From Gemmatirosa kalamazoonensis (GTDB lineage: Bacteria > Gemmatimonadota > Gemmatimonadetes > Gemmatimonadales > Gemmatimonadaceae): 64,000 bases of DNA. Both the position numbers and the translations under genes were made by a program. The stretch covers positions 248,001 through 312,000 of the forward strand of contig NZ_CP007129.1 in NCBI RefSeq assembly GCF_000522985.1, in the 5' to 3' direction. A model generated the notes under the pieces. That model was not told the DNA's origin, made no database searches, and worked only from the letters and a program-made list of their open reading frames with translations. Numbering within the stretch: position 1 is the first letter of the stretch; every line of letters begins with the position of its first letter. Positions 1-64,000 of the stretch are shown piece by piece.

Positions 1-867
1 TTCATCGTGCTGCTCACGCCCGACCACACGCAGCGCGCCGTGTACGAGGAGGCGATCGCGCCGAATCTCACCGCCGGCAAGACGCTGCTGTTCGCGCATG
101 GCTTCAACGTGCGCTTCGGCGAGATCGCGCCCGACGGCGACGTCGATGTCATCCTCGTCGCGCCGAAGGCGCCGGGGCACCGCGTGCGCGAGCTGTTCGC
201 CGAGGGGGCCGGCGTGCCGTCGCTCGTCGCCGTGCACCGCGACCGCTCCGGCGGCGCGCTCGCCGACGCGCTCGCGTACGCGAAGGGGATCGGCTCGACG
301 CGCGCCGGCGTGCTGCAGACGACGTTCGCCGAGGAGACGGAGACGGACCTGTTCGGTGAGCAGGCGGTGCTGTGCGGCGGCGTGTCGGCGCTCGTGAAGG
401 CGGGCTTCGAGACGCTCGTGGCGAACGGCTACCAGCCGGAGGTCGCGTACTTCGAGTGCCTGCACGAGCTGAAGCTGATCGTGGACCTCATGTACCGCGG
501 CGGCTTGAACTACATGCGCCACTCGGTGTCCGACACCGCGGAGTACGGCGACTACGCCGCGGGCGACCGCATCGTCACGAACGCGACGCGCGCCACGATG
601 CAGGCGCTGCTCGACGAGGTGAAGGACGGCAGCTTCGCGCGCCGCTGGATCGCGGAGAACCGCGACGGCCGCCCGACGTTCGAGGCGCGGCGCGATGCGG
701 AGTCGCACCACGCGATCGAGGAGGTCGGCCGGCGCATGCGCCGCATGATGCCGTTCCTCGACGCGAAGGAGGTGCTGCCCGGCCAGCGCGGCGCCGCGCC
801 GGCGCAGACGCCTAACGATTTCGCCCTGGCCGAGCCCGAGGCGGCGCTCGCCGGAGCGGGACGATGA
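1..867 (+). CDS. ilvC: Ketol-acid reductoisomerase, C-terminal part (5' end outside window)
   Basis: This is the C-terminal 288 residues of IlvC. The enzyme converts 2-acetolactate or acetohydroxybutyrate to the dihydroxy acid with NADPH and Mg2+ in Val/Ile/Leu synthesis. The frame is open from base 1, so the Rossmann nucleotide-binding start lies upstream. Visible signatures of the knotted C-terminal domain are [14 protein letters not shown] and [16 protein letters not shown] followed by the SVSDTAEYG loop; their Asp and Glu residues are the metal ligands of class I enzymes. The size fits a class I enzyme of about 330 residues. Its TGA stop overlaps the ATG of ilvE in an ATGA, so the two are translationally coupled. 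A GCCTAACG octamer near the 3' end encodes Pro-Asn. Confidence 0.95.
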
Positions 868-1841
868 GCGCCGCGAACCCCGCGACGGTGTCGCTCGCCA
901 CGACCCCGGAGCTGATCTGGTTCAACGGGCGCCTCGTGCCGTGGGAGAAGGCCACGGTGCACGTGATGACCCACGCGCTGCACTACGGGTCGTCGGTGTT
1001 CGAGGGGATGCGCAGCTACGACACGGCGCGCGGCCCCGCGCTGTTCCGCGCCCGCGAGCACGTGCGACGCCTGCGCGACTCGGCCCGCGTCTACCGCATG
1101 GACCTGCCGTACGACGACGCGGCGCTCGTCGACGCGTGCCGCGCGGCGGTGCGCGAGAACGGGCTCACGAACGCGTACCTGCGCCCGCTCGCGTGGCGCG
1201 GCGCGGGCGCGCTGTCGGTGAGCCCCGTGCGCCACCCGGTGGAGGTGATGGTCGCCGCGCTCCCGTGGAACGTGCCGGCCGGCGACGAGTCGCTCGCGCC
1301 CGGCGCCGACGTGTGCGTCTCGTCGTGGACCCGCGCCGCGCCGAACACCATTCCCACGGGGGTGAAGGCGGGCGGCAACTACCTCTCGGGACAGCTCGTC
1401 GCGATGGAGGCCGAGCGGCTCGGCTACGCCGAAGGGATCACGCTCGACACGTCGGGCACGGTGAGCGAGGGGTCGGCGGAGAACGTGTTCCTCGTGCGCG
1501 ACGGCGTCATCGTGACGCCGCCCGCCGCGTCGTCGATCCTGGCGGGGATCACGCGCGACACCGTGCTCACGCTCGCGCGCGAGCTGGGGCTGACGGTGCG
1601 CGAGGAGCGCGTGCCCCGCGAGGCGCTCTACGCGGCCGACGAGATCTTCTTCACCGGCACCGCGGCCGAGGTGACGCCGGTGCGCTCCGTGGACGGCGTG
1701 GTGCTCGGCGATGGCGCGCGCGGGCCGGTCACGACGCTGCTGCAGCGCGCGTTCTTCGCCACCGTGCGCGGCGAGACCGAGGACCGGCGCGGGTGGCTCA
1801 CGTACGTGGCGGACGAGCTGGCGACGGAGGCGGCGGCATGA
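864..1841 (+). CDS. ilvE: Branched-chain amino-acid aminotransferase
   Basis: A 325-residue class IV PLP aminotransferase. It carries out the last transamination (2-oxo acid plus glutamate) giving Val, Leu or Ile. The N-terminal part has [14 protein letters not shown], the Schiff-base lysine is K168 in [13 protein letters not shown], and the C-terminal [12 protein letters not shown] loop is typical of the IlvE branch. The length is slightly above the usual 305-310 residues because of a short N-terminal tail. The ATG start is fixed by the 4-bp overlap with ilvC. The leu operon lies downstream on the other strand, so BCAA genes converge here across about 2.3 kb of broken accessory genes. Confidence 0.95.
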
Positions 1842-2038
1842 TGCACGAGCGACACGGAGAGCATCACGGTGGCCCGCGGGAGAGCGGGCCGCCGCGCCCG
1901 CGCGAGACGACGCGGCCTAACGGCGAGCGCGGCACCGTGCGCGTCGCGGCGCCGCGCATCCCGGGGTCGCACGCGGAGCCGCCGACGCGACACGTGAAGC
2001 CGCGCGGCGGTCCCCCGCGGCCGCGCGGCGTGCGGTAG
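1838..2038 (+). CDS. Possible small Arg/Pro-rich ORF after ilvE
   Basis: A 66-codon frame begins with ATGATG overlapping the ilvE stop and ends at TAG. The product would be rich in Arg, Pro, Gly and His, with no recognisable domain. The ATGA coupling is the only positive argument. Composition alone could give such a frame at this G+C content, and a GCCTAACG octamer sits inside it at 1915. The rest of the 1842-2207 gap holds only the antitoxin-like stub. Confidence 0.2.
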   Translation: MMHERHGEHHGGPRESGPPRPRETTRPNGERGTVRVAAPRIPGSHAEPPTRHVKPRGGPPRPRGVR

Positions 2039-2040
2039 CC

Positions 2041-2211
2041 GGTAGCTTCGTCGTTGCGGACTACCTCGCCAGCCTCGCGCACACGCGCGCGGCTTCGCGC
2101 TCGTCGTATACGCCAACGGTGCGGCGGCTGCTCGGGATCCTGCCACCGGCGACGCGTGTCGACGACTATCACCAGCATCTGGACGACAAGTACGGCCGCG
2201 TGGACAGATGA
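2041..2211 (+). pseudogene. Possible antitoxin remnant in front of the PIN gene
   Basis: The frame reads through about 57 codons, including SYTPTVRRLLGILPPATRV and DDYHQHLDDKYGRVDR, and stops at TGA 2209-2211. That stop overlaps the ATG of the PIN-domain frame in an ATGA, the usual antitoxin-toxin arrangement. No ATG, GTG or TTG start is visible in frame upstream, so the N-terminal DNA-binding part appears lost or the start is unusual. The family was not recognised. The assignment rests on position, size and coupling. Confidence 0.35.
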
Positions 2212-2700
2212 CACCCGCGAGGCGGGGCAGGGGCCGCGGCCGGACTTCGAAGGACGGCAGTCGGAAGGTGGCCGAGACGCCGCGATCCCGGCTGCGCCTC
2301 CTTCTCGACGCGAACGTCGTGCTCGATGTACTCGCGGCCCGCGCGCCCTCGTATCGCGACGCGGCCATGCTGCTCTCTGCGATTGAAGAGGGTCGTGCCG
2401 CGGGTGTCGTTGCAGCGCACACCATCACGACGCTTCATTACTTGCTCGCCGGGTCGCTCGGTCGCGAGGCGACGCTGGCAGCCCTCGCGCGCCCTCACGA
2501 AGCTCCTCGACGTGGTATCGGTCGACCGAACGATCGTCCTCGAGGCCATGGCGATGGGGCTCCGCGATCTCGAGGACGCGGTACAGGCCGTATGCGCGAT
2601 CCGCGTGGAGGCGGACTACATCGTGACGCGGAACGCGAAGGACTTCCGTGGTAGCCGCCTAACGGTCGCGACGCCGGCCGAGGTGCTTGCGCGCCTCTGA
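2208..2700 (+). pseudogene. PIN-domain (VapC-like) toxin gene, reading frame broken
   Basis: PIN proteins are Mg2+-dependent RNases, often toxins of type II toxin-antitoxin modules. The first frame, from ATG 2208, gives RLRLLLDANVVLDVLAARAP (first catalytic Asp) up to LAALARP. The second frame continues with LTKLLDVVSVDR, then DLEDAVQAVCA and ADYIVTRNAKDF (acidic residues of the PIN core) to a TGA at 2700. Together they make a complete PIN fold of about 150 residues. The break lies at the GCGCGC tract 2487-2492, where one more GC unit would restore the frame. It is either inactive, phase-variable or a base-call error. Its 3' end overlaps the convergent CoiA-like gene by 42 bp. Confidence 0.7.
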
Positions 2701-3860
2701 CTCCGCGACGTCCAGCGGTTCGGCGAGCGCCCACCGCGCCGTGCCGACACCGGGCCGCCGCGCCCAGCGACCGGACTCGCGGTCGAACCGCAGGCGCTGC
2801 GGGTAGAGCGTCGTGCCGGCGAGCCAGCGGCCGTCGTCGTCGCGCAGGCTCGCCGCGGGCGCCCACGGCATGGGGCTGTCGATGCGCTCGCCCTCCGCGC
2901 GTCGCGCGCGCGCCCACGCGAGGAACGCGTCGTGGGCGGCCCGGAGCACCGTCGCCTTCGGGCCGTTCGCCAGCATCGCGATCGGCTCGTCGCTTGCGCG
3001 GTGGGCGACGACGACGCTCGACACGCGCCCCCCGCGCACGACTCCCGCCACGAACACGACGTCGCGCCTGACGCGGCCGTCGGGGAGATAGCGGTCCACG
3101 ACCCGCGCCGCCCACGGCCGGTGCGCCGGATCCGCCTCGGCCACCCGCCCCCGGCCACGGCGCGCGCGCGCGGCCGGTGCGCGTCGCACCACCACTGCGC
3201 GCACCGGTCGGTGCGGAGCACGGTGAGCGGCTGCTCTGGCGTCCACGCGCTGAGCCGCGCGTACAGCGCCCGCGACGCCACGACCTCGGCCCACGGCACG
3301 CCAAGCGTCGCGAGCCGCTCGACCTTCCCTGCGGTCACGGCGTGCGTGCGCCGCACCTCGAGCGCCGCCACCGGCGCGCCGCCGCGCCGCAGCAGGATGT
3401 CGGGCCGCGTGTCCGACAGCGCGGCCTCCACCTCGACGGCGTCCCACTCTCCCACGAACGGCACGTCGCACACCGCGCCGCACGGCACGAGCCCCGGTGT
3501 GAACACCGTCTCGCCGAGCACGCCGAAGCGGTGGGCACACAGGTGCCTAACGGTGAGCGTACCGCCCGCCCGCAGCGCGGCGGCGAGGTGGTGCTTCGTG
3601 TTCAGGTGCAGCGCGGTCTCCCACGACTGCACCGGGCAGCTCGACCCCGCCCGGTGTGCCGCGTGGTGCGTGTTGACGTGCCCGAGCTTGAGCAGCACGG
3701 GCTCGCGGCACACGGGACAGCACACCGCGGGGCGGTCGCGCGGCGCGAGGTGCGCGAACTCCGAGACGTGCCGCACGCGCGCCTCGTCCACCACCCACAC
3801 GAGGCGGACGGGCTCGTGCGGATCGGCCGCGCCTTCGGCCGGCGGGTGCGACGCGGACAT
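2659..3860 (-). CDS. CoiA-like competence nuclease, frame broken at a GC tract
   Basis: The N-terminal frame starts at ATG 3860. Residues 46-75 form a Cys/His zinc-binding segment (CCPVC, then HVNTHHAAH and SSC). Then follows WETALHLNTKHHLAAAL, and a PD-(D/E)XK-like nuclease core with TRPDILLRRG (D154) and AALEVRRTHAV (E168). This order matches the CoiA competence family, whose members are needed for recombination of taken-up DNA in Firmicutes. The frame shifts within (GC)6 at 3160-3171. The second frame carries VVDRYLPDGRVRRDVVF and ends at 2659. Removing one GC unit would give one protein of about 400 residues. The stop codon lies inside a GCCTAACG octamer. The family call is by motif reading and no CoiA function is shown here. 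Confidence 0.65.
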
Positions 3861-3870
3861 GCATCGAAGT

Positions 3871-4072
3871 TACACGCCGCGCGCGCCCCTCGGCCTCCCG
3901 AGGCGGTAGAAGCGCGCCTCGGGGCCGAAATGGAGCAGCAGGCCGTGTCCGAGGGTCGTCGCGCAGATGTAGCTGTGGACCTGCCGCGACGCGGACCGTG
4001 GAACTCCTCGCGCTCGAGCGCGGCCATGTAGATGTGCTCGAGAAAGGCGTACCCGGCAGGGGACGACTCCAC
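3871..4072 (-). pseudogene. Remnant of a GxxExxY-family protein
   Basis: The start reads AGYAFLEHIYMAALEREEF, the N-terminal signature of GxxExxY proteins (PDDEXK_3 fold). After a frame change the other end reads SYICATTLGHGLLLHFGPEA then RFYRL, matching the family C-terminus. About 60 central residues that normally carry the nuclease-fold core are missing. This is therefore a deletion derivative of a roughly 125-residue gene. These proteins are scattered in environmental genomes and their function is unsettled. The stop is TAA at 3871-3873. Confidence 0.6.
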
Positions 4073-4091
4073 GTTCTTCGTTTTTCAATTC

Positions 4092-4161
4092 GAGGAATCG
4101 GGAGAATTCAGGGAATCCTCTTCTTGGCCGAGAGGAATTGCTTGAATTCTCCAAATTCCTT
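4092..4161. repeat. A/T-rich imperfect palindrome between GxxExxY remnant and leuB
   Basis: The left arm at 4092-4120 contains GGAGAATTCAGGGAATCCTC. The right arm at 4132-4161 is its imperfect inverse complement, containing GAATTCTCC. The loop is about 11 nt. The arms are repetitive in AATTC/GAATC units. The local A+T content is well above that of its neighbours. It belongs to the architecture class of palindromes with internal short repeats seen elsewhere in the window. No T-tract follows, so it does not look like an intrinsic terminator. Confidence 0.6.
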
Positions 4162-4205
4162 GGATGAGGAACGAAGCACGTGGAGCCCGGCCCGCCTCGC
4201 CGACC

Positions 4206-5297
4206 TCAGACCGCCACGGCAGCCGCCGTCCGCACCTCGAGCCTCCCCATCACCGCGTCCGTCATCTCGCGTGTGGAGAGCGACCCGCCGAGGTCCGCCG
4301 TCCGCGCGCCGTCCGCGAGCGCCTCGGCCACGGCCCGCTCGACGAGCCGCGCCTCGCGCTCGAGGCCGAGCGAGTGCCGCAGCAGCAGCGCCGCGCTGAG
4401 GATCGTCCCGACCGGGTTCGCCACGCCGCGTCCCGCGAGGTCGGGCGCCGAGCCGTGGATCGGCTCGTAGAGCCCCATGCGCGTCTGCCCAACGCCGTTA
4501 GGCGCGCCGAGCGATGCCGATGGCAGCACGCCGATGGATCCCGCGAGCACCGCCGCCTCGTCGGTCAGGATGTCGCCGAACATGTTCTCGGTGACGATGA
4601 CGTCGAAGCGCGCGGGGTTCGTCACGAGGTGCATCGCGCACGCGTCGACCAGCACGTGCTCGAGCGACACGTCCGGGAACTCCGCCGCGACGACGCGCGT
4701 CGCCACGCGTCGCCAGAGACGCGACGTCTCCAGCACGTTCGCCTTGTCCACCGACGTGAGCCGGCCGCGCCGCGCGCGCGCCATCTCCGCGCCCACGCGC
4801 ACGATGCGCTCGATCTCCTCCGTCGTGTACGAGCAGACGTCGCGCGCGCGCTCGCGGCCCGGCTGGCCGTACGTCCCCTTCACGCCGAAGTAGATCCCAC
4901 CCGTCAGCTCCCGCACCACGAGGAGATCCACGCCGGCGAGCCGCTCGGGCTTCAGCGGCGACGCGTCGGCCAGCGCGGGGAACGGCGCGACCGGGCGCAG
5001 GTTCGCGAACAGTCCCAGCGCGCGCCGGATCGCGAGCAGCCCCTGCTCCGGTCGCACCGGCGACAGCGGGTCGTCCCACTTCGGGCCGCCGACGGCGCCC
5101 AACAGCACGGCGTCGGCGCGGCGGCACGCGTCGGTCGTGTCGTCGGGGAGCGCGGTACCGGTGGCGTCGATCGCGGCGCCGCCGATGAGCGCCTCGTCGA
5201 ACGCGAGCGCGCCGCCGGTCACCGCGTCGAGCACGCGACGCGCCTCGGCCACCACCTCCGGGCCGATGCCGTCGCCGGGAAGGAGCGCGACTCTCAC
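4206..5297 (-). CDS. leuB: 3-isopropylmalate dehydrogenase
   Basis: A 363-residue NAD+-dependent decarboxylating dehydrogenase that converts 3-isopropylmalate to 2-oxoisocaproate, the third leucine-specific step. [15 protein letters not shown] opens the Rossmann-like fold. [14 protein letters not shown] supplies the catalytic Lys region, and [13 protein letters not shown] gives the metal and substrate Asp residues. [20 protein letters not shown] is the family signature. The GTG start at 5297 overlaps the leuD stop in a GTGA, which fixes it. It is last in the leuA-C-D-B operon. A GCCTAACG octamer encodes Pro-Asn in LGAPNGVG. Confidence 0.96.
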
Positions 5298-5908
5298 GCG
5301 GCCTCCCACGACGCGGTCGTGTCGATCATCGACGGACGGCTCCGCTCGTGCCGGTCGACGTCCTCCGCGGCGCCGAGCAGGAAGTCCATCTCGTCGATGC
5401 CGTGGAGCAGGCAGTGGCGCGCGAACGGCGCCACCGGGAAGCGCACCTCGTCGCCATCGGGGAGCGTGAGCGTGCGCGCGGCGAGATCCACCGTCACCGC
5501 GGCGTCGGGCGACTGCGCGGCATGGAGCCGCTCGAGCGTCGCCGCGTCCACCTGGATGGGAAGCAGCCCGTTGCCGAGCGCGTTGCCGCGGAAGATGTCG
5601 GCGAAGGAGCTCGACACGACCGCCCGGAACCCGGCGCCGAGCAGCGCCCACACCGCGTGCTCGCGCGACGACCCGCAGCCGAAGTTGTCGCCCGCCACGA
5701 GCACGCGCGCGCCTAACGATTCCGCGCGGTTCACGGGAAACTCGGCGCGCGGCTCGCCGCCGGGCTCGTAGCGCCAGTCGTGGAACGCGTGCGGGCCGAG
5801 GCCGTCGCGCCGCGTCGTCGTGAGGAAGCGCGCCGGGATGATCTGGTCGGTGTCGACGTTGTCGCGCGGGAGCGAGACGTAGGGCGAGGTGAACGTCCAC
5901 GAGGTCAT
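5294..5908 (-). CDS. leuD: 3-isopropylmalate dehydratase small subunit
   Basis: A 204-residue swivel-domain subunit that pairs with LeuC to isomerise 2- to 3-isopropylmalate. Signatures are [17 protein letters not shown] near the N-terminus, [17 protein letters not shown] at the substrate loop and [17 protein letters not shown]. The length is normal. The ATG start at 5908 overlaps the leuC TGA (ATGA) and its own TGA overlaps the leuB GTG. The Leu of ESLGARV is a TTA codon inside CGTTAGGC. Confidence 0.96.
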
Positions 5909-7350
5909 GCGGGTGCTCCTCCGGCGAGCAGGGTACGCGGGTCGGTGATGACGCCGGTGACGGCGGCGGCGGCGGCGGTGAGCGGGCTGGCGAGCAGCGT
6001 GCGGCCGCCGCTCCCCTGCCGCCCCTCGAAGTTGCGGTTGCTCGTCGACACCGCGAGCTGGCCCGGGCGGAGCTGGTCGCCGTTCATCGCGATGCACATC
6101 GAGCAGCCCGCCTCGCGCCACTCCGCGCCCGCCTCCTGGAAGACGTGATGCAGCCCCTCCGCCTCGGCGGCGCGCTTCACCTGCTGCGAGCCGGGGACGA
6201 CGAGCGCGCGGACGTTAGGCGCCACGTGCCGGCCGCGCAGCACGCGCGCCGCGTCGCGCAGGTCGCTGAGCCGCGAGTTCGTGCAGCTCCCGAGAAACAC
6301 GACGTCCACCGGCGTGCCGGCGAGCGGGTTCCCGGGCGTGAGGCCCATGTACCGGAGCGCGCGCCACGCATTCTCGCGCTCCGCGCGGTCGTCGAGCCGA
6401 TCGGGGTCGGGGACCGCCGCGTCGATCGGCACGCCCATCCCCGGGTTCGTGCCGTAGGTGATCATGGGCCGCAGCGCGCTGCCGTCGATCGTCACGGACC
6501 GGTCGAACGTCGCGCCCGCGTCGGTGGCGAGCGCGCGCCAGTCGGCGACCGCGGCGTCCCACGCGGCGCCGGTCGGCGCGTGTGGGCGTCCCTGGAGGTA
6601 CGCGAACGTCGTGTCGTCGGGGGCGACCATGCCGGCCCGCGCGCCCGCCTCGATCGACATGTTGCATACCGTCATCCGCTCCTCCATCGACAGCCCGCGG
6701 ATCACGGCCCCGGTGTACTCGATGACGTGTCCCGTCGCGCCGCCGACGCCGAGCGTGGCGCAGACGGCGAGGATGACGTCCTTCGCGCTCACGCCGGGAG
6801 CGAGCGCGCCGTCGACGCGCACCTCGAGCGTCTTCGGCTTCGTCTGCAGCAGGCACTGCGTCGCCAGCACGTGCGCCACCTGCGACGTGCCGACGCCGAA
6901 CGCGAGCGCGCCGAACGCGCCGTGCGTGCTGGTGTGGCTGTCGCCGCAGACGACGGTCATGCCGGGCTGCGTGAGGCCGAGCTCCGGCCCGATGACGTGC
7001 ACGATCCCCTGCCGCGCGTCGCCCAACGGCAGCAGCGGCACGCCGAACTCCGCGCAGTTGCGCGCGAGCGTCTCCACCTGCGCCTGGCGCGACCGGTTCG
7101 CGTCGTCGAGCACCGGCAGCGCCGCGAAGCCGCCCGGCGTCGTCGGCGTGGAGTGGTCCATCGTCGCGATCGTGCGGTGCGGCGCGCGCACGCGGATCCC
7201 GCGGCGGCGCAGCTCGTCGAACGCCTGCGCGGAGGTGACCTCGTGCACGAGGTGCAGATCGACGTAGAGCACCGCCGGCGTGTCGAGCGTCTCGGCGCGC
7301 ACGACGTGACGGTCCCACAGCTTCTCGAAGAGCGTCCGTGGAACGCTCAC
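5905..7350 (-). CDS. leuC: 3-isopropylmalate dehydratase large subunit
   Basis: A 481-residue aconitase-type subunit with a [4Fe-4S] cluster. The cluster cysteines are seen in [14 protein letters not shown] and in [34 protein letters not shown] and the C-terminal [12 protein letters not shown] are classical. The N-terminus carries KLWDRHVV and [15 protein letters not shown]. The GTG start at 7350 overlaps the leuA stop in a GTGA, and its TGA overlaps the leuD ATG. Length and all key residues are normal. Confidence 0.97.
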
Positions 7351-9014
7351 GACACCACCTCCGTGGCACCCGCCGGCGACGGGTATGCCGAGCGTGGAGC
7401 GTGGAGCGGGGAGCGTGGAGCGACCGAATCAGTCCCTCCACGCTCCCCGCTCCACGCTCCGCGCTCGGCCTGGCTGTCTCGTGCCATGTACAGGCGATTG
7501 ATGGCGTCGACGTACGCTTCGGCCGATGCGGTGACCACATCGGTATGCACACCGTGGCCGAGGTGCGTGCGGCCGGTGTGGACGTCGCGCACGCGTACCG
7601 TCACCTCGCCCGCGGCGGCGATCCCCTCGGTCACCGCGCGCACCGTGAACCCTTCGAGCTCGCCGACCTCACCGACGACCGCGTTCAGCGCGCGGCAGCT
7701 CGCGTCCACCGGGCCGCTGCCGGTGCCGGAGGCGACGTGTGTGCCGCCGCCGGGCGCGCGCACGCGCACCGTCGCCGTCGGGATGACGTGCGTGCCGCTC
7801 GCGACCTGGAGCTGCAGCAGCGCCCATCCGGTCGCCACGTGCTCGTGCGCCGCGGTGACCAGCGCGCGCAGGTCGCGCGCGTCGACCACCTTCTTGCGGT
7901 CGGCGAGCTCCTTGAACCGCGCGAACACCTCGTCGAAGCGCGCGTCGTCGAGCGAGAGGCCCATCGACTCCAGCCGGCGGCGCAGCGCGTGGCGCCCCGA
8001 GTGCTTGCCGAGGACGAGCGACGAGCCGTCGGCGCCCACCGACTCCGGCGTCATGATCTCGTACGTCGCGCGATGCTTCAGCATCCCGTCCTGGTGGATC
8101 CCGGCCTCGTGCGCGAACGCGTTCGCGCCCACGACGGCCTTGTTCGGCGCGACGTGCGCGCCGGTGCACGCGGTCACGAGGCGCGACAGCCGCGTCAGCT
8201 CGCGCGTGTCGACCGTGGTGCCGACGCCGAAGTGGTCGGCGCGCGTGAGCAGCGCCATCACGACCTCCTCGAGCGCCGCGTTGCCCGCGCGCTCGCCGAT
8301 GCCGTTGATGGTGCACTCCACCTGCCGCGCCCCGGCGCGCACGCCGGCGAGCGAGTTCGCCACCGCGAGCCCGAGGTCGTCGTGGCAGTGCGTCGACACG
8401 ACGACGCCCGGCGAGCGCGCGGCGAGCGCGCAGACGCGCGCGACGAGCGCCTCGTACTCCGCCGTCGTCGCGTAGCCGACGGTGTCGGGCACGTTCAGCG
8501 TCGTCGCGCCGGCGTCGACCGCCGCGGCGAGCACCTCGCACAGGAAGTCGGGGTCGGAGCGCGTCGCGTCCTCCGGCGAGAACTCCACGTCGTCGACGAG
8601 CGTGCGCGCGAGCGACACGGCCGCGTGCGCGCGCGCGATCGCCTCGTCGCGCGAGATGCGGAGCTTGTGGCGGAGGTGGATGTCCGACGTGGCGAGGAAC
8701 GTGTGCAGCCGACGGCGCGCCGCGGGCGCGATCGCCGCGGCACACGTCACGATGTCGCTCTCGGTCGCCCGCGCGAGCCCACACACGACGGGCCCGCCGG
8801 TGCCTAACGACTCGGCGATCGCGTGCACGGCCTCGGCGTCCCCGGGCGACGCGGCGGGGAAGCCGGCCTCGATGACGTCGACGCCGAGTCGCGCGAGCGC
8901 GCGGGCGACGTCGAGCTTCTCGGCGAGCGACATCGTGCACCCCGGCGACTGCTCGCCGTCGCGGAGCGTGGTGTCGAAGATGCGGACCGGTGACGGCTCG
9001 GTGGGCGCGCTCAC
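7347..9014 (-). CDS. leuA: 2-isopropylmalate synthase with a palindrome-encoded C-terminal tail
   Basis: A 555-residue first enzyme of leucine synthesis (acetyl-CoA plus 2-oxoisovalerate). The TIM barrel opens with [15 protein letters not shown], has [14 protein letters not shown] for the metal His residues and [15 protein letters not shown], followed by the linker and the regulatory LeuA dimer domain. The normal fold ends near [10 protein letters not shown]. The last 40 or so residues, starting [12 protein letters not shown], are encoded by a palindromic repeat (7390-7470), an oddity of this copy. The start is GTG 9014, overlapping the stop of a 60-codon ORF. Expression is probably controlled by the upstream Leu leader and terminator. 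Confidence 0.95.
7390..7470. repeat. Palindrome of GAGCGTGGAGC units inside the 3' end of leuA
   Basis: Tandem units of the type GAGCGTGGAGCGTGGAGCGG form one arm, and CCACGCTCCCCGCTCCACGC forms the other. The loop at about 7421-7438 is roughly 18 nt. The whole element is translated as the terminal tail of leuA without a stop. It has the same design as the other palindromes here but a different unit sequence. Confidence 0.85.
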
Positions 9015-9193
9015 GGCTCGCCGTCCGCCTGCGAGACCGCGACGTCGGCGGCGCGCTCGCCCCGTCGCGGGTCGGTGGGCGTCGGGTACGACGTCTCCGC
9101 GCGGAACGCGCGACGCGGCGTCCGCGTCGAGGTGTCGCCGGTGGCGTCGGCGGTGGCGTGACTGGGCTGTCGGTCGGGCGCGAACGAGAACAT
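9011..9193 (-). CDS. 60-residue ORF coupled to leuA
   Basis: An ATG at 9193 opens a 60-codon frame rich in Thr, Arg, Ala and Pro (start MFSFAPDRQPSHATADATG). It ends at a TGA overlapping the GTG start of leuA in a GTGA. It lies between the attenuator terminator and leuA. No domain is recognised. It may be a real small protein or a coupling ORF that delivers ribosomes to leuA, as every downstream leu gene is coupled the same way. Confidence 0.4.
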   Translation of the reverse strand: MFSFAPDRQPSHATADATGDTSTRTPRRAFRAETSYPTPTDPRRGERAADVAVSQADGEP

Positions 9194-9250
9194 GGCGACG
9201 ACGGTGAGAGGGGGATCGTGCCCTCTCGCGCTCCGCAGGCGGCCTAACGC

Positions 9251-9284
9251 AAAACGGCCCCTCCCACGGTGGCGGGAGGGGCCG
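9251..9284 (-). terminator. Intrinsic terminator of a leucine attenuator
   Basis: On the minus strand CGGCCCCTCCC and GGGAGGGGCCG form a perfect 11-bp stem with an 8-nt loop, followed directly by TTTT and GCG. This is the clearest intrinsic terminator in the window. It sits between a Leu-rich leader ORF and the leu operon on the same strand, not after a gene. Attenuation is therefore the natural reading. A GGGAGG in the leader ORF (TTG GGA GGA codons) could pair with CCTCCC of the 5' arm as part of an antiterminator. Confidence 0.85.
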
Positions 9285-9305
9285 TACGCGACGATGAGCG
9301 CCGCG

Positions 9306-9395
9306 CTACTCGGAGCGTCCTCCCAAGCACGAGAGCCCGCGACCGATAAGTCGGCCGAGGGCGCTGGTAAGGAGGAGAACCGCGTGGCGTTGCAT
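9306..9395 (-). CDS. Leucine-rich leader peptide of the leu operon
   Basis: A 29-codon ORF (ATG 9395, TAG 9306-9308) encodes MQRHAVLLLTSALGRLIGRG then LSCLGGRSE. Seven of 29 residues are Leu, with a VLLL run and an LI pair. It ends 22 nt before the perfect terminator stem and lies on the leu operon strand. Ribosome stalling at Leu codons when charged tRNA-Leu is scarce would be expected to favour an antiterminator. It has no clear Shine-Dalgarno. It may start at or next to the transcription start. Confidence 0.65.
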   Translation of the reverse strand: MQRHAVLLLTSALGRLIGRGLSCLGGRSE

Positions 9396-9402
9396 GGGAC
9401 GC

Positions 9403-9431
9403 AGTTTGGGGCGTGGGCGGGGCGCGGTCAA
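9403..9431 (-). promoter_or_regulatory. Candidate promoter for the leu leader
   Basis: On the minus strand TTGACC (9431-9426) is followed after 17 nt by CAAACT (9408-9403). The start site would fall at about 9396, next to the leader ATG. The -35 box is good and the -10 box is weak. The position fits the attenuator model, but the boxes alone would not be convincing. Confidence 0.3.
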
Positions 9432-9480
9432 GAGCCGCGTGCGGAATGCCGCATGTACCATCGTCGTACGAATGCCCGGC

Positions 9481-10194
9481 TCACGACGCGCGCGGGCCCA
9501 GGTACTCGCGGCGGAAGTCGTGATGCGCGCGCGCCGCGTCGGGCGGGCCGAGGTCGTACGTCATGCCGCCCGTGCACCACGTCACGTGGTCCGCCGCCTC
9601 GAACAGCGTCGGCACCTCGTGCCCGGTCGCGACCACCGCGCAGCCGTCGCGCGCCAGGCGACGCACCACGGCCACGAGCGCCTCCGCATCGCGCGGCGCC
9701 ACCCCGCGGAACGGCTCGTCGGCGAGCAGACAGCGCGGCCGTCGCACGAGCGCCGCGGCGAACTCGGCGCGGCGCAGCTCGCCGCCCGACAGCGACGGCG
9801 GCACGCGCTCGGCGAGCGCCGCGACACCGGCGAGCGTCAGCGCCTCGTCCACGTCGCCGCCGTCGAACCGTCGGCGCAGCAGCTCGAGCTGGTGCCGCAC
9901 GGTGAGCGTGGGGAAGAGCAGGTCGTGGTCCGCCAGGTAGAACAGCCCGTGCCGCGCCAGCCGCGACAGCGACGGCCGCAGGTACGCGCGCCCGGCGAAG
10001 TGCACCACGCCGCTGTCCGGTTGCAGCCATCCCGCGGCGATCTTGAGCAGCGTGGACTTGCCGGCGCCGTTGCGGCCCAACAGCACGCGCACCTCGTTAG
10101 GCACCGCGCGCAGCGTCGCCGCGGCGAGCACGCGGCGGCTGCCGAACCACTTCCCGACACCGTCGGCGACGAGCACGCTCGGGTCGCGACTCAC
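9481..10194 (-). CDS. ABC transporter ATP-binding protein (CcmA/LptB-like size)
   Basis: A 237-residue nucleotide-binding domain. Walker A is GRNGAGKSTLLK, the ABC signature is SLSGGELRRAEFAAAL (a variant of LSGGQ), and Walker B is RRPRCLLADEP with an unusual FRGVAPRD D-loop. The H-loop region reads ATGHEVPTLFE. The GTG start at 10194 overlaps the stop of the upstream 106-residue membrane protein (GTGA), so the pair probably forms one small exporter-like module. The substrate is unknown. The signature and D-loop are more diverged than in housekeeping families. Confidence 0.85.
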   Translation of the reverse strand: MSRDPSVLVADGVGKWFGSRRVLAAATLRAVPNEVRVLLGRNGAGKSTLLKIAAGWLQPDSGVVHFAGRAYLRPSLSRLARHGLFYLADHDLLFPTLTVRHQLELLRRRFDGGDVDEALTLAGVAALAERVPPSLSGGELRRAEFAAALVRRPRCLLADEPFRGVAPRDAEALVAVVRRLARDGCAVVATGHEVPTLFEAADHVTWCTGGMTYDLGPPDAARAHHDFRREYLGPRAS

Positions 10195-10511
10195 CCGAGC
10201 GTTCCCGCGAGCGCGCCGAGCGCGATCTCGCCGGCGAGCGCGGGGAGCGCGACCCACGCCGTGAGCCGCATGCGCGACACGCCGAAGTTGCCGAGCAGCG
10301 CGCGCTCCCCGCGCCGCGCGACGTCGACGTGGCCGAGCGCCGCGGCCACGCCGACCATGAGCAGCGCCGCCGACGGTGCGAGCACGAACGCCTCCCGGGG
10401 CGGCGCGCCGGCGAGCACCAGCGTGAGCCCCGCCGCGGCGCGCGCGAGCGCCCACACGACGAGGCCGCGCGTGGCGAAGATGAGCGGAAGGGGCGTCGTC
10501 GGCCGGGACAC
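10191..10511 (-). CDS. Small membrane protein coupled to the ABC ATPase
   Basis: A 106-residue hydrophobic protein with about three or four predicted membrane segments, among them the stretches near LVVWALARAAAGLTLVLAG and ALLMVGVAAALGHV. The start is GTG 10511. It overlaps the ATPase gene by 4 bp. It is too short for a standard permease, so it may be a reduced partner. No family was recognised. Confidence 0.65.
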   Translation of the reverse strand: MSRPTTPLPLIFATRGLVVWALARAAAGLTLVLAGAPPREAFVLAPSAALLMVGVAAALGHVDVARRGERALLGNFGVSRMRLTAWVALPALAGEIALGALAGTLG

Positions 10512-10591
10512 GGCGGCACGTTAGTCGCCCGCCCGTCGACTCGCCACGCGTGGCACTGGTCCGCCGCGGGGCCGGCGGCTATCCTCGCGCC

Positions 10592-11335
10592 ATGGCCGAC
10601 ACGCCGCGGTGGCTCCTGCTCGTCACGCACCTCCCGCCGAAGCCCGACTACCTGCGCGTGAAGCTGCGGCGGCGCATCCAGCGGATCGGCGCGCTGCCGC
10701 TCAAAGGCTCGGTGTACGTGCTGCCGCTGCGCGACGGGACCACCGAGGACCTGATGTGGCTCCGCGCGGAGCTGCTCGCCGACGGGGCCGACGCCGTGGT
10801 CTTCGCCGCCACGCCGCTCGCGGGCGTGACCGACGCGCAGCTCGCCGCGCTGTTCGGCGACGCGGACGCGGCGGAGCCGACCGCGGAGGAACCGCGCGAC
10901 GAGCGCGCGACGGGACGGACGTGGGTCACGCGCGCCGGCGTCTTCGTCGACCGCATCGCGAGCGCGTGGCTCGTTCGCCGCTTCATCGATCCCGAGGCCC
11001 GCTTCGCGTTCACGTCGGACGCGCGGTACGCGCCGCGTCCGGGCGAGGTCCGCTTCGACATGTTCCAGGGCGAGTACACGCACGAGGGCGACCGCTGCAC
11101 GTTCGAGACGCTGCTCGCGCGCTTCGATCTCGACGCGCCGGCGCTGCGCGCGATCGGCGAGATCGTGCACGATGTCGACATGCGCGACGGGAAGTTCGAG
11201 CGACCGGAGGCGGCGGGCGTGGAGGCGGTGCTCGCGGGGCTCGTGCACGAGGAGGCCGACGACGCACGCCGGATCGAGCGCGGTGCGGCGGTCTTCGATG
11301 CCCTGTACGCGCGGCTCGGCGGGGCGGATCGTTAG
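10592..11335 (+). CDS. ChrB-like chromate-resistance regulator/accessory protein
   Basis: A 247-residue protein with two parts. The N-terminal part (PRWLLLVTHLPPKPDYLRVK, then GSVYVLP) matches the ChrB N-terminal domain. The C-terminal part has VFVDRIASAWLVRRFIDP and RFDMFQGEYTHEGDRCTFE, the ChrB_C signature. ChrB proteins regulate or assist chromate efflux, but no chrA is visible here. ATG 10592 is preferred over the upstream GTG frame because homology starts there. The stop TAG is part of a CGTTAGGC octamer. Confidence 0.8.
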   Translation: MADTPRWLLLVTHLPPKPDYLRVKLRRRIQRIGALPLKGSVYVLPLRDGTTEDLMWLRAELLADGADAVVFAATPLAGVTDAQLAALFGDADAAEPTAEEPRDERATGRTWVTRAGVFVDRIASAWLVRRFIDPEARFAFTSDARYAPRPGEVRFDMFQGEYTHEGDRCTFETLLARFDLDAPALRAIGEIVHDVDMRDGKFERPEAAGVEAVLAGLVHEEADDARRIERGAAVFDALYARLGGADR

Positions 11336-11359
11336 GCGGCGCCGGCGTGCGTCTACGTG

Positions 11360-12103
11360 TCAGGTCACCGGCGCCTCGACCACGCGCGCCGGCCGCAGCC
11401 GCGGGATCCACCGCCGCACGCGCACGCGCCACAGCCACCAGAGCATCACGACGAGCGGCAGCAGCGCCGGCACGGCGAGCAGCTCCGGCACGCGCAGCGG
11501 CTTCGGGATCACCTTCGCCTGGCCGAGGAAGAACGAGCCCGCGGCGATGAACAGCGCGATGCGCCACAGGTGTCGGATCAGCCGCGCCGTGCCGCGTACG
11601 CCGCCGCGGCGCAGCATGCGCGCGTCGGCGATTCCACAGGCGAGCGCGATCGCGCCGAAGATGAAGAACACGCGTACGGGCACGCCGTCGCGCGCGCGCA
11701 GGCCGTGGGCGGCTGCATCGAACCCGCGCGACAGGTTCGCCGCGCCGGTCGCGAACGCGACCAGCATGCCGCCGAGCTCCACTCGCCGCGACGCGACGGT
11801 CGGCGGGCGCACGGTCAGCAGCGCGGTCGTCACCATGTACGCGGTGAGCAGCCCGCCGTTCACCGACCCGATCTTCCCCTCGTACGCGGCGATGGCTGCG
11901 CCCACGAGCGCCATCGCGAGCATCGCGTAGACGAACAGCGTGCCGCTACGCCGATGCAGCCCCGCACCCTTCGCCGCGTACAGCGCCACGTACCCCGTGA
12001 CGATCGCCACCATGCCGGCCGTGACGTGCAGCAGCAGCGGCGCCTGCACCGACCAGCCGCCCGACCCGAGCGTGACGCGCGGACCTGCCAGGACTGCCAT
12101 CAT
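11360..12103 (-). CDS. DUF2306-type integral membrane protein
   Basis: A 247-residue polytopic protein with about seven hydrophobic segments. It opens LLLHVTAGMVAIVTGYVALY, followed by AAKGAGLHRRSGTLFV, typical of DUF2306 membrane proteins with conserved His residues early in the first helices. Function is unknown in the family. It lies 21 bp after the ADOP permease gene on the same strand and may be co-transcribed with the PadR-permease pair. Confidence 0.65.
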   Translation of the reverse strand: MMAVLAGPRVTLGSGGWSVQAPLLLHVTAGMVAIVTGYVALYAAKGAGLHRRSGTLFVYAMLAMALVGAAIAAYEGKIGSVNGGLLTAYMVTTALLTVRPPTVASRRVELGGMLVAFATGAANLSRGFDAAAHGLRARDGVPVRVFFIFGAIALACGIADARMLRRGGVRGTARLIRHLWRIALFIAAGSFFLGQAKVIPKPLRVPELLAVPALLPLVVMLWWLWRVRVRRWIPRLRPARVVEAPVT

Positions 12104-12124
12104 GTTCGCGACCTCCGGAGTGGG

Positions 12125-14821
12125 TCATTCCGCCCGCAGCGCGACGGCGGGGTCGACGTGCGCGGCGCGCGCCGCGGGAAGCCAGCACGCGGCGACGCCG
12201 ACGGCGACGAGGACGAGCGCGACGCCGACGAGCGTCACCGGGTCGTGCGGCGTCACGCCGAACAGCATGCTCGACATCGCGCGCGTCGCGGCGAGCGCGC
12301 CGAGCACGCCGACCGCCACGCCCACGCCGAGCAGCGCGCCGCCCTCGCCGAGCACCATGCGATAGACGCGTCCCGGGTTCGCGCCGAGGCTCATGCGGAT
12401 CGCGATCTCCGCCACGCGCGCGCTCACCGAGAACGCCAGCACGCCCGCGATGCCGACCATCGCGATGATCAGCGCGAGCGCGCCGAACGACGCGATGAAC
12501 AGCGCGTTCAGTCGACGCGGCGCCACGGTCTTGTCGCGCAGCGCCTCGAGCGTCGCGACGTTCTCCACGAGCTGCCGCGGGCTCACGTCGCGCACGGCGC
12601 GCAGGATCGTGCGCTGCAGCGTCTCGGGATCGCCCGTCGTGCGCACGACGAGCGCGCCGCCGAGGATCGCCTCCTGCGCGAACGGCATGTACAGCGTCGG
12701 CGTCTCGCCGCCGTCGAGCCCGCGGTCGCGCGTGTCGCCGACGACGCCGACCACCGTGCGCCAGTCGCCGGAGAACGGCGTGAACTTCAGGACCGCGCCC
12801 GTGAGCGCGACGTGCTGTCCGAGCGGGTCGCGGTCGCCGAACAGCTCGCGCGCGAGCGACCGGCTCACGATGACCACGGCCGCCGTGCCGCGCGCGTCGG
12901 TCGTCGCGAACGGACGCCCGGCGAGCATCGGGATGCCGGCAGCGGTGAAGTACTTGCCGTCGACCATGCGGAGCGCCGGGTGCGGCGTCGGCCGGTCGGG
13001 CGGCAGCGCGACGCTCTCCGCCTTCACGTCGAAGTCGATGATGGGTGAGCGCAGCGGCGGCGCGGATCCCACCGACGCGAGCTCGACGCCGGGGAGCGCG
13101 GCGACCCGGTCGCGCATGCGCTCGTAGCGCGCGAGGTTCTCGGGCTGACGCATCACCTGCTTCAGCAGATCGCCGTCGAGCGGCAGCTCCATCGTGAGGA
13201 CGTGCGCGGCGCGCACGCCGGTGTCGACCGATGCGAGCTTCGTGAGCGTGCGCGCGAGCAGCCCCGCGCCGGTGAGCAGCACCATGCACACCGCGAGCTG
13301 CGCGACGACGAGCGACTGCTGGAAGCGCTGCCGCCCGCGGTCGAGCGTCACGCGGCGGCCCGCCGGCGCGAGCGACGCGGCGAGCGTGCGCGCGCCGCCG
13401 ATGCGCGGCACGAACGACAGCGCGATCGCCACCGCGACGCTCGTCGCCAGCCCCACGGCGAGCACCACGCCGTCGACGCGGATCTCGGCGGCGCGCGGCG
13501 AGAGCTGCGCGGCGAACGCGACGAGCAGCTTCACGCCGGCGAACGCGACGAGCACGCCGAGCGCGCCGCCGGTGAGCGCGAGCGCGAGGTTCTCCACGAG
13601 CAGCAGCCGGCGCAGCCGTCCGCGTCCCGCGCCGAGCGCGGCGCGCACGAGCATCTCGCGCTCGCGGTCCACGCCGCGCATGAGCGTGAGGTTGGAGACG
13701 TTCGCGCACGCGATGAGCAGCACGAACGCCGCGGCACCCATGAGCAGCCACACCGTGAGCGACGCGCGCGCGTTCACCGCCTGCTTGAGCGGCGACACCG
13801 CGATGGTGTAGTGCGACGCCTGCGCGTACGCCTCGGGATGGTCGTGCCGCGCGCGCGCCGCGAGCCGCTCGATGTCGAGCCGCGCCTGCTCCACCGTGGC
13901 GCCGGGCGCGAGCCGGCCGAACAGCTCCGTCATGCGGTGCGAGCGGTCCGTCACCATCGTCGCGCTGAGATGGTGCGGGCTCACGACCGTGTTCACGAAC
14001 ACGTCGGTGCGCTGCGGGTAGCTCGGCGCGGGCTGCGCGACGCCGACGATCGTCGTCACGATGTCGTTCAGCCGCACCGTGCGTCCGACGATGCCGGCAT
14101 CGCCGCCGAAGTGCTCCATCCAGTACGGGTACGAGAGCACCGCGACGGGGGCCGCGGCGGGGCCGTCGTCGCGCGGCGTGGTGAGGCGGCCGACCGCGGG
14201 CTCGAGCCCCATGACGTCGAAGTAGTTGCCGCTGACGATGCCGACGCGCGCGCGCGCGGGCGCGCCGTCGTCGCCCGCGATGGTGAACGGCACCGCCGAC
14301 GAGAACTCCGCCAGCTCGGCCAGCGAGCGCGCGCCGGCGCGGTAGTCGGCGACCTCGGGGACGGAGAAGAGGACGTTGTCGCTCGTCGCCGCGGACTGGC
14401 GCAGGTACACGAGCCGGTCGCCGTCGCGGTTGGGCAGCGGACGGAGGAGCGTGCCGCGGAGCAGCGTGAACATCGCCGTGTTGGCGCCGATGCCTAACGC
14501 GAGCGTGAGCACGACCGCCGCCGCGAACCCCGGCGCGCGACGGAGCCCACGCACGCCGAGCGCGAGATCGCGCGGCAGCTCCTCGGCCCATCGCGTGCGG
14601 CGCGTGGCGCGCACCTGCTCCTTGCGGATCTCGAGGTTGCCGAGCGCGCGGAGCGCGGCGGCGCGGGCGGCGTCGGGCGCCATGCCGAGGCGCTCGTTCT
14701 CCTCGGTCTGTCGCTCGACGTGGTACGCGAGCTCCGCGTCGAGCTCGTGATCGACGTCGCGGCGGCGGAAGATGGAGCGGAGCCGGAGGGCGGCGATCCG
14801 CAGCCAGCGGTCGATGCTCAT
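12125..14821 (-). CDS. ADOP-type ABC permease (MacB/FtsX family)
   Basis: An 898-residue protein of the ADOP family, common in Acidobacteria and Gemmatimonadota. Residues 1-85 form the soluble prefix (HELDAELAYHVERQTEENER). Then come a first membrane helix (AAVVLTLALGIGANTAMFTLL) with a MacB periplasmic core, an FtsX block of three helices near the middle, a second periplasmic core and a second FtsX block near the C-terminus. The function is probably mechanotransmission or efflux with an unlinked ATPase. ATG 14821 is supported by the GGAGGT site in the end of the padR gene, 2 bp upstream. Confidence 0.9.
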   Translation of the reverse strand: MSIDRWLRIAALRLRSIFRRRDVDHELDAELAYHVERQTEENERLGMAPDAARAAALRALGNLEIRKEQVRATRRTRWAEELPRDLALGVRGLRRAPGFAAAVVLTLALGIGANTAMFTLLRGTLLRPLPNRDGDRLVYLRQSAATSDNVLFSVPEVADYRAGARSLAELAEFSSAVPFTIAGDDGAPARARVGIVSGNYFDVMGLEPAVGRLTTPRDDGPAAAPVAVLSYPYWMEHFGGDAGIVGRTVRLNDIVTTIVGVAQPAPSYPQRTDVFVNTVVSPHHLSATMVTDRSHRMTELFGRLAPGATVEQARLDIERLAARARHDHPEAYAQASHYTIAVSPLKQAVNARASLTVWLLMGAAAFVLLIACANVSNLTLMRGVDREREMLVRAALGAGRGRLRRLLLVENLALALTGGALGVLVAFAGVKLLVAFAAQLSPRAAEIRVDGVVLAVGLATSVAVAIALSFVPRIGGARTLAASLAPAGRRVTLDRGRQRFQQSLVVAQLAVCMVLLTGAGLLARTLTKLASVDTGVRAAHVLTMELPLDGDLLKQVMRQPENLARYERMRDRVAALPGVELASVGSAPPLRSPIIDFDVKAESVALPPDRPTPHPALRMVDGKYFTAAGIPMLAGRPFATTDARGTAAVVIVSRSLARELFGDRDPLGQHVALTGAVLKFTPFSGDWRTVVGVVGDTRDRGLDGGETPTLYMPFAQEAILGGALVVRTTGDPETLQRTILRAVRDVSPRQLVENVATLEALRDKTVAPRRLNALFIASFGALALIIAMVGIAGVLAFSVSARVAEIAIRMSLGANPGRVYRMVLGEGGALLGVGVAVGVLGALAATRAMSSMLFGVTPHDPVTLVGVALVLVAVGVAACWLPAARAAHVDPAVALRAE

Positions 14822-14822
14822 G

Positions 14823-15158
14823 CTAGACCTCCTGCAGGCGGACGAGCGCGGTGATGGCGCGGGCGAGGCGATCCCAGTTGCCGGCCTCGATCTGGAGCTG
14901 CTTCCGGCCGGCGCGGGTGAGCGAGTAGAACTTCGCGCGCCGATTGTTCTCGCTCTGCCGCCACTCCGACGTGACCCATCCTTCCTGCTCCAGCTTGTGG
15001 AGCGCGGGGTAGAGGGATCCGTCGCTGACCTGGAGGACGTCGGCGGAGAGCTGCTTGAGGCGCTGGCCCATCGTCCACCCGTTCATCGGCTCGAGGGCGA
15101 GCATCTTCAGGATGAGCAGGTCCAGCGTGCCCTGTACGAGATCGTTCGGCTTGCTCAC
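14823..15158 (-). CDS. PadR-family transcriptional regulator
   Basis: A 111-residue winged-helix regulator. VQGTLDLLILKMLALEPMNG and SLYPALHKLEQEGWV followed by RRAKFYSLTRAG are the PadR N-terminal signatures. PadR genes directly upstream of ADOP permeases are a standard pair, and the regulator probably represses the shared transcript. It overlaps the region carrying the ribosome-binding site of the permease gene. A short A/T-richer stretch upstream (15159-15200) likely holds the promoter and operator. Confidence 0.92.
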   Translation of the reverse strand: MSKPNDLVQGTLDLLILKMLALEPMNGWTMGQRLKQLSADVLQVSDGSLYPALHKLEQEGWVTSEWRQSENNRRAKFYSLTRAGRKQLQIEAGNWDRLARAITALVRLQEV

Positions 15159-15231
15159 GGTTCTCTCCCTCGGTTACCGATATGAGAGTACGGACGGGGG
15201 GCCGGGCGGGTTTCACTCGGTTACCGAGGCG

Positions 15232-15492
15232 TCAGACGCCGACCAGCTCCTCCTCGCCCACGTCCGACTCGGCGTCGTCCCACGCCGGCGTCTCGTCGTG
15301 GTACCAGTCCTCGTGCGGCGACCCGACGCCGCAGCGATGGCAGAACGTCACGCGCCACTGCTTGCTGCAGCCGGGACAGCGCGCGGCCGTCTCGAACGTG
15401 TTCCACACGCACTGGCACCCCGGCAGACAGATCCAGCGGTCCTCGGGGCCGGGGGCCCACTCGCACTGCGGGCAGTAGATGCGGCACGCCAT
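15232..15492 (-). CDS. Small zinc-ribbon protein
   Basis: An 86-residue protein with four Cys knuckles: CPQC at 7-10, CLPGCQC, CPGC and CHRC. It probably binds two Zn2+ ions. The tail is acidic (DDAESDVGEEEL). No catalytic motif is visible. ATG 15492 (MACRIYCPQC) is chosen because the upstream extension of the frame is low-complexity Arg/Pro. Role unknown. Confidence 0.75.
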   Translation of the reverse strand: MACRIYCPQCEWAPGPEDRWICLPGCQCVWNTFETAARCPGCSKQWRVTFCHRCGVGSPHEDWYHDETPAWDDAESDVGEEELVGV

Positions 15493-15629
15493 GGCGTCAC
15501 TCCCGTGTCGGCTCGAGCGTGGACGCCGCGCCGCCGTGATCGGCCGCGAGGCGCCCCGACGTAGGGTATGGATGAAGGGAACGACGCGTCCGCGCAGGGT
15601 GCAACTCCTCGTCGGCGGAGGGTGATCGC

Positions 15630-16487
15630 ATGCGGTCCTCACGGTGGCTGCTCGTGCTGTCGTTCGTGTCCTCGTCGCTCGCCTCGGCGCAGACCCCCGA
15701 GCTGTCGTTCCGCGACCCGCCGGGGTTCTACCGCAGCGCTTCCTATCCGCCCGCGGACTTCTCGTCGCAGGAGGTGAACGCGTCGCTCCAGGTGTACCCG
15801 TTCCGGGTGCTCGGCGACGTGCGGCAGGCCTTCACCCGCACGCTGCTGCGCGAGCTGGTGGACCCGCGCTACCGCGAGGAGAACGTCGCGCCGGGCGTGC
15901 GCTTCGACGCCATCTCGCTTCCCGGCGCCGACGTCGTACTGCGCGCGCAGTTCAACGAGGTCGTCGTCGGGCAGCCGCGCCCGCACGTGCGGATGGTCGT
16001 CGTGGTGGGACCGGCGGCGGCGATCGTGGACGCGTCGGCCGGCAGCCCGGCCGCGTGGATGCGCATCCTCCCCGCGCTCAACGCGTTCGCGCAGACGCTG
16101 CACGTCGCCGCCGCGGCGCCGGAGCCCACGTACGCCGCGCCGACGAGCGCCGACGGCCAGCGGCTGGCCGGGCTCTACATGACGCTGAAGAACAAGTACA
16201 ACTCGCTGTTCAGCCGGTGGGAGACGGCGGCGTACTACTACCTGTTCTCCGCCGACGGCCGCGTGTACCGCAAGTACGACGACCTCACGGTGCCGGGCAA
16301 CGACCCCGCGCGGTTCGACTACGCCGGCGCGCAGCGCGCCGACCCGGTGAACTCGGGGCGCTACGTGATCCGCGGCGACGTGGTCTACGTGCGTATGGGC
16401 ACCGCCGACCAGCCGGAGACGTTCGAGATGCGGCTGCCCTCGGGCAACGTGCTCGTGATCGGATCGTCGCGCTACGAGCGGCAGTGA
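15630..16487 (+). CDS. Secreted protein of unknown function
   Basis: A 285-residue protein with a clear Sec signal peptide (MRSSRWLLVLSFVSSSLASA, cleavage after ASA). The mature part begins QTPELSFRDPPGFYRSASYP. A second region near residues 180-270 (LAGLYMTLKNKYNSLFSRWE, then GRVYRKYDD) may form a beta-rich domain. No family is recognised. The start is supported by CGGAGGG 7 nt upstream. Confidence 0.75.
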   Translation: MRSSRWLLVLSFVSSSLASAQTPELSFRDPPGFYRSASYPPADFSSQEVNASLQVYPFRVLGDVRQAFTRTLLRELVDPRYREENVAPGVRFDAISLPGADVVLRAQFNEVVVGQPRPHVRMVVVVGPAAAIVDASAGSPAAWMRILPALNAFAQTLHVAAAAPEPTYAAPTSADGQRLAGLYMTLKNKYNSLFSRWETAAYYYLFSADGRVYRKYDDLTVPGNDPARFDYAGAQRADPVNSGRYVIRGDVVYVRMGTADQPETFEMRLPSGNVLVIGSSRYERQ

Positions 16488-16488
16488 C

Positions 16489-17073
16489 TCACCGGTCGCC
16501 GCCGGGCGGACGTGGCCGCGGCAGCGCCGTCGGCGGTACGAGGTTGTTCAGCCGCATGTAGTTCGCGATCTGGCTGTAGTGGTCCGCCATGTCGATGATG
16601 TGTCCCATCACCGGCCCGGCCCTCGTCACCGTGCGCGACTGGCCGTTCGGGAGCTGCTGCGTGACCTGCTCCGCGAGCTTCGCATCGTCGAGCTGCGCGA
16701 GCGCGTCCTCGCAGAACTTGAAGGACGCCTTCATCTGCGCGACCAGCTTCGCCTTCGGCCACTTCGCCTTGACCGTATCGGGCGCGCTCGTGTCCCCCGG
16801 ATCGAGCGCGCCCTTCATCGCGCCGAACTGGTTGCAGTAGAAGTAATTGTCGTCCGCGAGGTGCTGCGCGATGTACCCGATGGTGAGCTGCGCCGCCGTC
16901 GGCTTGTACCCGAAGATTCGCTCGGGAATCGAGTCGAACGCCTGGGCCAGACGCTGCTGGAACGCCATCGTCCGCTGCTTCATCACGGTCGTGATCGGAT
17001 TCGCCGGCGGCTGCTGCGCTCCGAGAGCGATGGGGAAGGCAACGACGACGAGCGCTGCGCGCGAGACTCTCAT
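16489..17073 (-). CDS. Exported DinB-like four-helix protein
   Basis: A 194-residue protein with a signal peptide (MRVSRAALVVVAFPIALGAQ) and a DinB_2-like body. Motifs are TAAQLTIGYIAQHLADDNYF and GHIIDMADHYSQIANYMRLN, whose His residues match the metal triad of the DinB/YfiT fold. Most DinB proteins are cytosolic thiol transferases; exported versions are common in this type of genome. ATG 17073 is chosen over the upstream in-frame start because it opens the signal peptide. Confidence 0.75.
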   Translation of the reverse strand: MRVSRAALVVVAFPIALGAQQPPANPITTVMKQRTMAFQQRLAQAFDSIPERIFGYKPTAAQLTIGYIAQHLADDNYFYCNQFGAMKGALDPGDTSAPDTVKAKWPKAKLVAQMKASFKFCEDALAQLDDAKLAEQVTQQLPNGQSRTVTRAGPVMGHIIDMADHYSQIANYMRLNNLVPPTALPRPRPPGGDR

Positions 17074-17143
17074 GCGGTCCCTGCCGGTGAAGAGGGTGAC
17101 GGAGAATTGACCGGCGCGCGCCATGGCCCGCCAGACCGTCCCG

Positions 17144-17611
17144 TCACCGTCGCAGGAGATGGTAGACGTCGGTCCGCCGCTGTGCCGGATCGTCGCTCCA
17201 GTGTCCATAGACTTCCCACCGCACGCCCGTGAGCTCGCGACCCTGCGCGCGGCACCACTCGATCACCGCGGCGTGCGCCCGGCCGAGCTCCGCGTAGTCG
17301 CCCCAGTGCGTCGTGCCCGCGACCTCGCCGACGGGGAGCGGGGCGTACTGCACGGGCCCGATCGGCGCGAACGGCGCCGCGACGCCGACGCCGAACTCGA
17401 CGTCGGTGGTTCGCTCCGGGCCGCTGCCGCCGCGATAGACGAAGATGTTCTGGCCGTCGACGCGCACCGCCCCGCGCCGCGCTGCGGCGTACACCTGGTC
17501 CAGGTACTCGGCGAAGTGCACGGGCACCGCGGCGATCGGCAGCTGCGCGCGCACCGCGGCGATGCCGCGCTGCGTCGCGATCTCCAGCCGGACGGGATGG
17601 TCCGAAGACAT
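17144..17611 (-). CDS. GyrI-like effector-binding domain protein
   Basis: A 155-residue stand-alone effector-binding domain of the type found at the C-terminus of BmrR/SoxR and AraC activators. VRLEIATQRGIAAVRAQLP opens the fold. PVGEVAGTTHWGDYAELGRA and GRELTGVRWEVYGHWSDD close it, with the conserved Glu/Tyr pattern for ligand binding. No DNA-binding domain is present. It may sequester small hydrophobic molecules. Confidence 0.75.
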   Translation of the reverse strand: MSSDHPVRLEIATQRGIAAVRAQLPIAAVPVHFAEYLDQVYAAARRGAVRVDGQNIFVYRGGSGPERTTDVEFGVGVAAPFAPIGPVQYAPLPVGEVAGTTHWGDYAELGRAHAAVIEWCRAQGRELTGVRWEVYGHWSDDPAQRRTDVYHLLRR

Positions 17612-17661
17612 CGAGATGCTCTCTCCTCGCCGGTGATCCCGCGGCCGCCTAACGCCAGGGC

Positions 17662-17904
17662 TCAGGAGCCCGCGCTCGGGTTGTCCGCGAACGCCCGCTC
17701 GGCCAGCGCGAGCGCGTCATCATACAGCGCGCGATGCGACGTCGCACGATCGAGGTCCTGCGCCGCGAACACGGCGGCGACGAAGCTCTCGGCATCCGCT
17801 GGCGCCTGGTCCAGCACCGCGCGCCGCGCCTCGGGCGAGAGGCACAGACCGAGCTGGTCGCAGAGCGCGGCGAGGAGGAACCCGGTCGCTCGAAGATTCA
17901 GCAT
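17662..17904 (-). CDS. Small hypothetical protein
   Basis: An 80-residue helical protein (MLNLRATGFLLAALCDQLGL, then SPEARRAVLDQAP) with no known motif. ATG 17904 is preferred because the frame upstream is Arg-rich and unconserved in appearance. A short palindrome lies immediately before the start. The region 17905-18178 between this gene and rsgA holds no other supportable feature. Confidence 0.5.
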   Translation of the reverse strand: MLNLRATGFLLAALCDQLGLCLSPEARRAVLDQAPADAESFVAAVFAAQDLDRATSHRALYDDALALAERAFADNPSAGS

Positions 17905-17919
17905 GCCGTAATCTACGGC
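17905..17919. promoter_or_regulatory. Short palindrome abutting a start codon
   Basis: GCCGTA-ATC-TACGGC is a perfect 6-bp inverted repeat directly upstream of the ATG at 17904 (minus strand). It could be an operator or a small hairpin in the leader. Nothing else supports it. Confidence 0.25.
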
Positions 17920-18178
17920 CGGCGTCCGACCGCTGAGTCGCCCACGGCTTGACGCGTCGTCCGGGCACCGAGAGCTTTCCCTCGCGCACGCCAGCGTCGG
18001 CGTGCCCACACCGAGAGGCGCCTGTGCGTACCGCCGTCCCTGTCTCCCACGTGGCCGCCTAGCCCACGTCCGACGGCGTTCGTTCGCTCCACGACGAGGC
18101 TCCGCGGCCAGCACCGCGTGACTCCGCACGCCGGTCACTCCGGCCGGCGGCACCCTCGCCCGTCACGGAGCCCCTCGC

Positions 18179-19249
18179 ATGCCTAACGATAATCCGCTCG
18201 CGTCCCTCGGCTGGGACGACGAGTGGCGGACGCACTTCGCGCCGTTCGTGAATTCCCTCGTGCCGGCGCGCGTCGTCGCCGAGCACCGCAGCCGGTATCT
18301 CGTCGCCGGCGACGGTGGGGAGCGGAGCGCCGTCGTCGCCGGCCGTCTGCGCCACGACGACGACACGACCGACGCCCGGCCCGCCGTCGGCGACTGGGTC
18401 GCGGTCGACGCTGGGCCCGACGGTGTCGCGGTGATCCGCGCGGTGCTGCCGCGACGCACCGCGTTCGTGCGCCGGGCCGCGGGGCGCGCCGCGCGACCGC
18501 AGGTCGTCGCCGCGAACGTCGACGTCGCCGCCATCGTCGCGCCGCTGTCCGAGCCGCCCAACGCGCGGTGGGTGGAGCGGTTCGTCGCCGTCGCGTGGGA
18601 GAGCGGCGCGGTGCCGCTGGTCGTGCTCACGAAGGCGGATCTCTGCAACGACCCCGAGGACGCGGTCGCCGCGCTGCGTCCGTCGGTACCCGGCGTCGAC
18701 GTCGTCGCGGTCTCGGCGTCGGCGGGGACGCTCGACCCGCTGCGCGCGCACCTCGTGCCGGGGCGCACGCTCGTGCTGCTCGGCAAGTCCGGCGCCGGCA
18801 AGTCCACGCTCGTCAACGCGCTGCTCGGCCACGAACGCATGGCGACGCGCGACGTGCGCGACGACGGCAAGGGGCGCCACACGACGACGCACCGCGAGCT
18901 CGTGCCGCTCGATGGCGGCGCGCTGCTCGTCGACACGCCGGGGATGCGCGAGCTCGCGCTGTGGGGCGGCGACGGCGGTGTCGAGGCGACGTACGCCGAC
19001 GTCGAGGCGCTCGCCGATGAATGCCGCTTCCGCGACTGCGCGCACGACGGCGAGCCCGGTTGCGCGGTGGCCGACGCCGTGGCCGCCGGCACGTTAGGCA
19101 CCGACCGGCTGGCGTCGTGGCGGAAGCTGCGCCGCGAGCTGGCCCATCTCGCGCGTCGGGACGACCCCCGTGCCGCGGCCGAAGTGCGGGCGCGCACGAA
19201 GGTCATCATGCGCAACGTGACGCGGCTCTATCGTGAGCGCGGGCGTTGA
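18179..19249 (+). CDS. rsgA: Ribosome small-subunit-dependent GTPase A
   Basis: A 356-residue circularly permuted GTPase that checks 30S maturation. An OB-fold N-terminal domain (residues about 35-110) is followed by G4 (LTKAD, about 151), G1 (GKSGAGKST, about 202), a switch region (GKGRHTTTHRELV) and G3 (DTPGM, about 251). The C-terminal zinc site is CRFRDCAHDGEPGC starting at about 281. All motifs are intact. The start ATG is followed at once by a GCCTAACG octamer coding Pro-Asn. Confidence 0.95.
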   Translation: MPNDNPLASLGWDDEWRTHFAPFVNSLVPARVVAEHRSRYLVAGDGGERSAVVAGRLRHDDDTTDARPAVGDWVAVDAGPDGVAVIRAVLPRRTAFVRRAAGRAARPQVVAANVDVAAIVAPLSEPPNARWVERFVAVAWESGAVPLVVLTKADLCNDPEDAVAALRPSVPGVDVVAVSASAGTLDPLRAHLVPGRTLVLLGKSGAGKSTLVNALLGHERMATRDVRDDGKGRHTTTHRELVPLDGGALLVDTPGMRELALWGGDGGVEATYADVEALADECRFRDCAHDGEPGCAVADAVAAGTLGTDRLASWRKLRRELAHLARRDDPRAAAEVRARTKVIMRNVTRLYRERGR

Positions 19250-19261
19250 GGCGCTCCTGGA

Positions 19262-19395
19262 CTCCACGTACGAGTGTTCGTAGGACTGAAGGAAGACTGA
19301 AGAGGGACTGAAGAAGGAAACACCAACGAAGTTGTTGGTCCTTCTTCAGTCCTCCTTCAATCCTGCTTCAGTCCCACGAGAAACACGTACGTGGA
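19262..19395. repeat. Long palindrome with GACTGAAG tandem units
   Basis: Inner arms are built of three 11-bp units each: GACTGAAGGAA, GACTGAAGAGG and GACTGAAGAAG on the left, answered by CTTCTTCAGTC-type units on the right. The loop is about 20 nt and contains a small hairpin. Outer arms CTCCACGTACGAGTG and CACGTACGTGGAG extend the pairing. The element abuts two gene remnants and provides a stop codon to one of them. Confidence 0.85.
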
Positions 19396-19510
19396 GGCCG
19401 GCCGAGCGCGCCCACGCAGCCTATGGTCGAGGTCGAACGGGCGCGCGAGGCTGTTCCCGGCGACGTCCTCGAGCGCGGCGTCGACGTGCAGCGTGTACGA
19501 TCCCGGCACC
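19357..19510 (-). pseudogene. C-terminal fragment of a secreted Ig-like protein
   Basis: The minus-strand frame reads VPGSYTLHVDAALEDVAGN then SLARPFDLDH, the closing strands of a Big_5/SbsA-like Ig domain. It then runs into the GACTGAAG palindrome, which supplies the last residues and the TGA at 19357. The upstream part is missing: at about 19510 the sequence changes to LytTR coding on the other strand. This is a truncated leftover at a recombination junction. Confidence 0.5.
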
Positions 19511-19798
19511 CACTTCGTGATGCTGCACGTCGAGGAGATCGACTGGATCGAGGCGGCGGCGAGCTACGTGCGCGTGCACGCGCGCGACCGCGTGTTCGTG
19601 CTGCGCGGCACGATGAGCGCGCTCGAGCAGCGGCTCGACCTGCGGCAGTTCGCGCGGATCCACCGCTCCACCATCGTGAACGTCGACCGGGTGCGCGAGA
19701 TCCGACCTGAGCGGCACGGTGACTACGACATCGTGCTCGCGGACGGCCGTACGCTGCGGCTGGGGCGTGCCTATCGTGAGACGCTGCTCGGGCGCTAG
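19509..19798 (+). pseudogene. LytTR DNA-binding domain without its receiver
   Basis: The frame encodes about 95 residues of a LytTR domain: VEEIDWIEAAASYVRVHA, then RIHRSTIVNVDRVREIRP and LADGRTLRLGRAYRETLLGR. The domain is complete, but the N-terminal receiver of a LytR/AlgR-type response regulator is absent. The sequence before 19509 belongs to another gene fragment. An internal ATG at 19520 could still start a free DNA-binding domain, so residual function is possible. The TAG stop is shared with the convergent HTH gene within CTAG. Confidence 0.6.
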
Positions 19799-20394
19799 TC
19801 CCGCGAGTCGCGATTCGACGGCGCGAGCACGAAGGTGAGCTCGTACGGCGAGCGGTTCGTCGCGCGTGCGCCGGCGCGGTCGCGTCGGCCCGATCGCATG
19901 AGCGTGATGAGCCGGTCCAGCAGCGCATTCACCTCGGCCAGCTCGCTCGCGGAGAGCGACCCGCGGGCCCGGCCAGCCCAGAGATTTCGCCGCGGGCCCT
20001 CCACGACGGCGATGTCCGGTCGGAACCCGCGGCGAAACGTTCGTTCGGCGCTGCGCAGCATGGATCCGATGACCCGCAGCACGGCGGCTTTGTTGGTCCG
20101 ACTCGCCGGCCGGTACTCGAGATACAGGGACTTGTGCGCGACGTCGAGGCGCAGGTCGGCGCGCCCGTTCGCCTCCTCCCGCACTTCCGTCAGCAGCCGA
20201 ACCTCGAGCAGGCGCCTGACGTGGTAGTACAGGCCGTCCGCCGGCTTGCCCAGCGCGGTGGCCAGCTCGGCGACCGAGCACGGCCCGATCGCCGCCACGG
20301 CATCGAGGATGTCCTGTCGGATCGGCGACGACAGCGCCCGGATCTGGCGCGGATCGGCAATCGGTAAACCCTGCGACGCGATGGAATGTCTCAT
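19795..20394 (-). CDS. ArsR-like winged-helix transcriptional regulator
   Basis: A 199-residue protein. The N-terminal helix-turn-helix contains RALSSPIRQDILDAVAAIGP, then SVAELATALGKPADGLYYH and VRRLLEVRLLTEV, the ArsR/HTH_20 pattern. The C-terminal half (ASELAEVNALLDRLITLMRS) is probably a helical dimerisation region. It diverges from the aspartyl-protease gene across 42 bp containing a perfect inverted repeat, so it likely controls both promoters. ATG 20394 fits the homology start. Confidence 0.8.
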   Translation of the reverse strand: MRHSIASQGLPIADPRQIRALSSPIRQDILDAVAAIGPCSVAELATALGKPADGLYYHVRRLLEVRLLTEVREEANGRADLRLDVAHKSLYLEYRPASRTNKAAVLRVIGSMLRSAERTFRRGFRPDIAVVEGPRRNLWAGRARGSLSASELAEVNALLDRLITLMRSGRRDRAGARATNRSPYELTFVLAPSNRDSRD

Positions 20395-20404
20395 GGGGTG
20401 GTCT

Positions 20405-20426
20405 TGAAATTCTAGCGAAAATTTCA
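20405..20426. promoter_or_regulatory. Candidate operator in the divergent 42-bp spacer
   Basis: TGAAATT, 8 nt, AATTTCA: a perfect 7-bp inverted repeat, A/T-rich in a G/C-rich genome. It sits between the divergent starts at 20394 and 20437. The position and symmetry suit binding of the adjacent winged-helix regulator. The A/T-richness may also reflect overlapping -10 boxes. Confidence 0.5.
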
Positions 20427-20436
20427 GGGTGCCACC

Positions 20437-21642
20437 ATGACACGCTCTGCCGCCTACGCCGCCCTGGCGATCATTTGTGCTGGCCGTGTCGCCGCGAGCC
20501 AGAGCGCGCCGAGCGCGCCGAACGTGCCGGTCGTGATACCCATTCGGGTCGTCAACAATCACGTCCACCTCCGAATGTCGAGCGGCGGCCGCGACCTCTC
20601 GATGATCTACGACACCGGCGCCGGCACGACGCTGCTCGACCTGCCCGTCGCCGAGAGCCTCGGGTTGCGGCTCGGGCCGGCCGTGAACATCGGCGGCGCG
20701 GGCCCCAATGCGGCTCGCGGCTTCCGCCTCGCCAGCGGCTCGCTCGTCCTTCCGCAGGACTCGACGATCACGGTGACGCCGGCCATCGCGTTCCCGATGA
20801 GCATCGCCGTCTTCGAGGGCCTCCCGGTGAACGGCATCCTCGGCGCGGACTTCACCGCGCAGTCCGTCGTGCAGCTCGACTACGCGCGCCAGCGGATGAT
20901 GCTGTATCCACGCACGTTCCGGTACGCCGGCGACGGCATCCGTCTGCCGCTCACGTTCAAGGACGGACATCCCCACACCGTCGGCCAGGTGGTGCTCGCG
21001 GACGGCGCGCGCCTCTCGGCCGACTGCGCGATCGACGTGGGGGCCTCGTCCGCTCTCATGCTCACCAAGCCGTTCGTCGAGAAGCACCACCTGCTCGATC
21101 GGGTCGGGCCCACCATCCACCGCAAGTCGGGTCGAGGCGTGGGCGGCAGCGCATGGACGACGATCGGGCGCGTCGCCGCCGTGCGACTCGGCACCGCGGA
21201 ACTTCGCGCGCCGATCACGGCGTTCTACGGCGATTCGGCCGGTGTCTTCTCCACGGACCGCAGCTTCGAGTGCAACGTCGGTGGAGAGATTCTTCGCCGC
21301 TACATCGTGTATCTCGACTACGGCCGGAAGGAGATGATCCTCGAGCCCACCGCCGCGGTCGACGATCCGTTCGAGGCCGACATGAGTGGGGCGGCGTTCC
21401 GGATGGACACCGCAGCGGGTGGCATCCGCGTCACGGACATCATGCCGCGCGGGCCCGCCGAAGCCGCGGGCCTGCAGGAAGACGACCTGCTCGTCGGCAT
21501 CGACGGGCGCCCCGCGCTGGAGGTCGGCGTGGAAGCGCTGCGGCGCCGCTTCCGACAGCACGGCGGCGAGGTGGAGCTCACGGTGCGTCGCGCGCAGGGG
21601 GACCGCGTGATCGTCCGCCTTCCCGTGCGCCGATTGATCTAG
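20437..21642 (+). CDS. Exported retropepsin-like aspartyl protease with PDZ domain
   Basis: A 401-residue protein. A Sec signal peptide covers residues 1-21. The first aspartyl-protease lobe has MIYDTGAGTTLLDLPVAE (catalytic DTG) and VNGILGADF. The second half has CAIDVGASSALMLTKPFVEK, with a DVG in place of DTG. It ends in a PDZ domain with GGIRVTDIMPRGPAEAAGLQ and LVGIDGRPALEVG. The protein probably acts in the periplasm as a protease or peptide-binding quality-control factor. It is divergent from an ArsR-like regulator. Confidence 0.85.
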   Translation: MTRSAAYAALAIICAGRVAASQSAPSAPNVPVVIPIRVVNNHVHLRMSSGGRDLSMIYDTGAGTTLLDLPVAESLGLRLGPAVNIGGAGPNAARGFRLASGSLVLPQDSTITVTPAIAFPMSIAVFEGLPVNGILGADFTAQSVVQLDYARQRMMLYPRTFRYAGDGIRLPLTFKDGHPHTVGQVVLADGARLSADCAIDVGASSALMLTKPFVEKHHLLDRVGPTIHRKSGRGVGGSAWTTIGRVAAVRLGTAELRAPITAFYGDSAGVFSTDRSFECNVGGEILRRYIVYLDYGRKEMILEPTAAVDDPFEADMSGAAFRMDTAAGGIRVTDIMPRGPAEAAGLQEDDLLVGIDGRPALEVGVEALRRRFRQHGGEVELTVRRAQGDRVIVRLPVRRLI

Positions 21643-21721
21643 ACGTCGGAATCACGTCGCGCCCTGCACGAGCGGCGACACGCGGCCAGATTGAAGCACT
21701 CCCAGGCGCCGACCGATTCCG

Positions 21722-23053
21722 ATGTCCCACGTCTTCCACCGCGACCCGAGCGTCGCGCTTCCCGTCGTCGTCGCCGGCGACGGCCCGTACCTGATCGACC
21801 GCGACGGCCGCCGCTATCTCGACGCCTCGGGCGGCGCGGCGGTGTCGTGCCTCGGCCACAGCGACCGAGAGGTGATCGCGGCGATCAAGGCGCAGCTCGA
21901 CGTGCTGCCGTACGCGCACACGAGCTTCTTCACGAACGAGCCGGCCGAAGCGCTCGCCGAAGCGCTCGTGTCGCACGCGCCGGAGGGCTTCTCGCGCGTG
22001 TTCTTCGTCTCCGGCGGATCGGAGGCCGTGGAGGCGGCGCTCAAGCTCGCGCGGCAGTACTTCGTCGAGATCGGGCAGCCGGCGCGCCACCGCATCGTCG
22101 CGCGGCGCCAGAGCTACCACGGCGGCACGATCGGCGGGCTCTCGGCCGGCGGCAACGTCGCGCGGCGCGAGCTGTACGGGCCGATCCTGCTCGACGTGTC
22201 GCACGTCTCGCCGTGCTACGCCTACCGCGGCAAGGAGCCCGGCGAGTCCGACGACGCGTACGGCGCGCGCCTCGCCGCGGAGCTGGACGCCGAGCTCCTG
22301 CGACTCGGCCCGGAGACGGTGATGGCGTTCGTCGCCGAGACCGTGGTCGGCGCGACGTTGGGCGCGGTGCCGGCCGTGGCGGGGTACTTCCGTCGCGTGC
22401 GCGAGGTGTGCGACCGCCACGGCGTGCTGCTGATCCTCGACGAGGTGATGTCGGGGATGGGACGCACGGGTACGATGTACGCCTGCGAGCAGGAGGGGAT
22501 CGTTCCCGACCTGCTCTGCGTCTCGAAGGGTATCGGAGCAGGCTATCAGCCGCTCGGCGCGACGCTGGTGCACGAGCGGATCTACGACGCGATCGTGAGC
22601 GGCTCGGGCGCGTTCCGCCACGCGCACACGTTCATGGGCCACGCGACGGCGTGCGCCGCGGGGCTCGCCGTGCAGCGGGCGATCGCCGAGCGCGGCTTGC
22701 TGCCGCAGGTGCGATCGTTGGGCGACGCGCTGCTCTCGGCGCTGCGCGAGCGGTTCGCCGAGTACCCGTTCGTCGGCGACGTGCGGGGGCGCGGGCTGTT
22801 CGTCGGCGTCGAGCTGGTGGCGGATCGCGAGAGCAGGCAGCCGTTCGAGCCGGGTCGCGCGGTGCACAAGCGCGTCAAGCGCGCGGCGATGGCGCGCGGC
22901 ATGTTGTGCTACCCGAATGGGGGCACCGCGGACGGGGTCCGCGGCGACCACGTGCTGCTCGCGCCGGCGTTCATCGTGGACGAGCGGCAATTGACCATCA
23001 TCGTCGACACGCTGGCCGAGGCGATCGACGAGGCGACGACGACCGATCACTGA
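21722..23053 (+). CDS. Class III PLP-dependent aminotransferase
   Basis: A 443-residue fold-type I enzyme. FFVSGGSEAVEAALKLARQY binds the phosphate. LLILDEVMSGMGRTGTMYA carries the Asp to the pyridine N. The Schiff-base Lys is in LLCVSKGIGAGYQPLGA. The pattern is close to the aspartate-aminotransferase-like/YhxA branch, which uses amines or omega-amino acids as donors. Substrate is not assignable. Adjacent genes give no pathway. A long palindrome follows 6 bp after the stop. Confidence 0.85.
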   Translation: MSHVFHRDPSVALPVVVAGDGPYLIDRDGRRYLDASGGAAVSCLGHSDREVIAAIKAQLDVLPYAHTSFFTNEPAEALAEALVSHAPEGFSRVFFVSGGSEAVEAALKLARQYFVEIGQPARHRIVARRQSYHGGTIGGLSAGGNVARRELYGPILLDVSHVSPCYAYRGKEPGESDDAYGARLAAELDAELLRLGPETVMAFVAETVVGATLGAVPAVAGYFRRVREVCDRHGVLLILDEVMSGMGRTGTMYACEQEGIVPDLLCVSKGIGAGYQPLGATLVHERIYDAIVSGSGAFRHAHTFMGHATACAAGLAVQRAIAERGLLPQVRSLGDALLSALRERFAEYPFVGDVRGRGLFVGVELVADRESRQPFEPGRAVHKRVKRAAMARGMLCYPNGGTADGVRGDHVLLAPAFIVDERQLTIIVDTLAEAIDEATTTDH

Positions 23054-23058
23054 GTGGC

Positions 23059-23185
23059 GTCTCACGACGCCTCGGCAGGCAAGGCTCCTCGCGTTTGGTC
23101 GCGGATCAGCGGATCAGCGGATTCGCGGATTCGTCGATCCGCGACCAAGACACGAGGGGCTCTCACTGCTGGGGAGTCGTGAGAC
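23059..23185. repeat. Nested palindrome with four GCGGAT(CA/TC) units
   Basis: The outermost arms GTCTCACGAC (23059-23068) and GTCGTGAGAC (23176-23185) are perfect. Next are CCTCGCGTTTGGTCGCGGATC (23087-23107) and its near-inverse ending GACCAAGACACGAGG. The core at 23101-23132 is four 8-bp direct units: GCGGATCA twice, then GCGGATTC twice. The element fills the whole space between the aminotransferase and GH9 genes. Confidence 0.85.
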
Positions 23186-23203
23186 AGCGCGCGGAACCCT
23201 ACG

Positions 23204-24940
23204 ATGCTCTCTCTGTTACTCGCCGTTCTCGACTCGACGCACTTCGTCCGCGTCAACCAGGTGGGCTACCTCCCCGACGCGCCGAAGGTCGCGGTGGTCT
23301 GCTCGCTCGACGGCACGACGCTCGGCCGGTTCCACGTGGAGGACGAGGGTGGACGCATCGTGCTGCGCGAGCGCGCGTCGACCACGGCCGGCCCGTTAGG
23401 CCCGTGCGCCGCCACGGAGCGGCTGGACTTCTCGGCGGTGCGCGCGGCGGGGCGCTACGTGATCGTCGCGGGGAACGTGCGGTCGCCGGTGGTGCGCGTC
23501 GGGCCGGACGTGTGGGCCGGGGGCGCGGACACGGCGCTCTACTACCTGCGGCAGCAGCGCTCCGGCTACAACCCGTTCTTCCGCGACTCCGTGCATCGCC
23601 ACGACGGCAACGTCATCGACGACTCGGGGCGGGTAGTGAAGTTCCTGCCGGTGAGCGGCGGGTGGGCGGACGCGTCGGACTACCTGCAGTACGTCACCAC
23701 GTCGGCGACCGCGACGTACGCGCTGCTCGCGGCGTATCGCGACCACCCGCGCGCGACGGCGGACGCGTTCGACGCGCGCGGCCTTCCCGGGCCGAACGGC
23801 GTGCCCGATGCGCTGGACGAGGCGCGGCACGGGCTCGCGTGGCTGCTGCGCATGTATCCCGGCGGCGACGAGATGTACAACCAGCTCGCCGACGACCGCG
23901 ATCACAGCTACTTCGACCTGCCGACGAACGACTCGTCGGACTACGGCTGGGGGAAGGGGCGCGAGCGGCCGGTGTACCCGTGCACGGGGCGGCCGCAGGG
24001 GCTCTTCCAGTACAAGAACCGCGCGACCGGCTACGCCTCGACCGCGGGCAAGTACGCGGCCGCGTTCGCGCTCGCGGCGCGGCTGTACGCGCGCACCGAG
24101 CCCGCCTTCGCCGACACGCTGCGGCGGCGAGCCGAGGCGGCGTACGCGTTAGGCCGCGCGCACCCCGGCGCCTGCCAGACGGCGCCCGGACGCGCGCCGT
24201 ACTTCTACGAGGAGGACAGCTGGGCGGACGACATGGAGCTCGGCGCCGCCGAGCTGCACGCGCTCACCGGCGAGCGACGCTACCTGCGCGAGGCGCTCGC
24301 CTACGCGGTGCAGGAGCCGGTCACGCCGTGGATGGGCGCCGACACCGCGCGCCACTATCAGTGGTTCCCGTGGTTCAACGCCGGACACCACGCGCTCTGG
24401 CGCACGGGCGGCCGGCGCGAGCGCGGGCGAGCGGCGGCGTTCTATCGCGCGGGGCTCGAGCGCGTCGTGCGGCGCGGCGCGTCGAACGGCTTCCGTGTCG
24501 GCGTGCCGTTCATCTGGTGCTCCAACGACCTCGTGCTCGCGTTCGCGACGCAGGCGCTGCTCTACCGGCGCATGACGGGCGACGCGCGATTCCGCGTCGA
24601 GGAGCAGGCGGCGATCGACTGGCTGTTCGGCGCGAACCCGTGGGGCACGTCGATGGTGATCGGCTATCCGCGCGGCGGCCGGTGGGCGCGCGACCCGCAC
24701 TCCGCGGTCGCGTCGCGCTTCGGTCCGGAGGCGCTCACCGGCGGGCTGCTCGACGGGCCGGTGTACCGCTCGATCTACGGCAACCTGCGCGGCATCGCGT
24801 TGCACGACGCGGACGAGTACGCGCGGTTCAACACGGGCGCGGTCGTCTACCACGACGACATCGGCGACTACTCGACGAACGAGCCGATCATGGACGGCTC
24901 GGCGAGCCTCGTGTACCTGCTCGCCGCGCTCGTGCGTTAG
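23204..24940 (+). CDS. Glycoside hydrolase family 9 (cellulase-like) enzyme
   Basis: A 578-residue GH9 protein. A short N-terminal hydrophobic segment precedes a CelD_N-type Ig domain (FVRVNQVGYLPDAPKVAVV). The (alpha/alpha)6 barrel begins with VSGGWADASDYLQYVT, the GGWxDAxDY catalytic Asp motif. It ends with YHDDIGDYSTNEPIMDGSAS, carrying the Glu acid. Likely activity is endo-beta-1,4-glucanase or a related exo-enzyme. The signal peptide (MLSLLLAVL) is short, so export is uncertain. The stop TAG is inside a CGTTAGGC octamer and another octamer lies 23 bp downstream. Confidence 0.9.
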   Translation: MLSLLLAVLDSTHFVRVNQVGYLPDAPKVAVVCSLDGTTLGRFHVEDEGGRIVLRERASTTAGPLGPCAATERLDFSAVRAAGRYVIVAGNVRSPVVRVGPDVWAGGADTALYYLRQQRSGYNPFFRDSVHRHDGNVIDDSGRVVKFLPVSGGWADASDYLQYVTTSATATYALLAAYRDHPRATADAFDARGLPGPNGVPDALDEARHGLAWLLRMYPGGDEMYNQLADDRDHSYFDLPTNDSSDYGWGKGRERPVYPCTGRPQGLFQYKNRATGYASTAGKYAAAFALAARLYARTEPAFADTLRRRAEAAYALGRAHPGACQTAPGRAPYFYEEDSWADDMELGAAELHALTGERRYLREALAYAVQEPVTPWMGADTARHYQWFPWFNAGHHALWRTGGRRERGRAAAFYRAGLERVVRRGASNGFRVGVPFIWCSNDLVLAFATQALLYRRMTGDARFRVEEQAAIDWLFGANPWGTSMVIGYPRGGRWARDPHSAVASRFGPEALTGGLLDGPVYRSIYGNLRGIALHDADEYARFNTGAVVYHDDIGDYSTNEPIMDGSASLVYLLAALVR

Positions 24941-25091
24941 GCGGCTGCCGGCGGCGTCGTTAGGCGGCGTCCCCGCCCGGCGGGCTGAGCCGGCCGCGGC
25001 TCGGGGCCACTTGCATTTCCGACCGGCCGGGTGAGTGATGGCCGAGTCGCCGCCGAGCAGCGCAAGTCGACCGAGCGCTTCGGAGGGTCGC

Positions 25092-26882
25092 ATGATCGAC
25101 TACGTGAGTCACACGGCCGTGCTGGCGCGCGTACGCCTCGCACTCGCCGCCGTAGCGGATCCCGCCGTCGACGCGGACCGTGACGAGCTGCTCGCCGACG
25201 CGGCGGGCTACCCGGAGGCGCTCGTCGTCGGCGCGGTCGTCGACCACCTGCTGATGCACGCGGGGACGGATGGCGTGGAGCTGCAGCTCCTCGGCCGCGC
25301 GGCCGACCTGTGGACGCGCGGCCTGCAGGTGTACGAGGCCATCACCGCGGTGCGCGCTGGCGTGGAGTCCGCGCTGGCCGACCCTACCGCGCTCACGGCC
25401 GTCGCGACGTTCAACGCCGCGATGGCGCAGCTCGGCGCGCTGCGCACGGCGCTCACGGCGATCGGCGCGGACGTGGACTCGCTCCGCGACGACATCATCC
25501 CGCTGCCGTACCTGTCGACGCCGCACCCCCGACAGCAGGACCTGGCGATCGCCGCCTGGCCGTGGGGCGATCGCTTCCTCGCGCGGCGCACCGAGGCGTT
25601 CGTGCGGGCCGCGTTCGAGCACGCGAAGACGCCGCGCGCGCGCGCGTTCGCGTTAGGCACGCTCGCTTCCTACGCCGGCAACGTCGCCGGCTCGTCGTAT
25701 CTCGTGCACGCCGTCGGCGGACCGCGGCGCACGCACCCGCGGCGCGACCGCCTCGCGCGCAACACCGTCGGCGCGTGGCTGCGCGCGAACCGGCCGCTGC
25801 CGTCGCTGCGCAAGCTGGCCGAGATGGTGGGACACGCCGGCGCCGTCGGCGGCGCGCCCGGCCTTCCACCCGACGTCGACGGGCAGCTGAGCGCCGCGCT
25901 GGCCGATGCCTACCCCGGCATGCCGCCGGCCGACGTCGCGCTCGGTCTCCAGCGTCTGCGCCAGCACCTCGAGCTGCTGTCGGTGTTCGTGCGCCCGCCG
26001 CTGCCGGCGCCGCCGCCGACGGTGCTCATGGGAGCGTTGGCGCCGCTCGACGCGGTCGCCGGGCCGATCGACGTGGTCGAGGATCCGCCGCCGGGCGACC
26101 CGGGACCGCCGCCGCCGACCGGGCCCGACCCGGCGCCCGGCTCGCCGCCCGGCGCCGACGACAAGAGCAAGAAGAGCGACGCCTGCACGATCGTGATCGG
26201 GATCCTCGTGCTCGGGGTCGTGCTCCTGATCGACTGCATCGTCCACTGGGTGCAGAATCAGAAGTGCGACCCGATCAAGGATCTCGAGGACGCGCTCGGC
26301 GAGGACGGCGGGAATCCGGATCCGGAGCCCGACCCCACCGCGTCGCAGGCGCAGCTCGTCGCGCTCGCCGCGTCGCCTAACGGCACGATGCTCGTGATGC
26401 AGCTCTTCCAGTACCAGACGATCGCCTGGCAGGCGCTCAGCGGCGCGCTGGACTTCCTGGTGCACAAGGGGCTCGTCTACCCCGACGACCCGATGTTAGG
26501 CACCGTGCTGTTCACGCAGTTCACGGCGCTGCCGCCGCAGCCGACGTTCCCGATGCGCGACGAGGTCGCGGCGAACGAAGGCTACGTGAAGCCGCCCGGC
26601 GGCGCGGTGGAGCACCCGACGACCGCACCGCCGTCACCGTATCCCGTCGGTGCCTCGCCGGCGATCTTCGTCGACGGCGCCGCGGTCTACTCGCCGGCGA
26701 CCGGCGCGCCCGAGGTGGCGGTGCGCGTGTGGCTGCAGATCGCCCGCGGCGTGCTCGACTCCGAGAACTTCGACCTCGACGCCGACCGGCGGGCGCACGC
26801 CCCGTGCTGGCAGGTCCACGCCGGCACGTCGATCGACGACGACCCGCTGCAGGTCGAGACGCTTCCCTACGCCGCCCTCTGA
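25092..26882 (+). CDS. Large protein of unknown function with one membrane helix
   Basis: A 596-residue protein, not recognised. Residues 1-310 are helical (AVDADRDELLADAAGYPEAL; RQQDLAIAAWPWGDRFLARR). A Pro-rich linker follows (PPPGDPGPPPPTGPDPAP), then a Lys/Asp hinge and a single membrane segment at about 364-388 (ACTIVIGILVLGVVLLIDCI), then about 200 residues beginning HWVQNQKCDPIKDLEDALG. ATG 25092 is supported by CGGAGGG 5 nt upstream. The next gene is 51 bp downstream on the same strand, so the two may act together. No phage, secretion or toxin motif was found. Confidence 0.7.
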   Translation: MIDYVSHTAVLARVRLALAAVADPAVDADRDELLADAAGYPEALVVGAVVDHLLMHAGTDGVELQLLGRAADLWTRGLQVYEAITAVRAGVESALADPTALTAVATFNAAMAQLGALRTALTAIGADVDSLRDDIIPLPYLSTPHPRQQDLAIAAWPWGDRFLARRTEAFVRAAFEHAKTPRARAFALGTLASYAGNVAGSSYLVHAVGGPRRTHPRRDRLARNTVGAWLRANRPLPSLRKLAEMVGHAGAVGGAPGLPPDVDGQLSAALADAYPGMPPADVALGLQRLRQHLELLSVFVRPPLPAPPPTVLMGALAPLDAVAGPIDVVEDPPPGDPGPPPPTGPDPAPGSPPGADDKSKKSDACTIVIGILVLGVVLLIDCIVHWVQNQKCDPIKDLEDALGEDGGNPDPEPDPTASQAQLVALAASPNGTMLVMQLFQYQTIAWQALSGALDFLVHKGLVYPDDPMLGTVLFTQFTALPPQPTFPMRDEVAANEGYVKPPGGAVEHPTTAPPSPYPVGASPAIFVDGAAVYSPATGAPEVAVRVWLQIARGVLDSENFDLDADRRAHAPCWQVHAGTSIDDDPLQVETLPYAAL

Positions 26883-26933
26883 GCGCTCCGACGCCGCGCG
26901 GCGCACCCATTCCACTCCAGTGCCGGAGCCGCC

Positions 26934-28006
26934 ATGGCTCACCCGGGCGATCCGAACCAGCCGGACTTCCCACAGACCCCGTGGATCGTGATCCCGTACT
27001 GGGGCGGCGTCGGCGCGAGCGCCGATCAGGGACGGGCGGACCAGCGGCCGCTCCCGCCGTCGCCGACGCCCGGGCCGTCCGCGAACTCGAGCGTCGCGTC
27101 GTGGGCGTGCGAGTCGATCCGGGTCGGCGGCGGCGGTCCGGCCGACGTGTTCACGCCCGACGTGCCGACGACGATCTCCGTCGACGTCCGCGACTACGGC
27201 CGCGGCTCGGTGCTCGACGTCGTCGTCATCGACCTCTGGTGGGCGGCGCCGACGCCCACCTTCGGGTTGGTCACGATGACTCCGCCGATGGCGCAGGCAG
27301 TCGGCGCGCTGTCGCGGGACGGCACCGGCGCGCTGCCGCCGCTGACCAGCACGGTGCAGATCACGATCGACGCGAAGTACGGGCAGCACGTCTGTCTGCT
27401 CGCGCGCGCGCGACGACCGTAGCGGACACCACGCCCGTGTCGCCGCCGAACCCGCTCGGGGATCGGCACTGGGCGCAGCGCAACCTGCACGTCGTCACGC
27501 CGACGGCGGGCGGCAAGTTCCACCTCTCGTTCAACGTCGGCAACGCGACGCGTCGCCAGGCCGCGTACACGGTACGCGCGCAACCGGTGCGTGGCCGCGC
27601 GCTGGAGTTCCTCGCGCGCCAGGTCGGCGCCGTGCCGCTGCCGGCGGACGGCGTCGCGCTCGCGATCCGCCCGACGCTCGCGTCGCTGCTGGACATCCCC
27701 CGGCGGCGCGTGGAGCGCGGCGACACCGTGTTCGAGCTGCCGGTCACGCTGAAGCCGCGCCGCCGGCTGGCGCTCACGCTCCAGGGACAGCTCGCCCGCC
27801 CCGTCGCGCCCGGCCACTTCGTCGCGTTCGAGGTCGCGCAGATCCCCGCCGGAGACGGCGAGCAGGACGCGGGGCGGGAACGCGACAGCGACGCCGCGCG
27901 CGATCCCGAACGCGACCCCGCGCGCGGGCGAGTGCGCCCACGCCGCGACGTCGCGCCCCCGGCCGGCGGGTCGCTCGGCGTGGTCGTGGTCGGGCGACGT
28001 GCCTAA
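26934..28006 (+). CDS. Unknown beta-rich protein, frame broken at a GC tract
   Basis: The first frame (ATG 26934) encodes MAHPGDPNQPDFPQTPWIVI and a CARDB-like region (TTISVDVRDYGRGSVLDVVV) and would stop at 27420. In the next frame the product continues PLGDRHWAQRNLHVVTPTAG to GGSLGVVVVGRRA and TAA at 28006, with an acidic/Arg-rich linker. The break lies in (GC)5 at 27402-27411; one GC unit fewer restores a single protein of about 357 residues. Function unknown. The stop is within GCCTAACG. The 28007-28120 spacer holds only short CGCGGATC inverted repeats. Confidence 0.65.
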
Positions 28007-28120
28007 CGCGGATCGTGCGGCTGATCACCGCCGACATCCCCACGAACGCCTACCTGTCCCGTCGCTGTCGCTGATCCGCGACCTCGTCGCTTACCGTCGC
28101 TGACCGTCGCGCCGGCGGCG

Positions 28121-29254
28121 TCACGCGGCTGGCGCGCGCCGCAGCTCGATCACCGCCACCTCCGGCGGGGTGCCTAACCGGAACGGGATCCCCCAGTAGT
28201 TGGACCCCGGGTGCACGTACAGCACCGACTCCCCCTCGACGTAGCCGCCCATCGCGTGCGCGTTGAACGGCGACGCGAGGCTCCAGCCGAGCCCCGGGAT
28301 CGCGAGCTGGCCCCAGTGGGTGTGTCCGCTCAGCGTGAGTCCCACGCCACGCTTCGCGAGCGCCGGCCACAGCGCGGGGTTGTGCGCGAGCGCGATCACG
28401 AACGCGTCGGCGGGCAGGCCAGCGAACGCGGCGTCCAGGTCCGGGCCGCCGGCGTCCGTGCCGCCGCGCCCACCGGCGGGGTCGCCGGTGCCCAACAGCA
28501 CGAACCGCGTGCCGCGGTGCTCGATCCAGCGCCACTCGTTCACGAGCACGGTGAGCGGCAGCGCGCGAAGGCGCTCGCGCACCGCGGGCCATCCCGCGTA
28601 CACGTCGTGATTGCCGGCGACGGCGTACACGCCGAGCGGCGCGGCGATGCGGCCGAGGCCCGCGTCGTAGTGCGTCACGTCGGGCGCGTGGTCGTCGACG
28701 AGATCGCCGGTGACGACGGCCAGGTCGGCCCGCGCTTCGGCCGCGAGCCGCGCGATGCGCGCGAGATAGCGACGCGGCGTCTGCGGCCCGACGTGGGTGT
28801 CGGAGATCTGCACGATGCGGAGACCGTCGAGCGCCGGCGTCAGATCGGGCCACGATACGACGACGTCGGTGCGCACGAGCCGGCGCGAGCCGAGGTAGCC
28901 GAGCAGCGCGAGGAGCGCGAAGAGCGCCGTGACGACCGCCATCGTCGCGCGCCCCGCGTCGCCCGCGCGCCCGAACGGCACCCCGCCTAACGCGCCGAGC
29001 ATCCCGCCGGCCGCGAGGAGCGGGAGCAGGAGCTGCGCGTAGACGAATGGCCGGAGCAGCCACACCCGCGCCGCCGCACCGGGCACGCGCCCCGCCCGCC
29101 GTCCGCGCAGCATGATCGGGAGCGGCACCGTGGTGAGCACGGCGAGTGCCGCGATCGCGGCCCATCCGCCCGGGAGCGCGGACGCCAGCAGGGCGCCGAC
29201 GACGCTCCAGCACGCGAGCAGCCAGAGCGCGACGACGGCGAGGAAGCGGGACAT
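28121..29254 (-). CDS. Membrane-anchored metallophosphoesterase
   Basis: A 377-residue protein with four N-terminal membrane segments (residues 1-125, first MSRFLAVVALWLLACWSVV). A calcineurin-type phosphoesterase domain follows: QISDTHVG, VVTGDLVDDH, AVAGNHDVY, LAHNP and LSGHTHWGQ, all metal-binding motifs intact. The family includes YkuE/LpxH-like enzymes acting on lipid-linked or nucleotide phosphates. ATG 29254 gives the first helix. The gene is divergent from the osmoprotectant ABC operon. Confidence 0.88.
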   Translation of the reverse strand: MSRFLAVVALWLLACWSVVGALLASALPGGWAAIAALAVLTTVPLPIMLRGRRAGRVPGAAARVWLLRPFVYAQLLLPLLAAGGMLGALGGVPFGRAGDAGRATMAVVTALFALLALLGYLGSRRLVRTDVVVSWPDLTPALDGLRIVQISDTHVGPQTPRRYLARIARLAAEARADLAVVTGDLVDDHAPDVTHYDAGLGRIAAPLGVYAVAGNHDVYAGWPAVRERLRALPLTVLVNEWRWIEHRGTRFVLLGTGDPAGGRGGTDAGGPDLDAAFAGLPADAFVIALAHNPALWPALAKRGVGLTLSGHTHWGQLAIPGLGWSLASPFNAHAMGGYVEGESVLYVHPGSNYWGIPFRLGTPPEVAVIELRRAPAA

Positions 29255-29316
29255 GCCGGAGTCTAACGCACGCCGCGGCGCTCGCGGTGCGCGACGACGG
29301 CGCGTACACTGTGCGC

Positions 29317-30081
29317 GTGTCCGCGTCCGTCCCACCTCCCGCGCTCGCCGCGCGCGACGTCGTGCACCGCTACGGCGTGGAGCGCGCGCTCGATGGCGTG
29401 AGCCTCGACGTGGCGGGCGGCGCGACGTGCGCGCTCGTCGGCGAGAGCGGCTCGGGGAAGACGACGCTGCTCCGCTGCTTCAATCGCATGGTCGAGCCGG
29501 AGCATGGTGCCGTGTCGGTGGGCGGCGCGGACGTGCGCGCGGCGAGCGCCGTGGCGCTGCGGCGCAGCGTGGGCTACGTGCCGCAGGACGGCGGGCTGCT
29601 GCCGCACTGGCGCGTGCTCCGAAACGTCGCGCTCGTGCCGTCGCTGCGGCGGATGCCTAACGCGACCGCGCTGGCCTCGGACGCGCTCGCGCTCGTCGGG
29701 CTGCCGGCCGAACGGTACGGGCGGCGCTTCCCGCACGAGCTGTCGGGCGGCCAGCGCCAGCGTGTCGCGCTCGCCCGCGCGCTCGCCGCGCGTCCCGGCG
29801 TGATCCTGCTCGACGAGCCGTTCGGCGCACTCGACGCCATCACGCGCGCCGACCTGCAGAGCGCGTTCGCCGACGTGCGCGCGGCGACGGGCGTGACGAC
29901 GCTGCTCGTGACGCACGACCTCGCGGAGGCGGCGCGGCTCGCCGACACGGTCGCCGTGATGCGTGCGGGGCGCGTGGAACAGTGCGCGCCGTTCGCCGGC
30001 CTCGCCGCGTCGCCGGCCACCGCGTACGTCGCCGCGCTCGTCGCGAAGGCCGTCGAGGCGACGGGGGCGCTGCGGCGATGA
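29317..30081 (+). CDS. Osmoprotectant/glycine-betaine ABC transporter ATP-binding protein
   Basis: A 254-residue OpuBA/ProV-type ATPase. Walker A is GESGSGKTTLLRCFNRM (the CFNRM tail is typical of the family), the Q-loop is YVPQDGGLLPHW, the signature is LSGGQRQRVALARAL and Walker B is VILLDEPFGALD, followed by LVTHDLAEA. Unlike many ProV proteins it lacks C-terminal CBS domains. The start is GTG 29317, with an in-frame GTG 6 bp earlier. Its TGA overlaps the ATG of the fused permease gene (ATGA). Confidence 0.88.
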   Translation: MSASVPPPALAARDVVHRYGVERALDGVSLDVAGGATCALVGESGSGKTTLLRCFNRMVEPEHGAVSVGGADVRAASAVALRRSVGYVPQDGGLLPHWRVLRNVALVPSLRRMPNATALASDALALVGLPAERYGRRFPHELSGGQRQRVALARALAARPGVILLDEPFGALDAITRADLQSAFADVRAATGVTTLLVTHDLAEAARLADTVAVMRAGRVEQCAPFAGLAASPATAYVAALVAKAVEATGALRR

Positions 30082-31706
30082 GCGCTCTTCGTTTGAACCG
30101 CAGAGGACGCAGAGGACGCAGAGGAGAACCATTCCTGGCTGGTTTCCTCTGCGTCCTCTGCGTCCTCTGCGGTTCGATGTCGTTATCCGCCCAGCCGGTC
30201 GTCGTCGCATCGAAGCCGTTCGGCGAGTCGTACCTGCTGTGCGAGATGTTCGCGCAGCTGCTCGAGTCGCACGGCATCGCCGTCGTGCGCCGCCCCGGGC
30301 TCGGCGCGACGGAGGTGGCGTTCGGTGCGCTGCGGCGCGACGCGATCGACGTCTACCCGGAGTACACCGGCACGGGGCTGCTCGCCGTGCTGCACGACTC
30401 GCTGCCGCCGGCCGCGGCGCGCGACCCGCGCGCGGTGTACGCGTACGTCGCGCGCGCGTCGACCGAGCGGTTCGGGGTGCGGTGGCTCGCGCCGCTCGGG
30501 TTCCAGAACACGTACGCGGTCGCGGTGCGGCGCGCGACGGCGGACAGCCTCGCGCTGCGTACGTTGGACGACCTCGCGCGCGCGGCGCCGCGGCTCCGCG
30601 CCGGCCTGACCGCGGACTTCATCGGTCGACCCGACGGGCTTCCCGGGCTCGCGCGCGCGTATGGCCTGCGCTTCGCCGAGGTGCGGCCGCTCGCGCCAGC
30701 GGTGAAGTACCAGGCGCTCGCGGCGCGCGCGGTCGACGTCATCGACGGCTACTCCACCGACGGGCTGCTCGCGAAGTACGACCTCGTCGCGCTCGACGAC
30801 GACCGCCGCTTCTTCCCGCCGTACGAGGCGGCGCCGGTGCTCGGCCCGCGCGCCGCGTCGCGTGCCGACGTCGTCGCCACGCTGTCGCTGCTCGCGGGCC
30901 GGCTCGACGAGCCGCGCATGCGCGCGCTGAATCGCCGCGTGGAAGTGGACGGCGAGGACGTGGCGCGCGTGGCGGCGGACGCGTTGCGCGACATCGGGCT
31001 CGGACGTGGCGCGCGGCCGGCGGGTGCGGCGCGGAGCGCGACGCGCACGACGTCGCTCGGCGCGTACCTGTGGGGACGGCGCGCGACGATCGCGTCGCTC
31101 ACGGCGCGGCACCTCGCGCTCGTCGGGGCGGCGCTCGGGCTCGCGGCCATCGTCGCGGTGCCGCTCGGCCTCGCGCTCGAGCGCGCGCGCGGCGCCGCCG
31201 GGCCGACGTTAGGCGCGCTCGGCGTGCTGGAGACCGTGCCGAGCATCGCGCTGCTCGCGTTCATGCTGCCGCTGCTCGGCGTCGGCGTGCTCCCGGCGCT
31301 CGTCGCGCTGTGGCTCTACGCGCTCTATCCGATCGCGCGCGGCACGTACACCGGCGTGCGCGACGCCGACCCCGCGGCGGTCGAGGCGGCCGAAGCGCTC
31401 GGCGCGACGGCGGCGCAGCGGCTGCTGCTCGTGCGGCTGCCGCTCGCCGCGCCGGTGATCATGGCCGGCGTGCGCACCGCGGCGGTAATCACGGTCGGTG
31501 CCGCGACGCTCGCCGCGTTCATCGGCGCGGGTGGGCTCGGCGAGCCGATCGTGACCGGGCTCGCGCTCGCCGACACGCGGCTCGTGCTCTCCGGGGCGCT
31601 CCCGGCCGCGGCGCTCGCCCTCCTGGTGGACGCGGCGTTAGGCGCCGTGGAGCGGCTCGTCACGCCGCCGCACCGGAGGGGAGGGGCGCGGCGGGAACGA
31701 CATTGA
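30078..31706 (+). CDS. Fused osmoprotectant binding protein-permease (OpuBC-OpuBB type) with repeat-encoded signal peptide
   Basis: A 542-residue fusion. After the signal region, residues about 36-310 are an OpuAC-type substrate-binding domain (VVVASKPFGESYLLCEMFAQ; DVYPEYTGTGL). Residues about 330-530 are the permease, with VPLGLALERARG and EALGATAAQRLLLVRLPLA (EAA loop). In most relatives the permease comes first. The ATG at 30078 is fixed by ATGA coupling to the ATPase gene. The next 81 bases are a palindromic repeat, read as LNRRGRRGRRG then FLAGFLCVLCVLCG, giving the basic n-region and hydrophobic core of a lipoprotein-like signal. Starting at ATG 30177 instead would leave the binding domain without export. 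The TGA stop is the first bases of another copy of the repeat. Confidence 0.85.
   Translation: MSALRLNRRGRRGRRGEPFLAGFLCVLCVLCGSMSLSAQPVVVASKPFGESYLLCEMFAQLLESHGIAVVRRPGLGATEVAFGALRRDAIDVYPEYTGTGLLAVLHDSLPPAAARDPRAVYAYVARASTERFGVRWLAPLGFQNTYAVAVRRATADSLALRTLDDLARAAPRLRAGLTADFIGRPDGLPGLARAYGLRFAEVRPLAPAVKYQALAARAVDVIDGYSTDGLLAKYDLVALDDDRRFFPPYEAAPVLGPRAASRADVVATLSLLAGRLDEPRMRALNRRVEVDGEDVARVAADALRDIGLGRGARPAGAARSATRTTSLGAYLWGRRATIASLTARHLALVGAALGLAAIVAVPLGLALERARGAAGPTLGALGVLETVPSIALLAFMLPLLGVGVLPALVALWLYALYPIARGTYTGVRDADPAAVEAAEALGATAAQRLLLVRLPLAAPVIMAGVRTAAVITVGAATLAAFIGAGGLGEPIVTGLALADTRLVLSGALPAAALALLVDAALGAVERLVTPPHRRGGARRERH
30095..30176. repeat. CGCAGAGGA palindrome translated as a signal peptide
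   Basis: The left arm is GAACCGCAGAGGACGCAGAG plus one further CGCAGAGGA unit; the right arm is the inverse complement with CTCTGCGTC units ending GCGGTTC. The loop is about 22 nt. It lies fully inside the 5' coding region of the fused permease gene. It is the same family as 31704-31869 and 62398-62476. Confidence 0.9.
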
Positions 31707-31869
31707 ACCGCAGAGGGCCGCAGAGGGCCGCAGAGGACTGCCTCTTTTCTTGAACCACAGAGGACACGGAGGACACAGAGGAGAACCCTTCAAGAGACTT
31801 GGGTTTCCTCCGTGTCCTCTGTGTCCTCTGTGGTTCAAAAGAAAGGCTCTGCGGCCCTCTGCGGTTCGA
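31704..31869. repeat. Double nested palindrome of CGCAGAGG and CACAGAGGA units
   Basis: The outer arms contain GAACCGCAGAGGGCCGCAGA on the left and CTCTGCGGCCCTCTGCGGTT on the right. The inner arms contain GAACCACAGAGGACACGGAG and CCTCTGTGTCCTCTGTGGTT. The loop near 31794-31806 contains CTTCAAGAGACTTG. This element fills most of the 31707-31901 spacer, and its first TGA terminates the permease gene. No T-tract follows the stem. Confidence 0.9.
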
Positions 31870-31901
31870 CTCGAAGAGCGCCCTCGCCCGTCCTCTCGCA
31901 G

Positions 31902-32699
31902 TCAGCTCCCCCAGAAGATGAACGCGCGCGACGTGCCGTTGTCGTTGCCGCATCCCGAAGGCGAGAACGCGAGCGGCATGCTCGTGCCGGTCGGCGAGAT
32001 GTTGGGCCCCACCTTCAGCGGCGAGCGCGCACCGTTGCGGCCGATGGCGACGACCGACGCCGTGTACTGACCCACGGGCACGTCGTACAGGAAGTCGTAC
32101 GCGCCGACGCGGCGCGTGATGGTCTGCGCCGCGCTGCCGTCGACGAGCGGCGCGGTGGGCGTGAGCGTGACCTCCACCGTGTCGCTCTGCTTCAGCGTGC
32201 CGTCGCCGAGCAGACGGATCTCGCCGCCGAAGTAGGCGTTGCCGAGGTCCGGGATGCGTCCCGTGAGCTGCCAGCGGAAGTTGCGCACCGCGCCTGCGGT
32301 CGGGGTGAACGCGTCGTAGTCGCCGGCGCTCGGCATCGCGAGGCGCAGGCAGTACTGCTGGTTCGCATACGTGACCTCCGTCCACGCCTGCGCGTAGTAC
32401 GGCACGTCGATGAGCCCCGTCGCCGTGTAGCGGCCGTCGGCGCCGGTGCGGGTCTGCACGAGCCCCGTGGTGAGCGCGGGTCGGATCCAGATCTTCGCGC
32501 CGGCCATCGGGCGGCCCTTCGTGTCGAGGACGAGGCCGGTCACCGTGTGCGGTGCCGCGCCGCTGGACGGTGTGGATGGTGTGGACGGTGTCGACGGCGT
32601 GGACGGCGTGGACGGCGTGCCGGGCTCGGTGGTCTCTTCGACGGCGCAGGCGGCGAGGAGCGTCGCGAGCGTCAGGGTGACGGCGAATGATCGGCGCAT
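31902..32699 (-). CDS. Lipoprotein with carboxypeptidase-regulatory-like domain
   Basis: A 265-residue exported protein. The signal has a lipobox LLAAC (Cys18). A (Thr-Pro-Ser)n linker encoded by a 9-bp tandem repeat follows. Then HTVTGLVLDTKGRPMAGAKI and GADGRYTATGLIDVPYYAQA match the CarboxypepD_reg-like Ig fold. The C-terminal half is beta-rich with no known motif. It probably sits on the cell surface or in the periplasm. Function unknown. Confidence 0.75.
   Translation of the reverse strand: MRRSFAVTLTLATLLAACAVEETTEPGTPSTPSTPSTPSTPSTPSSGAAPHTVTGLVLDTKGRPMAGAKIWIRPALTTGLVQTRTGADGRYTATGLIDVPYYAQAWTEVTYANQQYCLRLAMPSAGDYDAFTPTAGAVRNFRWQLTGRIPDLGNAYFGGEIRLLGDGTLKQSDTVEVTLTPTAPLVDGSAAQTITRRVGAYDFLYDVPVGQYTASVVAIGRNGARSPLKVGPNISPTGTSMPLAFSPSGCGNDNGTSRAFIFWGS
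32563..32616. repeat. Six 9-bp tandem units encoding a Thr-Pro-Ser linker
   Basis: Six near-identical nonamers, (C/G)TGGACGGT to GTGGACGGC, run head to tail with single-base drift. On the coding (minus) strand they give repeated TPS after the lipoprotein signal. Being 9 bp, copy-number change would alter linker length without loss of frame. Confidence 0.9.
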
Positions 32700-32799
32700 G
32701 GCGCGGGAGTCTCGTGGGCGTGAGGTCGTGGGCGGTAGTCACCGCGCCGCGAGACTAACGGGACCCGGCGACCCCCGGCATGGGTCGTTCGACCGGGCG

Positions 32800-34775
32800 T
32801 CAGGCCTCGGCGCGCGCCCCGGCCGCGCGGTACCACCACCCGACGCCTAACAGAAAGCCGCCGACGAGCAGGTAGCTCCCCACGCGCAGCCCCACCGGAT
32901 CGAGCGTCGACGCCTGCACGATCGCCTTCAGCGCGGCGTACAGCGCGAGCGCGAGCCCGGCCTGGCGCGCCGCCGGGATGCGGCGCACGCGGCCGGCGAG
33001 GATCGCGACGATCCCCGCCGCCGCGAAGTAGCCGACGAGCAGGAACGTCGCGACGTCGTGCGACACGGCGCGCGCGCGAGCTCCTCGCGTCCCCACAGCA
33101 GCGCGACCATCGCGGCGAGCGCGGCGAGCGCGCCCCGCTCGCCGAGCGTGAGCACCGGCGTGCGCCAGGCGAGCCACGCGAGCGCGATGCACCCCGCGAC
33201 GACCGTGGCCGCGGCGAGCGACGCGCTGGTGAGGAACGGCGTGTACGCGAACGCCGGCCGCTCCCAGAGCAGCAGGTACGCGCCGCCCGCCGCCGCGGCG
33301 AGGCTCGTGAGCGACGGGAGGACCGCCACGCGCCGCCGCACGCGCGCGAACACCGCCGCGCACAGCGCCCCGTGGGCGGCGAGCCCCGCGACGCGCGCGA
33401 CGCCCCGATCGCGCAGGAGCAGCGCCGGGACGAGCGCGCTCGCGAAGCCGGCGACCGCCGCGTGCGCGCCGAGCAGCGGGTCGTCGCCGTTAGGCACCGT
33501 GCGCGCGCCGAGGAGCGCCGCCACGATCGCGAGTGCCGCCCACGCCGCGCCGACCGCCGCGCCGGCATCCGAGACCGCGTCGGGGAGCGCGACGAGCGCC
33601 CCGAGCAGCAGCGCGAGCGGCAGGAGCAGCGCCGTGGTCGAGGTGCGGATGTCGGTACGCGGGTCCGTCGGTGCCGCGCGCCGCGCCTCGCGCACCGCGC
33701 GCCAGAGCGCCGCGTAGCCGAGTGCGTCGCCCACCGCGGCGAGCAGCGGCAGGCGGGGCGCACCGCTGCTCGCGTCGAGCGCGAGCGCGATCACGCCGCC
33801 CGCCGTCGTCGTGACGTGGGCGAGCGCGAGCCACGGTGCCGCGACCGGTCCCCCGACGACGAGCGCCGCCGCCGCGGTGGCGAGCGCGAACAGCACGGGC
33901 ACCTCGCCCCGCGGTGGCGCGAGCGCGAGGCCGGCGGTCGCCGGCGCGAGCATCGCCGCGGTGTACGCCGCGGCGCCGATGCCTAACAGTCGCGTGGCGA
34001 ACGCCCACCGTCGCTCGCGCGGCAGCGCCAGCGCGCCGCTCGTCAGCACGACCCATCCGTAGAGCGGCAGGACGTACGGGTGCCCCGGTCCGGCGCTCGT
34101 GACGTACGGCGCGACGAGCGCGCCGCCGACGCCGACGACGAACAGCGGCTGGTCGCGCTCGTGCCACGCGAGCAGCGCCAGCCCCGCCGACGCGATCGCC
34201 GCGATCGCCAGCGCGGGCCCCGGCGACAGGAGGCCGAGGTACGGTCCCGCGCCCCACGCGTCGACGTGCACCACGGCCAGCGCGAGCGCGAGCAGCACGT
34301 CGCCGTAGCGGCGTCCCTCGTGCGCGTCGCCGCGCCGCACGCGCCAGCCGAGCGCGCCGAGCGCCGCGGCGAGCACCACGCCTAACGCGACGCGCGTCCC
34401 CGGCCCGATCGTGTAGTTCGCGATCGCCCACGTGAGGAACGCGCCGACGCCCATGAGGATGAGCAGCGCCGCGAGCGCCACGGTGCCGTATCGTCCCACG
34501 ATCGCCTCGACGTCGGCGCGATCGTGCGGCAGCGTACCGAGGCCGAGCCCCTCCATCTGCCCGGCGAGCCACTCGCCGGCGGAGCGGCGAGGGGCGTAGC
34601 GCGCGATCGGCGGCGGGGCGGCGGCCCGCGTGATCGGCGGCTCGCGCGGCGCGTCGCGCAGGGCATCGCGTAGCGCATCGCGTGGTCTCTCGCGCTCGGC
34701 GCGCAGCGCGGCGATCTCGCGGCGGAGCTCCTCGACGGACTGCTCGAGGCGGCTGAGGCGGTCGTCGTCGGTCAC
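32800..34775 (-). CDS. DUF2339 polytopic membrane protein, frame broken at a GC tract
   Basis: The GTG start at 34775 opens a coiled-coil N-terminus (DRLSRLEQSVEELRREIAAL), a Pro-rich linker and then many hydrophobic segments (about 18 or more) typical of DUF2339 proteins, e.g. ALLILMGVGAFLTWAIANYT. Near GREELARA the frame breaks in (GC)5 at 33068-33077. The other frame continues VSHDVATFLLVGYFAAAGIV to a TGA at 32800. Removing one GC unit restores a protein of about 657 residues. DUF2339 function is unknown. Confidence 0.75.
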
Positions 34776-34850
34776 GCCGCATATTGCCCGGCGTCCCGGA
34801 GGCGCGCCACCCGCCGCAATCCGATCCCCGGGGCGCGGCGTATCTCCGGC

Positions 34851-35528
34851 ATGCGACACCGGCACCACGTCTTCGTCACCGGCGCCACGGGCTACCTCGG
34901 CGGCGCGCTGCTCGGCGCGCTCGCGGCGCGCGGTCACACGGTGCGGGCCCTCGTGCGGCCCGGCTCCGAGCGGCGCCTGCCGAGCGGCGTGCCGTACGTC
35001 CTCGGCGACGCGCTCGACCCGGCGAGCTACGCGTCGGGCGTCGCGCCCGCGGACACGCTCGTGCACCTCGTCGGCGTGCCGCATCCGAGCCCGGCGAAGG
35101 CGCTCGAGTTCGAGCGCGTGGATCGCGCGTCGGGGCTTGCGGCGATCGCCGCGGCACGCGCGGCGGGGGTGCGGCACCTCGTCTACGTGAGCGTGGCGCA
35201 GCCGGCGCCGGTGATGCGTGCGTACGTCGCCGTGCGCGCGGCGGTGGAGGCGGCGATCCGCGACGCCCACGCCGCCGGGGATCTCGACGCGACGATCCTG
35301 CGCCCGTGGTACGTCCTCGGTCCGGGGCACCGGTGGCCGCACCTGCTGCGCCCCGTCTACGCCGTGCTGCGGCGGATCCCGTCGACGCGCGACGGGGCGA
35401 CGCGGCTCGGGCTCGTCACGCGCGCCGAGATGGTCGCCGCGCTCGTGCGCGCGGTGGAGGCGCCGGCGTTAGGCGTGCGCGTCGTGGACGTTCCCGGGAT
35501 TCGAGGGGTGAAAGGGAACGCGGCGTGA
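34851..35528 (+). CDS. Atypical SDR NAD(P)-binding protein
   Basis: A 225-residue Rossmann protein of the atypical SDR/NDUFA9-like group. HVFVTGATGYLGGALLGAL is the TGATGxLG nucleotide site. HLVYVSVAQPAP and DATILRPWYVLGPGHRWPH correspond to the YVSS and LRP elements. The YxxxK catalytic pair of classical SDRs is not evident (AYVAVRAAVEAAI is at the Tyr position). It may be a binding or reductase-like protein. It diverges from the DUF2339 gene. Confidence 0.8.
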   Translation: MRHRHHVFVTGATGYLGGALLGALAARGHTVRALVRPGSERRLPSGVPYVLGDALDPASYASGVAPADTLVHLVGVPHPSPAKALEFERVDRASGLAAIAAARAAGVRHLVYVSVAQPAPVMRAYVAVRAAVEAAIRDAHAAGDLDATILRPWYVLGPGHRWPHLLRPVYAVLRRIPSTRDGATRLGLVTRAEMVAALVRAVEAPALGVRVVDVPGIRGVKGNAA

Positions 35529-35579
35529 TGGTGCTCACGGCGCCTATCACAGCGCGGGCGGTCCGGCGCGGATGGCACG

Positions 35580-35670
35580 GCGTGATGAGGCGCAAACGGC
35601 GCCCACACCGCTGAACGGCGCGGCACGGCGCAGTGCCGCGGTGTGAGACGCTGTTTGCGCCCCATCGCGC
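35580..35670. repeat. Palindrome with GGCGCAAAC arms upstream of an aldose epimerase gene
   Basis: The left arm contains GATGAGGCGCAAACGGCGCC (35580-35611), paired with an inverse arm containing GCTGTTTGCGCCCCATC (35638-35670). The loop carries CGGCACGGCGCAGTGCCG, itself able to fold. Some CGGCACGG-like units recur on both sides. The remaining spacer (35529-35770) holds no other gene. Confidence 0.75.
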
Positions 35671-35770
35671 CGTATCGCCAGCGCAGCATCGCCCGCCTTC
35701 ACCGGCGCCTTCCCAGTAGCGCAGCCGCGTGCACCGCGTCACATTCGCCTGTGACCCGTGCACCGATCTC

Positions 35771-36985
35771 ATGACCCCGACTCTCGTCTCGCGCCGGCTC
35801 GTCGCGGCGCTGCTGCTCGCGACGGCGCCCGCGCCGGTCGCGCTCGCCCAGGGCGGCGTGCAGCCTAACGCGACAGCCCAGACCGTCACCGTCACGCGCG
35901 CGCCGTTCGGCGCACTGTCCGACGGGCGCGCCGTCGAGCTGTTCACGCTCAGGAACGCGCGCGGCACCGAGGTGCGCATCACGAACTACGGCGCGATCAT
36001 CACGTCGGTCCGCACGCGCGACCGCGCGGGCAAGCTGGACGACATCACGCTCGGCTACGACTCGCTCGCCGGCTACCTGCGCGAGACGCCGTACTTCGGC
36101 GCCGTCGTGGGACGCGTCGCGAACCGGATCGCGCGCGGGCACTTCACGCTCGACGGCAAGACGTACACGCTGGCGATCAACAACGCGCCGAACGCGCTGC
36201 ACGGCGGCACCGTCGGCTTCGACAAGGTGCTGTGGACGGCGGCGCCGTTCCAGCGCGCGGGCGCGGCGGGGGTGGTGCTGCGCTACCTCAGCAAGGACGG
36301 CGAGGAAGGGTATCCCGGCAACCTGAACGTGCAGGTGCGCTACACGCTGAACGCGCGCGACGAGCTGTCGGTGGAGTACGAGGCGACGACGGACAAGGCG
36401 ACGCCGGTGAACCTGTCGCAGCACACGTACTGGAACCTCGCCGGCACCGGGCCGAGCACGCCGGCGCACGCGCCGCTGCCGACGGCGCTGCAGCACGTGC
36501 TCACGATCGACGCGTCGGCGTACACGCCGGTGGACTCGACGCTGATCCCGACGGGACAGATCGCGTCGGTGGCAGGGACGCCGTTCGACTTCCGCACGCC
36601 GACGGCGGTGGGCGCGCGCATCGGCCAGAAGGACACGCAGCTCCGCTACGGGAACGGCTACGACCACAACTGGGTGCTCGACCGGAACGGGCGTACGGGA
36701 CTCGTGCACGCCGCGCACGTCTACGAGCCGACGACCGGTCGCACGCTCGACGTCAGCACGACGGAGCCGGGGATGCAGTTCTACACGGGCAACTTCCTCG
36801 ACGGCAAGATCGCCGGGAAGGCGGGCCGCTCGTACCCGTTCCGATCGACGGTGGTGCTCGAGACGCAGCACTTCCCGGACTCGCCGAACCACCCGAACTT
36901 CCCGAGCGTGATCCTGCGGCCGGGGCAGACGTTCCGCTCGCAGACGGTGTTCGCGTTCGGCGTGCAGACGCCGGTGCACAAGTAG
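35771..36985 (+). CDS. Exported aldose 1-epimerase (galactose mutarotase family)
   Basis: A 404-residue GalM-family protein with a Sec signal (MTPTLVSRRLVAALLLATAP, cleavage after ALAQ). It interconverts alpha and beta anomers of sugars such as galactose, glucose, xylose or arabinose. Visible sites are VVGRVANRIARGHF and NALHGGTVGFDKVLW (catalytic-site His/Arg regions), LSQHTYWNLAG (His) and GMQFYTGNFLDG (Glu before GMQ as the base). ATG 35771 opens the signal peptide, so it is preferred to the GTG upstream. Two GCCTAACG copies lie close by (35466 and 35863). Confidence 0.9.
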   Translation: MTPTLVSRRLVAALLLATAPAPVALAQGGVQPNATAQTVTVTRAPFGALSDGRAVELFTLRNARGTEVRITNYGAIITSVRTRDRAGKLDDITLGYDSLAGYLRETPYFGAVVGRVANRIARGHFTLDGKTYTLAINNAPNALHGGTVGFDKVLWTAAPFQRAGAAGVVLRYLSKDGEEGYPGNLNVQVRYTLNARDELSVEYEATTDKATPVNLSQHTYWNLAGTGPSTPAHAPLPTALQHVLTIDASAYTPVDSTLIPTGQIASVAGTPFDFRTPTAVGARIGQKDTQLRYGNGYDHNWVLDRNGRTGLVHAAHVYEPTTGRTLDVSTTEPGMQFYTGNFLDGKIAGKAGRSYPFRSTVVLETQHFPDSPNHPNFPSVILRPGQTFRSQTVFAFGVQTPVHK

Positions 36986-36994
36986 CGCCGCATC

Positions 36995-37387
36995 GTGTCG
37001 ACACCCGACCCGTTCGTGCGCGACGCCGCGCTCGTCGTCGCGCTGATGGGCCGCTTCGATCTGCGCGAAGCCGACCTGTGCGCGGTGCGCCTGTCGCTCG
37101 GCCGCGGCAACGTGCCGGAGCTGGAGCTCGACCTGCAGCTCCCCGGTGCCGGCACGCCTAACGGCCGCGACCACCGCGTCACGCTGCTGTGCACCGACGT
37201 GTCGGATCTCTCGCTCGCCGACTTCGGCTCGTCGAACCTCGTCTCGTCGTACGCGCTCGCCGCCGACGGCGTGGACGAGGACGGGCGGCCGATGGTCCAC
37301 GTCGCGCTCACCTGCGCGCCGGGGTGCGACGTGGACTTCCGGTGCCGCGAGGTGGCGGTCGCGCGCGTGGCGCCCGTGAGCACCTGA
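36995..37387 (+). CDS. Imm50-like protein
   Basis: A 130-residue acidic protein starting at GTG 36995. ELELDLQLPG, HRVTLLCTDVSDLSLADFGS and a C-terminal segment ending DVDFRCREVAV resemble the beta-sandwich of Imm50 immunity-like proteins. No polymorphic toxin gene is adjacent, so it may be an orphan or have another role. It lies 9 bp after the epimerase gene on the same strand. Confidence 0.55.
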   Translation: MSTPDPFVRDAALVVALMGRFDLREADLCAVRLSLGRGNVPELELDLQLPGAGTPNGRDHRVTLLCTDVSDLSLADFGSSNLVSSYALAADGVDEDGRPMVHVALTCAPGCDVDFRCREVAVARVAPVST

Positions 37388-37435
37388 CGCGGCGACGGCG
37401 CGTGACGGCGGCGGCCGGCGGCTCGTCGATGAGTC

Positions 37436-38212
37436 ATGCCGCATCGCCGTCTCGCCGCGCACCGTGCCGCGCTCGCGCTGGTCGCGGTGGCCACGGGCTG
37501 CGTGCTCGAGCCTAACGATCGCCGCCTGCACGACGTCCCGCAGTCGCCGGCCCTCGCGTTAGGCGACACGCTTCCCACGCCGACCCGGCTGTTCCCGATT
37601 CTGCCGGGCCATTCCGCCGCCGACACGACGGGCGTCTTCCTGCCGGCGCGCGCCCTCCGGCGGTGCGATCCCGTGCCGGCGGCCGCGGGCTGGGTGCGCA
37701 CGAGCGTGCACGGCTCGTCGCAGTGGTTCATCGGAGAGCTTGCCGTGAGCGTGCCGTCGCGCGTTCGCGTCTTCCCGCCCGAGGTCACGTACCCGCCGCT
37801 CGACACGCTGCGCCGGCGGTGGTGGGGCAGCCACGTCTACATCCAGGACACGACGTCGTACACCGCACCCGGACACGTGACTGCACTGGCCTGGCTCGAC
37901 GTCGGGATCTCACGGGGCTACATGCCGCACCGCTTCCCGGTGGAGAGCCGCCAGCTGTCCGTGGCCGAGTGCGCGTTGACGACGCACGGCGGCGCGGCCG
38001 TCGCGTTCGCGATCGACTGGAAGGATCGCGCGGCGTGGTGGAATCCGCTCGCCGGACCGCAGTCGCACGGCCAGATGCACGTACTGACCGCCGTGTGGCC
38101 CGTCGGGCCGGGCCGTTGGGCGACGTTCAGCGGCCACACGCAACGGATCGAGGAACTTCCCGTGCTCTGGGGGATGCTCGCCAGCGCGCGCGTCGAGGGC
38201 GTGGCGCCGTAA
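37436..38212 (+). CDS. Lipoprotein of unknown function, tandem copy 1
   Basis: A 258-residue lipoprotein with lipobox VATGC (Cys22), followed by VLEPNDRRLHDVP. The C-terminal half has MHVLTAVWPVGPGRWATFSG. The same layout (C-x-L-x-P-x-D-R after the lipobox, VWPxGPxRW near the end) recurs in the next gene, so the two are paralogues. Its TAA overlaps the ATG of the second copy (TAATG). No domain known. Two octamers lie 46 bp apart in opposite orientation in its 5' end. Confidence 0.7.
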   Translation: MPHRRLAAHRAALALVAVATGCVLEPNDRRLHDVPQSPALALGDTLPTPTRLFPILPGHSAADTTGVFLPARALRRCDPVPAAAGWVRTSVHGSSQWFIGELAVSVPSRVRVFPPEVTYPPLDTLRRRWWGSHVYIQDTTSYTAPGHVTALAWLDVGISRGYMPHRFPVESRQLSVAECALTTHGGAAVAFAIDWKDRAAWWNPLAGPQSHGQMHVLTAVWPVGPGRWATFSGHTQRIEELPVLWGMLASARVEGVAP

Positions 38213-38925
38213 TGCGTCACGGCGCGCTGTGGCCGCTCGTCGCGATCCTCGCGTGCGGCTGCTTCCTCGATCCCGTCGACCGGCACACCACACGCGAGCG
38301 ATCGCCGTCGGCGCGGTGGAACGCGATCATGGACACGTTGCAGGGGGTGCTGCTCCCGGACTTCGGTGGTGCGAGGTCGTGGCGGCGCGCGGGCCCGCTG
38401 ATCGCGCCGGCCGTCGACGCGCCGACGTGTGCATCGGCGGCGCCGGCGTCCGACTGGCGCGCGGTCTCGCTCGACGTGTACAGCCGCTACCTCTCGGGGA
38501 CCGTCACCGCGAACCTCCCGGGGCAGCATCCCGTCGTCAGGCCGCTTACCGGAGCCGAGCGGTTCTCGCCCCCGTACACGTCGTGGCCGGTGTTCGGGAC
38601 GTGGCATGCCGACAGCGCGGGCGGCCTGGGCGTCCTCGTCGCAGTCGATCCGATCGACGCCGGCGGTTACCGCGGCACGTCGGTGGACAGCACGACGCGC
38701 CAGGTCGCCTGGAGCGAGTGCGTGACCGACCGACCCGTGCCCGGCACCGCGATCCTCACCACCGAAGTCGTGGCGCCGAACGTCGGGCACGTCTGGTTCG
38801 TCGAAGCGGTGTGGCCGATCGGACCGTCCCGGTGGTTGCGCGCGCGCGGCTCGACGAGAGTCGCCGCCGACGTGGCGACGCTGCGCGCCATCGTGGCGAG
38901 CTTCCGCGTCACGCAGTCCGAGTAG
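38212..38925 (+). CDS. Lipoprotein of unknown function, tandem copy 2
   Basis: A 237-residue lipoprotein with lipobox at ILACGC followed by FLDPVDRHTTRER. It shares VEAVWPIGPSRWLRARGSTR and a conserved (S/A)EC motif with the preceding gene, showing an old duplication. The start ATG is fixed by the TAATG overlap. Probably anchored in the outer membrane or periplasm. Function unknown. Confidence 0.7.
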   Translation: MRHGALWPLVAILACGCFLDPVDRHTTRERSPSARWNAIMDTLQGVLLPDFGGARSWRRAGPLIAPAVDAPTCASAAPASDWRAVSLDVYSRYLSGTVTANLPGQHPVVRPLTGAERFSPPYTSWPVFGTWHADSAGGLGVLVAVDPIDAGGYRGTSVDSTTRQVAWSECVTDRPVPGTAILTTEVVAPNVGHVWFVEAVWPIGPSRWLRARGSTRVAADVATLRAIVASFRVTQSE

Positions 38926-38961
38926 TCCGTCGCGGCTGATCTGAGCCTCGGACGTCGTCCG

Positions 38962-39390
38962 TCAGCTTCCTCGCGCGAGCGGGTGCGCCGTGAGCACGGC
39001 AGCCCGGCCGGCGCACTTGTCGCTCACCTTGGAGAGCACCAGGCGCGTCCCGCGCACGCTGTAGCGGTACGTGGCGGGCATGTGGCACGCATACGGCCCG
39101 GTATCCTTCGCGTCGAAGTAGACGCGGTGTCCCGGTTTCGGCTGCGCCGTGCCCACGACGACCTGCCGACCCTTCCACTGAACCGTCATGTGTCCGGCGG
39201 CGTCGAACGTCACCACCCACGGACCCGCCACGCTGTCGACCTCTGCGGGCGGCACCCGGCCCTTCAGCTCCGCCTTCGTCACCGTCGTCCGATAGGTGCC
39301 CGCGGGGATTCCGCCGGCCTGCGCCGCGGCGGAAGAGGTCATGAACGCTGCTGCCGAGAGGAGAAGCAGGGCGTGCGGCAACGTGGGCAT
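38962..39390 (-). CDS. Small exported lipocalin-like protein
   Basis: A 142-residue protein with a signal peptide (MPTLPHALLLLSAAAFMTSS, cleavage near AAAQ). The mature part has IPAGTYRTTVTKAELKGR and AGPWVVTFDAAGHMTVQWKG, and two Cys residues that could bridge. The alternating beta pattern suggests a small barrel. No family is assigned. Confidence 0.65.
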   Translation of the reverse strand: MPTLPHALLLLSAAAFMTSSAAAQAGGIPAGTYRTTVTKAELKGRVPPAEVDSVAGPWVVTFDAAGHMTVQWKGRQVVVGTAQPKPGHRVYFDAKDTGPYACHMPATYRYSVRGTRLVLSKVSDKCAGRAAVLTAHPLARGS

Positions 39391-39448
39391 GTGGGCCTCC
39401 GGGATGGTGGAGGGGTACGCGGCGAAGCACCGCGTGGTGGCAGTCTGG

Positions 39449-40984
39449 TCAGGCGCGCTCTCCCGCACCGGCGAAGTCCGCGTCCCCGAAGCTCGCCGCG
39501 TCGACGTCCGCCGCCGGGAGCCGCAGCGTGAACACGCTCCCCCCGCCGACGCGCGGCGCGAGCGTGAGCCCGCCTCCCTGCGCCTCGGCGAGCGCCACCG
39601 CGACCGCGAGCCCCAGCCCCGAGCCGCCGACGTCCGCCGCCGCGCCTGCAGCGCGGTAGAACGGCGCGAAGATACGCGTTCGCTCGCCGTCCGGCACGCC
39701 GGGCCCGCGGTCGCACACGTCGAACAGCAGCCACGCGCCGTCGCGATGCACGTGCAGCTCCACCGGCGCGTCGGCGGGCGCGTACTTCGTCGCGTTCTCG
39801 AGCAGGTTGCACAGCACGCGCAGCGCGGCCACGAAGTCGAACCGGCCGACGAGCGCGCCGACGTCGCCGTCGAGCGACCGATCGAGCCGCCGACCGGCGA
39901 ACAGCGCGCGCGTCTGCCGGATCGCGGCGCCGACGAGATCCTCCGCCGCGTTGATCTCGAGCGCGAGCGGGATCGCGCCACCGCGCGCGCGCGACAGGTC
40001 GAGCACGTCGGCCACCATGCGCGTGAGGCGGTCGGCCTGCTCCTCGATCGCCGCCGCGTCCTCGTCGCCGCGCTGCGCGGCAGCGTGGGCGAGCGCCTTG
40101 ATCGTCGTGAGCGGCGTGCGCAGGTCGTGCGACACCGACGCGAGCACGAGGTCCTTCAACCGGTCGGCCTCGCGCAGCCCGGCGGCGTGCTCCGCGTCCG
40201 CGACGAGCCGCACCCGCTCGGCGGCGAGCGCCGCGTACTGCGTGAGCGCGACGAGGAACGTGCGCTGGCCGTCGTCGAGCGCGAGGCCGCGGTCGTCGAC
40301 GAGCCGCAGCACGCCCACCGTGCGCCGGTGCGCGCGCAGTGGAAGGAAACGCTCGACCCACACGCCTTCGGGCGCGGTGCCTAACGCTTCGGGCGCCTCG
40401 GCGCGCAGGATCTGCAGGGCGGTGTCGGCGGCGGACGCGTCGCTCGGCAGCGCGGTCTCGTCGCGCGCGGCGGCCGTCGCCCAGCGCACCGCGCCGTCGT
40501 CGTCGGCGACGAAGATGTCGCACCGACGCAGCCCGAGCGTGCGGCGGATGACGTCCGCCGTCGCGCGCAGCGACTCCTCGGCCGGGCCCGCGGCGAGCGT
40601 CTCCGCGCCGAGGTCCGCGAGCCGCTGCACCTCCCCGGTGCGCCGCCGCGCCGCCTCGGCTTCGGCGCGGGCGCGAGCGAGCAGCTGCGTCGCGATCCCC
40701 GCTGCGGTGACGAACGAGCCGAGCACGAGCCAGTCGTGCGTCTTGTGCACGACGAGCGTGTCGAACGGCGGCTGGAAGAAGTAGTCGAGCGCCGCGAAGC
40801 CGAGCAGCGCGAGCGTGAAGCCGAGCGGGCGTCCGCCCATCGCGCTGCCGAACAGCACGACGATGAGCAGCGGGAGCACCACGTGCGCCTGCTCCAGCCG
40901 CGCGCGGTACGGCACGAGCGCGGCGACGACGGCCACCATCAGGCCGACCGACACCGCCCACCGCCCGCGCCCGGCGAGCCGCAT
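39449..40984 (-). CDS. KdpD-type sensor histidine kinase lacking the N-terminal KdpD domain
   Basis: A 511-residue kinase. It starts directly with the DUF4118 four-helix membrane block (VLPLLIVVLFGSAMGGRPLG). A GAF-like region (about 140-260), HisKA with VLASVSHDLRTPLTTIKALA (phospho-acceptor His in SHDLRTPL) and HATPase_c with NLLENATKYAP, DRGPGVPDG and GSGLGLAVA follow. The large KdpD/Usp sensor half is absent and no kdpFABC is nearby, so the signal sensed may not be K+. It follows its response regulator by 7 bp. Confidence 0.88.
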   Translation of the reverse strand: MRLAGRGRWAVSVGLMVAVVAALVPYRARLEQAHVVLPLLIVVLFGSAMGGRPLGFTLALLGFAALDYFFQPPFDTLVVHKTHDWLVLGSFVTAAGIATQLLARARAEAEAARRRTGEVQRLADLGAETLAAGPAEESLRATADVIRRTLGLRRCDIFVADDDGAVRWATAAARDETALPSDASAADTALQILRAEAPEALGTAPEGVWVERFLPLRAHRRTVGVLRLVDDRGLALDDGQRTFLVALTQYAALAAERVRLVADAEHAAGLREADRLKDLVLASVSHDLRTPLTTIKALAHAAAQRGDEDAAAIEEQADRLTRMVADVLDLSRARGGAIPLALEINAAEDLVGAAIRQTRALFAGRRLDRSLDGDVGALVGRFDFVAALRVLCNLLENATKYAPADAPVELHVHRDGAWLLFDVCDRGPGVPDGERTRIFAPFYRAAGAAADVGGSGLGLAVAVALAEAQGGGLTLAPRVGGGSVFTLRLPAADVDAASFGDADFAGAGERA

Positions 40985-40991
40985 CGCGACG

Positions 40992-41696
40992 CTACGCGAC
41001 GCGCGTCGGCGGCTCGAAGCGGTAGCCGACGCCCGGCTCGGTGACGATCAGGGTCGGCTCCGACGAGTCCACCTCGATCTTGCGGCGCAGGTGCGTGACG
41101 TGGACGCGGAGATACTGCTGCGCGTTGCCGTGGTCGCGGCGCCACACCGCATCGAACAGCTGGCGGTGCGTCAGCGTGCGGCCGGCGTGCGCGGCGAGCG
41201 TGCGCAGCAGCTCCCACTCGGTCGGCGTGAGGTGCACGAGCACCCCGGCGCGCGTCACGGTGCGGCGCGCGAAGTCGATCGTGATGTCGCCCGAGCGCAC
41301 CGCCTCCGGGGCCGCCGCGTCGGACGGACGGCTGCGCCGCGCGAGCGCCCGCGCCCGCGCCAGCAGCTCGCTCGGCCCGAACGGCTTCGTGAGGTAGTCG
41401 TCGGCGCCGGCGTCGAGCAGGCGCACCTTCTCCTGCTCGGAGTGGCGCGCGGAGAGCACGAGGATCGGCACCGCGCTCTGCGCGCGCAGCGCCCGACACA
41501 CCTCGTCGCCGGACACGTCGGGAAGCCCGATGTCGAGCACCACGAGGTCGGGCGCGTGCGCGTTCGCGAGGTCGAGCGCCTCGCGTCCCGTCGCGGCCTC
41601 GAGCACCACGTCGCCGCGCTCCCCGAACAGGTTGCGCAGCGCGCGCCGGATCTGCGGCTCGTCGTCGACCACGAGCACCGCCGCCTGCGTATCCAT
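40992..41696 (-). CDS. OmpR/KdpE-type response regulator
   Basis: A 234-residue regulator. The receiver has AVLVVDDEPQIRRALRN, phospho-acceptor Asp in DLVVLDIGLPDVSGDEV, and the Thr/Ser and Lys switch in ILVLSARHSEQEK and YLTKPFGPSELLAR. The winged helix has LTPTEWELLRTLAAHAGR and YLRVHVTHLRRKIE. ATG 41696 is the homology start. It is co-transcribed with the downstream kinase and lies divergent from the Ser/Thr kinase gene. Confidence 0.92.
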   Translation of the reverse strand: MDTQAAVLVVDDEPQIRRALRNLFGERGDVVLEAATGREALDLANAHAPDLVVLDIGLPDVSGDEVCRALRAQSAVPILVLSARHSEQEKVRLLDAGADDYLTKPFGPSELLARARALARRSRPSDAAAPEAVRSGDITIDFARRTVTRAGVLVHLTPTEWELLRTLAAHAGRTLTHRQLFDAVWRRDHGNAQQYLRVHVTHLRRKIEVDSSEPTLIVTEPGVGYRFEPPTRVA

Positions 41697-41847
41697 GGGT
41701 CGCAGTGTAGGGGACGGCGCGGGATGCCCCAAGGGGGGCGGCCCGCTAAGAACGCACTAAGACGGGGGTGCTCCCCCGGGCCCAGGCTCGGTGGCTGCGG
41801 TCGGGCAGCGGGGCCATATTCGCGCCTTCCTTGCCGGAGGGCATCGC

Positions 41848-44091
41848 GTGATCGGCCGCCGAGTGTCCCACTTCTACATCGTCCGCGCGCTCGGCAGCGG
41901 CGGCATGGGCGTCGTCTACGAGGCGCAGGACACGCGGCTTCCCCGCTCGGTCGCGATCAAGTTCCTCAAGCCGAGCATGTGGCGCGACGCCGAGGCCGTT
42001 AGGCGCTTCAAGCGCGAAGCGCGGCTGGCGTCGTCGCTCAACCACCCCAACATCTGCACGGTCCTCGACGTCGACGAGGGGGAAGGCGAAGGCGAGTCGT
42101 TCATCGTCATGGAGCTCCTCCGCGGCCGGAGCCTCAAGGCGCGCCTCGCCGCCGGACCGGTGTCCCTGGACGAGCTGCTCGACGTGGCGGTGCAGGCGGC
42201 CGACGCGCTGGCCGCGGCGCACGGTCGGAACATCGTGCACCGCGACATCGCGCCGGGCAACATCTTCCTCACCGACACCGGACTCGTGAAGCTCCTCGAC
42301 TTCGGCGTCGCCAAGCTGTTCGCCGACGCGTTCGACGGCGACGCGTCCACCGACGAGCTCACGACGAGCGGCCTCGTGGCGGGCACGGTCGCCTACATGG
42401 CGCCGGAGCGTCTCGTCGAGGACGCGCCGGTCGATCACCGCTGCGACCTGTACTCGCTCGGCGCGGTGCTCTACCAGATGGCGACCGGCGCCCGGCCGTT
42501 CGACGTGGCGCCGCTGACCGCGCTGATGCGCGCCATCGAGCACGACGCGCCCGTGCCGGTCCGCGATCTCGCGCCGCACCACCCCGAAGCGCTCGCGCAG
42601 TTGATCGAGCGGCTGCTCGCGAAGCGTCCCGAAGACCGGCACGAGTCGGCCCGGGCGCTGCGTGTCGACCTCGATCGCCTGCGCCGCGCGTCGCCCGTGG
42701 CGCGGCCATCGAACGGCGAGACGCCGGCCGATCCGTCGGTGGCGGTGCTCCCGTTCGAGATCATCGGCCCGACCGATGCGGCGACGGCGCACTTCCGCGA
42801 CGGGCTGGCCGAGGAGCTGCGCCGCCGGCTCGACACGTTAGGCGCCCGCGTCGCGCCCGCCACCTCCACGCGCGCGCTCGCCGGCCGCGCGGCGCGCGAG
42901 ATCGGCGAGACGCTCGGCGTCGGCCTCGTGCTCGAGGGCGCCGTGCAGGGCACCGCGGAGCGCGTGCGGGTGACCGCCACGCTGGTGGACGCGGCGCGCG
43001 AGCGATCGGTGCTGCCCACGCTGAAGATCGAGCGGCGCGCCGCAGACCTCCTCGGCCTCCAGGACGACGTCGCGCGCGCCATCGCCGCCGGCGTCGCGCC
43101 GGCACTCGGCCGCGGCGCGCTCCGCCGCTTCAGCCGCGAGCCGAGCGCCTACCACGCCTTCCGGCGCGGGCAGCACTACTGGCAGTCGTGTCTCACCGGC
43201 GGGTGGCGTCCCGCGATCGAGCACTTCCAGTACGCCGTGCAGCGCGACGACGGGTTCGCGCTCGCCCACGCGGCGCTGGCGACCGCGTACAACTTCCTGG
43301 GGCTCTACTGCCTCATGAAGCCGAAGCTCGCGTTCGGCGTGGCGGCGCGCGCGGCGCAGCGCGCGATCGAGATCGACGACGCGCTGGCCGAGGCGCACGT
43401 CGAGGCGGCGATGGCGAAGTTCGGCGGCGAGTGGGACTGGGACGGGGCCGAGTCGGCGTTCCGGCGCGCGATCGCGCTCGACCCCACCAACCCGCTCGCG
43501 CATGCGTACTACGCGTGGCTGCTGATGCTCCTGCATCGCGACGACGCCGCCCTCGTGGAAGCCGAACGAGGCAGCGCGCTCGCGCCGTCGTCGCGCCTCG
43601 TCACGACGGCGCGCGCGCAGACGCTCTACATCGGCGGGCGACCGGAGGAGGCGCTCGCGCTGTGCAGCGCGTGCCTGCGCGCGGACCCGGCGTACGTGTT
43701 CGCCGTGCACCTCCGCGGCCTCTGCCACCTCGTGACGTCGGACCGCGAGCGCGCGGTGGCGGACCTGGAGCGCGCCGCGACGCTGAGCCGGCGCACGCCC
43801 TATCACCTCGGGCTGCTCGGCCGGTGCTATGGGCAGTTCGGCATGCGCGACGAGGCGTTAGGCCTCGTCGCGGAGCTGGACGCGCAGTCGCGCGACGCGT
43901 ACGTGCCGCCGCAGAGCTACGTGTTCATCCACGCCGGCCTCGGGGAGCGAGACCGCGCGCTCGCGCATCAGGAGCAGGCGTACGAGGACGGCGCGTCGCC
44001 GCTGAACTATCTCGCGCCGGCGATCCGCGACCTCTACGCGCTCGACCCGTACCACAGCCAGCGGCTGAAGCAGATGCGGCTCACGCTCTGA
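41848..44091 (+). CDS. Ser/Thr protein kinase with TolB-like domain and TPR repeats
   Basis: A 747-residue protein. The kinase domain (about 1-275) has RALGSGGMGVVYEAQD, the VAIKFLK lysine near 37, the catalytic loop HRDIAPGNIFL near 131 (Ala where most kinases have Lys in HRDLKP), LLDFGVAK and GTVAYMAPERL. A TolB_N/adenylate-cyclase-associated segment follows (PSVAVLPFEIIGP; VGLVLEGAVQG), then five or more TPR-like repeats to the end. No membrane helix is visible. The start GTG 41848 is backed by CCGGAGG upstream. It is probably a cytosolic signalling kinase. The intact DFG and HRD indicate activity. Confidence 0.9.
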   Translation: MIGRRVSHFYIVRALGSGGMGVVYEAQDTRLPRSVAIKFLKPSMWRDAEAVRRFKREARLASSLNHPNICTVLDVDEGEGEGESFIVMELLRGRSLKARLAAGPVSLDELLDVAVQAADALAAAHGRNIVHRDIAPGNIFLTDTGLVKLLDFGVAKLFADAFDGDASTDELTTSGLVAGTVAYMAPERLVEDAPVDHRCDLYSLGAVLYQMATGARPFDVAPLTALMRAIEHDAPVPVRDLAPHHPEALAQLIERLLAKRPEDRHESARALRVDLDRLRRASPVARPSNGETPADPSVAVLPFEIIGPTDAATAHFRDGLAEELRRRLDTLGARVAPATSTRALAGRAAREIGETLGVGLVLEGAVQGTAERVRVTATLVDAARERSVLPTLKIERRAADLLGLQDDVARAIAAGVAPALGRGALRRFSREPSAYHAFRRGQHYWQSCLTGGWRPAIEHFQYAVQRDDGFALAHAALATAYNFLGLYCLMKPKLAFGVAARAAQRAIEIDDALAEAHVEAAMAKFGGEWDWDGAESAFRRAIALDPTNPLAHAYYAWLLMLLHRDDAALVEAERGSALAPSSRLVTTARAQTLYIGGRPEEALALCSACLRADPAYVFAVHLRGLCHLVTSDRERAVADLERAATLSRRTPYHLGLLGRCYGQFGMRDEALGLVAELDAQSRDAYVPPQSYVFIHAGLGERDRALAHQEQAYEDGASPLNYLAPAIRDLYALDPYHSQRLKQMRLTL

Positions 44092-44098
44092 GCCGCGG

Positions 44099-45778
44099 CT
44101 ACGGCTCCCACGGCTCGTCGCGCCGCGCGTCCTGCGCCGCGGCCGCCTTCGGGTTCGCCGCGCGCTGCTGCTTCTGCGTCTCCACCATGCGCGCGACGTC
44201 GGCGAGCAGCTGCCGCGCGTCGTACACGATGCCGTCCTTGATCGTCCACCGCACGCCGCCGACGCGCTCCGGCTGCCCGGTCGCGTCGTTCAGCCGCAGC
44301 GCGCCGATGCCGTAGAGCACCTTGAGGTTCTGCAGCGGGTTCTGATCGACGATCGCGAGATCGGCGAGCATGCCCGGGCGCACGACGCCGAACTCGATCG
44401 GCTTGCCGCTCGGCTTCGCGAGCGTCTCGGCGCCGTACATCGTCGCCGAGCGGACCACCTCCAGCGGGTGGAAGCCGGCCTCCTGCAGCAGCTCCATCTC
44501 CTCGATCGTCGCGAAGCCCGGTGTGCTGTAGATGAAGCCCGCGTCCGAGCCCGTCGTCACGCGGCCGCCCATGTTCTTGTAGTCGTGCACGAACTCCATC
44601 CACACGTGGTAGAAGTTGCGCCACGCCACCTCGTCGGCGGTCGTCCAGTCGTACCAGTACGAGCCGTGGTTCGTGCGGCTCGGCGCGTAGTACGCGTACA
44701 GCGACGGCAGCGTGTACTTGTCGTGCCACGGCGCGTACATGTGGTGGATGACGTCGCGCCCGGTGAGGTAGATGCTGAACGTCGGATCGAGCGTGACGTC
44801 GCGCTCCTTGAGCCGCTTCAGGAACGCGTTCCACTTCTCCGAGCGCGGCGTCACGAGCTGCCACTGCCGCGCCACCTGCCCGAAGCGGTCCTGCTCGTCG
44901 TTGTAGTTCATCGTCACCGGCCACGGCTGCACCGTCGCGCTGTCGTACATGCTCTCGAACAGCCCGTAGAAGTGCGTGACGGTGCCCAGGCCGAGCCGCG
45001 TCGCCTCGTCGGCGTTCATCTGCGCGACGCCGGTCTGCTGCAGGTGCGCGACGGAGCCGAGTCCGAGCTTCCTCGCCTCGTCGAGCAGCGCCGCCATGAG
45101 GTCGGGACGCTCGGCGCCCAACTTCAGGCCGTCGGCGCCGTGGCTCGCGATCCAGCGCACCCACTCGCGCGCCTCGTCCGGCGTCTTCACCGGGCCGCGT
45201 CCCCAGCCGGTGCCGGGGCGCTGGTAGACGACGTAGCGCGGTGCGGCGATCGCGTTCGCCGCGCTGCGCTGCTTCTCGTGCACGCCGTACTCGAAGCTCG
45301 AGAACGGCACGCCGCGCACGGTGGTGATGCCGTGGCCGAGCCAGAGCTTGTTGTAGTACTCGGACTCCGGCGCCTTCTGCGGCGTGCCCTGGTGCACGTG
45401 CAGGTCGACGATGCCGGGCATGACGTACATGCCCGTGGCGTCGATCTCGCGCGCGCCGCCGCGCGGCCGGCGCGCCGAGTCCACGCGCACGCGCGGCACG
45501 CCGACGTCGCGCACCTCGGCGATGCGGTCGTTCTCGACGACGATGTCGACCGGGCCGCGCGGCGGCCCGCCGGTGCCGTCGATGAGCGTCGCGCCGCGGA
45601 TGACGAGCCGCGCGTACGGGCCGTCGCCCTCGTGCCGGTCGGGCGCGTACTTCGGATCGGTGCGCCGCTCCTCGGCGTTGATCCGCTGCGTGGCCGTGTC
45701 GGGGATGACGGTGTTCGGCTTCTTCGGCTGCGCGCCTAACGGGGCAACGGCGAGCAGGAGCGAGAGGTAGAGTCGCAT
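44099..45778 (-). CDS. Exported amidohydrolase
   Basis: A 559-residue protein with a signal peptide (MRLYLSLLLAVAPLGAQ). It is a metal-dependent amidohydrolase: ATLIDGTGGPPRGPVDIVVE (N-terminal sandwich), GIVDLHVHQGTP (HxH), a metal-site His in VAHLQQTG and VTHFYGLF, and VTTGSDAGFIYSTPG (Asp). RPGMLADLAIVDQNPLQNLK closes the sandwich. Similar exported enzymes act on peptides or imides. Substrate is not known. The C-terminus is Ala/Gln-rich. Only 7 bp separate its stop from the convergent kinase gene. Confidence 0.87.
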   Translation of the reverse strand: MRLYLSLLLAVAPLGAQPKKPNTVIPDTATQRINAEERRTDPKYAPDRHEGDGPYARLVIRGATLIDGTGGPPRGPVDIVVENDRIAEVRDVGVPRVRVDSARRPRGGAREIDATGMYVMPGIVDLHVHQGTPQKAPESEYYNKLWLGHGITTVRGVPFSSFEYGVHEKQRSAANAIAAPRYVVYQRPGTGWGRGPVKTPDEAREWVRWIASHGADGLKLGAERPDLMAALLDEARKLGLGSVAHLQQTGVAQMNADEATRLGLGTVTHFYGLFESMYDSATVQPWPVTMNYNDEQDRFGQVARQWQLVTPRSEKWNAFLKRLKERDVTLDPTFSIYLTGRDVIHHMYAPWHDKYTLPSLYAYYAPSRTNHGSYWYDWTTADEVAWRNFYHVWMEFVHDYKNMGGRVTTGSDAGFIYSTPGFATIEEMELLQEAGFHPLEVVRSATMYGAETLAKPSGKPIEFGVVRPGMLADLAIVDQNPLQNLKVLYGIGALRLNDATGQPERVGGVRWTIKDGIVYDARQLLADVARMVETQKQQRAANPKAAAAQDARRDEPWEP

Positions 45779-45805
45779 GGCAAGGGCACGGTGGCTCGGT
45801 AGTGC

Positions 45806-45965
45806 TCACGCGGAGACGCGGAGCACGCGGAGAACTGCCTCAACAGCAACAGCAAAGACCTGGGGATGAAAGGATCCCAGGATCCCTCAGGATCCTTTCA
45901 ATCCCCAGAGCTCTTGCTGTCCGAATGGTTTTCTCCGCGTGCTCCGCGCCTCCGCGAGAGATCGC
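45806..45965. repeat. Large nested palindrome of CGCGGAG units
   Basis: The left outer arm is CACGCGGAGACGCGGAGCAC plus GCGGAGAAC; the right outer arm contains TTCTCCGCGTGCTCCGCG. An inner stem pairs AGCAACAGCAAAGACCTGGG with CCCAGAGCTCTTGCTG. The innermost stem pairs GGGGATGAAAGGATCC with GGATCCTTTCAATCCCC. It occupies the 45779-45976 spacer between the amidohydrolase and susD-like genes. The same family reappears at the right edge of the window. Confidence 0.88.
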
Positions 45966-45976
45966 AGTTCGCGCGC

Positions 45977-47341
45977 TCAGCTCCCGCAGGCCGGCTGCGT
46001 GCTCGGCATGTTCGGGTTCGTCTGCCGCTCGATGTCGCCGATCGGCAGCTCGGCGCCGGGGCAGGTGAGCGTCTCCCCCTGCGCCGACCACGCGGGGTCG
46101 ACGATGCCGAAGCGGTACATGTCGTTCAGCCGGCGGCCCTGCAGGAACAGGTTCACGCGCCGCTCGTGGATGAGGATGTCGCGCGCCGACGGCTGACCCG
46201 CGGCACCCGTCCACGCGGGCAGGTTGTTGAGCGCCCGCAGCGCGTTGATCTGCGTCGCGAACTCCGTCGTGTTCCCCTTCGCCAGGGCCACCTCGGCGGC
46301 GATCAGCCGCATGTCGCGCGCGCCCGTGGCGATGAGCGTCGTGAGCAGGTTGCCCGTCACGAATTCCTGCATGAGCGACTGGAGCACCGGGTCGGGCTGG
46401 TTCGTGATCGGGTCGCGCAGCGCGACGGTCAGCGCACGCGTCGTGTAGTTGTAGCTGCCGAGCGCGGGGTTGAACGCGATCTCCTTGCGCGAGTTCGTGC
46501 ACGACGGCAGGAAGCAGTTGCCGATCGCCATCCCCGTGGTCACGGTGAGCGGCAGCCGCGCGTCGGCGCCGCCCGTGGTACCGGCGAAGATCGTGAGCGC
46601 GGCCACGGCGTCGTCGGCCGCGCCCTGGTCGGACACGAGCGGGTCGGCGGGTGCCTTGCCCGACGGATTGAGCTTCTGCCAGATCGCGCGGTCGAACTTG
46701 GCGCGGGCGCGCATGGCGGTGAGCTGGCCGCGCACGAGCGCGGTCGCCGACGTCGCGGGGAGCAGCGCGAGCCCGCGCGTCGCCGCCGCCTCGGCCGAGT
46801 CGTAGAGCGTGACCATCTTCGCCGAACCGATCGGCGCGCCGGCCTCGCGCTCCGCCGACGCGATCACGAAGTCGTCGAAGTGGTTCGCGAGGTAGTCGTA
46901 CGTCACCGCCGCGTACAGGTTCGCGAGCGCGAGCTGCGTCGGGTCGGTGAGCTGGTTCGCCGCCTTGAACTGCTCGAGCTGCGCGACGGTGCGCGCGGCC
47001 ATGTAGCGCGCCTGGCTCATCGCCGTCGTCGCGTCGATCACGAACTCGATGGTGGGGTCGCGCACGAAGCCGCGGTTCAGCCGGTCCATGCCGTCGAGCG
47101 AGCCGGTCCACGTCAGCTCGTCGCTCGCCGTGACGACGAGCCCCACCAGCTCGTTCGCGCCGCGGGTGAGCGCGGCGAGCTCGCCGTTCACCTGGTTCGG
47201 CGCCGAGGCGGGGTTCGACAGCGCCTCGACGTTCACGTTGTTCGGGTTGTCGACCTGCAGCAGGTCGTTGCACGCGGCCGCGCCGGCGAGCACCGCGGCG
47301 GGGACGAGCGCGATGCGCCGGAGGAGGGCAGTCCTCGTCAT
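45977..47341 (-). CDS. SusD/RagB-like outer-membrane lipoprotein, pair 1
   Basis: A 454-residue surface lipoprotein. The signal ends at lipobox AGAAC (Cys24) followed by NDLLQVDNPNNVN. Helical SusD regions include AANQLTDPTQLALANLYAAV and the C-terminal HERRVNLFLQGRRLNDMYRF, the typical RxxxLxxEGxRxxDL-like closing motif. It binds the glycan on top of the partner TonB channel. It starts 10 bp after the SusC-like gene with GAGGAGG as ribosome-binding site. This is the shorter, Gemmatimonadota-type SusD form. Confidence 0.88.
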   Translation of the reverse strand: MTRTALLRRIALVPAAVLAGAAACNDLLQVDNPNNVNVEALSNPASAPNQVNGELAALTRGANELVGLVVTASDELTWTGSLDGMDRLNRGFVRDPTIEFVIDATTAMSQARYMAARTVAQLEQFKAANQLTDPTQLALANLYAAVTYDYLANHFDDFVIASAEREAGAPIGSAKMVTLYDSAEAAATRGLALLPATSATALVRGQLTAMRARAKFDRAIWQKLNPSGKAPADPLVSDQGAADDAVAALTIFAGTTGGADARLPLTVTTGMAIGNCFLPSCTNSRKEIAFNPALGSYNYTTRALTVALRDPITNQPDPVLQSLMQEFVTGNLLTTLIATGARDMRLIAAEVALAKGNTTEFATQINALRALNNLPAWTGAAGQPSARDILIHERRVNLFLQGRRLNDMYRFGIVDPAWSAQGETLTCPGAELPIGDIERQTNPNMPSTQPACGS

Positions 47342-47351
47342 GGTGTCCTCC

Positions 47352-50300
47352 TCAGAAGGCCAGGCGGGCGGAGAACGTGAAGCGGCGCGGGATCGGCAGG
47401 CCGAACACGTCGCTCGCCTCGTAGAAGTTGTTGTCCGTCTGCGCGGAGCTCAGCGAGTTCGACGTGCCGTTGTAGTTGACCTCCGGGTCGGTGCCCGGGT
47501 ATCGCGTCCACAGCACGAGGTTGCGCGCCGCCGCGACGAGCGAGAGCTCCCGCGCGCCGATCTTCGACGCGAACGCATGCGGCGTGGTGTACGTGAGGCT
47601 CACCTCGCGCCATCGCACGAAGTCGCCCGGCTTGTTCTGGTTGTAGCCGTCGTACGGCGAGAGCGCCACGAGGCCGAGCCACTGCTGCGCGGCGGCGAAC
47701 CGCTCATCCGCGGTCGATGCCGGGTTGAGCAGCGTCGCCTCCACCCGCGCGGCCTCGATCCGGTTGCGGCCTAACGTGGGGCTCGCGTTGCGGAACGAGT
47801 CGGTGAGGTCGCTGATCGTGTAGTGCCCTGCCTTGTACTCGAACACGTTCGCCAGCCGCCACGCCTTGCCGAGGCGCACGTTGCCGCCGAACGCGCCCTG
47901 CCAGTCGGGGAACGGCTTTCCCTGGTAGTGGTCGTCGAACAGCTTGTTGCCGTCGTCGTCGGCGCGGAGCAGCACCAGGTTCGTCGGGTTGATCGGGTTC
48001 GCGAGCACCGCGCGCAGCTGCGCCTCGGTGTCCGGCTTGCCGTCGCGGTTCTGGTCGTAGGGCGTCTCGCCGGCCTGGTAGCAGCCGCCCTTCGCGTCCG
48101 TCGCCGGGTTCCGGTAGCTCGAGCACGGCTGGAAGATCTTCACGCCGAACAGCGCGCCCGGCGTGTACCCCTCCTTGATGAAGCCGCGGATGCGCACGTA
48201 GCTCCCCTGCACCTTGATCGGTGGCGCACCGCCGAGGCTCACGACCTTCTGCGACAGGTACGAGCCGTTCGCGAACAGGTCGACCGCGAAGTTCGCGCGA
48301 TTCACGACGAAGCCGTTCAGCGCGAGCTCGATGCCGTGCGCATCCAGCCGGCCGATGTTCGTGAGCTGCCGCGACGAGAAGCCGCCCGACACCGGGAACT
48401 GCTTCGAGATGAGCGCGTCCTTCAGCGTGCGCGTCCAGTACGTGGCCGAGAGCTGCGCGCGGTTCGAGAAGAGCCCCGCCTCGAAGCCCCCCTCGATCTC
48501 CGTCGTGACTTCGGGCTTGAGGTCGGGGTTGCCGAGGTTGTCCGGCACGAGCCCCGAGCCGGTCGACGCGTTCAGCGGCGCGTACGTCGTGAACTTGTCG
48601 AACGCGCCCGGCTGCCGCCCCGACTTGCCGATGGCGGCGCGCAGGCGCAGCGACGAGAGCGTCGTCCAGTTCCACCCGCCGCGGTCGGAGGGCACCACCG
48701 ACACGCTGAGCTTCGGGTACAGCACGCCGCCCGCGCTCTCGCCGAACGCGCTGTTGTAGTCGTAGCGCGCGCCGACGGTGCCGAAGATCCAGTTGTGGAA
48801 GCCGAGCTGCTCCTGCGCGAAGTACCCCGCGTTCACGACGCGGATGTACCCCTCCGACGACGACTGCGTCGCGCCCGCACCGGTGACGGCGAGACCGGGG
48901 CCGGGGAAGTCGCGGCCGCTACCGTTCTCGCTCTTCTGCGTCACCATGTAGCCCTGCGCGCCGAGCGTCAGCTGCGACTCGAACGCCGAGCCGAGGCGCG
49001 ACGTCCAGTTCCCCTTCGTGTCGACGGTGACGTTCTGCGTCCGCAGGTCGTTCACGCTGCGCGTGCCTAACGGCGCCTGGGTGCTGATCAGGTCGACGTT
49101 GTTGCCGAACGGGTAGTAGCTGACGGCGCGCACGTCGGTGTTGTCGAGCCCCACCGTGGCGGCGAGGTTCAGCTTCTCCTGCGGCGCCCACCGCGCGCTG
49201 AGCGAGCCGGTGTAGTGCGTGCCGTCCTGGTACGCCTGCTGCTGCACCGACTCGCGCAGCGACGTGAACGTGCTGTTGCCGAACGGGTTGCCGGTGAGCT
49301 GACAGCGTGCGACGCCGCCGATGTAGTCGAGCGAGTGCTTCCCGTCCGGCCCGTTGCACGACGCGGAGTCGGGCTTCGCGTACATCGACTCGGCGTACGG
49401 CGAGTAGATCGAGTTCTGCCCCTGGATGCCGTCGAGGCGGAACACCGTGTAGTGCGTCTGGAAGCCGATCGTGATCTTGTCGGTCGGCAGCACGTTCAGG
49501 CTGACCGTCGCCTGGTTGCGCTTCAGCAGATCCTGCGCGAGGTCCGCCTTCACGTCGGTCGGGTTGGCGATCTTGTTCGACGTGAACGGGCCGTCCTCGT
49601 ACTCGTAGCGGCCGCTCACGAAGTAGTTGACCTTCTCCGCGCCGCCGCTCACCGACGCGCTGGCGGTGTTGTTGAACCCCGTCTCCCAGAGCTGCTTCGT
49701 GACGTTGTACTCGAAGGGCTGGAACGGCTGCAGCGTGAGCCCGAAGATGCGGCCCAGCGTGTCGGCCTTCGCCTGGTTGCGCGCGAAGCCGGCGTTCGGC
49801 GCGACGCGGTCCGGGTAGGTGATCGCCGAGCGCGAGAGGTCGACGGTCCAGCGCGCGGGACCCTGCGAGCCCTTCTTCGTGAAGATCTGGATCACGCCGT
49901 TCGACGCTTCCGTGCCGTACAGCGTCGCGGCGGCGGCGCCTTTGAGCACCTCGACGCGCTCGATGGAGCTCGGGTCGATGTCCTCGAGGCGCGACGAGTT
50001 CGACGCACCGCCGGCGCTGGAGCCGCCGTTGTCGGCGCGTACGCCGTCGATGTAGATGACCGGGTTGTTCGACTGCGAGAGGCTGGCGTTGCCGCGGATG
50101 CGGATCCGCGCGCCGCTCCCCGTCGTGCCTCCGGACGGCAGCACCTGCACGCCAGGGGTGCGCGCGGCGAGCAGCTCGGAGGGGTTCTGGATCGGCGCCG
50201 ACTTGAGGTCCTCGGTGTTGATCGTCGCCACCGTGTTGCCGAGCTTCTTCGTCTCCACCGCGGCGCCGGTACCGGTGACGACGACCTGGTCGAGCTGCAG

Positions 50301-50669
50301 CGCGGACTGCTGGAGGTCGAAGTCGGCGCGCGCCGTCTGGCCTAACGTCACGGCGACGGTCTTGCTCTGCGCGCCGTAGCCGATGAGCCGCACGCGCACC
50401 TGCACGGCCGGCCCGACGGGCACGTTCGCGATGCGGTAGGTGCCGTTCTCGTTGGTCGCCGCGCCGAGCGTGGAGTTGACGATCAGCACCTGCGCGTTCG
50501 CGAGCGGGCGGCCGCTGGCGACGTCGCGCACGGTGCCCTCGATGGCGCTGCCGCTGCCGCGTGGCGCGGGCTGTTGCGCGCTCACGACGCGCGCGCTGGC
50601 GACCGTGAGCGCGACGGCAGCCACGGCAGCGGCCGGCCGGAACGATCGGCGGACGGACTCTCGGATCAT
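47352..50669 (-). CDS. SusC/RagA-like TonB-dependent outer-membrane channel, pair 1
   Basis: A 1105-residue channel. A signal peptide (about 1-32, ending VVSAQ), a carboxypeptidase-regulatory-like domain (AIEGTVRDVASGRPLANAQV), a plug with QLDQVVVTGTGAAVETKKLG, IRIRGNASLSQSNNPVIYID and VEVLKGAAAATLYGTEASNG, and a 22-strand barrel ending RRFTFSARLAF with terminal Phe. It imports oligosaccharides with the SusD partner encoded downstream. ATG 50669 gives the proper signal. Three GCCTAACG octamers lie within the gene. Confidence 0.93.
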   Translation of the reverse strand: MIRESVRRSFRPAAAVAAVALTVASARVVSAQQPAPRGSGSAIEGTVRDVASGRPLANAQVLIVNSTLGAATNENGTYRIANVPVGPAVQVRVRLIGYGAQSKTVAVTLGQTARADFDLQQSALQLDQVVVTGTGAAVETKKLGNTVATINTEDLKSAPIQNPSELLAARTPGVQVLPSGGTTGSGARIRIRGNASLSQSNNPVIYIDGVRADNGGSSAGGASNSSRLEDIDPSSIERVEVLKGAAAATLYGTEASNGVIQIFTKKGSQGPARWTVDLSRSAITYPDRVAPNAGFARNQAKADTLGRIFGLTLQPFQPFEYNVTKQLWETGFNNTASASVSGGAEKVNYFVSGRYEYEDGPFTSNKIANPTDVKADLAQDLLKRNQATVSLNVLPTDKITIGFQTHYTVFRLDGIQGQNSIYSPYAESMYAKPDSASCNGPDGKHSLDYIGGVARCQLTGNPFGNSTFTSLRESVQQQAYQDGTHYTGSLSARWAPQEKLNLAATVGLDNTDVRAVSYYPFGNNVDLISTQAPLGTRSVNDLRTQNVTVDTKGNWTSRLGSAFESQLTLGAQGYMVTQKSENGSGRDFPGPGLAVTGAGATQSSSEGYIRVVNAGYFAQEQLGFHNWIFGTVGARYDYNSAFGESAGGVLYPKLSVSVVPSDRGGWNWTTLSSLRLRAAIGKSGRQPGAFDKFTTYAPLNASTGSGLVPDNLGNPDLKPEVTTEIEGGFEAGLFSNRAQLSATYWTRTLKDALISKQFPVSGGFSSRQLTNIGRLDAHGIELALNGFVVNRANFAVDLFANGSYLSQKVVSLGGAPPIKVQGSYVRIRGFIKEGYTPGALFGVKIFQPCSSYRNPATDAKGGCYQAGETPYDQNRDGKPDTEAQLRAVLANPINPTNLVLLRADDDGNKLFDDHYQGKPFPDWQGAFGGNVRLGKAWRLANVFEYKAGHYTISDLTDSFRNASPTLGRNRIEAARVEATLLNPASTADERFAAAQQWLGLVALSPYDGYNQNKPGDFVRWREVSLTYTTPHAFASKIGARELSLVAAARNLVLWTRYPGTDPEVNYNGTSNSLSSAQTDNNFYEASDVFGLPIPRRFTFSARLAF

Positions 50670-50764
50670 CCTTCGTCCCTCGAAGCGGGTGATGGGGCGG
50701 TGACCGATCGGCGGCGGCTGCGACCTGGGACGGCGACGTGCAAAGGCGACGTGCGACGGCGAGG

Positions 50765-51280
50765 CTACGGGGACGGACCGGTGGGCCCGCCGGGCGGCTC
50801 GGGGGTACCGCCGCCGTGCTGCGCGATGAGCACGAACATGGCGGCGAGCGCGGCGCCGGCGGCGCTCGCGGCGACGGCGATGGTGCGCCGCCGGTCCAGC
50901 ACCCGCTGCTCGGCGCGCGCGATGACGGTGGTGGGAATCGTCACGCGCTCCCCCATCCACGCGATCGTGCCGCCGTACGTCTTCGTCGTCTGCGATACGA
51001 CGACGGTCACGCCGCCCGCGCCGACGCTGTCGACGCGCCCATCGACGGCGAGCGTCTGCGGGCCGAGGCGCGGCTCGAGCCGCGCGGTGCCGTCGCCGGT
51101 GAGGTACAGGCGCACGGCGGCCCCGGGGGCGAGCGGTGCGGGGTCCAGGGGCACGTTCCGGTAGCACGCGGAGGCCGCGAGCGCGAGCCCGGTGGCGAGC
51201 ACGCCGCGGCGCCTAACGATCGCCGGGCGGCGGGACGGACGGGGAGGAACGGCCACGAGCCGGCTGCGGGGGGGCGTCAC
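50765..51280 (-). CDS. Small lipoprotein with C-terminal membrane helix upstream of susC1
   Basis: A 171-residue protein. A basic N-terminus precedes VLATGLALAASAC (lipobox). PLAPGAAVRLYLTGDGTARL and VTVVVSQTTKTYGGTIAWMG suggest a small beta domain. A hydrophobic segment (TIAVAASAAGAALAAMFVLI) precedes a Gly/Pro tail. It is first in the lipoprotein-susC-susD transcript. The start GTG 51280 is uncertain and would be almost leaderless given the candidate control site 8 bp upstream. Confidence 0.6.
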   Translation of the reverse strand: MTPPRSRLVAVPPRPSRRPAIVRRRGVLATGLALAASACYRNVPLDPAPLAPGAAVRLYLTGDGTARLEPRLGPQTLAVDGRVDSVGAGGVTVVVSQTTKTYGGTIAWMGERVTIPTTVIARAEQRVLDRRRTIAVAASAAGAALAAMFVLIAQHGGGTPEPPGGPTGPSP

Positions 51281-51287
51281 GGTCGAG

Positions 51288-51302
51288 TGGATATGGTATC
51301 CA
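51288..51302. promoter_or_regulatory. TGGATA-TGG-TATCCA palindrome before the first SusCD transcript
   Basis: A perfect 6-bp inverted repeat. Read on the minus strand with its flank it is TTGGATACCATA, matching TTGGATACAATA at 54266 and CGTATACAATA at 57131. It may be the operator of the GntR-family regulator encoded next to it, or an A/T-rich -10 region. The spacer 51281-51388 contains nothing else. Confidence 0.4.
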
Positions 51303-51388
51303 AAACGGGAGGCCGCAAGACCGTGGACCCGCCGTCTCGCACCCGCGTCACGGCCGGGTGACGGCCGGCGCGGGGGACATCCCGCGCG

Positions 51389-52150
51389 CTACCGATTCCC
51401 GCGATGGCTCCTCGGCGCGCGCATCGCGCCGGTGACTGCCGCGCCGGTGCCCGCCGCGCGATGATCGCCGAGGAAGTCGAGCAGCGACCGCCCGGCGCCG
51501 AGGACGTGCTCGCGCAGCAGGGCCGCGGCGCGCCGGACGTCGCGCCGCCGCGCCGCGTCGAGGATGGCGCGGTGCTCGCCGCTCGCGCGGTGCTCGCCGT
51601 GCGTGAGCGCGAGCTGCATGCGCAGGTAGCGGTCGCACTGCTGGTGCAGCCGCTGCACCACGCCGAGCGTCACCGGTCGATCGGCCGCGTCGTAGAGCGT
51701 GGAGTGGAACTGCCAGTTCAGCTCCCCGTACGCGAGCACGTCGTGCACGCGCAGCGCGTACTCGTAGCGGTCGAGCACCTCCGCCGCGCGGTCGAGCGCC
51801 GCCGCGTCGAGGCGCGGCACCGCGCGGCGCAGGAGCACCGGCTCGATGTCCGCGCGCAGCGCGAACACCTCGTCGATCTCGTCGAGCGACAGCGACGAGA
51901 CCACCGCGCCGCGGTGCGGCGAGAACACGGCGAGGCCCTCCGCCTCGAGCTGGCGCAGCGCCTCGCGGATCGGCACGCGGCTCACCCCGAGCTCCGCGGC
52001 GATCGCGTCCTGCCGCAGCGGCTCCCCCTCGGGGTACGCGCCGCTGAGGATCCGCTCGCGGATCGCGTCGAGCGTCATGCCCGTCAGCGTCTGGCGCGGC
52101 AGCGGGACCGGCGGTCGTGCCTCGGGGCTCGAGCGGCGCGTCGCGGGCAT
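51389..52150 (-). CDS. GntR-family (FCD/FadR type) transcriptional regulator
   Basis: A 253-residue regulator. The N-terminal winged helix has LDAIRERILSGAYPEGEPLR, GVSRVPIREALRQLEAEG and HRGAVVSSLSLDEIDE, classical GntR. The FCD helical domain has metal or ligand sites in NWQFHSTLYDAA and EHRAILDAARRRD. FCD regulators of glycan loci usually sense a sugar acid or a breakdown product. Between two glycan transporters and two glycosidases, it probably controls the locus. Confidence 0.88.
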   Translation of the reverse strand: MPATRRSSPEARPPVPLPRQTLTGMTLDAIRERILSGAYPEGEPLRQDAIAAELGVSRVPIREALRQLEAEGLAVFSPHRGAVVSSLSLDEIDEVFALRADIEPVLLRRAVPRLDAAALDRAAEVLDRYEYALRVHDVLAYGELNWQFHSTLYDAADRPVTLGVVQRLHQQCDRYLRMQLALTHGEHRASGEHRAILDAARRRDVRRAAALLREHVLGAGRSLLDFLGDHRAAGTGAAVTGAMRAPRSHRGNR

Positions 52151-52326
52151 GCGGGGATCTCGGTGTGGGGAAGCAGGGACGCGGCTCGCACGGCCGCGCG
52201 TGTGGTAGTCGAAATACGCGTACCGGTCATTCCCGACCCTTGCGTTCGCGGGCGATCGTCCGTCGACATCTCCCGCCATCGAGAAACTCCTCGCCAGAGC
52301 GAACCCCTCGCGTGGTTGGTGATCGC

Positions 52327-54156
52327 TCACGCGATGCCCGCTCTCGCCTTCGCCCGCGCGATGATCGCCGCCATCGTGTCGCGGTGCTTCGTGAACGTGT
52401 CGTCGACCACCTGCAGCGTGGGGATCGTGCTCGGGTAGAGGCCTAACGTTTCCGTGTTGAAGCGGCCGAACCCCGACTCGTGCACGCCGCTCGAGCCGCG
52501 CCCCGGCGCCGGTGCGCTGAGGTGCGAGTAGAAGCGCGAGTACTTCTGCCAGAGCGGGCCGCCGCCGGCGTGGAACATCGGGATGAAGCCGTGCAGCGCG
52601 TCGTACGGCATCTCGCCCACGGCGACCACCTTGGGATATTTCGCGCGCAGGTTCGTGATCATCCGCCGCGTGCCCTCGTGCATGTCGCCCGTCGTGCTGT
52701 TCACGTGCCCGCCGACGATGTCGAGGAAGTACGCATCCACGCCATAGCGCTCGATCATCTCGGCGATGCGCCCCTCGAGCCAGTTGCGCCACGGGTCGGC
52801 GCCGAGGTTCATGTACTCCAGCCAGCCGTCTTGGTGCCGATCGTTGTTCCAGTCCACCCAGTTCAGGTGGTACGTGTCGCCGTCGATCTTGCGCGTGACG
52901 CCGCCGGCGATCTTCGGCCACATGGCGAGCTTGCGGTTCGCCGAGTTCGTGCCGTACATCGGCATCATCTTGAACCCCATCCGCTGCCCCTCACCGATGA
53001 GCCGGCGGAAGCCCGCCTCGCCACCCATGCGCGCCGGGACCTCGTACTTCGGGTAGTCCCAGTAGTAGCGCCCGTCCCACGCGGCGAGGAACACGAGCAC
53101 GCGGCTCGCCGGGATCTGCGTCGCCATCCAGCGGAGGATCTCGAGCTGCCGGGCGTAGTCGTTGAAGATGAAGCCCGTGTAGTGCTGGCCGTGCAGCGTC
53201 GTCACGAGCGCGACGTCGCGCATCCATCGCGGCACGTCGGTGCGCGCCTCCCACGTCTCGAGGTCGAACGCGCGCTCCACGTGCTGCATGTGCTGCTGCA
53301 CCGCGGCGTCGAGCGACGTGGTGCGCGCGAGCCGCCACCGCGGCACGGCGACGCGCCGGTCGTCGCGCCACGCGTCGTGCTCGTAGATCGCCTCCACGCG
53401 GTAGGCGCGCTCGCCGGCCTGGAAGTAGAAGCGCTTCGGGCGCACCCGGTCGTCGAGCGTGGAGAGCGCGTACACGTCGCCGTCGCTCGGCAGCGCGGCG
53501 GCGATCGGCGTGGTGATGCTGATCGGCACGCCGGCGCCGTGCAGGTCGCCGGCGCCGAACGTGTAGCCGGCGAGCACGTCGCCGTCGGTCGGGTCGAACG
53601 GTGCGCCGCCGCCGACGGCGATGCGGCCGCGCGGCACGTCGCGGATCACCGTCGTCACGGTCTTGATGGGGTGCGGCATCTCGGCGACGACGTCCCACTC
53701 TATGGTGGTGCCGGTGCGGCGGAACGTCGCGGTGAGCGTGCCGGGCGCCTTCTCCTGGCCGCCGGCCCAGGTGAAGCCGTCGCAGGTGAGCTGCAGCGCG
53801 TCGCCGGTGCCGCCGGCCCGCATGCGGGCGCGGTCCAGGGCGTACGTGTTCTCCTCGGTGAAGACGAGGAAGCCGAACCGGTGGTCGCCGAACGCCACCG
53901 AGGGCTCGGGGAAGTCGAAGCTGAACTTCATGAACGACCGGCCCCGCGGCGGGATGAACACGTCGCTCGTCGACACGAGGTCGACGATGTCGCCCGGGGC
54001 GTGGACGTCCCGCACCTGAACGGCCGTCTGAACGGCGGGCGCGGGTGTGGGGGGCTCGGCGCCGGCGGGTGCGGGGGCGGCAGCCGATACGGCGGCGCCA
54101 GCGCTGGCGCCCGCGACGGTCTTGAGCCAGTCCCGCCGGGAGAAGGAGTCGGTCAT
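52327..54156 (-). CDS. Tat-exported TIM-barrel glycoside hydrolase-like protein
   Basis: A 609-residue protein with a twin-arginine signal (FSRRDWLKTVAG, then Ala-rich core). The N-terminal half is beta-rich. The C-terminal half is a TIM barrel of alpha-galactosidase/DUF6259-like type: VLVFLAAWDGRYYWDYPKYE, GFKMMPMYGTNSAN, LNWVDWNNDR, YGVDAYFLDIVGGHV (probable catalytic Asp) and VVAVGEMPYDALHG (probable Glu). No CAZy family is assigned with confidence. It lies divergent from the GH127-like gene across a shared 301-bp control region. The 52151-52326 spacer before its 3' end holds the promoter side of the gntR gene and a TACGCGTA palindrome. Confidence 0.75.
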   Translation of the reverse strand: MTDSFSRRDWLKTVAGASAGAAVSAAAPAPAGAEPPTPAPAVQTAVQVRDVHAPGDIVDLVSTSDVFIPPRGRSFMKFSFDFPEPSVAFGDHRFGFLVFTEENTYALDRARMRAGGTGDALQLTCDGFTWAGGQEKAPGTLTATFRRTGTTIEWDVVAEMPHPIKTVTTVIRDVPRGRIAVGGGAPFDPTDGDVLAGYTFGAGDLHGAGVPISITTPIAAALPSDGDVYALSTLDDRVRPKRFYFQAGERAYRVEAIYEHDAWRDDRRVAVPRWRLARTTSLDAAVQQHMQHVERAFDLETWEARTDVPRWMRDVALVTTLHGQHYTGFIFNDYARQLEILRWMATQIPASRVLVFLAAWDGRYYWDYPKYEVPARMGGEAGFRRLIGEGQRMGFKMMPMYGTNSANRKLAMWPKIAGGVTRKIDGDTYHLNWVDWNNDRHQDGWLEYMNLGADPWRNWLEGRIAEMIERYGVDAYFLDIVGGHVNSTTGDMHEGTRRMITNLRAKYPKVVAVGEMPYDALHGFIPMFHAGGGPLWQKYSRFYSHLSAPAPGRGSSGVHESGFGRFNTETLGLYPSTIPTLQVVDDTFTKHRDTMAAIIARAKARAGIA

Positions 54157-54238
54157 GGGCGTCGCGGGTGGGGCCGGTGGGACGGCGCGATGAATGCCGG
54201 CATGGTGACGGGCGATCCCCTTGCCGGGTCTCGGGGAT

Positions 54239-54280
54239 CGTATACGTTATTCAACCTGTCGAATGTTGGATACAATATGC
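54239..54280. promoter_or_regulatory. Divergent control region of the two glycosidase genes
   Basis: Within the 54157-54457 spacer the only A/T-rich stretch holds CGTATACG (54239-54246), TTCAAC (54250-54255) and TTGGATACAATA (54266-54277). TTCAAC and TACAAT are 16 bp apart and could be a plus-strand promoter for the GH127-like gene. GTATAC and GGATAC cores match the sites at 51288 and 57131, so overlap with GntR operators is plausible. Confidence 0.45.
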
Positions 54281-54457
54281 GATGTAGCCGCCGTCGTCGC
54301 GATCCGGACCACGGTTCAACGATCCGGGGGGCTCCCGCATAAACAAAAGAGGCACTCGGCCACCCGGGGCGCCTCACGGGATCTCCCCGGCCGTTCACGC
54401 CCGGCCGGCGCCGCTTCACGTCCGTCCGCCTCCCCGCGCGCACCCGACGAAGCATCG

Positions 54458-57070
54458 ATGTCCACTCGCCGCGACTTCCTCCAGCGTTCGGCGTCCGTCA
54501 CCGCCGCCCTCGCCCTCGGCCCCCTCGCCGCGAAGGCCGGCGCCGCCGCGACGCTCGACGACGGCATCCTCGACCCCGGCGCGCTCGTGCCCGGCGCCGC
54601 CGGTGCCACGGGCGCCGCCGAGGTGGCCCACGCGGCCGCCGCGCCCACGACGCCGGCGGCAATTCGTGCGTTCGAGCGGCGAATGCTGCGGGCACGCCCG
54701 ATCCCCTTCCATCAGGTCCGCGTGACCGGCGGCCCGCTGAAGCACGCGCAGGACCTCGACGTCGCGTACCTGAAGGAGCTCCAGCCGGACCGGATGCTCG
54801 CCTACTACCGCAAGGAGGCCGGGCTGACGCCGAAGGCGGAGGGCTACACCGGCTGGGACGGCGGCGGGCGCAACCTCACCGGCCACATCGCCGGCCACTA
54901 CCTGTCCGCCATCAGTTACATGTATGCCGCGACCGGCGACCCGGAGTTCAAGCGCCGCGCGGACTACATCGTGAGTGAGCTCAAGCTCGTGCAGGACAAG
55001 CACGGCGACGGCTACTGCGGCGCCCTCGAGGGCGGCCAGAAGGCGTTCGAGGAGGTGTCGAAGGGCAACATCCGCTCGGGCGGCTTCGACCTGAACGGCC
55101 TCTGGTCGCCGTGGTACACGCTGCACAAGACCTACGCCGGGCTGCGCGACGCCTACCGCGAGACCGGCAACAAGCAGGCGCTCGACGTCGAGACGAAGTT
55201 CGCCGCGTGGGCCGAGCGGATCGTCGCGCCGCTCTCGTACGAGCAGATGCAGCGCATGATGCTCACCGAGTTCGGCGGTATGAACGAGGTCTTCGCCGAC
55301 CTCTACGCCGACACCGGCGACGAGCGGTGGCTCAAGCTGTCCTACCGCTTCGAGCACGACGGCTTCACCCGTCCGCTGAAGCGTCACCAGGACAACCTCG
55401 GCGGCAAGCACGCCAACACGAACATCCCGAAGATGATCGGGTCGGCGGCGCGCTACGGGTACGTGGCCGACGCCGCGGACCTCGAGGCGGCGTCGTTCTT
55501 CACCGACCGCATCGCGCAGCACCACACGTACGCCACCGGCGGGCACGGCCAGTCGGAGTACTGGGGCCCCGCCGACCAGATCGGCGTGCGCGTCGACGGC
55601 CGCACGAGCGAGTCGTGCAACGCCTACAACATGGCGAAGCTGACGCGCCGGCTCGCCTCGTTCCGCCCGGACGCGGACTACGCCGACTACAACGAGCGCT
55701 GGCTGTTCAACCACGTCCTCGCGTCGATCGACCCGGAGGACGGGCGCACCTGCTACATGGTGCCGGTCGGCCGCGGCGTGCAGCAGGAGTATCAGGACAT
55801 GCAGCGGAGCTTCACCTGCTGCGTGGGCTCGGGGATGGAGAACCACGCGCTGCACGGGCAGAACATCTACTTCGAGAACGACGACACGCTCTGGGTGAAC
55901 CTGTTCATCCCGTCGACGGCGCAGATCGACACGGGCGCGCTGAAGGGCGTGCGCGTGGCGCAGACGACGGACTTCCCCGAGGGCGAGACGGCGACGGTCA
56001 CGCTCACCGTGCCGCAGCCGCGGAAGTTCACGCTCGCCGTTAGGCGCCCGACGTGGGCCGGGGACGGCTTCCGCATCGCGGTGAACGGGGAGGCGCTCGC
56101 GCAGCCGTCGCTGGCCCAGCTCCGCGCGAGCGGCGGCGGCCGCGCGTCGCGCGAGGAGGAAGCGCGGCCGCAGCCGAGCAGCTACGTCGAGATCGAGCGG
56201 ACGTGGAAGACCGGCGACACGATCCAGCTCACGCTCCCGAAGTCGCTGCGCCTCGAGCCGACGCCGGACCAGCCGCAGGTCGCGGCGATCATGTGGGGCC
56301 CGCTCGTGCTCGCGGGCGATCTCGGGCCGCGCCGCGAGGGACGCGGCCGCGTCGCCGACGGCTCGGCGACGAACGCGCCGGCGCCGCAGCCGGTGCCGGT
56401 GCTCGTCACCGGCGGGCGCGCGCTCACCGACTGGGTGGTGCCGGCCGGCGCGCCTAACGAGTTCACGGCGAAGGGCGTCGCGCTGATCCCCGAGCAGAAG
56501 AGCGCGCCGGGCGACGTGGCGCTGAAGCCGTTCTATCGCACGCATCGCCGCCGCTACAGCGGCTACTTCGACATCCTCACGCCGGCGCAGTACGAGGCGC
56601 GCGGCGCGGCGATCGCCGCGGAGCGCGAGCGCGTGCGCAAGCTGGAGGCGGCGACGGTGGGCTTCGTGCAGCCGGGCGAGATGCAGCCGGAGCGCGACTT
56701 CAACTATCAGAGCGAGCCGCTCGAGCGTCCGGTGTTGCGGGCGGAGGGGCGGGCGAATCGCGCCGGCCAGGGGTGGTTCTCGTTCGATCTCCCGGTGGAC
56801 CCGTCGGCGCCGACGGCGGTGGTGGTGACGTACCTGAACAGCCAGGGTCTCGCGCCGGCCGCGGGCAACTTCCAGATCCTCGTCGACGGCACGCCGGTCG
56901 GCACGTTCGAGCCGAACGCGACGGCGATCGGGTTCTGGGACGCGCAGTACGCGGTGCCGCAGGATCTCGTGAAGGGCAAGAGCAAGATCACGGTCCGCTT
57001 CCAGGCGGCGTCGAACGGGCGGATCACGCCGGTGTTCGGCGTGCGCACCGTGCGCGCGACGAGCTTGTAG
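54458..57070 (+). CDS. Beta-L-arabinofuranosidase, GH127/GH146-type (DUF1680)
   Basis: An 870-residue protein starting with a Tat-like signal (STRRDFLQRSASVTAALAL). The (alpha/alpha)6 domain covers about 100-540. GWDGGGRNLTGHIAGHYLSA and NEVFADLYADTGDERWLKL are DUF1680 motifs. The zinc/thiolate site is seen as TSESCNAYNM (E385, C387) and SFTCCVGSGMENH (C454, C455), matching the Glu-Cys-Cys-Cys set of HypBA1, where one Cys of the CC pair is the nucleophile. C-terminal beta domains include GWFSFDLPVDPSAPTAVVVT. It removes terminal beta-L-arabinofuranose. A GCTGCGTG palindrome begins right at its stop codon. Confidence 0.88.
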   Translation: MSTRRDFLQRSASVTAALALGPLAAKAGAAATLDDGILDPGALVPGAAGATGAAEVAHAAAAPTTPAAIRAFERRMLRARPIPFHQVRVTGGPLKHAQDLDVAYLKELQPDRMLAYYRKEAGLTPKAEGYTGWDGGGRNLTGHIAGHYLSAISYMYAATGDPEFKRRADYIVSELKLVQDKHGDGYCGALEGGQKAFEEVSKGNIRSGGFDLNGLWSPWYTLHKTYAGLRDAYRETGNKQALDVETKFAAWAERIVAPLSYEQMQRMMLTEFGGMNEVFADLYADTGDERWLKLSYRFEHDGFTRPLKRHQDNLGGKHANTNIPKMIGSAARYGYVADAADLEAASFFTDRIAQHHTYATGGHGQSEYWGPADQIGVRVDGRTSESCNAYNMAKLTRRLASFRPDADYADYNERWLFNHVLASIDPEDGRTCYMVPVGRGVQQEYQDMQRSFTCCVGSGMENHALHGQNIYFENDDTLWVNLFIPSTAQIDTGALKGVRVAQTTDFPEGETATVTLTVPQPRKFTLAVRRPTWAGDGFRIAVNGEALAQPSLAQLRASGGGRASREEEARPQPSSYVEIERTWKTGDTIQLTLPKSLRLEPTPDQPQVAAIMWGPLVLAGDLGPRREGRGRVADGSATNAPAPQPVPVLVTGGRALTDWVVPAGAPNEFTAKGVALIPEQKSAPGDVALKPFYRTHRRRYSGYFDILTPAQYEARGAAIAAERERVRKLEAATVGFVQPGEMQPERDFNYQSEPLERPVLRAEGRANRAGQGWFSFDLPVDPSAPTAVVVTYLNSQGLAPAAGNFQILVDGTPVGTFEPNATAIGFWDAQYAVPQDLVKGKSKITVRFQAASNGRITPVFGVRTVRATSL

Positions 57071-57127
57071 CTGCGTGGCTGCGTGGCTGCGTGAGGTGTC
57101 GCGCCGCGACGCAGCCACGCAGCAGCT
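57070..57127. repeat. GCTGCGTG palindrome, left border of SusCD pair 2
   Basis: The left arm is GCTGCGTGGCTGCGTGGCTG plus CGTG. The right arm contains GCGACGCAGCCACGCAGCAG. The loop is about 12 nt. It starts at the last base of the upstream stop codon. The same family borders the pair on the other side at 61787-61850. Confidence 0.88.
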
Positions 57128-57130
57128 GTT

Positions 57131-57141
57131 CGTATACAATA
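57131..57141 (+). promoter_or_regulatory. CGTATACAATA site before SusCD pair 2
   Basis: CGTATACAATA lies 53 bp before the SusC-like ATG and shares the GATACAATA/GTATACAAT core with two other sites of the locus. TACAAT or TATACA could be the -10 box of the promoter; alternatively it is a regulator half-site. No good -35 box is visible upstream in the palindrome. Confidence 0.4.
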
Positions 57142-57193
57142 GACAACATCCAGGATCCCGCTCGACCCGTCCCCGCTCCCCGGAGTCCCAGAC

Positions 57194-60157
57194 ATGCGCA
57201 TGTCATCCGTCGGCGGCACGATCGCCCTGTGCCTGCTGACCCCGTTCGCGGCCGAAGCGCAGGCCACCGGGCGGATCACCGGCGTGGTCACGTCCGACGC
57301 CGGCCGCCCCGTCTTCCGCGCCCAGGTCACCATCCCGGGCACCCAGCTCGGCGCGCTCACCGACTCCACGGGGCACTACCGCATCGCGAGCGTCCCCGCC
57401 GGGCGCCACGTCGTGCGCGCCGCCTCGCTCGGCTACTTCCCGGGCCTCGACACGGTCACCGTCACCTCGAACGGCGCCGTCACCGCCGACTTCCGCCTCG
57501 GCACGCTCGCCGTCTCGCTGCAGCAGATGGTCGTCGTCGGCTACGGCACCCAGCGCAAGGGCGAGGTCACGGGCTCCGTCGCGCAGGTCAACTCCGAGGA
57601 GTTCAACCAGGGCCCGGCGCGCGACGCCGCGTCGCTCATCGCCGGCAAGGTCGCCGGCCTGGGCGTCACCACGCCGAGCGGTGACCCGCGTGCCGGCACG
57701 CAGATCACGCTCCGCGGCATCACGACGATCCAGGGCAACACCAACCCGCTGATCCTCGTCGACGGCGTGCCGGGCGGCCTCAACACCGTCTCGCCGTCCG
57801 ACATCGAGTCGATCAGCGTGCTGAAGGACGGCTCCGCGGCCGCGGTCTACGGCTCGCGCGCGTCGAACGGCGTCATCCTCATCACGACCAAGCGGCACAG
57901 CGGCGGCAAGCCGACGATGCGCTACGAGGGCTACGTCGCCGAACAGAGCATCTACCGCCGCCCCGACTTCCTCACCGCCGACGACTACCGCCGGCTCAAG
58001 GCGACGGGCCTCAACTTCGAGGACCTCGGCGGCAACACCGACTGGCAGGCGCAGATCCTCCGCAGCAACCCGACGAGCCAGTACCACAACCTGGCGATCG
58101 GCGGCGGCGACCGGCAGACGAACTACACCGGCTCGTTCACGTTCGACAAGGCGCAGGGGATCTTCCAGCGCTCCGACAACCAGAACCTGACGGCGCGCGG
58201 CACGGTGCACCACACGATGTTCGGCAACAAGCTGACCGCCGACGCGAACTTCCTGAACCGCACGCAGGACTACTTCACGGGGCCCAGCTACGGGTGGGCG
58301 TGGCGTCAGGCGCTGATCCGCAACCCCACCGACAACGTGCGCGCGGCCGACGGGACGTGGCAGGAGCGCGGCACGTACATGTACCAGAACCCGGTCGCGC
58401 TCATCGACGAGCAGAACGGCAAGTACGAGGGCCGCGACACGCGCCTGCACGGCACCGCGACGCTGACCCCCGTCAACCACCTGCGCCTGTCGCTCATGGG
58501 CGGCGTGTCGCGCTTCTCCTCGCTGAGCGGCGACGCGACGACGTTCGAGCACGCCAACACCACACTGAGCGGCCTGAACGGCACGGCGAACCGCAACACC
58601 TCGTCGAGCGAGGACCGCATCCTCGAGGGCACGGGCACGTACACGAACAGCTTCGGGCGGCACAACGTCACGCTGCTGGGCGGCTACAGCTACCAGGACA
58701 ACGTGGCCGAGAACTTCGGCGCCAGCACGTTCAACTTCCCGACGGACCTGTTCGGCTACGACGCGCTCGCGCGCGGCACGGCGCTGACCGACGGCAAGGC
58801 GACGCTCTCGAGCGGCAAGACGGGCTACAACGTGATCGGCTTCTTCGGTCGCCTGAACTACGACTGGCAGAACCGCTTCCTGCTCATGGCCAGCCTGCGG
58901 CAGGAAGGGAACTCGCGCTTCGGCGCCGACCACAAGTGGGGCCTGTTCCCCGGCGCGTCGGCCGCGTGGCGTCTGAGCGAGGAGGGCTTCCTCAAGCGCT
59001 TCTCGTTCATCAACGACCTCAAGCTGCGCACGGGCTACGGCGTCACCGGCATCGCGCCCGGCTCGTCGTACCTCTCGCTCACCAGCTACTCGTACGGCGG
59101 CAAGATCCTGTACAACGGTCAGTGGGTGCAGGGCCTCTCGCCGTCGCGGAACGCGAACCCGAACCTCCGCTGGGAGGAGAAGCGCGAGCTGAACTCCGGC
59201 GCCGACTTCTCGCTGTTCGCGTCGCGGCTGAACGGCAGCGTCGACGTGTACAACCGCACGACGCACAACATGCTGTACAACTACTCGGTGCCGGTGCCGC
59301 CGTACCTGTTCGGCAGCATCCTCGCCAACGTCGGCTCGATGCGGAACTCGGGCGTCGAGGCGCAGCTCTCGTACGACGTGCTCCGCGGCAGCAAGCTGCG
59401 GTGGACGACGAGCGCGAACTGGTCGAAGAACAAGAACCGGCTGCTCACGCTCTCGAACGAGACGTTCCAGCCGTCGAGCGACTGCACGACGCTGGGCGGC
59501 ACGGGTGAGCCGATCCAGGTGAGCACGCACCAGATGTGCGTCGGCCAGCAGATCGGCAACTTCTACGGTTGGCAGTCGGTCGACATCGACGACAAGGGCG
59601 TGTGGGTCGTCCTCGACAGCGTCGGCAATCGGATCTCCGTCGCGAACGCGAAGCCGAAGGACCGCCGGGTGATCGGCAACGGCATCCCGAAGCAGTACGC
59701 GGCGTGGAACAACAACGTGCGCTTCCGGAACTTCGATCTCGACGTGAACATGCGCGGCGCGTTCAAGTTCCAGATCCTGAACTACCAGCGCATGTACTAC
59801 GAGAACCCGACGATCATTCAGTACAACATGCTGAAGTCGGCGTTCGACCCGGTGTACGGCAAGCGCCCGGTGAACTACAGCCTGGCGTACGTCAGCTACT
59901 ACATCGAGAACGGCGACTACTGGAAGATCGACAACGCGACGCTCGGCTACACGCTGCCGCGGCGCCTGCTCAGCCGGTTCGGCGGCAACGTCCAGAGCGC
60001 GCGCGTGTACTTCTCGGGCCGCAACCTGCTGACGCTCACCGGCTACAAGGGGATGGACCCCGAGGTGCCGATCAGCGGGCTGACGCCCGGCATCGACGAC
60101 CGCGACCAGTACCCGACGACGCGCACGTTCACCGGCGGCATGACCATCCAGTTCTGA
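57194..60157 (+). CDS. SusC/RagA-like TonB-dependent channel, pair 2
   Basis: A 987-residue channel. The signal ends FAAEAQ; then a regulatory-like domain (GRITGVVTSDAGRPVFRAQV), a plug beginning QQMVVVGYGTQRKGEVTGSV, ILVDGVPGGLNTVSPSDIES and VLKDGSAAAVYGSRASNGVI, then the barrel ending TFTGGMTIQF. The VVGYGTQRKxxxTGSV style is that of Bacteroidota SusC rather than of pair 1. No GCCTAACG octamer occurs in it, and it is bordered by matching palindromes, so acquisition from elsewhere is plausible. The SusD partner starts 10 bp downstream. Confidence 0.93.
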   Translation: MRMSSVGGTIALCLLTPFAAEAQATGRITGVVTSDAGRPVFRAQVTIPGTQLGALTDSTGHYRIASVPAGRHVVRAASLGYFPGLDTVTVTSNGAVTADFRLGTLAVSLQQMVVVGYGTQRKGEVTGSVAQVNSEEFNQGPARDAASLIAGKVAGLGVTTPSGDPRAGTQITLRGITTIQGNTNPLILVDGVPGGLNTVSPSDIESISVLKDGSAAAVYGSRASNGVILITTKRHSGGKPTMRYEGYVAEQSIYRRPDFLTADDYRRLKATGLNFEDLGGNTDWQAQILRSNPTSQYHNLAIGGGDRQTNYTGSFTFDKAQGIFQRSDNQNLTARGTVHHTMFGNKLTADANFLNRTQDYFTGPSYGWAWRQALIRNPTDNVRAADGTWQERGTYMYQNPVALIDEQNGKYEGRDTRLHGTATLTPVNHLRLSLMGGVSRFSSLSGDATTFEHANTTLSGLNGTANRNTSSSEDRILEGTGTYTNSFGRHNVTLLGGYSYQDNVAENFGASTFNFPTDLFGYDALARGTALTDGKATLSSGKTGYNVIGFFGRLNYDWQNRFLLMASLRQEGNSRFGADHKWGLFPGASAAWRLSEEGFLKRFSFINDLKLRTGYGVTGIAPGSSYLSLTSYSYGGKILYNGQWVQGLSPSRNANPNLRWEEKRELNSGADFSLFASRLNGSVDVYNRTTHNMLYNYSVPVPPYLFGSILANVGSMRNSGVEAQLSYDVLRGSKLRWTTSANWSKNKNRLLTLSNETFQPSSDCTTLGGTGEPIQVSTHQMCVGQQIGNFYGWQSVDIDDKGVWVVLDSVGNRISVANAKPKDRRVIGNGIPKQYAAWNNNVRFRNFDLDVNMRGAFKFQILNYQRMYYENPTIIQYNMLKSAFDPVYGKRPVNYSLAYVSYYIENGDYWKIDNATLGYTLPRRLLSRFGGNVQSARVYFSGRNLLTLTGYKGMDPEVPISGLTPGIDDRDQYPTTRTFTGGMTIQF

Positions 60158-60167
60158 GGCCACTTCG

Positions 60168-61781
60168 ATGCGAACTCTCCTTTCGAAGCTCACGGTGCTC
60201 GGCGCGGTGGTTCTCGCCGGCGTCGGGGCGGCAAGCTGCACGGACCTCACGGAGACCCCGTACACCGAGGTCACCGAGGCGAACTTCAAGCCCACCGCCG
60301 CCGACCTCGCGGCGCTCATGGCGCCGGCGTACACGCCACTGCGCGGCATCTGGATGAGCTGGTACGGCATGGTCGACTTCCAGGAGGAGACCGCCGACGA
60401 GCTGCTCACCCCCGTGCGGCCGAACGGCTGGTACGACGGCGGCGTCTACATCCGCCTGCACGAGCACAAGTGGGACGCGAACCAGGGGCAGCCGAACGGC
60501 CTCTATAGCCAGTCGTTCAGCGGCATCAACGCCGCGAACCGCGTGATCTACCAGCTCGAGTCGGGCGTCATCCCGGTCGACGCGGCGACGAAGACGGCGA
60601 CGCTTGCCGAGCTCCGCGCGCTTCGCGCGTACTACTACACGCTGCTGCTCGACAACTTCGGCAACGTGCCGGTCGTGACCGACTTCACGGCCACCGAGCT
60701 GCCGGAGCAGAAGACGCGGCAGCAGGTGTACGACTTCGTCGTGAAGGAGCTCACGGAGACGATCCCGCAGCTCTCGGCGGCGACGGGCACGGCGATGTAC
60801 GGCCGCATCAACCAGTACGCCGCGAAGGGGATCCTCGCGCGCGTGTACCTGAACGCCGGCGTGTACACGGGCACCCCGCAGTACGACAAGGTGCTCACGC
60901 TCACGCAGGAGATCATGGCGGCGAACAAGTACCAGCTCGACGCCGACTACAGCACGCCGTTCTCCCGCACGAACGACAAGTCGTCGCAGGAGATCATCTT
61001 CGCGGTGCCCTACGACGCGATCAACGCGACGCAGAGCAACTTCCACATGAAGACGCTGAAGCCGGACCTCCGGTTCGTCTTCAACATGCAGGCGCAGCCG
61101 TGGGGCGGCTCGGCGTCGAACCCGCAGTTCATCGACACGTACGACAAGGACGACGCACGCCTCACCAAGACGTGGATGATGGGCACCCAGCGCGACGCGC
61201 AGGGGCGCGGCTACGACTTCAAGGAGTTCGTCCCGTCGATGACGAAGACGGACTTCGACAACGGCTACCCGGTGAAGAAGTACGAGATCTACCAGGGTGA
61301 GACCGGTGCGTCGGACGTCGACTATCCCGCGCTGCGCTACGCCGAGGTGCTGTTCATGCGGGCCGAGGCGCTGCTGCGGACCGGCCAGGCCGACGCCGCC
61401 GCTGCGCTCGTGACGCAGGTCCGGAAGCGCAACTTCACGGGCGCCGCGGCCGCGAAGGCGACGGTCACCGGCCCCGATCTGGTGAAGGGGAGCGTCTACA
61501 ACTACGGGTGGTACGACACGGACGGCACCGTGAAGGACAAGGCGGGCGGCACGCCGACGTTCAACGGCGGCGCCGACATCCAGTACGGCCGCTTCCTCGA
61601 CGAGCTGGGATGGGAGTTCGCCATCGAGGCGCACCGGCGCACGGACCTGATCCGCTTCGGCGTGTTCACGACGAAGAAGTGGTTCAACCACGTGCCGAAC
61701 GGCAGCTTCCGCACGCTGTTCGCGATCCCGCAGAGCGCCATCCAGACGAACAGCAAGTTGAAGCAGAACCCTGGCTTCTGA
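60168..61781 (+). CDS. SusD/RagB-like outer-membrane lipoprotein, pair 2
   Basis: A 537-residue lipoprotein. The lipobox is GAASC (Cys24), followed by TDLTETPYTEVTEANFKPTA. TPR-like SusD helices include LRALRAYYYTLLLDNFGNVP and INQYAAKGILARVYLNAGVY, and the C-terminus has FLDELGWEFAIEAHRRTDLI and AIPQSAIQTNSKLKQNPGF, the textbook SusD ending. It is the glycan-binding lid of the preceding channel. It is the longer Bacteroidota-like form and also lacks the octamer. Confidence 0.94.
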   Translation: MRTLLSKLTVLGAVVLAGVGAASCTDLTETPYTEVTEANFKPTAADLAALMAPAYTPLRGIWMSWYGMVDFQEETADELLTPVRPNGWYDGGVYIRLHEHKWDANQGQPNGLYSQSFSGINAANRVIYQLESGVIPVDAATKTATLAELRALRAYYYTLLLDNFGNVPVVTDFTATELPEQKTRQQVYDFVVKELTETIPQLSAATGTAMYGRINQYAAKGILARVYLNAGVYTGTPQYDKVLTLTQEIMAANKYQLDADYSTPFSRTNDKSSQEIIFAVPYDAINATQSNFHMKTLKPDLRFVFNMQAQPWGGSASNPQFIDTYDKDDARLTKTWMMGTQRDAQGRGYDFKEFVPSMTKTDFDNGYPVKKYEIYQGETGASDVDYPALRYAEVLFMRAEALLRTGQADAAAALVTQVRKRNFTGAAAAKATVTGPDLVKGSVYNYGWYDTDGTVKDKAGGTPTFNGGADIQYGRFLDELGWEFAIEAHRRTDLIRFGVFTTKKWFNHVPNGSFRTLFAIPQSAIQTNSKLKQNPGF

Positions 61782-61786
61782 GGACC

Positions 61787-61850
61787 GCTGCGTGGCTGCG
61801 TGGCTGCGTGCTGCTTATGATGAGCCACGCAGCCACGCAGCCACGCAGCT
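61787..61850. repeat. GCTGCGTG palindrome, right border of SusCD pair 2
   Basis: The left arm is GCTGCGTGGCTGCGTGGCTG followed by CGTGCTGC, and the right arm is GCCACGCAGCCACGCAGCCA followed by CGCAGC. The loop is TTATGAT-like. It begins 6 bp after the SusD stop. It is a better conserved copy than the one at 57070 and occupies most of the 61782-61892 spacer. Confidence 0.9.
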
Positions 61851-61892
61851 TCCTGTACGGTTCCCCGCGCCGGCCCACGAGGAGACCTCCAG

Positions 61893-62384
61893 ATGGCGAC
61901 ACGAACCCTGCTCGTCCTGGCCACGCTCGGCGCGGCGGCGTGTGCGAAGCACGGGTCGGCGGGGGCCCCGCGTCCCGCCGACAGCGTGCAGGTCGGCTAC
62001 GGCGCGCAGCCGCGGGAGAAGACGACGGGCGCCGTCACCGCGCTCTCCAGCGACGATGTGATGAAGGGGCGCCCGTTCAGCATCGAGGAGCTCCTCCGCG
62101 GCAAGGTCGCGGGGCTCGAGATCATCCAGACCGGCAGCTCGGTGCGCTTCCGCATCCGCGGCGCGGCGTCGATCAGCCAGGAGCAGGAGCCGCTCGTCAT
62201 CGTCGACGACGAGATGATCCAGGCGGGCAACATCGTGAACGCGCTCGCCGGGCTCACGCCGAGCGATATCAAGCAGGTGGCGGTGCTGAAGGACGTGGCC
62301 TCGACGTCGATCTACGGCGGCCGCGGCGCGGGCGGCGTCATCCTCATCACGACGAAGAACAAGCGCGAGGACAAGAACGATTGA
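61893..62384 (+). CDS. Lipoprotein consisting only of a TonB-receptor plug domain
   Basis: A 163-residue protein with lipobox GAAAC (Cys17). The rest is a complete SusC-type plug: VGYGAQPREKTTGAVTAL, a FRIRGAASISQEQEPLVIVD segment, SDIKQVAVLKDVASTSIYGG and GAGGVILITTKNK. Frame and stop are clean and there is no barrel. Full receptors have this plug followed by about 700 barrel residues. It may be a lipid-anchored regulator of the adjacent channel or of TonB, or a domesticated fragment. GGAGACC upstream is a weak ribosome-binding site. Confidence 0.8.
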   Translation: MATRTLLVLATLGAAACAKHGSAGAPRPADSVQVGYGAQPREKTTGAVTALSSDDVMKGRPFSIEELLRGKVAGLEIIQTGSSVRFRIRGAASISQEQEPLVIVDDEMIQAGNIVNALAGLTPSDIKQVAVLKDVASTSIYGGRGAGGVILITTKNKREDKND

Positions 62385-62397
62385 ACGGCTCTCGTCA

Positions 62398-62476
62398 TTG
62401 AACCGCGGAGGACGCAGAGGACGCAGAGGGGAACTCATTCGGTCTCCGGCTTTCCTCTGCGTCCTCTGCGGTTCGA
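62398..62476. repeat. CGCAGAGGA palindrome at the 5' end of the FG-GAP gene
   Basis: The left arm is GAACCGCGGAGGACGCAGAG plus GACGCAGAGG. The right arm has CCTCTGCGTCCTCTGCGGTT. The loop is about 25 nt. It is of the same family as 30095-30176. The first TTG of the element is the probable start codon of the next gene and it is read in the same frame as in the permease gene. Confidence 0.9.
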
Positions 62477-63978
62477 TGCTTTTTGCCTGCAGCCGCTCCG
62501 ATCGCCCGCCGGCGCCGAGCTTCGCGGCGATCTTCCCGCCCGCCACCGGCGCGCTGATGAACGAGTCCTCGCCCGCGCTCGCGGACCTCGACGGCGACGG
62601 CGTGCCCGACATCGTGTTCGGCTCGGGCGTGGACCGCACGCGGCCGGCGGGGCGGCGGCTCGTGTTCACCGGACAGCCGGCGGTCTCCGGCTACGTCGTC
62701 GCCGTCTCCGGGCGCACGAACCGGATCCTGTGGCAGGTGCCGAACCCGCGCGACGCGTTCACCACGCCCCGCTTCGCGTACCTCGACCACGACCGCGTTC
62801 CCGACGTCGTCATGGGCGGACGCGAGGGAGTGCTCACCGCGTACGCGGGCACCGACGGCCACGTGCTGTGGCGCGTGCTGGGCGAGGACGTCGTCGCGAC
62901 GCCGTTCCCGTACTACTTCCTGACGCCGGCCATCGTGCCCGACGTGAACGGCGACGGCGTGCCGGACGTCGTCGACACGTACGGCGGCAACGACACGCGC
63001 GCGCCGAGGGATGCGCGCGACGCGGGCTACGTGATGGTCGTCTCGGGCGCCGACGGCCGCGTGCTGAGGGCGCAGCGGGTGCCCGACGGCGCCGAGACGT
63101 ACGCCTCGCCGCTCGCGTATCGGCGGCGCGACGGGAGCACGTGGGTGATCTTCGGCACCGGCGGCGAGACGAAGCCCGGCGCCGAGTGGCGCGCGCCGCT
63201 CGCGTCGCTCGTCGACAGCACGCTCGCCACGCGCGCGGAGCGCCTCGTGCTGGAAGGGACGAAGGGGGTCATCGCGCCGCCGACGCTCGTCGATCTCACC
63301 GGCGACGGCGAGCAGGACGTGCTCGTGAACACGTTCGACGGACGGCTCGTCGCCGTGGACGGCGCGACGGCGAAGCCGCTGTGGTCGCACGCCGACTCGT
63401 CGGAGGAGTCGTACCACCAGCCGGCGGTCGTGCGCCTAACGAGGGACGGCGGGCGCCTCGGCCTGTTCGTCTCGCGCGGCATCGGCGCCTTCCCGCGCTA
63501 CGTCGGCACGGTGCACCGGCTGTACGACGCCGCGACCGGGCGCGTGCTGTACGAGTATCGCGATCCGAACTACCCGGCCGGCGCGCCGCTCGCCGTCGAC
63601 CTCACCGGCGACGGCGTGGACGAGCCGGTGTTCTTCACGCAGCGCTTTCCGGCCGCCCAGGGCTCGCGCATCCACGTGCTCCATCTGCCGACGCATCGTC
63701 TCGCGTCGCACGACGTGCCGGACAACCTGTGGAGCACACCGGTGGTCGCCGACCCGCGCCGTACGGGCACGCTGGAGCTGATCGGCGTGTCGTGGCGCAT
63801 GGGGCCGAACGGCATCGCGAGCCTGCCCGACGTGCAGTGGCAGCTGCTGCGTCTCGATCTCTCGGCGAAGACGCCGTCCGCGATCACGTGGGGCGGGTAC
63901 ATGGGGACGACGGCGGACGGGCGGTATCACGCTGGAGATCTCACGCGGAGCCGCGGAGCACGCGGAGAACACCAGTGA
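62398..63978 (+). CDS. FG-GAP/VCBS-like lipoprotein with both ends encoded by palindromes
   Basis: A 526-residue protein with beta-propeller-like repeats bearing Ca-binding Asp loops: LADLDGDGVPDIVFG, PDVNGDGVPDVVD, VDLTGDGEQDVLV and VDLTGDGVDEPVF. The start is a TTG at the CGCAGAGGA palindrome. The first residues (NRGGRRGRRGELIRS, then PAFLCVLCGSMLFAC) make a lipoprotein signal with lipobox LFAC. The internal ATG at 62476 would leave only MLFAC before the lipid site. The last residues LTRSRGARGEHQ and the stop come from a CGCGGAG palindrome. It lies 13 bp after the plug lipoprotein and probably forms an operon with it. Confidence 0.8.
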   Translation: MNRGGRRGRRGELIRSPAFLCVLCGSMLFACSRSDRPPAPSFAAIFPPATGALMNESSPALADLDGDGVPDIVFGSGVDRTRPAGRRLVFTGQPAVSGYVVAVSGRTNRILWQVPNPRDAFTTPRFAYLDHDRVPDVVMGGREGVLTAYAGTDGHVLWRVLGEDVVATPFPYYFLTPAIVPDVNGDGVPDVVDTYGGNDTRAPRDARDAGYVMVVSGADGRVLRAQRVPDGAETYASPLAYRRRDGSTWVIFGTGGETKPGAEWRAPLASLVDSTLATRAERLVLEGTKGVIAPPTLVDLTGDGEQDVLVNTFDGRLVAVDGATAKPLWSHADSSEESYHQPAVVRLTRDGGRLGLFVSRGIGAFPRYVGTVHRLYDAATGRVLYEYRDPNYPAGAPLAVDLTGDGVDEPVFFTQRFPAAQGSRIHVLHLPTHRLASHDVPDNLWSTPVVADPRRTGTLELIGVSWRMGPNGIASLPDVQWQLLRLDLSAKTPSAITWGGYMGTTADGRYHAGDLTRSRGARGEHQ

Positions 63979-64000
63979 AGTGTTGTGCTCCGCGTGCTCC
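63940..64000. repeat. CGCGGAG palindrome, cut by the window edge
   Basis: The left arm is CACGCGGAGCCGCGGAGCAC plus GCGGAGAAC, the loop is CACCAGTGAAGTGTTG-like, and the right arm CTCCGCGTGCTCC runs to the window end. It is the same family as 45806-45965. It encodes the last 12 residues and the stop codon of the FG-GAP gene. Confidence 0.85.

Follow-up and report, generated by a model that had tools for sequence, protein, structure and literature searches.

Signal peptides evolve fast, and the origin of new ones is seldom caught in the act. REP and BIME elements are short, mostly intergenic, high-copy palindromes that are mobilised by RAYT (Y1_Tnp) transposases. In Rickettsia, the multi-copy palindromes known as RPE lie in frame inside coding genes, and the host proteins tolerate them (Ogata et al. 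2000, as summarised in PMC2229807 and PMC10969869). The closest precedent for the locus described here is the RU-2/YPAL palindrome of Yersinia, which makes up part of the signal peptide predicted for YPO1552, a protein whose relatives carry signal sequences unrelated to RU-2/YPAL (Delihas 2007, PMC2759123; PMC2229807). We analyzed a stretch of 64,000 nucleotides from the soil bacterium Gemmatirosa kalamazoonensis (hereafter, the window) in which a palindrome stands at the beginning of a transporter gene. The reading that we favor, with a probability of roughly 0.83, is that a dispersed, non-autonomous, MITE/REP-like palindrome replaced the core of the Sec signal peptide of this permease, that similar replacements occurred in other exported proteins of the same genome, and that the copies are sorted by reading frame.

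The permease gene (positions 30078 to 31706 of the window, plus strand) encodes a 542-residue fusion of an OpuAC substrate-binding domain (PF04069, E 9e-57) and a BPD_transp_1 permease domain (PF00528, E 2e-19). Its upstream partner, at 29317 (an approximate start) to 30081 on the plus strand, is an ABC transporter ATPase gene in which the Walker and ABC signature motifs can be read from the sequence. The two genes share an ATGA start/stop overlap at 30078 to 30081, with the permease ATG (30078-30080) overlapping the ATPase stop codon, in agreement with an earlier note on this DNA that took the overlap to fix the start. The palindrome begins 17 nt downstream of the start, behind the fifth codon, and spans 81 nt or 27 codons (30095 to 30175, plus strand; GAACC...GGTTC), with two arms of 31 nt each (30095-30125 and 30145-30175) that are 100% complementary and are separated by a 19-nt loop. 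Both the palindrome and its translation had been described correctly: the 5' arm reads as RRG units, which would form a basic n-region (NRRGRRGRRG, 30096 to 30125), and the 3' arm as LCV units, which would form a hydrophobic core (FLCVLCVLCG, 30144 to 30173; 10-residue Kyte-Doolittle maximum, 2.97). The frame is MSALRL-NRRGRRGRRGEP-FLAGFLCVLCVLCG-SMSLSAQPVVVASKPF, in which the stretch after the element is SMSLSA|QPVVVASKPF, where SMSLSA|Q (30174 to 30194) is the putative native c-region with a probable signal peptidase I site before the codon at 30192. The RNA of this region is predicted to fold with an energy of -102 kcal/mol for 151 nt (z = -9.0), and such a stem of more than 30 bp, 17 nt past the start codon, may limit translation of the permease mRNA. 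An octamer, CGTTAGGC, that occurs at about 31209 and 31632 of the window is strongly over-represented on C3, the contig of the window, with 777 occurrences on both strands of 1.1 Mb, both within and outside genes; the 7-mer GTTAGGC occurs 892 times there, where 7-mers of equal composition have a median count of 64.

Orthologues of the permease were collected from whole genomes and from a GTDB contig collection, with a few genomes present in both, and were read upstream of the conserved motif VASKPFGES. The 84 orthologues with a readable N-terminus have a median leader of 35 residues, nearly all of these leaders are ordinary signal peptides such as MRRALLVLALAIAPLTSRAQ or MKGLRRFAITVGCTLFATTLSAQ, and none of the 84 contains the repeat. 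Because 70 of the 84 relatives retain an NTGA overlap with the ATPase gene and ordinary signal peptides are found at that place, position 30078 is very probably the correct start, and the comparison confirms that the repeat occupies the exact place of the predicted permease signal peptide. The rival proposal that translation begins past the element, at ATG 30177 in the permease and at ATG 62476 in a second gene of the window (g2, below), the element being a mere leader, draws on the in-frame ATG that immediately follows the element in both genes and on the atypical codon usage within the element, which makes a codon-based start finder place the start behind it. We regard this as very improbable: besides the conservation of the overlap, a start at 30177 would leave the substrate-binding domain without a signal, unlike most relatives, given that hydropathy reveals no hydrophobic core between that ATG and the binding domain, and a coupled start precedes the element in g3, g4, g6, g11, g12, g13 (see below) and other genes. 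A plasmid collection contained no copy of the permease locus.

Hydropathy, charge and the cleavage motif served as criteria, and by these the N-terminus that begins at 30078 resembles a Sec signal peptide. The n-region has a net charge of +6 before the core; the ten-residue core fits the usual length of about 7-15 residues, its 12-residue hydropathy is 2.97, compared with a median of 2.42 in the relatives, and the core ranks in the top 4% among N-termini of the same replicon. The putative cleavage site SLSA|QP has alanine at -1 and leucine at -3, and the AQ junction is common among the relatives. Leucine at position -3 of a signal peptidase I site is tolerated, if suboptimal. The suggestion that LCVLCG comes close to a lipobox does not survive inspection because every cysteine in LCVLCVLCG is preceded by leucine, where G, A or S is required; a lipoprotein permease processed by signal peptidase II, which would have to match [LVI][ASTVI][GAS]C, was therefore rejected in favor of the better-fitting SLSA|QP. 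Among the element-bearing genes, lipobox-like sites are confined to g2 (LFAC) and g6 (VQSC), and neither is a perfect match.

The DNA that encodes the permease c-region, TCG TTA TCC GCC CAG CC (SLSAQP), resembles TCG TTA GGC GCC CAG CC (SLGAQP). The genome contains six occurrences of the corresponding pattern, TCGTTAnnCGCsCAGnC (TCGTTANNCGCSCAGNC), every one of them in a signal-peptide c-region: three in signal peptides free of the element (MQLRIPLLLAVAASSLGAQA, MTRRAPAGAAAALLAATSLGAQP and MLRHALLFTAGAIAAATSLGAQP) and three behind the element (g1, which is the permease, g3 and g4). Given that this DNA is confined to signal-peptide c-regions and that half of its occurrences are element-free, the element most likely took over the core of a pre-existing permease signal peptide. 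The earlier proposal that the repeat works as a signal peptide is well supported by its position, by the conserved start and by its recurrence (below), whereas the further proposal that it creates exported proteins is not, the signal peptide whose core it most likely replaced being still present in the orthologues.

The element belongs to a large family. The sequence AACCRCAGAGG has counts of 180/192 over the 7.48 Mb of the genome, while its reversed control has 3/3, and the unit pattern was found 13 times in the window, compared with 0.79 expected. These counts, like the folding z-score, are not what chance would give. A search for two-armed copies gave 81 pattern matches per strand in the genome, some of them overlapping. 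The element is present in roughly 170 clusters, 171 having been examined in the stretches that were read; this survey is incomplete, covering the contig of the window in stretches and two other large contigs around copies only. The consensus is ATTGAACC...GGTTCAAT. Like a MITE, the element is a palindrome scattered over the genome in many copies, and it does not encode the means of its own movement; when the composition of the flanks was inspected for target-site duplications, the extended palindrome alone was visible. The Y1_Tnp (RAYT) profile PF01797, the one transposase family searched, had no match in the genome and was positive in the control genomes, and a RAYT-driven REP was therefore rejected. 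One composite intergenic copy lies directly 3' of the permease gene, at 31704 to 31836 of the window (C3:279705-279836 in the copy list). The element-encoded peptide was detected in 2 of 395 Gemmatimonadota genomes at E <= 1e-4, namely this one and a relative with diverged copies, so that there is no independent replication at the species level. Sequences related to the element but diverged from it (CACAGAGGACACAGAGG, in many cases with TTTACCACAGAGG ends) were seen in other Gemmatimonadota (G013, G211 and G033; L281, L283, L333-L360). The literature search found no earlier description of the element in Gemmatirosa. Other palindromic families, with arms made of short tandem units (GCTGCGTGG, CACGCGGAG and GGGACTCGG), occur in the window at 61785-61850 and 63947-64000 and at L323:2328-2408.

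A similar arrangement recurs elsewhere in the genome: reading of the surveyed copies yielded 14 genes whose N-terminus contains the element. Ten of them pass an automatic filter that requires a start coupled to the upstream gene, and the other four (g2, g7, g8 and g10) come from reading. Eight carry the 3' arm in the LCV frame: the permease; g2, an FG-GAP/PQQ-like protein (62398 to 63978, plus strand; FG-GAP_3, E 8e-12); g3, a beta-lactamase-fold protein (L174:2483-4051); g4, an M15 peptidase (L174:5406-6563); g5, a second beta-lactamase-fold protein (L173:2480-4498); g6, an SBP_bac_1 protein (L180, minus strand); g11, a GDPD-like protein named by eye with no Pfam match (L214:5960-6826); and g14, a HEAT-PPIase with a weaker core (L125, minus strand). 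The second window gene, g2, is a weaker case since its start must be a TTG within the element, whose 75-nt copy (62400 to 62474, plus strand) encodes NRGGRRGRRGELIRSPAFLCVLCG, followed by SMLFAC|S. Six further genes carry the 3' arm in the PLR or SSA frame: a glycoside hydrolase (g7, L169), a cytochrome c (g8, L212), a protein with a pseudopilin leader (g9, L267), CtaG (g10, L166), an alginate lyase (g12, L217) and an outer-membrane efflux protein (g13, L238). Most of the 14 are members of exported or membrane families. Seven other copies (C3:159818, L186, L187, L208, L322, L240 and L218) were dismissed as N-terminal cases because the gene has its own downstream start or is not convincing; C3:159818 and L186 pass the coupled-start filter and were left out on account of their own downstream starts. 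Relatives of the M15 peptidase that match near its N-terminus begin with ordinary signal sequences; the orthologue search for the GDPD-like gene gave a single distant match, which is uninformative. The C-terminus of the M15 peptidase is encoded by a copy of the GGGACTCGG family, and its residues 355-383 have many matches in the genome. The 5' arm reads EPQRTQR or EPQRTRG rather than RRG in g3, g4, g11 and g14, and therefore the predicted basic n-region need not come from this arm.

The frame of the element correlates with what follows it. None of the eight LCV-frame genes has a hydrophobic stretch of its own after the element, whereas all six PLR/SSA-frame genes keep one (8/0 against 0/6; Fisher p = 3.3e-4, a somewhat biased test because the list was partly chosen by reading, with four of the 14 genes picked in this way). 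Five copies lie in frame inside conserved genes, encoding PFOR, gamma-glutamyltranspeptidase, an ArsA-type ATPase, a BTAD regulator and one unassigned protein (C3:582470-582551, L203:2500, L205:2500, L210:2500 and L253:2497); all five read, in the SSA frame, EPQRTQR...SSASSASSAV, which is hydrophilic, and they are tolerated there, being mostly located between domains, with the gamma-glutamyltranspeptidase copy within a domain. The lengths of all copies are evenly spread modulo 3, and therefore the frame is not built into the element. The copies are thus sorted by frame according to context, as expected if selection purges wrong-frame copies, and selection is the presumed cause of the sorting.

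These observations also bear on the possibility that a recent insertion destroyed the permease signal, leaving a loss-of-export allele that has not yet decayed and whose signal-like reading is accidental. The perfect arms are compatible with an insertion or conversion that is young and perhaps precedes any action of selection, and readthrough is free in an element that is open in several frames. Nevertheless, we consider such an allele improbable: all eight genes that lack another core carry the core-supplying frame, for which the chance is (1/3)^8 = 1.5e-4 if frames are random, all six genes in the other frames retain a core, and the reading frames of the element-bearing genes are intact across full domain lengths.

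It is also conceivable, albeit doubtful, that the element and the c-region were copied between genes as one ready-made cassette rather than recruited separately each time. The genes g3 and g4, which encode unrelated folds and lie about 3 kb from each other, both have TTCGTTAGGCGCCCAGCC right after the element, and the permease agrees with it at 15 of 18 positions. Against such copying, the c-region DNA is also found in the three element-free signal peptides, the loops, lengths and 5' arm frames vary between genes, and the c-regions of g2, g5, g6, g11 and g14 are different.

Under the replacement reading, the non-autonomous palindrome would sit just behind the permease start codon in place of the native hydrophobic core, its two arms would supply the n-region and the h-region, and the surviving native c-region SMSLSA|QP would provide the cleavage site, such that the permease would be exported like its relatives, with the binding domain outside the membrane. 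The element-encoded peptide is presumably translated and active in export. Similar replacements would have affected the beta-lactamase-fold, M15 peptidase, SBP_bac_1, FG-GAP, GDPD-like and HEAT-PPIase proteins, with the LCV frame used where there is no other core, and the remaining frames occurring beside a retained native core or in copies within genes. On the sequence evidence, the repeat appears to stand in for the export signal in the permease and at least six other exported proteins. We lean slightly towards the broader view that the palindrome is a reusable, frame-selected signal-peptide cassette, with one basic and one hydrophobic arm, that within this one genome took over, in separate events, as the export signal of seven or eight different proteins, and whose in-gene copies are confined to hydrophilic frames. 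The genome would then show a series of signal peptides replaced by an identifiable repeat, the original state being preserved in relatives, which makes testable the minimum for a working export signal and suggests that mobile repeats can stay inside genes through frame-dependent selection. For annotation, there is a warning against taking such repeats as non-coding: where the start is called after the repeat, the signal peptide would be lost from the gene model.

Like a typical signal peptidase I substrate, the permease has a basic n-region, a hydrophobic core, a candidate small-residue c-region and a mature domain that is predicted to be exported; it differs in that the DNA originates from a dispersed repeat and the core is unusually cysteine-rich. 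With REP and BIME elements the Gemmatirosa element shares small size, a mostly intergenic location and high copy number, but Y1_Tnp is without a match here and the arms consist of tandem 9-nt units. The five internal SSA-frame copies are comparable to RPE, which are unrelated in sequence and host and are given no signal-peptide role in the summaries consulted (PMC2229807, PMC10969869). RU-2/YPAL is likewise a small dispersed palindrome that contributes to the signal peptide predicted for a putative exported protein; however, it is 168 bp long and involves one small hypothetical protein, whereas the Gemmatirosa element, of about 81 nt, is found in seven to eight genes, mostly of well-known exported families, with native c-regions retained and the frame sorted against the presence of a native core. 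What is new relative to this precedent is the combination, in one genome, of several apparent replacements, mostly in well-known exported families, with retained native c-regions and frame sorting.
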